Shown here: positions 1 through 34,560 of the stretch, piece by piece
Numbering within the stretch: the stretch's first letter is position 1
How the letters are laid out: each line of letters opens with the position of its first letter
From: Candidatus Altimarinota bacterium
GTDB taxonomy: Bacteria; Patescibacteriota; Gracilibacteria; BD1-5; UBA2023
Assembly: GCA_028691375.1 (NCBI GenBank)
Contig: JAQUZJ010000004.1
Coordinates: forward strand, 1-34,560
Direction of reading: 5' to 3'
DNA length: 34,560 bases
The notes under the pieces: model-generated
The model's database searches: none
The model's input: only the letters and a program-made list of their open reading frames with translations
What the model was told of the DNA's origin: nothing
Position numbers and translations under genes: made by a program

Positions 1-75
1 TCAAGGAATTAATAAACCATTCATTTTTCTGACTCCATCTATTCAAGACTCTCAGGGTATAAACTTTTGTTGCAT
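1..75 (-). CDS. Partial protein at left edge (N-terminus only)
   Basis: Only the first 25 codons are inside the window. Read on the minus strand from the ATG at 73-75 with TGA as glycine, it begins MQQKFIPGESGIDGVRKMNG and stays open to the edge. Four of the 25 codons are glycines, three of them TGA. A second minus frame is also open over this short stretch, so the call rests on the ATG and the glycine pattern. Function is not recognisable. It lies just upstream, in its own sense, of nothing visible; the palindromic repeat at 121-232 sits in its 5' region. Confidence 0.4.
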
Positions 76-120
76 GTACATAATTAATGGATAGTTACAA
101 AATAAAACAGGTTGGGAGGG

Positions 121-232
121 TGTCCCAAAAGTATAGAAAAGCCTTTTGTCATCCCGAGCGATAGTCGAGGGATCTTGAGTTTGAAGCTATAATAGATTCC
201 TCCACTACGGTCGGAATGACACTTTTGGGACA
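121..232. mobile_element. Palindromic MITE-like element with perfect 12-bp terminal inverted repeats
   Basis: The ends are TGTCCCAAAAGT (121-132) and ACTTTTGGGACA (221-232), an exact inverted pair. Inside is a second, imperfect inverted pair, GTCATCCCGAGC...GAGGGATCT against AGATTCCTCC...GGTCGGAATGAC. The whole 112 bp can fold into one long hairpin and has no coding capacity. The GTCATTCCGACC...GGAATCT type is a well-known interspersed repeat style in many bacteria. The outer TGTCCCAAAAGT ends look like insertion-sequence termini, so a non-autonomous transposon (MITE) is the likeliest reading. No transposase is present. The adjacent 233-319 stretch is AT-rich with no feature that I can see. 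Confidence 0.7.
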
Positions 233-319
233 GACTCTTAGGCTTTATTTTTATTTATTTTCTAGTGTTGAATATAATGAATCTTTCATCTTTGCCAAAT
301 AATTTTTAATTATAGGTTT

Positions 320-1387
320 TTAAGCTGTCACAAATGGAGCAAAAACAAATCTATTTTCATCATTTTTGATAAATTCCTCATTCAAATAATCTAAATTTAA
401 TTCGCTTCTATATGCCGAATTTCATCTTTGAATAAGATTGTATCCTTGTGTTTTAATTTTGTAAAAAATATCATGTTGTTTGCAGGTGCGAGGACAAAGA
501 TCATCTGTCGCATACATTCACTTTGAAGGATTTTTTATGGCTGCTGTATCACAAAGTCTTCCAGTAAAAATGATTGCCCATGGATAATAAAGATCTATTC
601 CGACTTGTCCATATCTACTATTATCATAAAGTTTTTCTCTGTGTTCCATAAAGTCTAATGTTGCACGATCAATTTTGTTTTTAGATAAAAAATCTCTAAA
701 TAAAGGCAAGGAAACTTCTGAAGATTCATAAAAATCTTTTTGATTCTCGGCAATTTGTTTTTTGAGTTTTTGAATTTCTTGAATTTTTTGATTTCTAATT
801 GATCATCCTGATGGATGTACATCATAACCATAAGTATCTATAAGTGGAGTTTTAAGAAGTCTAACAATCAGTCTTCCTGCAATTGGTTGAAGATTTGTAT
901 ATTTTTTAAGGATTAAATTGAGAACTCAATAATCATTCACAACAACTTCAATTGGTTTTTTGTAACTTATATTATTTAAAAATTCCAAGGATTCTTCCAA
1001 ATTTTTAAGCATTTTATCCCCAACATACGGCGTAACTAAAGTAAAAGTTCTTATTTCAAATGGTGGATAATTTTTATTAAATTCTTGAAATTTTTCCCAA
1101 GCTTGTTCTGCTTCTTTTTTATATGGAGCCAAATATTCACAATTATCAGACCCATAGTAAATTCCTGAAATTTTATTGAAAATATCTTTTCCAAGAATCC
1201 TTTTAATTTCTCTTATTGCCATGAAATTGACTTCATATTGAGGAGAAATGCTTTCAGCAATTTCTCATTTAAAATTCTTAAGGAAAAAATCGGCAATTTC
1301 TCTATCTTTTTCAGTTGAAAGAAGATAACCTTCATTCAAAATATCAAAATGTCTCAAATCTGTTGGAATATGAATGTATAATTTCAT
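320..1387 (-). CDS. Peptidase U32-family protein, UbiU/UbiV-like, with four candidate Fe-S cysteines
   Basis: 355 aa from the ATG at 1385-1387 to a TAA, with several in-frame TGA glycines. The N-terminus (MKLYIHIPTDLRHFDIL) leads into a TIM-barrel-like protein. The central VVVNDYGVLNLI segment matches the conserved 'vNDwGvl' block of U32 proteins and is followed by an AGRLIVRLLKTP stretch. Cysteines lie at about 83, 279, 298 and 302. In UbiV the four [4Fe-4S] ligands have the same layout: one early Cys, then a C-x(about 17)-C-x3-C group. Here the group is GRLCDTAAI...DDLCPRTCKQ. Known members include UbiU/UbiV (anaerobic ubiquinone hydroxylation) and TrhP/RlhA (RNA hydroxylation). No quinone genes are nearby, so the substrate is unknown; an RNA or cofactor hydroxylation role is only inferred. 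Confidence 0.65.
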
Positions 1388-1433
1388 TAGAATAATTTTA
1401 AATAGGTAAATTTGAGACTGATCTCTGCAATTA

Positions 1434-1467
1434 GATTGCCACGATTTTTTCCAAAAACCTCGCAATT
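1434..1467. repeat. Interspersed repeat fragment (GATTGCCAC...CCTCGCAAT half-element)
   Basis: The sequence GATTGCCACGATTTTTTCC followed by AAAAACCTCGCAATTT closely matches the reverse complement of the left half of the palindromic repeat at 32964-33059 (about 32965-33003). It lies between the U32 gene and the ABC ATPase gene. It is a truncated copy of the same family, with no second arm. Confidence 0.7.
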
Positions 1468-1494
1468 TGAACGAACTATTTTAATTAGTAATTT

Positions 1495-2229
1495 TTAATT
1501 TCCCTTTTCTCTCTCATTCTCTTTTTCTATCTTTTCTATAAAATAATCCTCAAGTGATCATTTAATGGAAGATGTTTTTTCTTGTGCAATTATCTTTCAT
1601 TGGTGAATTATGGCAAATCTATCACAAATATCTTGTACATCAGAAAGAATGTGTGTATTAAAAAAAACTGTTGTTCAATTTTTTTTCAATTCAAGTACAA
1701 GATCTTTAACCATTTTTCTTCAAAGTGGATCAAGTCAACTCATTGGTTCATCAAGAAAAACAATTTTTGGATCGTTGATTATAGCTTGTGCAAGACCTAC
1801 TCTTTGGAGCATTCATTTTGAATATTTGCTCAAAAGCTTGTCCCCAGCTTTTGATAATCAAACTTTTTCCATAAGATAATTAACTTTTTCTTCAAGATTT
1901 GGAATATCAAAAAATTTTCAATTAAATCGTAGAAATTCTTTTCATGTAAGATGTCTATATAAATATGTATTTTCTGGCATAAAACCAATTTGTTTTCTGA
2001 TTTCCTTGTCTTTTACATATCAATCTAAAACCTTGATTTCTCAAACTTCTTGATTAATAAGATTTAAAATGCATTTCATCGTAGTGGTTTTTCATGCACC
2101 ATTTGGACCAAGAAATCAAAAAACTTCATCATCATAAATTTCTAGGTTTACTCAAAAAAGAATTTGTTTTTTATCAAGAAATTTATCAAGATTGCTTATT
2201 TTTAAAACAATTTTTTTGTTTGTTGTCAT
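1495..2229 (-). CDS. ABC transporter ATP-binding protein (ABC-2/drug-export type)
   Basis: 244 aa, ATG at 2227-2229, TAA stop. In order it has Walker A GPNGAGKT at residues 41-48 (two glycines encoded by TGA or GGT), a Q-loop in KQIGFMPEN, the ABC signature in the slightly divergent form LSKYSKGMLQRVGLAQA, Walker B IVFLDEP with a D-loop SGLDP, and the H-loop FFNTHILSD. The family is the ABC-2 ATPase class (CcmA/NatA-like), which hydrolyses ATP to drive export through a separate membrane partner. No permease gene is adjacent on either side, so it is an orphan ATPase here. Its start lies 83 bp beyond the terminator of the upstream operon, so it probably has its own promoter; a TATAAT-like element sits about 33 nt before the start. 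Confidence 0.92.
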
Positions 2230-2284
2230 AATAAATTATTAGTAATAATTTTTGTGTGTGATTATAAATTAATCGAGAAAAAAA

Positions 2285-2322
2285 TCAAAAAATAATCCCG
2301 CTTTCGCGGGATTATTTTTTTC
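2285..2322 (-). terminator. Rho-independent terminator after the VirD4-like gene
   Basis: An 11-bp perfect stem, AATAATCCCGC (2291-2301) with GCGGGATTATT (2306-2316), has a TTTC loop. It is flanked by A runs and T runs on both sides, so it could work in both directions. It overlaps the last codons of the large ATPase gene ending at 2312 and separates that operon from the ABC ATPase gene. Confidence 0.8.
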
Positions 2323-4717
2323 TTTGTTCCTGCTCCTTTTCTTTCATCTTTTTTTCCATTTCAACAACCTTGTTGCTAAATTCCATTATTTTATCCTCAA
2401 CAAAGGAAGCTGGACGAGCATATTTTTCACGATTAACTTTAAATAATATTTCTTTCTGTTGTTCGCTTTCTTTATCTCTTTTAAATTTTATTGGTGGCAA
2501 TGTGGTTGCACTGAACATTGATGATGGAATCCCATCAAGATATTCTCTTACATATACATCAAATTTTCTCAAATTTACAAAATCTGACGGTTCAACTCAG
2601 GCTTCTTCTCATCACATATTTTCACACAAAAGTCCTGCATCTTCATATCAAGTTTGGAAACTAATTAATGTTCCAACATTCCCAAAAATTGCTCATTTTA
2701 CAGTTTGACTCATTTGCCCAATATATTGATTTGCAAGAACTAAATTCAACTTATATTTACGTGCCTCAGAAAGAATTGTCGCAAAACTATCAGTCGCAAA
2801 ATTTTGAAATTCATCTACATAAAGGTAAAAATCTTTTCTGTCTTGTTCTTCCATATTAGCTCTACTCATTGCATCAATTTGAAATTTTGTAACAATTAGA
2901 GATCAAAGCAAACTACTATAATCTTCTCAGATTTTTCATTTTGATAAATTCACAACAAGGATTTTGCTTTTATCCATAACCCATTTTAAAGAGAAAGAAT
3001 TTTTTGGTTGTCATAAAATGTTTCTCACTGTTGAGCTTGATAAAAATTGTCAAACCTTATTTAAAATAGGACTCACTGCGTCTATTTTTTGTTTTCTGTC
3101 CATTGGCTCAAATTCATCTTGCCAGAATTTTAATAAAACTGGGTCCTTGAGTCTTGAAATCACCTTTTGTCTGTACGCCTTATTGGTAAGAATGGTTGGA
3201 ATATTCATTAAAGTTGCATCCGGTTCTCATAAAAGGGTTAAGATTGTGTTTCTTAAAATATACTCAAGCCTTGGTCACCAGCTGTCGAATAATTTTTTAA
3301 AAACTGAAACAAGTCATGATGCAACAAGAGGTCTCAATTCTTTTGAAACATTTTCAAGCATGTTGAAAGCAACTGGAAATTCATAATCAGATGGATCAAA
3401 AATTACAACATCATTTGTCCTTGATTTTGGAATATTTCTTAAAATATTTTCTGACAAATCTCAGTGTGGATCAAGTAAAGCAACTCATCTTCATTTGGCA
3501 ATATCATCAAAAATCATATTCTCAATCAAAGTTGATTTTCAAGTTCATGTCTTTCATACTATATAAATATGCCTTCTTCTGTCCGAACTTCTTATTCAAA
3601 AACTGAGATTATTTCATCTAAAATTTGTGATTCAAAGTGGTAAAATATCATTTTTCGTTCATAAAATCGGCAGATTTGCTGGTGGTTCAAGAAATTTTGT
3701 ATTTAACCAACTTATTCCTGAGGTTTTTATATAACTAGTTGGAACGTGCACGAGTCAAGCAAGTTCAGGAGCTGTGAGAATAATTTCTCATTTTTCTATA
3801 TTTCTTGTCTTTAAGTCAGAAATTTTTGTTTCGGTAAAATCTTTCAGCTTAAAACCATTAGATTCTGGAATATTAAAAATACTTAAACAAGATGCGGTTT
3901 CATTTATAACAGATTTTGCTATCATTTCATTAGAAAGACTTGCTATCTTTATATTAATTTTATAAGCTATTTTATGGGAAAGTTTATTGTTCACAAAAGG
4001 ATTTATTTCTTCTTTCTTTTCCTCTTCAGGCCTTATTTGTTCTTTTTGTTTTCTTTCTTGTTCTTTCATCCTCAATTCTTCAAGATATCTCGGATTTATA
4101 AAGAACAGAAGAAAGTTTCTAAACTTAGCTGTAAGCCAAATAAGCACTTTTAAAAATTTATAAAATTTGGAAGATGTAAACTTGTCTACTGTCGACAACT
4201 TAGTGTCTACAATTTCCTTTAAATTTTCTTTCTTTTGCCAAAAATTGGTAGACACTGGAGAAAAAATAACCTGTACAAACTTGAGATTATTTCATTGTTT
4301 ATTGAGCACGCTTGTTATAGAAGAATATGGATCTATAAATTCCTTGTCTCATTTGGCATAAAAATCGTTTATCGTTCTTATTGGATACAAATAATTTTTT
4401 TCCAATTCTGCAGTTCAAACGTAAACTTTCGAATCTTTATCAAAATAATTTAAGTAATCTTTCACTTCTGTAATTAAAGAGTCTGGATAATGAGCATAAA
4501 TTTGGTTTTCAAGAAATTCTTTATATTCTTTTGGTGTTTGCATAAAAAATTTTGTAGTTCAGGCATAGTTCACAATCTCAAAAGAAAAAACAGGTACATT
4601 AAAAACCTGTCATTTTTTTGTAGATTCTTTGTCCTGTTTTGTGTCTCCAATACTGTGTAACACACTAAGAATCTGTTCTGCCGCAAATAATCATTGCTGA
4701 TTATTTTTGTCTACCAT
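2312..4717 (-). CDS. VirD4/TraD/HerA-like DNA-translocating ATPase
   Basis: 801 aa, ATG at 4715-4717. The first 180 residues are unrecognised. Next come a hydrophobic stretch near residue 195-215 (VLIWLTAKFRNFLLFFINP) and a charged linker rich in K, E and Q. The ATPase domain follows: IYIVGKTGTGKSTL (Walker A at about 388-396), ALLDPHGDL, a TNDVVIFDPSD block, Walker B LYVDEFQNFA (about 630-640) and LANQYIGQM. The C-terminus is a K/E-rich helix. This layout matches type IV secretion coupling-type ATPases that are widespread in CPR genomes, usually named 'type IV secretion system DNA-binding domain protein'. The expected role is ATP-driven movement of DNA or protein at the membrane. It is the last gene of the operon that starts with pilT at 7373, and a strong terminator follows. 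No relaxase is in the window, so conjugation is not shown. Confidence 0.82.
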
Positions 4718-4751
4718 AATTTCAAGGAGTACTTGACTCACAAATTTTTAG

Positions 4752-5438
4752 TTAAAATTTAATTTCTTTTTTAAGTTCACTATTATTTAGGGCGCTGTCC
4801 AAATCTTGATAAGAAGTTTGTTTACATTGAACTATGTCCCATTCTTCCTCCAGATCTTCCCAAGGAAAAAGTGTTGTAGTTTCATCTACTCATAAGTTTT
4901 TACATTCTTCGCTTGTTAAAGTTTTAGTATCATTAGTCAAAATTCAATAAAATGCAATGTCAGCTCATTTTATGTTTTTATATGTATAATCAACTGTATC
5001 TGCAACATATATTACAAAACTGTTTGGAAATTGTTCTTTTATTTCATCTATAGCGATTTGTGCTGTAGTTCAAAAACAATGACAATTTTCGGTAACTAAT
5101 ATTACTGGCTTATCTCATAAATTCAAATCTTTTGGTAATCAAAATATTTTTCTTAATTCGGCAATCTTTTCTTCTTTCTCTTGTTTAAAAAAATATTTAT
5201 ATTGCACGGGAATAATTTTTACAATTCAAAGCTTATAGGCTAAATAAGTTCAGGCAAAATTTCATCATCTTAAAATAGGAACAACACAATTAACTTTTAA
5301 GTTATTTTCTTTTAAAAAATTTTTTATTTTTAAAAATAAGAATTCTAAAATCTCTTCATATTTATCCCAAGATAATTTTTTATAATCTTCTTTTGAATAT
5401 TGTGAAGATGTTTGACCAAGAGAAATATTTTCAGCCAT
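4752..5438 (-). CDS. Phosphoribosyltransferase-like protein
   Basis: 228 aa, ATG at 5436-5438, TAA stop. The core carries VNCVVPILRGGNFAGTYLAYKLG, the usual start of a type I PRTase fold. Later, VILVTENCHCFGTTAQIAIDEI sits where the PRPP-binding loop is expected (a hydrophobic strand, then acidic residues, then a G-T-T turn). The canonical loop has two acidic residues before the T/G-rich turn; here it is TENCHCFGTT, so PRPP binding may be altered. A C-terminal acidic tail (FPWEDLEEEWDIV) is unrecognised. It lies 7 bp after the cyclic-nucleotide-binding gene and 34 bp before the large ATPase gene, in one operon. The substrate is not predictable. Confidence 0.6.
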
Positions 5439-5445
5439 AAATTTT

Positions 5446-6306
5446 TTAAATTAAATTACCAATATCTAAGCTTTTCCAATTGTTTTCCTGATTTTGTTCA
5501 ATAATTGAACAAAAAGAGAGACAAATATTTTTTAAGATTCTTTCCAGGCTTTCATTAAAGTTTTTTTCTTTGTTACCTAAAATTAGAAAGCCTTTAAATT
5601 TAAGAGGGGTTTTTAATGGTAAAATAAATAAATTATCTGTTTTATTGGTAAACATTATATCTCATCCTTTAATAAATCAAGTTAAATCTTTATTAATAGA
5701 TTCTGAACACTTTTCCTTTATTTCATAATCTTTCAGTGTGGAAAATTTGTAATAAAAAACACCATCAACAAAAGGATGGTTTTCAATATATGTTATATAA
5801 TCTATTTCTAGAATTGATTTTATGCTTTCAAGAAAGTTTAAAAAACCTTCTCCTCATATATAATTTTCGCGATTCAAAATATCTGTAAGTTTATAAATTT
5901 TGGCAAGTTCAGCACTGGTATCAGTAAGTCTTATATTTGTAAGTTTAATAATCACAAACTTGTAAAAATCAAAAAATCCTTTTGGATTCTTTTTTTCTAT
6001 TTCATTTAATTTGTCCAAAGAAATATATAAAATTTCTGTATTTTCTTCACAAACAGCTTCTGCATCTTTAAAAGTTTTTCAATAAAAAATTCATTCTCAT
6101 AAAAAACTTCCGCTAGTGACTCTTGCAACTTCCTTTTTTGTATCTCAAGCAGTTTTAAGAATTGAGACCATTCAAGAAACAATAACATAAAAATTAACAT
6201 CTTCTTCATTAGAAAATATTACTTCTCCTTTTTTAAAATTCTTTTCTTTAAAGCTTTCTTTTCAAAGGACTTTTATATAATCAAAAACAGTTTTTTTTGT
6301 TTCCAT
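5446..6306 (-). CDS. Cyclic nucleotide-binding domain protein with C-terminal GAF-like region
   Basis: 286 aa, ATG at 6304-6306. Residues about 15-130 read as a cNMP-binding beta-barrel. FKKGEVIFSNEED and FYVIVSGMVSILK are the first strands. VTSGSFLGEGIFYG is the phosphate-binding-cassette region, where typical members have FGE...(R); no clear Arg follows, so ligand binding is uncertain. The C-terminal half (IKSILEIDYITYIENHPF ... FILPLKTPLKFKGFLILGN) looks like a GAF-type sensor fold. No helix-turn-helix was seen, so it is not an obvious Crp-type regulator. Its start is 2 bp past the pilT stop, implying translational coupling and a role in controlling the pilus ATPase; that link is inferred from position. 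Confidence 0.68.
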
Positions 6307-6308
6307 AA

Positions 6309-7373
6309 TTAATTTTTCATCATTTTTAAATAATCCTTATCTCTCAATCTACTTTGACATGCTTCTTTTGTAATAATTCCTTTATTATAAAGTTCCATTA
6401 GGCTTTTGTCCATAAGAATCATTCATTCTTTGGCTGATATTTCAACGATAGAGTACATTTGAATTGTAATTCATCTTGTTATTAAATTTCTTATTGGATC
6501 AGTATTTATTACAATTTCTCTTGCGGCAACTCTTCAGTTTCCATCTACTTTTGGTACAAGAACTTGGCTTATTATTCAAGAAAGAGCCATTCAAAGTTGA
6601 CTTCTTATTTGATCTCTTGACCCTTCTGGAAAAGAATCCACAATTCTATCAACGGTCTGAACAGCATCATTGGTATGTAAAGTCGAAAGAACCATATGCC
6701 CCGTTTCAGCTAAAGTCAAAGCTGCCTGCATAGTTTCTGGATCTCTCATTTCTCAAACGAGAATTACATCTGGATCTTCTCTCAGTGTCGACTTGATGGC
6801 ACGAGCAAAAGAATTTGTATGCAGACCTACTTCTCTCTGGTTTATATGACAAAGTTTGTTTTCAAAAACAAATTCAATAGGATCTTCTATTGTAATAACA
6901 TGCTTTTTGTATTTATTATTTATATAATCAACCATTGCAGCCAAAGTTGTAGATTTTCAGCTTCCTGTTGGTCATGTTACAAAAATAAGTCATTTTTGTT
7001 TATCAAGAAGATTTGTAATTGTTTCTCCCAATCAAATTTGTTCCAAAGTTGGAGTTTCTTTTGAAATATATCTAAATGCTATTGAATATCATTTTGTGTC
7101 TTGAAAAATATTCACTCTGAATCTCGTTCCATCTACAATATATGAACAGTCTAATTCTAATTCTTCTTTTAATTTGTGTACAAGTCTTTCTCTTACAATA
7201 TCAGCAACAATGTCATTCATTTCTTCTTTTGATATAATTCAAAAACTTGTTAGTTCTTCAACTTCTCAATTATGCTTCCTTACATAAGGAGTTTGTCACG
7301 TTGTTATATGTAAATCTGGAATTTTTGCTTCTATTATTTCTCTTAGAAGATTTTGAAATTTTTCAAGTATCAT
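6309..7373 (-). CDS. pilT: PilT-like type IV pilus retraction ATPase
   Basis: 354 aa, ATG at 7371-7373, close to the usual PilT length of about 345. Motifs in order: Walker A FVTGPTGSGKST near residue 134-142, the Asp box [10 protein letters not shown], the Walker B region [14 protein letters not shown], the His box LSTLHTNDA, and the AIRNLIRE-like region [18 protein letters not shown]. Many of these glycines are TGA codons, including two in Walker A. PilT hexamers hydrolyse ATP at the inner membrane to depolymerise type IV pili, driving twitching or DNA uptake. It is the first gene of an operon with the cNMP-binding, phosphoribosyltransferase and VirD4-like genes. No PilB, PilC or major type IV pilin is adjacent. 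Confidence 0.92.
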
Positions 7374-7504
7374 TGTTAAAATTGGTAATAAAATTATTCG
7401 AGTCAATTCTAGCATATAAAAAAATCGAAATCAAAAATAATAGCTTGAAAAAGAAACTTTTTTAGGTATTATATCAAGGAACTTTATAATTTAATTTATG
7501 ACTT

Positions 7505-7987
7505 ATGAAAAAAAATACTTTGTTTTTGCTTTGAGCTTGTTATTTGGCTTGATTAGCAGTTGCATTAAATTTTGCAAAAAAAGATTCTAAATTACCAAAA
7601 AAATGACAATGTAATTATAAGGAACTTTCAAATAAAATTATCGAGGTTCACCAAAATATTCTCGATTATATTAAAGAAAATTGGCTTTCTGAAAATTCTA
7701 AAAAATATATTGATGATAAGATAAATGGTGTGATGAATCATATTGATGAATTCAAAGATGATGCGCAAACTAAAATCGAAGAATTAAAGAAAAAAGGTAT
7801 TGATAAAAAATCTGAAATAGAAGCAGAATTAAAAAAACTATATGAAGAAAAAAAAGTTTTGATTGAAGATGCAAAAGAAACTTTGGCCAGTATAAAGCTA
7901 GAAGTTAAAGGAATTGATTATGTAAAAATTGCAAAAGAAAATCTTGAAAAAGCTTTTGAAGAAATTAAAGAAAAGATTTCAAAATAA
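7505..7987 (+). CDS. Membrane-anchored coiled-coil protein (YtxH-like)
   Basis: 160 aa. The ATG at 7505-7507 is chosen over the one at 7498 because only this frame stays open. An N-terminal hydrophobic segment (TLFLLGACYLGLAVAL, residues 4-19) is followed by a Lys/Glu-rich helical region to the end, with heptad-like spacing. Under code 25 the short internal ORF at 7730 is simply its C-terminal half. The layout resembles YtxH or apolipoprotein-like stress proteins, but no family is certain. A TATAAT at 7485-7490 lies 14 nt before the start. A hairpin follows the stop, so it is probably a single-gene unit. Confidence 0.75.
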
Positions 7988-8005
7988 TCGCATTAGCCAA
8001 ATAAA

Positions 8006-8046
8006 AATTATAGACACCTTAATCGCCATCGTGTCTATAATTGTCT
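8006..8046 (+). terminator. Hairpin after the coiled-coil gene
   Basis: AATTATAGACAC (8006-8017) pairs exactly with GTGTCTATAATT (8031-8042), loop 13 nt, followed by a short TTGTCT. It lies between the coiled-coil gene and grpE and is a plausible terminator, although the T tract is weak. Confidence 0.55.
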
Positions 8047-8071
8047 AGGTTTATAATTTAAATTATATCGC

Positions 8072-8596
8072 ATGACAGAAAAAAAACATGAACAAGAAGA
8101 AGATCAGAAGTTAGATACAAGTGGTCAAAATAATAATGGTTCTGGACAAAATGAAATTGAAGAATTAAAAAAAGAAATTGAAACACTAAAAGAATCACTT
8201 GCAAGATCTCAAGCAGATTATTCTAATCTTATAAGAAGATCAGAAAAAGAAAAAGATGAAACAAAAATATATATTGTCACAAAAGTTGTTAACAAAATTT
8301 TACCTTTTATTGATAACTTAGAAAGGGCTAAAGAATTAATTCCTGAAGAATTAAAAGATAATTCTCGGGTTAATTGAATAGATTGAATCTATCTAGCTGT
8401 ATTAAAACAACTTGAATCTTTGGAAATCAAGCCCTTTGAATCCTTATGACAAGAATTAGATGTTAATTTACATGAAGTTCTAATGCAATGACCATGAAAA
8501 GAATGAATAATTGTCAAAGAAATAGAAAGGTGATACAAGCTCTGAGAAAAAGTACTAAGACTAGCCAAGGTGATAGTAGGAAACTGAGAAGAATAG
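8072..8596 (+). CDS. grpE: GrpE nucleotide exchange factor
   Basis: 174 aa, ATG at 8072, TAG stop at 8594-8596. Charged N-terminus, then a long coiled coil (EIEELKKEIETLKESLARSQ), ADYSNLIRRSEKEKDE, and VNKILPFIDNLERAKELIPE, which is the GrpE dimer core. The C-terminal beta domain (LDVNLHEVLMQGPGKEGIIV, then KVLRLAKVIVGNG) is complete only with TGA as Gly; the standard code would cut the protein at residue 101. GrpE exchanges ADP on DnaK. dnaK and dnaJ are not adjacent in the window. A TATAAT at 8052-8057 is 14 nt before the ATG and a terminator follows. Confidence 0.93.
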
Positions 8597-8616
8597 AATT
8601 TATAAAAATTAGAAAG

Positions 8617-8646
8617 AAAAAAATCGGTTTAAAAACCGATTTTTTA
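8617..8646 (+). terminator. Terminator after grpE
   Basis: TCGGTTT (8624-8630) and AAACCGA (8633-8639) sit inside flanking A and T runs, giving a stem with a T tail, 20 bp after the grpE stop. Confidence 0.75.
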
Positions 8647-8747
8647 GGTTTTCTTTATCATCAAAATATCTTCTCTGTCTAAATTTTAAGTCTTTCATTA
8701 TTTTTCTTGGGGTTCGGCTTGATAATTTCTTTTTTTTAGTAAACAGG

Positions 8748-8836
8748 AATTAAGGAATATTCATATGAAATAATTATTTATAATTGTGATGAGATTTTAA
8801 TAAACAAATTATTTCTAAACCTTTAATTCCTTAATT
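8748..8836. repeat. Nested inverted repeat between grpE and the CYTH gene
   Basis: AATTAAGGAA (8748-8757) is the exact complement of TTCCTTAATT (8827-8836). Nested within, GAAATAATT (8767-8775) complements AATTATTTC (8807-8815). The right arm reaches into the 3' end of the CYTH coding region. It may serve as a transcript end for that gene or be a small palindromic element. The rest of 8647-8747 shows nothing I can identify. Confidence 0.5.
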
Positions 8837-9345
8837 GAATCCAAATCAATTCAATATTGTTTATAAATTTTTATTGTATTAATTGATGTTGTTTGTTGCA
8901 TATCAAAACCAATTTTATTCACTGCTTTTTCAACATCTTCTATTGTTTTACCTTCGATTTCCAAATATGGAGGAATTAATGGCCAAAAATCAATTTCTAT
9001 TTCAACATTGTCTAGTTTATAGCTAATACGTCTATTTTCTTGATAATTTCTAAATTTATATCCCAATTTTTCAAGTATGAGATTGGTTTTATCAAAATCT
9101 TCAACTGAAATCTCAAGTTCTTTTGTACCATCAATTTGATCATTTTGAATTTCTTTAATGGCTAATGTTGTTTTTGTTCAATCAAACCTTAATCTAATCC
9201 ATGATCATTCTTTTTTAGGACTAAAATCATATACAAATCTCCTCATTTCTCTTTCTGCAATTCTTTGTGCTCATAATTTCTCTAGTTTCTCTATCATATC
9301 ATTAACATCTATTTCTAGTATTCTAATTTCAAATTCTGTCTTCAT
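8815..9345 (-). CDS. CYTH-domain protein (class IV adenylate cyclase/thiamine triphosphatase-like)
   Basis: 176 aa, ATG at 9343-9345, TAG stop. The N-terminus TEFEIRILEID is a variant of the ExExK motif that marks the CYTH (triphosphate tunnel) fold, with Arg in place of Lys. Later strands carry alternating charged residues lining the tunnel: WIRLRFDG, LAIKEIQ, ELEISVEDF, and EIEIDFWPLIPPYLEIEG, the last being the typical C-terminal acidic strand of CyaB-like proteins. Members act on triphosphate substrates; which one cannot be read from sequence. It follows murB with an 11-bp gap, and so is probably cotranscribed with it. A cNMP-binding protein is encoded at 5446-6306, so a cAMP link is possible but unproven. 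Confidence 0.8.
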
Positions 9346-9356
9346 ACTTTAAAAAT

Positions 9357-10226
9357 TTAATTAGTAATAATTCTAACCTCTTCCTCCAAAATAATACCAA
9401 ATTTTTCAAAAACCTTTTGTTTAGCTAAATCTTTTAATGCCAAAATATCTTCATAGGTTCAGTTTTGGTCGTTTATAAAAAAATTTGCGTGTTTTTCCGA
9501 GATTTTTATTCATCAAATTCTTGTTCATTTGAGTCAAGCCTCATCAATAAGTTTGCCCGCAGAATTTGAAACAGAATTTTTAAAAAAAGATCCACAGGTA
9601 AATCAAGATGGTTGTTTGTTTTTTCTTTCTTGTAATAAATCTTCTGCGTTTGAAATGTCTAGGTGTCAATTTAGGTCAAATTTGGCTTTTATAAGAAAAT
9701 ATTTATCCTGAAGATCTTTTAAAAGAGAATATCTATAGGTAAAATTCATTGCTTTTTTGTCCATTTTGACGATTTCTCAAGTTTTGGTATCAAGAAGCTC
9801 ACATTCGATAAAATTATCTTTTATTTCAAGTCAAAAACATCATGCATTTCAAGCAATTGCACCACCAATTGTTCAAGGAAGTCAAGTCCAAGCTGAAAAA
9901 ACAGGATTATTATATTCATTTTTTAGTTTCAATGAAAAAGGAGAAATAAGCTCTCAAGAATAAACTTCAACAAAATTTCAATCAACTTGAATCCCTTTCA
10001 AAGAATTTTTGATAATTAATCAATCAAATTCATGGAATGCAAAAAGCAAATTTGTTCAAGATCAAATAAATATCTTTCTGATATTATTTATTTTAGTAAA
10101 AGCTAAAACTTCTTTTAGTTTGGTAAAATTGTCATTTGTAATCTCAAAAAAATATTTAGTTCTGGCTGGGGTTCTAAAAGAAGATAAATTTGTGATATCC
10201 TTATTTTGTTCTAATAAATCTAACAT
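9357..10226 (-). CDS. murB: UDP-N-acetylenolpyruvoylglucosamine reductase MurB
   Basis: 289 aa, ATG at 10224-10226, TAA stop. The FAD-binding region has SAWTGLPGTIGGAIAGNAG, and the substrate domain has TCGSFFKNS with the conserved proton-donor Ser, then AGKLIDEAGLKG and ISEKHANFFIND. MurB reduces UDP-GlcNAc-enolpyruvate to UDP-MurNAc with NADPH, so the organism appears to make peptidoglycan. Several motif glycines are TGA. It lies between uvrA (141-bp gap holding a structured leader) and the CYTH gene. Confidence 0.93.
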
Positions 10227-10247
10227 TTTTTTGAATTAATCTTAAAT

Positions 10248-10313
10248 CTTGTTTTTATAATTATCCTGAACCATCATATTCTACTTATTATGGATTCTAA
10301 AAACAAGTTCAGG
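10248..10313 (-). promoter_or_regulatory. Structured murB leader with interleaved inverted repeats (pseudoknot-capable)
   Basis: Two inverted pairs interleave in the order a-b-a'-b': CTTGTTTTTA (10248-10257) with TAAAAACAAG (10298-10307), 10/10, and CCTGAAC (10265-10271) with GTTCAGG (10307-10313), 7/7. A short CCAT/ATGG pair lies between b and a'. The segment is in the murB 5' region on the minus strand, between the uvrA stop and the murB start. It could be a pseudoknot, two alternative hairpins, or the uvrA terminator. Confidence 0.45.
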
Positions 10314-10367
10314 TGACGAAGTATAATGCCTTTTGCTCTAATTTTTTTTGTAAATTTTACAAATAGA

Positions 10368-13211
10368 TTAATCTATTTGTTTCTTTTTGTTTTCCAAAAA
10401 TTTCTTCAATGCTTCTCAGGTATAAGAGTTTTTGCAAGAAATTATATCTTTTGTTTTGCCACTAAAAAGTAGCTGTCATCATCATTCTCATCATTCTGGT
10501 CAAATGTCTATAATATAATCAGAATTGTCTATAAAATCAAGATTATGTTCAATTACAAGGACAGTATTGCCTTTGTCTACAAGTCAATCAAGAATATTTA
10601 ATAGTTTCTGAATGTCAGAAAAATGTAACCCTGTTGTAGGCTCATCAAGAACATAAATAGTTTTTGAGGTTGATCTTTTGGCAAGTTCTGTGGCCAGTTT
10701 TATTCTTTGAGATTCTCATCAAGACAGTGTTGGTGCGGTTTGTCATATTTTGATATATCCGAGTCAAACTCTAAATAAAACATCTAAAATACGACTAATT
10801 TTTGGAAATGATGCGAAAAAATCTTTTGCTTCTTCGACGGACATATCAAGAATTTGAGAAATATTTTTTCATTTGTATTTTACTTCAAGAGTCTCATTAT
10901 TATATTTTAATCCGTGACAGGCTTCGCATTCTACATAAACATCTGGTAAAAAATGCATTTCTATCTTTTTAGTTCAGCTTCACTCACAAATCTCACATCT
11001 TCATCATTTGGTATTAAAACTAAATCTTCCTGATAAAAATCATCTTCTTTGAGCTTCTTGTGTTGTTGCCATTAAATCTCTTACATGATTAAAGACTCCA
11101 GTATATGTAGCCACATTTGAATGACTGGTTTTTCAGATAGGAGATTGATCAATCATAATTATTTTATCAAGATTTTCGATTCCTTTGATTTCCCTAAATT
11201 TTCAAGGAACATATGATGTTGCCCTATTTAATTTTCTTAATAAATGGTTAGAAAGAATATCTATCATAAGACTGGATTTTCCTGATCCACTTACTCATGT
11301 TACAACATTAAAAACTCAAAGAGGAATTTTTACATCAACATTTTTTAAATTATTTTCTGTTGCTCAAATAATTTCTAAAAATCCATAGGGTTTTCTATTT
11401 TTATTTTCTAATTCCACCTGTAATTTGTTTGACAGGTATTGTCCAGTTACGCTTCTCTCATCTTTTAGAATTTCCTCATAAGTACCAGCAAAAACAATAT
11501 TTCATCAATGTAGTCACGCGCCAGGTCAAATGTCTATAATATAATCAGAATTTTTCATTATATCCTCATCGTGCTCTATTGTAATTACAGTATTTCCATT
11601 TTCAGATAATCTTTTTAAATTTGCTATTAACATATTATTATCTCTTGAATGAAGACCAATTGATGGTTCATCAAGGACATAAATAATTCACTCCAATTTC
11701 GTTCAAATTTGAGTAGCTAATCTAATCCTCTGGGACTCTCATCCTGAAAGAGTATTTGATCTACGAGAGATTGTCATATAGGCCAATCCTACTCAATTAA
11801 GAAATTCTAGTCTTTCAATAATATTTTTTAAAATGTTTTTAGAAATTTCTTTTTCCCTATCTGTAAATTTTATTTTACTGAAAAATTCAATTGAGTCAGA
11901 AACACTTAGTTTTGCCAATTGTCCTATATTTAATCATCAAACAAAAACATTTAAATAGTCTTTTTTTAGTCTAAATCCTGTGCAAACTTCACACTCAGTT
12001 TCAGTAACATAACTTGAAATTTTTTTAAGTACTGCTTCTCAGGTTTCTGGATTATGATACTTTCTTTCTAGGTTTGGGATTACTCATTCATATTTCATTT
12101 TAAATAGCCTTTTTTGTCCATCTTCAAAAATATAGGGAATTTCAAAAGTTTCAGGAGTTCAATAAAGAATTTGATTTTTTTCTTGTTTTGTTAATAAAGA
12201 ATATTTTTTATTCATGTTTATATGATATTTTTTACACATGGTCTCAAGAATTTGTATATAATATCTGCTTTGATTCCAAGGTAAAATAGATCACTCATTT
12301 AGGCTTAAATTAAAATTAATTATCTTTTCTTCTAAAAATGCTGGTTTCATGCCAAGTCAATGACAACTTTCGCAAGCTCAATAATGAGAATTAAAAGAAA
12401 AATTTGAAATTACCAAATCTTGACATTTATACTTGCAGACTGGACAAAATGCTTGTCTAGAAAAAACTTCATATTTATTTTCTTCTAAAAGATAAATTTC
12501 TAAAAATTCATCTCCATTTTTAAAAGCTGTATTTATGGAATCATTTAGTCTTTTTAGGCTTTCAATATCATAATCTTTTTTTGAAACAAGTCTATCAACT
12601 ACTATATAAATTTTGGCTCCGGTTATTGGAAAATCTTCTTCATCTCAAACAGAGTAAATTTTTCAGTCAATCATATATCTTATAAATCCCAAAGAAACTA
12701 TTTCTTTTTTTAATTCTTCTAAATTTAAATTTTTAGTTAAATCCAAAGGAGCTAAAATATAAAATTTTGTATTTTCTTTAAAATTTTTTATGTGTTCAAC
12801 AATATCTCAAGAAGTGTATTTCTTTAAAATAACTCAATGTTCGGGACATTTTTGTATTCAAATATTTGTATAAAGGAGCCTATAAAAATCATAAATTTCT
12901 GTAATTGTTCAAACTGTTGATCTTGGATTTGTCGAAACTGTTTTTTGATTAATACTTATCGTTGGTGATAATCATTTAATTTCTTCAACTTTTGTGTCTT
13001 CATTAATCGAAGAAATTATCATACGAGCATAGGTTGAAAGGCTTTCAAGATATCTTCTCTGTCATTCAGCATAAATAGTATCAAAAGCTAAACTTGATTT
13101 ACCTGATCAGCTTACTCAAGTAATAACCGTAAGTTTATTTTTTGGTATTTTTACAGAAACATTTTTCAAATTATGTGTATTCGCTCAATATACTTCTAAA
13201 AAATCAGACAT
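10368..13211 (-). CDS. uvrA: Excinuclease ABC subunit A (UvrA)
   Basis: 947 aa, ATG at 13209-13211, TAA stop, normal UvrA length. The N-terminus is typical: [19 protein letters not shown], then the first Walker [16 protein letters not shown] first zinc module has CPVCKYKC...CESCHGLG. The second half carries [20 protein letters not shown] with ECEACHG, the UvrA zinc finger, followed by the LSGGE-type signature, LDEPTTGLH and the H-loop. UvrA is the damage-recognition ATPase of nucleotide excision repair; uvrB and uvrC are not in the window. It would be cut into dozens of pieces under the standard code. Upstream, comF is 104 bp away. Confidence 0.96.
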
Positions 13212-13314
13212 TAAAAAATTTTTAATTTATAATAAAAGAACCTATGCATTGTAATAGATTTTTTTAAAAATGGAAGAAATATTATAATAAATATGAAATT
13301 ATATTCACTAATAA

Positions 13315-13926
13315 TTAATATCCTGTCGCCAAAAATAATCCATAAACTTTTCTAGCTCAGTTTTTTTTAAGAATTTTAGTTAGTTCATTTGCTGTTGATC
13401 AGGTTGAAATAATATCGTCAACAATAATAAAATCTTTTCATTTTACTAGATTTAGATATTTTTTCTTTATAGTAAAAGAATTTAGAACATTTATTTGTCT
13501 TTGTTTTTTACTGAGTCAAACTTGATGTTTTGTATTTTTGATTTTTTTGAATAGTTTTATAAATTCTAAATCTTTATTGAAATTTTCGGCTAATAAGTAA
13601 GTTTGATTATATCATCTTGCAAAATATCTTCAAAAAGTCATAGGAACTCAAACAATAAAAACATCTTCTTTTTTTACCCGATTTTTTAGATAAAGATCAA
13701 AAAGCTTTTTTAGGTAAGGTAAAAATTTTTTATGCAATTCCTTGTTATGAAGATATTTAAAGTTTTCGATTTTTCTTTTGAAAGAATCATTATATTCTAG
13801 TGCAACATAAACTCAATCCAATAAAAAATTCAGATTTTCTTTTTTATAAAAATCTGTTTTGTCAAAATTTATGATTTTAAATTCTTTTTCTTCATTGCAA
13901 AATAAAGACTCCAGACTTTTAAACAT
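13315..13926 (-). CDS. comF: ComF-type phosphoribosyltransferase
   Basis: 203 aa, ATG at 13924-13926, TAA stop. FIVGVPMTFGRYFARGYNQT and then NTKHQVGLSKKQRQINVLNSF are the characteristic ComF/GntX blocks. DFIIVDDIISTGSTANELTK is a canonical PRPP-binding loop with the two Asp residues. The usual N-terminal zinc-finger of ComF is missing (a single Cys near residue 10). ComF is required for DNA uptake in competent bacteria, which fits the pilT gene in the same window. It is 21 bp after the multi-pass membrane gene and probably cotranscribed with it. Confidence 0.88.
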
Positions 13927-13946
13927 TTTTATGGTTCTTAATTGTT

Positions 13947-15161
13947 TTAATTTTTACTTTTTAATTTAATAAAACCCAAAAACAAAATTATTGATTCTAT
14001 CAAAAAAAATATGGAGATATTGCCAATACTAAACTCTCTTGTTTTTATAAAAAATGATATTATAAAAATGATACTAAAAATAACTCAAAAATAGTTTATA
14101 AAATGACTCTCCAATAAATGTCTTTTTTGAAAACCATAAATATATCAAATACATGCTGAGGGGAAAAAATATATAAAAATTACACTTAATAAAAAGTTTT
14201 CTCAAAAAATTCAAATCAATGCTTTTGTATAAATAAAAGATATGCTTAACAAAACCATCAGCAAAGACAAATAATTTATATAAGAATTATAAATTATTCC
14301 ATTAAAAATAATTCAAAAAATCAGTGTGAAGTAATAACAAGGATTGCCTGTATAAAATAATAAAATTGTTGAAAAAATAATAGAAATATAACTCAAAATA
14401 ACACCAAAAAATCTAGAAACTAAAACAAAATTTTTCAATTTTTCAATTTTTGTGAATAAAAAGAAATAAATAAAAGAAAAAACTGAAAAAATATAGGTTG
14501 TAAAATAAGCCCAATCTAACTGGATAAAATATTTTAAGTAGAAAAAAATCAAGATTAATAAATAAAATAGAAAGAATGTATATAAATTTTGTTTGGTTTT
14601 TTTTGTAATAAAATCATCAAAAAAAAGGCAGACTAAAATAGCAGAAATAGAAAGAAAAGTATTTATTATAAAAATTAAATTAACCTCTTTTTTTCAAAAA
14701 AAATATAAGAAAATAAGAAAAACAAAAATTATTGAAAAAGAAACAAAATTTGATCTAAACACAAGAAAAACAGTTTCTCTTTTATCTTTTTTTAATGATT
14801 CGAAAAATAATGTGAATAAAATAACTGCTATAATTAACGTGGCCACAGAAAAATCAAAACCAAAACTTATCGACAATCAAAAAAGAGCTAGATAAAATAG
14901 TAAAAACGAAAGATAATAAGATCCTTTTCTTAAATATATTAATATTGTTCTTATAAAACTTTTTTCATTAAATAAAGGTTCTTTTCCTTCTGATAAATTT
15001 TTTTGTTTTGATAGAAGTTTCTTTTTTTCCAAGATATATGGGTTAAAATAAAACAAGAAGAAAAAACCTAAAATTAAGAAAAAAACACTTTCAACAACTC
15101 TTGAAAATATAAAAAATATTATGGAAAAAACCAAATTAACAGCAAAAAATACAATAAACAT
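13947..15161 (-). CDS. Uncharacterised multi-pass membrane protein
   Basis: 404 aa, ATG at 15159-15161, one base after the stop of the preceding gene, TAA stop. It is almost entirely hydrophobic, very rich in Phe, Ile, Leu and Tyr, with about 12 predicted transmembrane segments. One soluble loop after the second segment is charged (EKKKLLSKQKNLSEGKEPLF). No motif of a known transporter or polymerase was seen. The extreme AT richness biases composition toward these residues, so similarity to known families would be hard to see by eye. It forms a unit with the coiled-coil membrane gene upstream and comF downstream. Confidence 0.8.
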
Positions 15162-15162
15162 A

Positions 15163-16515
15163 TTAAAAATTAATTTTAATATATACAACAAAAACAATAT
15201 ATATTACTATCGAAAACAATAAAACAAGAAAATTCTTTGAAACTTTGAGTAAAAATCACAAAAAAGTCAACATTGCTATAATAGAAAGTATGTTTATATT
15301 AAAATCAAACACAAAAATTTTATTTAAAAAAAGTAGAAAAATAAAAAATATTGAGTACATAAAAACCACATACAGTAAAAAATCTCAAACTTTATTTGTG
15401 AAATATATTAAAAAATCTGAATAATAACTGAATCCTTTGATTATTTTTGTGTAAGAAAATTTCTTTCCATAAATTCTGTTTTTTAATATCTCTATGTTTT
15501 GAGATATGGTTTTTCTTCTTAATAAAGCAATTTTTAGATTATTTGAATTATAGAAAATAATATTTTTAAATATGTTTATGTTTTCTTTTGTTAATTTTTT
15601 CTTATAAATATTTAATTCTCTTAAAGATTTTAAATAACTATAAGAGGTCTTATCCGCTTGTCATCATTCCTTTTTTTCTTTTTTCTTAAAAATTGATTCT
15701 AAAATTCTTTTTGCTTTATTGGTGGTACTTTCTCCTGTTTTAATGGAAGTTGTAGATCAAAAATTTTTTAGAAGCTTATTAGTTTCTTTTAATAATTCTA
15801 TTTTTTTTGTGTCTTTGTTTTCTTTTATAATAAAAACTTCTATTTTTCAAACTTCTATAAGTAAACTCTGACATTTTATTTTTATTTGTTCTATATTTGT
15901 TATGTTTTTTAGTTGTCTTAAACCGATTATAGATTCTGATAATTGTAAATTTTGTTCGGGGGTTATAGAGTTGTTATAATTATCTTTTAAATCAACTATT
16001 TTTAAAATAGTTTTATCAACAAGGCTATAATATTTTTGAAGTTTTTTATCTAACAAAAGATTGTCGGATTCTTCTTCTTTTTTCAAGGCCCTGTTCTCTT
16101 TTTTATTAAAAGTTTTTTCTTTGCTTTCTTCTTCTTTTTTTTGTTTGTTTATTTGTTTATATATTTTATAACTTTCTTGTACTTTCCTTGTTATTATTTT
16201 CTTATTATTCTCATCCGATTCTTTTTTGTCATAAATATATATAACATTATATTTGAGATCATCTATTAATTTAACATAGGCTTTAATAATATCCTCGGAT
16301 TTTATTTGTCATTTTTTTATAGTTTTATCCGACATTAGAATATCAAAATAAAAAAAATTATCCTTATCAATTTCACTTATGTCTATTTCTATTAATTCTA
16401 TTACAGAATATCATTGTGAGTGTAATTTAATACGAACATCATCTTTATTTTCTCAATTTACTATAAGTTCTATTTTTTTATTTCCTAGAATACAAATAGC
16501 TTTAAAATTGGTCAT
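15163..16515 (-). CDS. Uncharacterised coiled-coil protein with C-terminal membrane segments
   Basis: 450 aa, ATG at 16513-16515, TAA stop. The first 40 residues (KIELIVNGENKDDVRIKLHS, then QGYSVIELIEID) faintly recall the N-terminal region of PilC/GspF platform proteins. A Lys/Glu-rich coiled coil spans roughly residues 110-300. Three hydrophobic segments lie in the last 90 residues (FLLYVVFMYSIFFIFLLFLN and two more). No enzymatic motif is visible. The gene stops one base before the next membrane protein begins, so the two are very likely translated together and may form a complex. Function unknown. Confidence 0.78.
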
Positions 16516-16541
16516 TAATTTTTAATATAAGTTTAAATAAA

Positions 16542-16891
16542 TTATTTTATAATTTTTGTATAAATCTTCCTGATTCATTTTTTTAAAAATTTTTCATATT
16601 TTTTTATAAATGTAATTAAAAATTTTCTATCATCTATACTTAATCTTTCTTTTTGAGATTTATTATTATTTTTATTATCCCTAAAAGAATATTTTTTTTC
16701 ATAAAACAAAAATTAAATCATTATAATTATCTTAGTTTATATCATTCAAAAATATTTCTTACTCAAGATATTAAAGTTGAATTATTTTTATATTTTTCTC
16801 AATAATTACACACACTTAATAAATCAATAGATTTAATTTGTTCTTGTGTATTATTATCTATTTTATTGGATTGATATTCAAAATTACTCAT
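16542..16891 (-). pseudogene. Frame-disrupted small gene
   Basis: From the ATG at 16889-16891 a 54-codon ORF (MSNFEYQSNKIDNNTQEQIK...) ends at TAA 16727-16729 after IFEGYKLR. The next stretch is sensible in a second frame (DNYNDLIFVL), and the rest in a third (FYEKKYSFRDNKNNNKSQKE ... KKYEKFLKKGIRKIYTKIIK, ending at TAA 16542-16544). The breaks fall at AT-rich and poly-A sites. Two frameshifts would join them into one protein of about 115 aa, so a decayed gene or sequencing indels are likely. The alternative is two independent tiny genes. It has the same orientation as its neighbours and lies inside the membrane-protein cluster. Confidence 0.42.
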
Positions 16892-16906
16892 ATTTATTTT
16901 TAAAAA

Positions 16907-17194
16907 TTAAAAAAATGAATTCTTTTCTAATATAAAACTACCTTTTTTTTGTTTATTTTCAAGATCTTTTATATTTTTTAAACTATCTAATCTTTTTTTA
17001 TTTTCTATATTTTCTATTAATTTAATTATTTTATAATAAAATCCTTCAAAATCTTTATCATTCAATAAAGTCATAGATTCTAAATATAATCTTTTTTCTT
17101 TTTCTTCTAAATTTAATTCTTTTATTAGAGTTTTTAAAATTTTTTCTCTATTAGATCTTAATTTGTATTTACTGAATATATTTAATATGAACAT
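16907..17194 (-). CDS. Small charged helical protein
   Basis: 95 aa, ATG at 17192-17194, TAA stop, no internal TGA. The sequence is rich in Lys, Glu, Leu and Ile (ILKTLIKELNLEEKEKRLYL) and looks fully helical, with no signal peptide or membrane segment. It leads the minus-strand cluster that continues with the disrupted gene, the coiled-coil protein and the multi-pass membrane protein. No family recognised. Confidence 0.6.
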   Translation of the reverse strand: MFILNIFSKYKLRSNREKILKTLIKELNLEEKEKRLYLESMTLLNDKDFEGFYYKIIKLIENIENKKRLDSLKNIKDLENKQKKGSFILEKNSFF

Positions 17195-17479
17195 ATTATT
17201 TATAATATATATTATATATTAATAGTATTAAGATAAAAGTTATAAACTTTTGTGTTTATTTTAGTATAGAAAGTTTTTTTAAGTATTTAACATTTCTTAG
17301 TGGAATAATAATCATTTTTTCTTTTTATGAAAGTTTTTTTAAGAGATTTTTTAACAATTTTAAATTTGGTGAAAGTTAAAAAATATAATTTGTGTTTTTT
17401 ATTAAAAAAGATAATATCTGAAAGTTAAAAACATTTCCATTTCTTTATTAAAATTATTAACATTTTTTATATAAAAAAC
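17195..17479. other. AT-rich divergent intergenic region with GAAAGTT direct repeats
   Basis: This 285-bp gap separates divergent genes. GAAAGTT occurs four times in the same orientation, at 17269, 17329, 17371 and 17420, each followed by a T or A run. It may hold promoters for both directions or a binding-site array, but nothing stronger is visible. Confidence 0.35.
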
Positions 17480-18802
17480 ATGATAAGTAATAAAACAAAA
17501 AAAGTTATTATCATTTTAGTGATGATATTATCTTTTTTTATGGGTTATAGTATAGGATATAATAGGTTTGTCCCGAATATAATAAACTGAAATAATTATT
17601 CTTTATCTCAAACATGAGTAATAAAAACAGATGATAGCCTAAATAATTCTCTTTTAAATGAAACATACAGACTTATTAGTAAATATTTTTATTCCTTTGA
17701 TACAGTAAAAAACAAAGAAGTAAGTTACGGTATGATAAAATGAATGGTTACAGTTTTAAAAGATAAGCATACAGAATTTTTTACACCGGATGAAGCCAAA
17801 AAGTTTAATGAAGTTTTAAACTGAGATTTTGAATGAATTTGAGCCATTATACAAAAACACGCTTTATGAGTACAAGTTGAAAGAATAATTGCTGGGTCAC
17901 CAGCAAAAGACGTTTGAATACAGGCAAAGGATGTCATTATTAAAGCGGATTGACAAGATTTAAAGGACTTGGAACTTACAGATGCTGTAAATAAAATAAA
18001 ATGACCAGCAGGAACGCAAGTAAAATTGGAGGTTTTGAGACAATGAGAAAAAGAAACACTTACTTTTGATATTACAAGAAGAAAAGTAGAGGTTCCAACA
18101 GTTGAATATAAAATAGTGGAAAATAATGTTTGATATATTGCATTAAATATATTTTGAGAAAATAGTGCTGATGAGTTCAACAAAGCGGTTGAAGATTTAT
18201 ATTCAAAAAACGTAAAATGAATAATGATAGACTTGAGAGATAATTCTTGATGAATTTTGGACAAGGCAGTTGAAATACTGTCCAATTTTATTGAAAAAGA
18301 CAAACTTTTGGTTACTACAAAAGAAAAAAATATCCTAAACAACAAATCATATTTTTCTTACTGAAATAATCATAAAAAAGTTCCGCTAATTGTTCTTATA
18401 AATGGCAATTCAGCTTCAGCTTCAGAGATTATGGCATGAGCGTTAAAAGATTATTCTCAAGCAATTTTGGTTGGAGAAAAAACTTACGGGAAATGATCTG
18501 TACAAAGACCTTTTACACTAACTGATGGAAGTGAAATAAAAATTACTGTAGCAAAATGGTATACACCAAAAGATAATTTAATTGATGGAATCTGAATTCA
18601 ACCCGATATTGAAGTCAAATTTCAAAAAGAAGATTTTGATAAAAAATATGATAGACAACTCGAAGAAGGAAAAAAGATTCTAAATAAATTTATAGAAACT
18701 CAAGATATAAACAAAACAATAGAAATTTTTAATAAAAACATTTCAAATTCTTGAAGCGGAACCACAAATACGTGAGCCACGAATTCCTGAACAACAAAAT
18801 AA
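17480..18802 (+). CDS. S41 family carboxy-terminal processing protease (CtpA-like)
   Basis: 440 aa, ATG at 17480, TAA stop at 18800-18802. One N-terminal membrane segment (VIIILVMILSFFMGYSIGY, residues 10-28) anchors the protein outside the cytoplasmic membrane. A PDZ domain covers about residues 110-190 (VERIIAGSPAKDVGIQAKDV). The S41 catalytic core has GNSASASEIMAGALKDY with nucleophile Ser313 and VGEKTYGKGSVQ with general base Lys338, spaced 25 residues apart as in E. coli Tsp. The C-terminus is a Ser/Gly/Thr-rich tail. The family degrades or trims envelope proteins. Many structural glycines are TGA. A hypothetical gene and dcd follow on the same strand. Confidence 0.93.
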
Positions 18803-18823
18803 TTATTCTATATTAAATTATTT

Positions 18824-19489
18824 ATGTGATTAAATTATTCTGATGATGATTTAGATTGAGGAGAAGCATCAAATGTTGTAAATGAATGATCTCCAGAAAA
18901 AGCCAAAGACAAGGCTTCTAAATCATTAAAAAAAATAGCACAAATTAAAAAAGATGAGCAAAAAGCAAAAAGAGATGATTTATTCTTAGCTCAGATTCTT
19001 GTTGAGTTTATAAAAGATAAAAAATATAATTCAATTATCTGACATATTTTTCCTTTAATAGACATATGAACGCCATCCAATCTGATTATTTGAATAATAT
19101 CACTCATCTATAAACCAGCCTCTGATATTATCAGAAAAAATTTTCCTGTTTGAGAACTTATAGAATTTGATTATGAAATAAATTTCCAAAAACAAGAATT
19201 TAATGAAGAAAAAATAGACCCAAAAGTAAGAAAAAGGATAAATGAATGGATAGATGATATTTACAATATAATAATTTTAGATCCATCCAATCTTTTGGCA
19301 AAAAGAACCCTAAAAATAATAGCATCAAGTTATAAAAAAAATCTTTCTGAATTTATTGCTCGTGCTTTTATTTTTTTCCTTCACTCTTTGAATTTTGATA
19401 TTAGCGAAAGAAAAGCCTTGAATTATGCTGATTTCATAGTAGATGAAATTAAAAAGAAAACAGAAAAATTAGAATTAGAGGAAATTTAA
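18824..19489 (+). CDS. Hypothetical protein with central hydrophobic segment
   Basis: 221 aa, ATG at 18824 followed at once by a TGA glycine codon, TAA stop. The N-terminus is acidic and Lys-rich. One hydrophobic region near residue 80-100 (GTPSNLIIGIISLIYKPAS) could touch the membrane. The C-terminal half is helical (RKRINEWIDDIYNIIILDPS and FIARAFIFFLHSLNFDI). No family recognised. It starts 21 bp after the S41 protease and 54 bp before dcd. Confidence 0.72.
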
Positions 19490-19543
19490 AATATTCTTAA
19501 TTTCTTTTATATATCTGCAGTTTAAATATAACAAAATATTACC

Positions 19544-20137
19544 ATGATCCTTTCTGATAGAGATATTAAAAAAAACATTGAAGAATGAAAAATTATTATA
19601 GATCCGATGTTTCCAAAGTGTATCCAGCCTGCTAGTATTGATCTTCATCTTTGAGCTGATTTTTTGATTTTTAAAAATTCTCGTCACGCTTATATTGATG
19701 TAGCTGAACCAGTTGAAGAAATGATGAGCGAAGTAAATATTGATGATGAAAGACAATTTATTCTTCATCCAGGTGAATTTGCTCTTGGAATGACTTATGA
19801 GATAGTTTGAGTTCCTACAAATATGGTTGCAAGACTTGAATGAAAATCTTCTATCGCAAGGCTCGGTATTATAGTGCATACCACAGCCGGATTTATAGAT
19901 CCAGGAAATAAATTAAAAATCACACTAGAACTTTTTAATATGTCTAATCTTCCAGTTAAGCTTTATTACAAAATGCCAATTGCTCAGATTGCATTTGAAT
20001 TATTATCATCAGAAGCTGATATTTGCTATGGGAAGGATTGACTAAATAGTAAATATTATGGTGATCTAAAACCAAAAGCTAGCCAGTATTACAAGAATTT
20101 TTTGAAAAATAATGAGTGGATTAAATTTAAAGGATAA
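19544..20137 (+). CDS. dcd: dCTP deaminase
   Basis: 197 aa, ATG at 19544, TAA stop. It begins MILSDRDIKKNIEEGKIIID and contains the family landmarks: QPASIDLHLGADFLIF, HPGEFALGMTYEIV, ARLEGKSSIARLGIIVHTTA, and GFIDPGNKLKITLELFN with the catalytic Glu. It ends with CYGKDGLNSKYYG. dCTP deaminase makes dUTP for thymidylate synthesis; whether this one is the bifunctional dUTP-forming type cannot be told. Its transcript ends in a hairpin that overlaps the 3' end of the convergent folC gene. Confidence 0.93.
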
Positions 20138-20147
20138 TTGAATTTAT

Positions 20148-20180
20148 AAAAAATAGTTCTGATTTTAAGAACTATTTTTT
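20148..20180. terminator. Bidirectional terminator between dcd and folC
   Basis: AAAAAATAGTTCT (20148-20160) pairs exactly with AGAACTATTTTTT (20168-20180), loop 7 nt. T runs lie on either strand. It serves convergent dcd and folC; the folC stop codon (20172-20174) is inside the stem. Confidence 0.82.
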
Positions 20181-21329
20181 GTTTTTTAAAGTTCTTAGTA
20201 TATCTCATACCAAAAACAAAGATCAATAAATAACAATCAGATCTCAATCTTTTTTAATGGATTTAGCGTATTTTAATGCCTCTTTTGGATTTTTTATTAT
20301 GATTTTATTTCAACTTATAATATCTTCAAATTCATCTGGATCTTTAGCTTTGTAGACAGATGATTTTGTAAGGATTTTTATGTCTCAATCTATAATATTA
20401 CAAAAACTTTCAAAATCGTTTTTTTCTTTTGTTGTAGCAAATATTGTTATGAGATGATTATATTTTAATGTTTTTAAAAATTTTTTAAGTTCTCTAAATC
20501 ATCAAATATTGTGACATCAATCAAGTAAAATATTAGGCTCTATAAATTCGACTCTTCATCTTATTTTTATATTTTGTAATCAATTTAGAACTTTTTTTGA
20601 ATCAAAACCAAAATCGATTAAACTATGATAAACTAGACCTGCATTCCTTTTTTGATGAGATCAATTTAAGTTTGTTGGAATTTTACCTTTTATTGTTTTT
20701 AAAATTCATCAGGCTTTTTTTGTTCACTCAATCATTAATTTATTTCAAATCGGTGTATAAACAGGGACTCAGGATTTTATAATTCACATTTTATTTTTTT
20801 GTATTGAAGACAAACTTTTTCCGAGAATATGAGTGTGATCAGAAGAAATACTTGTAATATAGATTGCTAAAGGATTTTTAAAAATATTTGTTCCATCATA
20901 AGTTCATCCAAGTCCAACTTCAAAAACAGCATAATCTACTTTTTGATCTATAAAATACATAATGGCAGTCAAAACACATATTTCAAAAAAAGAAAAATTG
21001 AATTCTCTTGTTTCTTCTAGTATTTTTCAAAAATAATTATCTAACTTCCTATCTCAAATTTGAATTCAGTTTATTTCAATTCTTTCATTGATTTTTACCA
21101 AATGAGGAGAAATAAAAATCCCAACTTTAAATCAGAATTCTTTATAAAGAGTTTGGTAAATCATATTTGTGACTGATCATTTTCAGTTTGTTCAAGCTAC
21201 GTGGAAAATCTTCAGTCTATTTTGAGGATTTCATTTTATTGCTAAATATTTTAAAATGTTGTCACGTCCAGATTTTAATCCTGCGTTTTTTAATCCCAAA
21301 ACATCTTCCACATATTTTACATATTTCAT
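20172..21329 (-). CDS. folC: Folylpolyglutamate synthase/dihydrofolate synthase (FolC)
   Basis: 385 aa, ATG at 21327-21329, TAG stop. The Mur-ligase-type P-loop is FHVAGTNGKGSVTNMI. FISPHLVKINERIEIN follows, then VFEVGLGGTYDGTN and ITSISSDHTHILG. The C-terminal domain has ILLDGCHNIGGFREL, where most FolC proteins have DGAHN. FolC adds glutamate to folates and retains them in the cell. It starts 7 bp after the stop of 5-formyl-THF cyclo-ligase, which is also a folate enzyme, so the two form a folate operon. Confidence 0.9.
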
Positions 21330-21336
21330 TTATTTT

Positions 21337-21876
21337 TTAATTGGTTATTACTAAATCCATTTTAACATCGTGATCCTCTTCGTCTATTTTGTCTATTAAT
21401 TGGAAATCATAGCAAAGTCCAATTTTAAAACCATTTTTATTTTTGGCAAAAAATCTATCATAAAATCAACCTCATCTTCAAAGTCTTGTTCATTCTTTTG
21501 TAAAAGCAAGTCAAGGCACAACAGAAATATCTATTTTTCATTCAAAAGCATTTTCCAAAATCGGTTCTAATATTCAATATCTTCATATTTTCAAGTTATC
21601 AAAATTTTTTATTTCAACAGGAATAATATTTTTATCCACTATTTTTGGAACTAACACAATTTTTCATTTTTTTAGTAAAAATTTTATAAGATCATGAGTA
21701 AAAACCTCTTTTTCTTGTGATACATAAACAAAATAAATACTTTTTTCTAAAAAATCTTTTAAAGATAAGAGATTATTAATTATTTTTTTAGACAAATTTA
21801 AAAGTTCTTTTTCTTTTTTTGAAGACAAAATTTTGATTATTTTTTGTCTTGTTTCTATTTTTGAGACCGGTCTCAT
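21337..21876 (-). CDS. 5-formyltetrahydrofolate cyclo-ligase
   Basis: 179 aa, ATG at 21874-21876, TAA stop. It begins MRPVSKIETRQKIIKILSSK, has IYFVYVSQEKEVFTHDLIKF and VLVPKIVDKN in the middle, and ends with VVPGLAFTKEGTRLGRGGGF followed by YDRF, the ATP/phosphate-binding signature of the family (LGxGxGxYDR). It converts 5-formyl-THF to methenyl-THF using ATP. It is directly upstream of folC. A perfect 12-bp palindrome, GAGACCGGTCTC, covers the start codon region. Confidence 0.9.
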
Positions 21877-21935
21877 AATTGCAAAAGGGGTTAGTTCTAG
21901 GGGAGACCAGTCTTCTTGAGACTGGTCTCAAGACT
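21863..21935 (-). promoter_or_regulatory. GAGACC palindrome cluster between xth and the cyclo-ligase gene
   Basis: GAGACCGGTCTC (21863-21874) is a perfect palindrome ending on the cyclo-ligase start codon. Just upstream, GAGACCAGTC (21903-21912) pairs with GACTGGTCTC (21920-21929). An alternative, mutually exclusive hairpin pairs CTTGAGAC (21915-21922) with GTCTCAAG (21925-21932). The cluster overlaps the xth stop codon. It may be a terminator or attenuator for xth, or an operator for the folate genes. Confidence 0.45.
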
Positions 21936-22764
21936 AAAAAATCTTAATTCAGACTGGACAGTGATCTGATCATTCAATATTATTTCTTATAAAAGCATCT
22001 TTTAAGTCTTTTTTCAAACTTTGAGAAACTAAAAAATAGTCAATTCTCCAACCTATGTTTCTGGCTCTAGCATTAGCAAAATTACTCCACCAGCTATAAG
22101 CTCAAGTTTTATCTGGATAAAAAAATCTAAAAGTATCTACAAAGCCATTTTCTAAGTATTTTGAAAATCAATTTCTTTCTTCGATTGTAAAGCCAGCATT
22201 TTTTTTATTAGACTTTGGATTGGCTAAATCAATTTCAGTATGAGCAACATTGAGATCTCAACAAAAAATCAGGGGTTTATTTTTTTCAAGTTTTTTTGCA
22301 TTTTCAAGAAAAAGAGCATCCCATTTTTTTCTGTAGTCCAATCTTGTTAGTCAGTGTTGGGCATTGGGCACATATAAATTCAAAAAGTAAAAATTTGGGA
22401 ATTCTAGACAAATCATCCTTCATTCATAGTTATTATTTTCTTTTTTTTCTCAAAAAAGAGAAAATTGTCAGTTTCAACTGATTTTAATTTCTTCAAGTTC
22501 ATAATCTCAAATTCAAAAACCATATGAAACTGGTTTTATTTTAGTAAAAATCGCAGTTCCAGCATATCATTTTTTTTGAGCATTATTCCAGAAAATTTCA
22601 TATCATAAATTTTTTATTTCTTCCAATTCATTTTTAATATAATCTTCTTCAGCCCTGATTTCTTGTAGTCATATAATATCAGGATTTTCTTCCTTTAAAT
22701 ATTCAATAAATCATTTTTTTAAATTTGCCCTTATTCCGTTAACATTCCAGCTGACCAGTTTCAT
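21934..22764 (-). CDS. xth: Exodeoxyribonuclease III (AP endonuclease)
   Basis: 276 aa, ATG at 22762-22764, TAG stop. It begins [20 protein letters not shown] and has PDIIGLQEIRAE with the metal-binding Glu, [27 protein letters not shown], and the C-terminal RIDYFLVS and GSDHCPVGI with the catalytic Asp-His. It is the standard exonuclease III/ExoA fold of base-excision repair. Most family members have GDFN or GDLN at the active site; here it is GDLN with Gly encoded by TGA. Confidence 0.95.
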
Positions 22765-22868
22765 AGTTCATTTTTTAAATAAAATATAATAGCATAATTA
22801 TACGAAAAAATTGATTTTTTTAAAAAATAAATTACAATTTCAGCACAAATATCTTTTAAATTTGTTTT

Positions 22869-23240
22869 ATGAGTAAAAATAAAAAGATTCTAGCAATGAC
22901 AGCGTTGTTTGTCTCTAGTCTTTCTCTAGGCGTATGAAGCGCTTTTTGAGCAGCAGGAAATGCTATGTTTTGAATGAGTGGTGTTTCTGAAAACATAAAA
23001 TGAGCTAATACAACTTTGGATTTTGCTGCACAAACTATGATAAGCAATATATTGATTTTTCTTTGAATTCTTGCAGTTGTCTATGGTATTTATGCATGAT
23101 TTATGATTATGAATGCTGCTTGAGATGAGACAAAAGCCAAAAAAGGAAAACAAATAATTATGTATGTAGTAATTGGAATTATTATAATCTGGTTGGCAAA
23201 TTCTATAATTCAATTTGTTTTAGAAAAAATATTAAAATAA
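22869..23240 (+). CDS. VirB2/TrbC-like pilin, copy 1
   Basis: 123 aa, ATG at 22869, TAA stop. An N-terminal signal-like segment (ILAMTALFVSSLSLGVGSAF) probably ends at GSAFGAA. Two further hydrophobic segments (MISNILIFLGILAVVYGIYA and IIMYVVIGIIIIWLANSIIQ) flank a short basic loop with DETKAKKGKQ. This two-helix hairpin with a KxKKGK loop is the layout of the VirB2/TrbC-like small pilins that are common in CPR genomes. It shares the LGILAVVYGIY and LANSI blocks with the next gene. Likely subunit of a type IV secretion-like pilus. Confidence 0.75.
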
Positions 23241-23249
23241 CACTAAAAC

Positions 23250-23278
23250 TTGATTTTAGTTGAAAAAACTACTATAAT
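23250..23278 (+). promoter_or_regulatory. Sigma70-type promoter for the second pilin
   Basis: TTGATT (23250-23255) and TATAAT (23273-23278) are separated by exactly 17 bp, about 30 nt before the ATG at 23309. The two pilin genes can thus be transcribed separately. A small ACTAAAA/TTTTAGT stem overlaps the -35 box. Confidence 0.6.
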
Positions 23279-23308
23279 TTCTCCGTATTAATTTTTAATT
23301 TAATCAAT

Positions 23309-23674
23309 ATGATAAATATTAAGAACAAAATTATTTCTTGTTTCTATGTTGTCAGTGCCATGGTACTTGGTTCTAGCAATGCTTTAGCCATAGATTTCGG
23401 GAAGAACAATGTTAGTGATTCTATCAAATGAGATAGCAACTCAGCAGATGTAACTATACAAACACTTATAACAAGGCTATTGGTTTTTATTGGAATTCTT
23501 GCGGTTGTTTATGGTATCTATGGATGATTTTTAATTATGAATGCATGAGGAGATGATGCAAAAGTTAAAAAAGGGAAAACTATCATAATTCAAGTAATTA
23601 TTTGAATAGTTGTTATCTTTCTTGCAAATTCTATTGTTCAATTTCTACTGTCAAAAATATTGACTCAACCATAG
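23309..23674 (+). CDS. VirB2/TrbC-like pilin, copy 2
   Basis: 121 aa, ATG at 23309, TAG stop. A signal-peptide-like start (FYVVSAMVLGSSNALA) is followed by a polar stretch and two hydrophobic helices (LLVFIGILAVVYGIYGGFLI and IIIQVIIGIVVIFLANSIVQ) around a basic GDDAKVKKGKT loop. It is clearly a paralogue of the preceding gene: the loop and both helices align, while the signal and linker have diverged. Its own promoter and a downstream terminator suggest independent control. Confidence 0.75.
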
Positions 23675-23701
23675 AAACTGGACAAAAATGAGAAAATTAT
23701 T

Positions 23702-23739
23702 AAAATAAGCTCAAGCTGTTCAGTTTGAGCTTATTTTTT
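23702..23739 (+). terminator. Terminator after the pilin genes
   Basis: AAAATAAGCTCAA (23702-23714) pairs exactly with TTGAGCTTATTTT (23725-23737) followed by TT. It separates the pilins from leuS. Confidence 0.85.
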
Positions 23740-23785
23740 ATAAAATCAAACTTAAATAAAATCCCTTATTTTTAATTTAAAAATT

Positions 23786-27211
<3,426 letters not shown>

Positions 27212-27218
27212 TTCTATT

Positions 27219-27252
27219 GTAGTAGCTAGTTTAAAACTAGCTACTACTTTTT
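27219..27252 (+). terminator. Terminator after leuS
   Basis: The near-perfect palindrome GTAGTAGCTAGTTT...AAACTAGCTACTAC (27219-27247) is followed by TTTTTT, 8 bp after the leuS stop. Confidence 0.85.
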
Positions 27253-27319
27253 TCAAAAAAAATTTGCATAATTCAAAAATTCCATATTATTCGAAAAGAT
27301 TATATTGATAATAATTATT

Positions 27320-27634
27320 ATGGTTGCAAACAAGGATATAACAACAAAAGAAATTAAAAAAACAAAACAAACAAATCCTTATTATGATGATTTTTATGAA
27401 AAGAAAGCCAAAGAACTAGAAGAATTAAAGAAAAAAGAAAGAGAAGAATGAAAAAAAATGCTTTATCTTACTAAGAAAAAATCAGAAAATTTAGAAAAAG
27501 GAGACACTGAAGATGAAGATGATTTTATAATTGATATTGATGATTTAGATGATGATTTTGATGATTGAAGATTGATTACTTTCGAAGAAGATGATCTTAA
27601 TGAAGAGGATATTATTAAAGAAAACGAAGTTTAA
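27320..27634 (+). CDS. Small acidic protein
   Basis: 104 aa, ATG at 27320, TAA stop. The first 60 residues are Lys/Glu-rich and helical. The second half is extremely acidic (DIDDLDDDFDDGRLITFEED and flanks). No cysteine, signal or membrane segment. Such tails are seen on RNA-polymerase delta-like or histone-mimic proteins, but no family is certain. It is a single-gene unit between two terminators. Confidence 0.7.
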
Positions 27635-27673
27635 CCCAAAAACCGCCAATGTAATTGGCGGTTTTTGGGTTAA
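27631..27673 (+). terminator. Strong terminator after the acidic protein
   Basis: A perfect 20-bp stem: TTAACCCAAAAACCGCCAAT (27631-27650), loop GTA, and the exact complement at 27654-27673. The stem includes the TAA stop codon. The T stretch lies within the 3' arm (GTTTTTGGG), so this is an unusually long hairpin. Confidence 0.7.
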
Positions 27674-27803
27674 GTTCATCACTTGTAACGTGATAGTCTT
27701 TAGTCTTGTTCTTAACCACAAAAGTGGATTTGGATTGTCAGAGACTGTAAAATAAACTGTGTAAATGAAAGATAGGAAAATTTAAGTTATTTTCCTATCT
27801 TTT
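27674..27803. other. Non-coding stretch ending in a terminator hairpin; possible small RNA or IS remnant
   Basis: This stretch has no ORF. It ends in a clear terminator, AAAGATAGGAAAA (27768-27780) with TTTTCCTATCTTT (27790-27802), although the preceding gene already has its own terminator. The segment before it, GAGACTGTAAAATAAACTGT (27741-27760), resembles terminal repeats of IS256/Mutator-type insertion sequences. It could be a solo transposon end or an independently transcribed small RNA. From 27804 to 27881 I see only AT-rich promoter-like sequence. Confidence 0.4.
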
Positions 27804-27881
27804 TACTTTAAAAAAATTTGCAAATTTTTTTAAAATCAATATTTTATGAACTGTGAACTTTATATAAATTAACATTAAAAT

Positions 27882-28334
27882 ATGCAATTAGAATTTATAA
27901 ATGATATTGAAAAAAGTGAAAACTTTAAATTTTTTCGTCATATTCTTTCTATGCCCTTTATTTATTCAATGGCTTTTCCTATAATTGCACTTGATATTTT
28001 TATCTCAATCTATCAATATTTTGCCTTTCCTTTATATTGAATTGAAAAAGTTAAAAGGAAAGACTATATTATCTATGACAGGGAATTTTTAAGTCATTTG
28101 AATAGAATGCAAAAACTCAATTGTTTATATTGTACTTATTCAAATGGGCTTTTGGCTTATTCAGTGGAAATTGCTGGTCGTACAGAAAGATATTGGTGTC
28201 CAATAAAACATTCTAAAAAAATGGAATGAGAACACAAATATGTACAAGATTTTGCCGAATTTTGAGATGCCAAACTATTTCAAGAAAAATATAATGAAAT
28301 AGAAAATACTTGAATTTATTCTAAAAATAAATAA
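27882..28334 (+). CDS. Conserved hypothetical protein with CxxC and WCPIKH motifs
   Basis: 150 aa, ATG at 27882, TAA stop. Residues about 25-60 are hydrophobic and aromatic (SMAFPIIALDIFISIYQYFA), probably membrane-associated. A conserved block follows: KDYIIYDREFLSHLNRMQKL, then NCLYCTYSNG and RTERYWCPIKH. The CxxC and the later Cys-His give a likely metal-binding site. I recognise this block as typical of a widespread uncharacterised bacterial family. Terminators lie on both sides, so it is monocistronic. A TATAAA-like box lies 13 nt before the start. Confidence 0.75.
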
Positions 28335-28339
28335 GAACT

Positions 28340-28368
28340 AAAAACCTCTTTTCAAAAGAGGTTTTTAT
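28340..28368 (+). terminator. Terminator
   Basis: AAAAACCTCTTTT (28340-28352), one base, then AAAAGAGGTTTTT (28354-28366), 6 bp after the stop of the Cys-rich conserved gene. Confidence 0.88.
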
Positions 28369-28473
28369 AACGAAAATTTTAAAGAAAAATTAGATATATA
28401 TTTAATTTTTGCCTTTTTTGAATTTTTCTTTAAAATTTCTTTAAAATAAATTTATTAAATAACTATTAACAAA

Positions 28474-30750
28474 ATGTCTGAAAATAGTCAAAATAATAAT
28501 TGAGGTATGCTTGACCAAATAATAAGTACACCAACCAAAAATGAAGCCGTGATAGAGAAGAAAGAAGTTGTAAGTCAAACATCATCAATTTCTCAGCAGA
28601 AACCAAAAAAACCAACAAAAAAACCAATGTCTCCTTGAGATTTCTTGAAGTTTGTAGGAGCAGTATTTGCAGTTGCCTTGATAGTTTTCGCGTCATTTTT
28701 GGCTTATATTGTATTTAATCCATCTGATGCTAAACAATTTCTTTTAATGTTTGGTATAAATCCAATTCATATACAGGCTTTACTTTATAATCTAGTTAAT
28801 GCATCTTTTTGACTTATTACTCTTGTTAATTCAATTATTTGGATAATTTTTCTTTTTAAAGCAATTTTAACAAAGAAAGAATTTAAAAAGAAAAAAACGA
28901 TATTTGTTATTCTTTCATTATTTCTATGAATATTATTATTTAGCATAATAACTTTACGGGTTTTTCTTATCAGACAAATTGGAATTGCTGATTATGAAAA
29001 TCCCGATTGATGAGTTATTATCTATGATAATTCAAAATTAATTTCAGTTAAATTTAAAAATACTGTTGATGTAGCTAAAATGATATGAAGTGATTTTGAT
29101 AATGTTATTTGACCGGTTACGCTTAGATTTGATTTAAAGGCAGATGTAAAACATTATAGTCAACAATATAAGATTATTTCTTATGAAATTGATTTTAATT
29201 GAGATTGAAAATCTGATAAAACATGATCAAATCCTGAAGATGATCAATGAATAATGTATACTTATGATCAAGTAGGTTCTTTTGTTCCAAAAGGTAAGTA
29301 TATTTGAAAAGATAAAATAACTTGAGACACAAAAGAATTGGAAATAAAATTGCCATCAATAAATATGATTGGGATTGTAGACATAAAACAAACACCATCA
29401 GAATGATGAACAAGAATTACTTTGGATGCTTCTAAAATTCAAAATCTTGGTGTGATAAAATGGTTTAGTGAAGAAGATATCAAATGAGATACCCCCACTT
29501 TTATTTGACCAAAGTATATAAAAACCATAAAAGAAGAACAAATGGTTTGTATGCTAATTGAAAATAGTAAAAAACAAATAAATTCATGTGATAAAGTTTT
29601 TATTGTCTGATCCAAAAGTTTTGATTGAGATATTACTATAAATAAGGATTTATGAAATCCTAAAAAAATTACTTTCAAAATACAAGCCACAAATGAGAAT
29701 ATTCAAATAGAGCCTGATAGTTATTCTTGGGTATTGGATAGTACGTTTAGATGAGATACTGATATATTTGAACACAAATTTGATAGTTATTGACCAGATC
29801 ACAAAATAACAGTTACCTTTAAGGACATAAACTGAAAAGAATATACATTAGAAAAAAAATTTGATTTACTTTCACCTTTGGCTTTGATTTGAGAAAAGTT
29901 TAGTGTCAAATGACTTGATTCTAGTTGAACTGATATTTTGAATTTAACTTTTGATAAAGATAAAAAATTTTATAATGTAACAAATTTTTCTGTTCCACAA
30001 GAAATCAATTTTGATGCATCAAATGTTAAAACAACAGACAATGATTATTCTTTATCTTGAGTTGTTTGGGATTTTGATTGAGATAATAAATTTGAAATGG
30101 TTTGAACTAATGTGAAGTTTTCTTTTGTGGAAGATAAAAAATATGAAATAACAGTGAGATATACTTTTATTTCAAAATTAAAAAATGATACGCAAGATGT
30201 CGATGAAAAAATAGTAATTGATGCGAAACAAAAAGATATAAGCATAAAATTAAATGTAAATATGGAATCAGAACAAGTTCCCGCAGTAGTTCGTTTTGAT
30301 GCATCAGCCTCTCAAGCAAGGAAATGAAAAATAGTAAGATATATCTATGATTTTTGAGATTGAAAATGAAAAGCTGAATGATGAGCAACGCAAGATTATC
30401 AATACAGTTTTGCATGAAATTATAAAGTAAAACTAACAGTAATTACTGATGATTGAACAGAAGAATCAATGATAAGAGAAGTTGTCATAACTGATTCTCA
30501 AAAAAAAGTAGTTATCAATTCCAGTATATCTTCTTCTTCAGTATGAAAATATGTAGACTTTGATGCCGTTGGAACAACCTGACAAATAAATTCCTATTTT
30601 TGGGATTTTTGAGATGAAAATACCTCTACAGACCCAGTTTCTACACATTCTTTTAATAAACCATGAGAATATTTAGTAAAACTTACTGTTACTTATGCTG
30701 ATGGAACGATAAAAACATGATCTAAAACTATAACAATAAGAGCAGAATAA
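28474..30750 (+). CDS. Membrane-anchored surface protein with PKD repeats
   Basis: 758 aa, ATG at 28474, TAA stop at 30748-30750. The polar N-terminus (about 55 aa) is followed by three hydrophobic segments (FLKFVGAVFAVALIVFASFL, LVNSIIWIIFLFKAIL, IFVILSLFLGILLFSIITL). The remaining 560 residues are extracellular-type. At least two PKD domains lie at the C-terminus: FDASASQARKGKIVRYIYDF through YKVKLTVITDDG, and FDAVGTTGQINSYFWDFGDE through YLVKLTVTYADG. Two more degenerate copies occur earlier, with DFNGDGKSD and DFDGDNKFE loops like calcium-binding sites. PKD domains mediate surface adhesion or binding. Dozens of glycines are TGA; standard-code calling would miss the gene. It is monocistronic, with a terminator after it. 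Confidence 0.85.
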
Positions 30751-30803
30751 ATTTATATTTCCTAAGAGTTCAATTTTTTTGAACAAAACAATTATTTCGG
30801 TTG

Positions 30804-30846
30804 ATAAATAGGGATAATTTAAGAATTATTCCTATTTATTTTTTCA
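30804..30846 (+). terminator. Terminator after the PKD protein
   Basis: A 16-bp stem, ATAAATAGGGATAATT (30804-30819) with AATTATTCCTATTTAT (30824-30839) and one wobble pair, is followed by TTTTTTC. Confidence 0.85.
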
Positions 30847-30916
30847 AATTTTTAATTATAGAAAAGACCCCAGAAAGTCCTTTATTTAATTTATCTTTTG
30901 GATTTTTCAAAAAAAT

Positions 30917-30944
30917 TTGATTTTTTATAAAAAGCTAATATACT
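30917..30944 (+). promoter_or_regulatory. Promoter of the tRNA-Asp/tRNA-Ala unit
   Basis: TTGATT (30917-30922) and TATACT (30939-30944) with a 16-bp spacer lie 25 nt before tRNA-Asp. Confidence 0.6.
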
Positions 30945-30969
30945 GTCCCAGCATTTTAGACTTTTCTGA

Positions 30970-31046
30970 GGGGTCATAGCTCAGCTGGTTAGAGCGCCTG
31001 CCTGTCACGCAGGAGGTCGCGAGTTCGAATCTCGTTGATCCCGCCA
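30970..31046 (+). tRNA. tRNA-Asp (GUC)
   Basis: 77 nt including an encoded CCA. The acceptor GGGGTCA pairs with TGATCCC, discriminator G. The D-arm has AGCTCAGCTGGTTAGAGC, and the T-arm has GAGTTCGAATCTC. The anticodon loop CTGTCAC gives GTC, decoding Asp. Confidence 0.95.
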
Positions 31047-31114
31047 TTATTGTGTATTGCGGTTGTTAAAATGCGGTTAAGAGATTATTTTACTTTTAAC
31101 TTTTCGCATTATTT

Positions 31115-31191
31115 GGGGACTTAGCTCAGTTGGCTAGAGCATCTGCCTTGCACGCAGGGGGTCAGGAGTTCGACTCTCCTAGTCTCCACCA
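31115..31191 (+). tRNA. tRNA-Ala (UGC)
   Basis: 77 nt including an encoded CCA. The acceptor GGGGACT pairs with AGTCTCC, discriminator A. AGCTCAGTTGGCTAGAGC is the D-arm and GGAGTTCGACTCTCC the T-arm. The anticodon loop CTTGCAC gives TGC. It is 68 nt after tRNA-Asp, likely in one transcript. Confidence 0.94.
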
Positions 31192-31274
31192 AAATTTTAC
31201 AAAAATAGTAAAAGCTTTGAGTTGAATTTGATATTTAACTTTTAAAACTTTCTACTTTCTAACTTTAAACTACT

Positions 31275-31496
31275 ATGTGATTAAGCAGTAAAAGACCACA
31301 TTACTTGAATTATGCTGTAAATAATAAAAGAGTAAATTCTTCCGATAAGGTACAGAGTACAATTAAACATTATTTGAGATTACAAAAAAGAATAGCTTTT
31401 GAAGGGATGACAAAATGGTTGTCTAATGCGCAAGAAATTGTATTAAAAAAGCTTAAAAAATATGGTATTAATCCTAACAAATTAACAAATGCCTAG
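31275..31496 (+). CDS. Small basic protein upstream of tuf
   Basis: 73 aa. The ATG at 31275 is followed by a TGA glycine, TAG stop at 31494-31496. The sequence MGLSSKRPHYLNYAVNNKRV ... LRLQKRIAFEGMTKWLSNAQ is basic and helical. I do not recognise a family. Its position directly before tuf in a ribosomal-protein/tRNA neighbourhood suggests a translation-related or ribosome-associated protein, by context only. Its last codons overlap the start of the next small gene by 8 bp. Confidence 0.65.
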
Positions 31497-31575
31497 ATTT
31501 ACTACACATTCACACAAAAAAATTAGAAGAGCTGTACAAAGAGTTACAAAAAAAGTAGCAAAAGCTAAAAAATAG
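31489..31575 (+). CDS. 28-residue very basic peptide
   Basis: 28 aa, ATG at 31489 overlapping the previous stop (ATGCCTAG), TAG stop at 31573-31575. The sequence starts MPRFTTHSHKKIRRAVQRVT and ends in KKVAKAKK, about 40 percent Lys/Arg. The 8-bp overlap implies translational coupling. Small basic peptides of this sort are often ribosomal (for example bTHX or bL36 size class), but no match is claimed. Confidence 0.5.
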   Translation: MPRFTTHSHKKIRRAVQRVTKKVAKAKK

Positions 31576-31654
31576 CTTTACTTTTTGGTCTTTTTTAATA
31601 AAATTTTTGGTACGTTAAATTAATTATTTTTTTATTTATTAAATTTTTATTTTT

Positions 31655-32848
31655 ATGGCAACTTTTGATCGTTCTAAAGCACATATTAATATTGGTACTA
31701 TCGGACATGTAGATCATGGTAAAACTACCACTACTGCCGCTATATCTATAGTATTGGCTAAAAAATATTGATGAGAAATAACTGAATTTGCTAAAATCGA
31801 TGCTGCTCCAGAGGAAAAAGCAAGATGAATAACAATCAATACTGCTCATATCGAATATGAAACTGCAAATAGACATTACGCACATGTTGACTGTCCATGA
31901 CATGCAGATTACGTAAAAAACATGATTACCTGAGCTGCACAAATGGATGCGGCTATCCTTATCGTTGCTGCTACTGATGGGCCTATGGCTCAGACTAGAG
32001 AGCATATTCTACTTGCTAGACAGGTATGAGTTCCTTACATTGTTGTATTTATGAACAAGTGTGATATGGTTGATGATGAGGAAATGTTAGAAGTAGTTGA
32101 AATGGAGATAAGAGATCTTTTGAATAAATATGAATTTCCGGGGGATGACACTCCAATTATTAGAGGTTCAGGTCTTGTGGCTTTAGAAAATCCTACTGAT
32201 TTTGAAAAACCATACGGAGCTAAGACAATTCTTGAATTATTTGATGCCATTGAAGCTTGGGTACCAGTTCCAGATAGACCATTAGATAAGACATTCTTAA
32301 TGTCTGTTGAAGATGTATTTTCAATTAAAGGTAGAGGTACAGTTGTAACTGGTAAAATTGATCAATGAATTGTAAAAATTGGAGATGAAATTGAAATAGT
32401 TGGTATCAGAGATACTAAAAAAACTACTGTTACATGAATAGAAATGTTTCATAAACAACTAGATCAAGGACAGGCTTGAGATAATGCAGGTCTCTTATTA
32501 AGAGGTATAGAAAGAAATGATGTAGAAAGATGACAAGTATTAGCTAAACCTGGTTCAATCACTCCACATACTAAATTTGAAGCTCAAGTTTATGTATTGA
32601 CAAAAGATGAGTGAGGAAGACATACTCCATTTTTCAAAGGTTACAAACCTCAATTTTACTTCAGAACTACTGATGTAACTGGAGCTATTGAATTGGCGCC
32701 TGGAGTTGAGATGATTATGCCTGGTGATAATACTACTATGACAATTGAATTAGGATCTCCTATTGCCATGACTGAAGGTCTTAGATTTGCGATTAGAGAA
32801 TGAGGAAGAACAGTTGGTTCATGAGCTGTTTCTAAAATCATTAAATAA
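31655..32848 (+). CDS. tuf: Elongation factor Tu
   Basis: 397 aa, ATG at 31655, TAA stop at 32846-32848, normal length. It has G1 GHVDHGKT, the switch I region [16 protein letters not shown]3 [21 protein letters not shown]4 NKCD and G5 SGLVALE. Both the CPG glycine and the ITG glycine are TGA codons, the cleanest proof in the window that UGA encodes glycine. Several GGT codons also occur in the same gene, so both glycine codon types are in use. It delivers aminoacyl-tRNA to the ribosome. The order tuf-rpsJ follows the bacterial str/S10 arrangement. Confidence 0.98.
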
Positions 32849-32864
32849 TTTGAATGTTTATAAT

Positions 32865-32889
32865 CTTGCAAGGACTTGTTCCTTGCAAG
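32865..32889 (+). terminator. Hairpin after tuf
   Basis: CTTGCAAGGA (32865-32874) pairs exactly with TCCTTGCAAG (32880-32889), loop 5 nt. No T tract follows, so it may be a processing or stability hairpin rather than a terminator. Confidence 0.55.
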
Positions 32890-32963
32890 TAATAAGCGTT
32901 TAAATTTGGTTAGAACTTAGAATTTAGAGCTTAGAACTTAGAGTTAAGAAAAAAACAAAAAAT

Positions 32964-33059
32964 GTCATTGCGAGGTTTTTTGAAAAAAAATTGTGGCAAT
33001 CCAAGTCCGCTTTTGTAGCTACAGTGGATTGCCACGTCGCTATCGCTCCTCGCAATGAC
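32964..33059. repeat. Palindromic interspersed repeat (GTCATTGCGAGG...CCTCGCAATGAC)
   Basis: The ends GTCATTGCGAGG (32964-32975) and CCTCGCAATGAC (33048-33059) are exact complements. Inner pairs TGTGGCAATCC (32992-33002) and GGATTGCCAC (33026-33035) also match. The right arm reads GTGGATTGCCACGTCGCTAT, a well-known repeat type found in many unrelated bacteria. The left arm's inner spacer has decayed to A/T runs. An unusual AG-rich lead-in (repeated TAGAACTTAG) precedes it at 32911-32945. It separates tuf from rpsJ. Confidence 0.8.
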
Positions 33060-33096
33060 GAGAACAGGAAATTTAAAATTTAAAATTTTTTAAAAA

Positions 33097-33420
33097 ATGT
33101 CTGCTACTAAGAAAAACTGAAATATTAGAATAGTTGTAAGAGCTTTTGAACACAAACTTATTGATGAAGCTGTAAAAAAAATTGTTATTACTGCTAAAGA
33201 TTCTTGAGCAATTGTTGTTTGACCAGTACCTTTACCTACAAAATTTGAAAAAGTTACAGTTAATAGATCAACTTTTGTAAATAAAGATTCGAGAGAACAG
33301 TTTGAAATAAGAAGACATAAAAGACTTATTGATATTACTGAACCTACTTCTAAAACATTAGAAATGTTACAAAACATCAATCTTCCTTCATGAGTTGGAG
33401 TTGATATTAAACTTATATAA
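33097..33420 (+). CDS. rpsJ: 30S ribosomal protein uS10
   Basis: 107 aa, ATG at 33097, TAA stop. [20 protein letters not shown], then [34 protein letters not shown] and the C-terminal [12 protein letters not shown] are typical of uS10. It sits in the small-subunit head and is also NusE in antitermination. The palindromic repeat lies between it and tuf; bL28 follows 23 bp later. Confidence 0.96.
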
Positions 33421-33443
33421 TTTACCTTAATTAATAGATTACT

Positions 33444-33641
33444 ATGGCAAGAGTTTGTTTTTTGACATGAAAGAGGACTTCTGTTTGAAATAATGTTTCA
33501 CATTCTGTAAGAAGAACAAAAAGAACATTTTTTCCAAATTTATTTTGGAAGAATATAGCAGACCCAATAACATGAGTGAAGGTTAGAGTTAAATTATCTG
33601 CTAAAGCGATAAAGACTCTAAAAAAAGAGTGAATTTTATAA
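33444..33641 (+). CDS. rpmB: 50S ribosomal protein bL28
   Basis: 65 aa, ATG at 33444, TAA stop. MARVCFLTGKRTSVGNNVSH is the bL28 start, then RRTKRTFFPNLFWKNI and VRVKLSAKAIKTLKKEGIL. The usual bL28 family has two or more Cys; only one is here (Cys5). Standard-code calling would break it at residues 9 and 15, where Gly is TGA. Confidence 0.93.
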
Positions 33642-33642
33642 A

Positions 33643-33666
33643 AAGGCAATTTATTGCCTTATTTTT
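33643..33666 (+). terminator. Terminator between rpmB and tRNA-Leu
   Basis: AAGGCAAT (33643-33650) and ATTGCCTT (33653-33660) are followed by ATTTTT. The T tract ends directly at the first base of tRNA-Leu (33667), so the hairpin abuts the tRNA 5' end. Confidence 0.7.
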
Positions 33667-33751
33667 GCCCGGATGGTGGAATTGGTAGACACGCAGGACT
33701 TAAAATCCTGTTCCCTCGGGAGTGCGGGTTCGATTCCCGCTCTGGGCACCA
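33667..33751 (+). tRNA. tRNA-Leu (UAA)
   Basis: 85 nt including an encoded CCA. The acceptor GCCCGGA pairs with TCTGGGC, discriminator A. A long variable arm (TTCCCTCGGGAGT) marks a class II tRNA. The anticodon loop CTTAAAA gives TAA. It is a substrate of the unusual LeuRS in this window. Confidence 0.95.
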
Positions 33752-33810
33752 TTAAAAGAATTGGGAATTGAAAACTAAGAACTTAGATTTTAGGAAAAAT
33801 TGAAAAAAAG

Positions 33811-33859
33811 TGTTATTACATCTCCGCTTGGGCGGGGTTGAAAAAAATTGTGGCAATAC
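33811..33859. repeat. Degenerate copy of the GTCATTGCGAGG repeat
   Basis: TGTTATTACATCTCCGCTTG, then GGCGGGGTTG, then GAAAAAAATTGTGGCAATAC align with the left half of the element at 32964-33059. A CTAAGAACTTAG lead-in (33775-33786) precedes it, as at the better copy. The right arm is absent. Confidence 0.5.
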
Positions 33860-33903
33860 AAAACCGTTAACTAAAATTTATAAATTAATATTTAATTATA
33901 GTT

Positions 33904-34137
33904 ATGCTAAAAATAAGATTATCTAGAGCTGGAAGAAAATGAATGCCGTTTTTTAAAATCGTTTTAACAGAACATCAAAAAGCAGCAAAACATGGATTTA
34001 TAGAAGTTCTATGAAGTTACAATCCTTTGACTAAACAAGTGGATTTAAAAAAAGAAGAAATGGACAAATACATTTCAAATTGAGCTCAATTATCTGAGAG
34101 CTTATCTAAAATTTTGGCTAGAAATTCTAGTAAATAA
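33904..34137 (+). CDS. rpsP: 30S ribosomal protein bS16
   Basis: 77 aa, ATG at 33904, TAA stop. MLKIRLSRAGRKGMPFFKIV is the bS16 start; FIEVLGSYNPLTKQVDLKKE and YISNGAQLSESLSKIL are the conserved core. bS16 binds 16S rRNA in the small-subunit body. khpA follows 24 bp later, the classic rpsP-khpA pair. Confidence 0.96.
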
Positions 34138-34161
34138 TTTTATTTTTATTATTCCTTTTTT

Positions 34162-34398
34162 ATGACATATTCTGATTTTTTAAAATTTTTAATTGCAGGT
34201 CTTGTAAAGAACCCTGAAGCAATTGAAATAACTGAGACAGAAGATACGTTAGGAGTTCTATTAACTCTTAAAATCGCTAAAGATGACATGGGTAATGTTA
34301 TCGGTAAAGAATGAAAGACTGTTAATGCCTTAAGAACTATACTAAGAGTGGTGGGTTCAAAAGACAATAAGAGACTTAACCTAAAAATCGAAGAATAG
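34162..34398 (+). CDS. khpA: KhpA KH-domain RNA-binding protein
   Basis: 78 aa, ATG at 34162, TAG stop. FLIAGLVKNPEAIEITETED and then GNVIGKEGKTVNALRTILRV form the KH domain; the GxxG loop is GKEG, with the second Gly encoded by TGA. KhpA works with KhpB in post-transcriptional control of division and competence genes in Firmicutes. The position directly after rpsP matches the usual operon. Confidence 0.94.
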
Positions 34399-34412
34399 TT
34401 TGAAAATTATTG

Positions 34413-34445
34413 ACACCGATGTTCGTTTGAACATCGGTGTTTTTT
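34413..34445 (+). terminator. Terminator after khpA
   Basis: ACACCGATGTTC (34413-34424), loop GTTT, GAACATCGGTGT (34429-34440), then TTTTT. A strong intrinsic terminator for the rpsP-khpA unit. Confidence 0.93.
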
Positions 34446-34540
34446 GTTAGACTATTTTTATTTTTAATAAATTTATTTTTAATAAATTTCTTAATTTCAG
34501 ATTTAGCAGTATAATCACAGCAATAATCCTAATTTTTTAT

Positions 34541-34560
34541 ATGCAAAAGAAAGTTTGATT
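34541..34560 (+). CDS. Start of a gene cut by the right edge
   Basis: The ATG at 34541 opens MQKKVG (TGA as Gly) and runs off the window. A TATAAT at 34510-34515 lies 25 nt upstream. The product cannot be named from six codons. Confidence 0.45.

Follow-up and report, generated by a model that had tools for sequence, protein, structure and literature searches.

Two small basic genes upstream of tuf, ORF73 and ORF28, very probably represent two new protein families of a deep clade with a role in translation, and they are most likely ribosomal proteins; a description as ribosome-assembly proteins or as a translation regulator is possible. The window, i.e., the whole stretch of DNA that was analyzed, is one whole contig of 34,560 bases from a genome of 1.1 Mb in 97 contigs (estimated to be 84% complete). 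Taken together, the data make it likely that the pair consists of undescribed proteins of the translation apparatus, foremost structural ribosomal proteins, that were gained in the ancestor of Gracilibacteria, Absconditabacteria and, as regards ORF73 only, the Abawacabacteria family. The frames are coding, conserved, paired, set among translation genes and without a credible known family. "New lineage-specific ribosomal proteins", as suggested in the initial annotation, is the best-supported reading, since the two are conserved, selected, basic, without a credible family and present in two translation contexts; the part that fits less well is the context of ORF73 in two outlying families, where all three loci lie away from ribosomal genes. 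Gene context, charge, and conservation suggest that the proteins bind the ribosome. That they are co-transcribed, bind rRNA, and belong to the mature ribosome, in one subunit or the other, is inferred.

The pair in the window and the genetic code

The pair and its neighbors are arranged in the window as follows.

30970..31046, + strand: tRNA-Asp (GTC), kept upstream neighbor (ARAGORN, Rfam)
31115..31191, + strand: tRNA-Ala (TGC), kept upstream neighbor (ARAGORN, Rfam)
31275..31496, + strand: ORF73, basic protein of 73 aa, pI about 10.4 (code 25 frame; TGA at codon 2 gives Gly)
31489..31575, + strand: ORF28, very basic protein of 28 aa, 39% K+R (code 25 frame)
31655..32848, + strand: tuf (EF-Tu), 397 aa, the next gene downstream of the pair (code 25 frame, Pfam)
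33097..33420, + strand: rpsJ (uS10), downstream of tuf (Pfam PF00338)
33444..33641, + strand: rpmB (bL28) (Pfam PF00830)
33904..34137, + strand: rpsP (bS16) (Pfam PF00886)

The coordinates, the sizes (73 and 28 aa), and the 8-bp overlap between the two frames (ATGCCTAG, 31489-31496) that had been reported for the pair were reproduced exactly on re-reading with code 25, and ARAGORN and Pfam bear out the placement between two upstream tRNAs (Asp and Ala) and tuf on the downstream side. Downstream of tuf follow rpsJ, rpmB, tRNA-Leu, rpsP, and a KH-domain gene. Given common length limits, a frame as short as ORF28 will probably escape standard gene callers.

Translation table 11 yields only a 63-aa ORF with a TTG start at 31305, and the full 73-aa frame requires TGA to be read as Gly at codon 2. 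Because tuf is a single 397-aa EF-Tu frame that carries 13 in-frame TGA, and because the codon-2 Gly of ORF73 is written with an ordinary codon in the relatives L002-L005 (with no internal stop), code 25 is supported for the window. The order to which the window belongs comprises the families f1, f2, and f3. Code 25 seems to be valid also in f3, as judged from ORF28: the f3 frame (L080:3726-3815, with its counterpart in L081) has an in-frame TGA at exactly a site where many f2 homologues carry Gly, and the f3 ORF73 has no TGA.

Elsewhere in the window, a leucyl-tRNA synthetase of 1141 aa (23786-27211, + strand) carries two foreign embedded domains according to Pfam: residues 241-426 match Ser_hydrolase (alpha/beta hydrolase) and residues 596-698 match NUDIX, and the two flank the main editing-domain stretch (421-557).

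Conservation, pairing and selection within the order

The initial annotation had named unconserved reading frames in relatives as the outcome that would count against the two genes. Instead, a search revealed ORF73 in 38 of the 40 genomes of the window's family and order (its own genome included), and at every one of these 38 loci (L001-L030, L080-L087) ORF28 directly follows ORF73 and is in turn followed by tuf. Both tRNA-Asp and tRNA-Ala lie upstream of the pair at 36 of the 38 loci; the exceptions are at contig ends (L081, with tRNA-Ala only, and L087, with neither tRNA). The genomes without an ORF73 match are G021 (80% complete, 50 contigs) and G022 (90% complete, 130 contigs), and in G007 the match is at a contig edge only. 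With a wider profile (see below), 56 order genomes match and four do not, the latter being G572 and G582 besides G021 and G022. The absences are likely to be assembly gaps. The ORF28 profile was made from 30 of the 38 order loci, for which its E-values are circular; at the loci outside it, the values are 9e-15 or better (L082-L087, where some ORF28 are identical to profile members or to each other) and 2e-8 (L080 and L081).

The spacing between the two genes is variable. Apart from the window's own locus, it is 1 to 96 nt among the first 30 loci (29 compared) and positive in all 37 other order loci. At 24 of the 38 loci it is 1-4 nt, which suits joint translation of ORF73 and ORF28. In the window, the stop that stands behind the ...NKI of most relatives is missing and ORF73 is extended by a few codons. 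This comparison identifies the 8-bp overlap as a change private to this genome; the two overlapping genes are real as first described, but the overlap is incidental and not a conserved feature.

Selection was assessed in six hand-picked pairs of close relatives, which were pooled. Changes at codon positions 1, 2, and 3 number 32, 16, and 115 in ORF73 and 10, 2, and 44 in ORF28, with pooled pN/pS of 0.110 and 0.062, respectively. A nonsynonymous fraction as low as that observed was not obtained in any of 1000 random placements, for either frame. These patterns indicate that ORF73 and ORF28 are both protein-coding and under strong purifying selection. The mean content of K+R is 25% in ORF73 and 40% in ORF28, and that of D+E is 5% and 2% (30 rows each). 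Both combine three traits of ribosomal proteins: a basic composition, conservation, and strong purifying selection. The positions of ORF73 that are invariant across the order (30 aligned rows) include K6 R7 P8, Y13, K25, R39, E43 G44, T46, and W48.

A second operon and more distant relatives

A scan of named genomes gave 41 ORF73 loci, among them L074 with a homologous pair in another operon. These loci carry the labels Gracilibacteria, Patescibacteria group, (uncultured) bacterium and, in a single case (L076), Abawacabacteria. The wider ORF73 profile (A3, 28 rows; cut-off E <= 0.1) matches 107 of 288 class genomes: 56 in the order (f1, f2, and f3), 44 in family f159, two in f162, one in f157, and four elsewhere. 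The last four (G495, G517, G422, and G556; E 9.6e-4 to 0.07) lie in longer or broken frames and were taken as chance. Among 379 phylum genomes, the narrow profile A1 gave nothing credible beyond the window's own ORF73, although a profile this narrow may overlook distant relatives; a second match (E 0.008) is inside a 332-aa frame and is not credible.

Family f159 probably corresponds to Absconditabacteria, as suggested by in-frame TGA, its place in the class, and published statements on code 25 and on the clade; the published passages in question state that Absconditabacteria have code 25 and a clade in common with Gracilibacteria. The gene order in all 15 fetched loci (of the 44 f159 genomes matched) is rpsL-rpsG-ORF73-ORF28-rplS-rplY, with the gene names confirmed by Pfam on one locus. 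ORF28 is longer here, 46-58 aa, and lies beside ORF73 in all 15. A profile of this long ORF28 (A6) matches 44 f159 genomes, identical to the 44 with ORF73; f159 genomes without an A6 match would not appear in this count, and all 12 f159 genomes of the bS21 survey (see below) are among the 44. The short and long ORF28 align with an hhalign probability of 92. Moreover, the f159 ORF28 profile (E <= 0.1) matches 20 of 60 order genomes, with the best place just 3′ of ORF73 in 18 of the 20 (the exceptions being G011 and G572).

Hence, placement in a translation operon is seen twice, as tRNA-Asp-tRNA-Ala-pair-tuf in the order and as rpsL-rpsG-pair-rplS-rplY in the 15 f159 loci, and the pair moves together between two arrangements, both of translation genes. 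The classical str operon is rpsL-rpsG-fusA-tuf, and both arrangements would therefore be explained by an ancestor in which S12 and S7 were followed by the pair and then tuf. This placement does not extend to f162 (Abawacabacteria; L073, labeled Gracilibacteria, and L076, both assigned through their bS21 positions) and f157 (L115), where ORF73 has neither an adjoining ORF28 nor a ribosomal-protein neighbor at any of the three loci, and the matches listed for the ORF28 profile include none of the three genomes. The ribosomal context of ORF73 is thus not universal. In the f159/f157 alignment of ORF73, three columns only are invariant over 15 rows, so that these families do not strictly retain the order's core motif.

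Function of the pair and rival explanations

Both window proteins were searched against Pfam together with members of alignments A1, A2, A5 (f159/f157 ORF73), and A6, against NCBIfam together with members of A1 and A6 only, and against the PDB together with profiles A1, A2, A5, and A6. No credible family match emerged for either protein or its alignments, and the lowest E-values were at the level of chance (0.036, 0.042, and 0.14 against the PDB, and mostly above 0.009 against Pfam). Two single members of A5, each 1 of 15, gave lower Pfam values, HC2 (Histone H1-like; E 1.1e-6) and RPN6_N (E 0.003). Lys/Ala-rich tails are present on the ORF73 of L111 and L115, and the HC2 match probably arises via such a tail. 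No description of the two families was found in the titles and abstracts that searches of open-licence PMC papers yielded.

The AlphaFold2 model of ORF73 is a helical hairpin (residues 23-43 and 47-62, mean pLDDT 80) with weakly ordered first 20 residues (pLDDT 56-61), and that of the 52-aa ORF28 of L074 is one helix (residues 5-51, mean pLDDT 94). Ribosomal proteins are commonly built in either way, with a basic tail on a compact helical core or as a lone basic helix. Neither Foldseek (best E 3.2) nor VIA-align gave a significant match to the ORF73 model; in VIA-align, the RNA-binding domain of influenza NS1 comes first (Z 5.5-5.6, rmsd 2.0, 53 aligned), level with designed proteins and one ribosome chain from B. 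subtilis, and the Flavobacterium 70S chain 7jil_Y scores Z 4.0. Such fold look-alikes say little, the modeled hairpin being helical.

In the model that we favor, ORF73 would be a short helical hairpin whose basic conserved N-terminal part (consensus KRPRxLNYxVNKKG) threads into rRNA, and ORF28 a single basic helix (28 aa; 46-58 aa in f159) docking in an rRNA pocket in the manner of bS22/eL41. The two would be translated jointly at equal levels, with other translation genes as neighbors. A metaproteome of Gracilibacteria has been published (PMC11452946).

The nearest parallel in kind is bS22 of Borrelia. Like bS22 (with its analogues eL41 and mS38), bL37, and bL38, the pair is tiny, basic, patchily distributed, and overlooked by annotation. 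Passages of the Borrelia study describe bS22 and bL38 as unannotated and revealed by cryo-EM density, and bS22 as a tiny basic protein in a pocket of 16S helices (PMC10618245). bS22, eL41, and mS38 are single basic helices in a pocket formed by 16S h27/h44/h45 and 23S; for the long ORF28 of L074, a single helix is predicted. In the window, ORF28 has 39% K+R versus 61% stated for Borrelia bS22 in those passages. ORF73 and ORF28 also differ from bS22, bL37, and bL38 in being without a credible PDB or Pfam match and in being encoded amid ribosomal or tuf genes.

Gene context, charge, and conservation would be equally well explained if ORF73 and ORF28 were non-stoichiometric assembly or ribosome-associated factors, e.g., chaperones of 16S rRNA folding, of S7/S12 or of EF-Tu. 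Replacements of this kind are plausible because Patescibacteria have about half the usual ribosome biogenesis factors, according to one report (PMC12641178). Yet the 28-aa and 73-aa proteins have no recognizable catalytic or GTPase domain, and a very small basic helix is what is typically met in ribosomal proteins, as bS22 illustrates. We regard assembly factors as rather unlikely, though they are the foremost of the alternatives.

It is less probable still, and by a clear step, that ORF73 represents an established ribosomal protein, such as bS21 or bS20, diverged beyond recognition. The proteins compared as possible identities were bS20, bS21, and bL35. The argument in favor is that bS21, at E <= 0.001, was found in none of 40 order genomes and none of 12 f159 genomes, a gap that a diverged form could fill, and that the size and the helical hairpin of ORF73 loosely fit bS21, which is about 70 aa, basic, and helical. 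In other bacteria, bS21 is located near the 16S platform. Against this, bS21 (PF01165) gave no match in scans of 30 + 15 ORF73 members, the hhalign probabilities are 0.2 and 0.1, and both f162 genomes carry bS21 above the curated cut-off plus an ORF73 homologue. Two f3 genomes, which the order count above treats as devoid of bS21, also have a weak bS21 candidate (E 0.003 and 0.02) alongside ORF73; since the weak level (E <= 1) also gives matches in 13 of the 14 controls, even archaeal ones, this candidate is tentatively accepted only because its 67-aa frame aligns with the f162 bS21. Identity of ORF73 with bS21 is thus very unlikely.

For bS20 (PF01649), the same scans of 30 + 15 members gave no match, and a separate bS20 is encoded in 37 of the 40 order genomes (none was found in G021, in G023, or in the window's genome, which is incomplete). 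bS20 is likewise a basic helical protein, and 3j9w_AT, a B. subtilis ribosome chain that we take to be bS20, is a weak look-alike of the ORF73 model (Z 5.4, rmsd 6.3, 68 aligned), on a par with NS1 and further helical hits. Nor was ORF28 supported as bL35 (PF01632), which has no match among ORF28 members and is present separately in 11 of 12 genomes, missing only from the window's incomplete genome. Across the class, bS21 (PF01165) went undetected at E <= 0.001 in 70 of 99 genomes and passed the curated cut-off in nine of the 99; these detection counts suggest that bS21 was lost or strongly diverged across much of the class.

ORF28 might instead act on tuf, as its leader peptide or as a small regulator, with ORF73 as a translational regulator of the same operon, and its position just upstream of tuf in 38 of 38 order loci would suit such a function. 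However, the f159 homologue (46-58 aa) precedes rplS, not tuf, in 15 loci, the amino acid sequence itself is under purifying selection, and the scan found no terminator-like stem between ORF28 and tuf, all of which makes this reading highly improbable. The scans for promoters (14 found versus a mean of 13.0 in shuffles) and terminators (one found versus a mean of 1.0) were at chance level, including a promoter-like match between ORF28 and tuf (31577-31604) that is at chance level for the region. That the pair comprises nucleoid or other nucleic-acid-binding proteins sharing a strongly expressed operon is just as remote: the high charge, the single HC2-like match, and the non-ribosomal location in f162 and f157 speak for it, but long C-terminal tails are missing from 12 of the 15 A5 members, and the two main contexts differ while both being translational.

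The 3′ end of 16S rRNA was read in relatives, e.g., L129 (from about 1338), L127, and L128, and was matched in 12 of 21 genomes. The usual 16S tail is ...GGATCACCTCC. The anti-Shine-Dalgarno region is altered to ...GGATGGACTATCTCC or ...TATCTCT in f1 and f2 and to ...GGATGGACTACCTCT in f3. No 16S end was located for the window itself, and visual inspection showed no SD-like run of purines upstream of ORF73 or ORF28. In a wider class sample (tail matched in 16 of 24), the tail varies also in families without the pair, and it has the usual form in f162 and f157, both with ORF73; for these reasons, no link between the 16S tail and the pair is claimed. A speculative and in our view unlikely scenario is that the clade rebuilt its 30S subunit: bS21 would have been lost and the anti-Shine-Dalgarno eroded, the ORF73 hairpin and the ORF28 helix would have taken structural places, and start sites would be chosen without SD pairing. 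If so, streamlined ribosomes gained parts while losing others.

Returning to the favored reading of ORF73 and ORF28 as gained ribosomal proteins, the pair would add to a known kind, that of lineage-specific ribosomal proteins, and would represent no new type of system. The families would serve as markers for the clade. Patescibacterial ribosomes are described as reduced in two reports (PMC10221324, PMC12641178), and two gained, widely conserved families would mean that ribosome reduction and gain run together.
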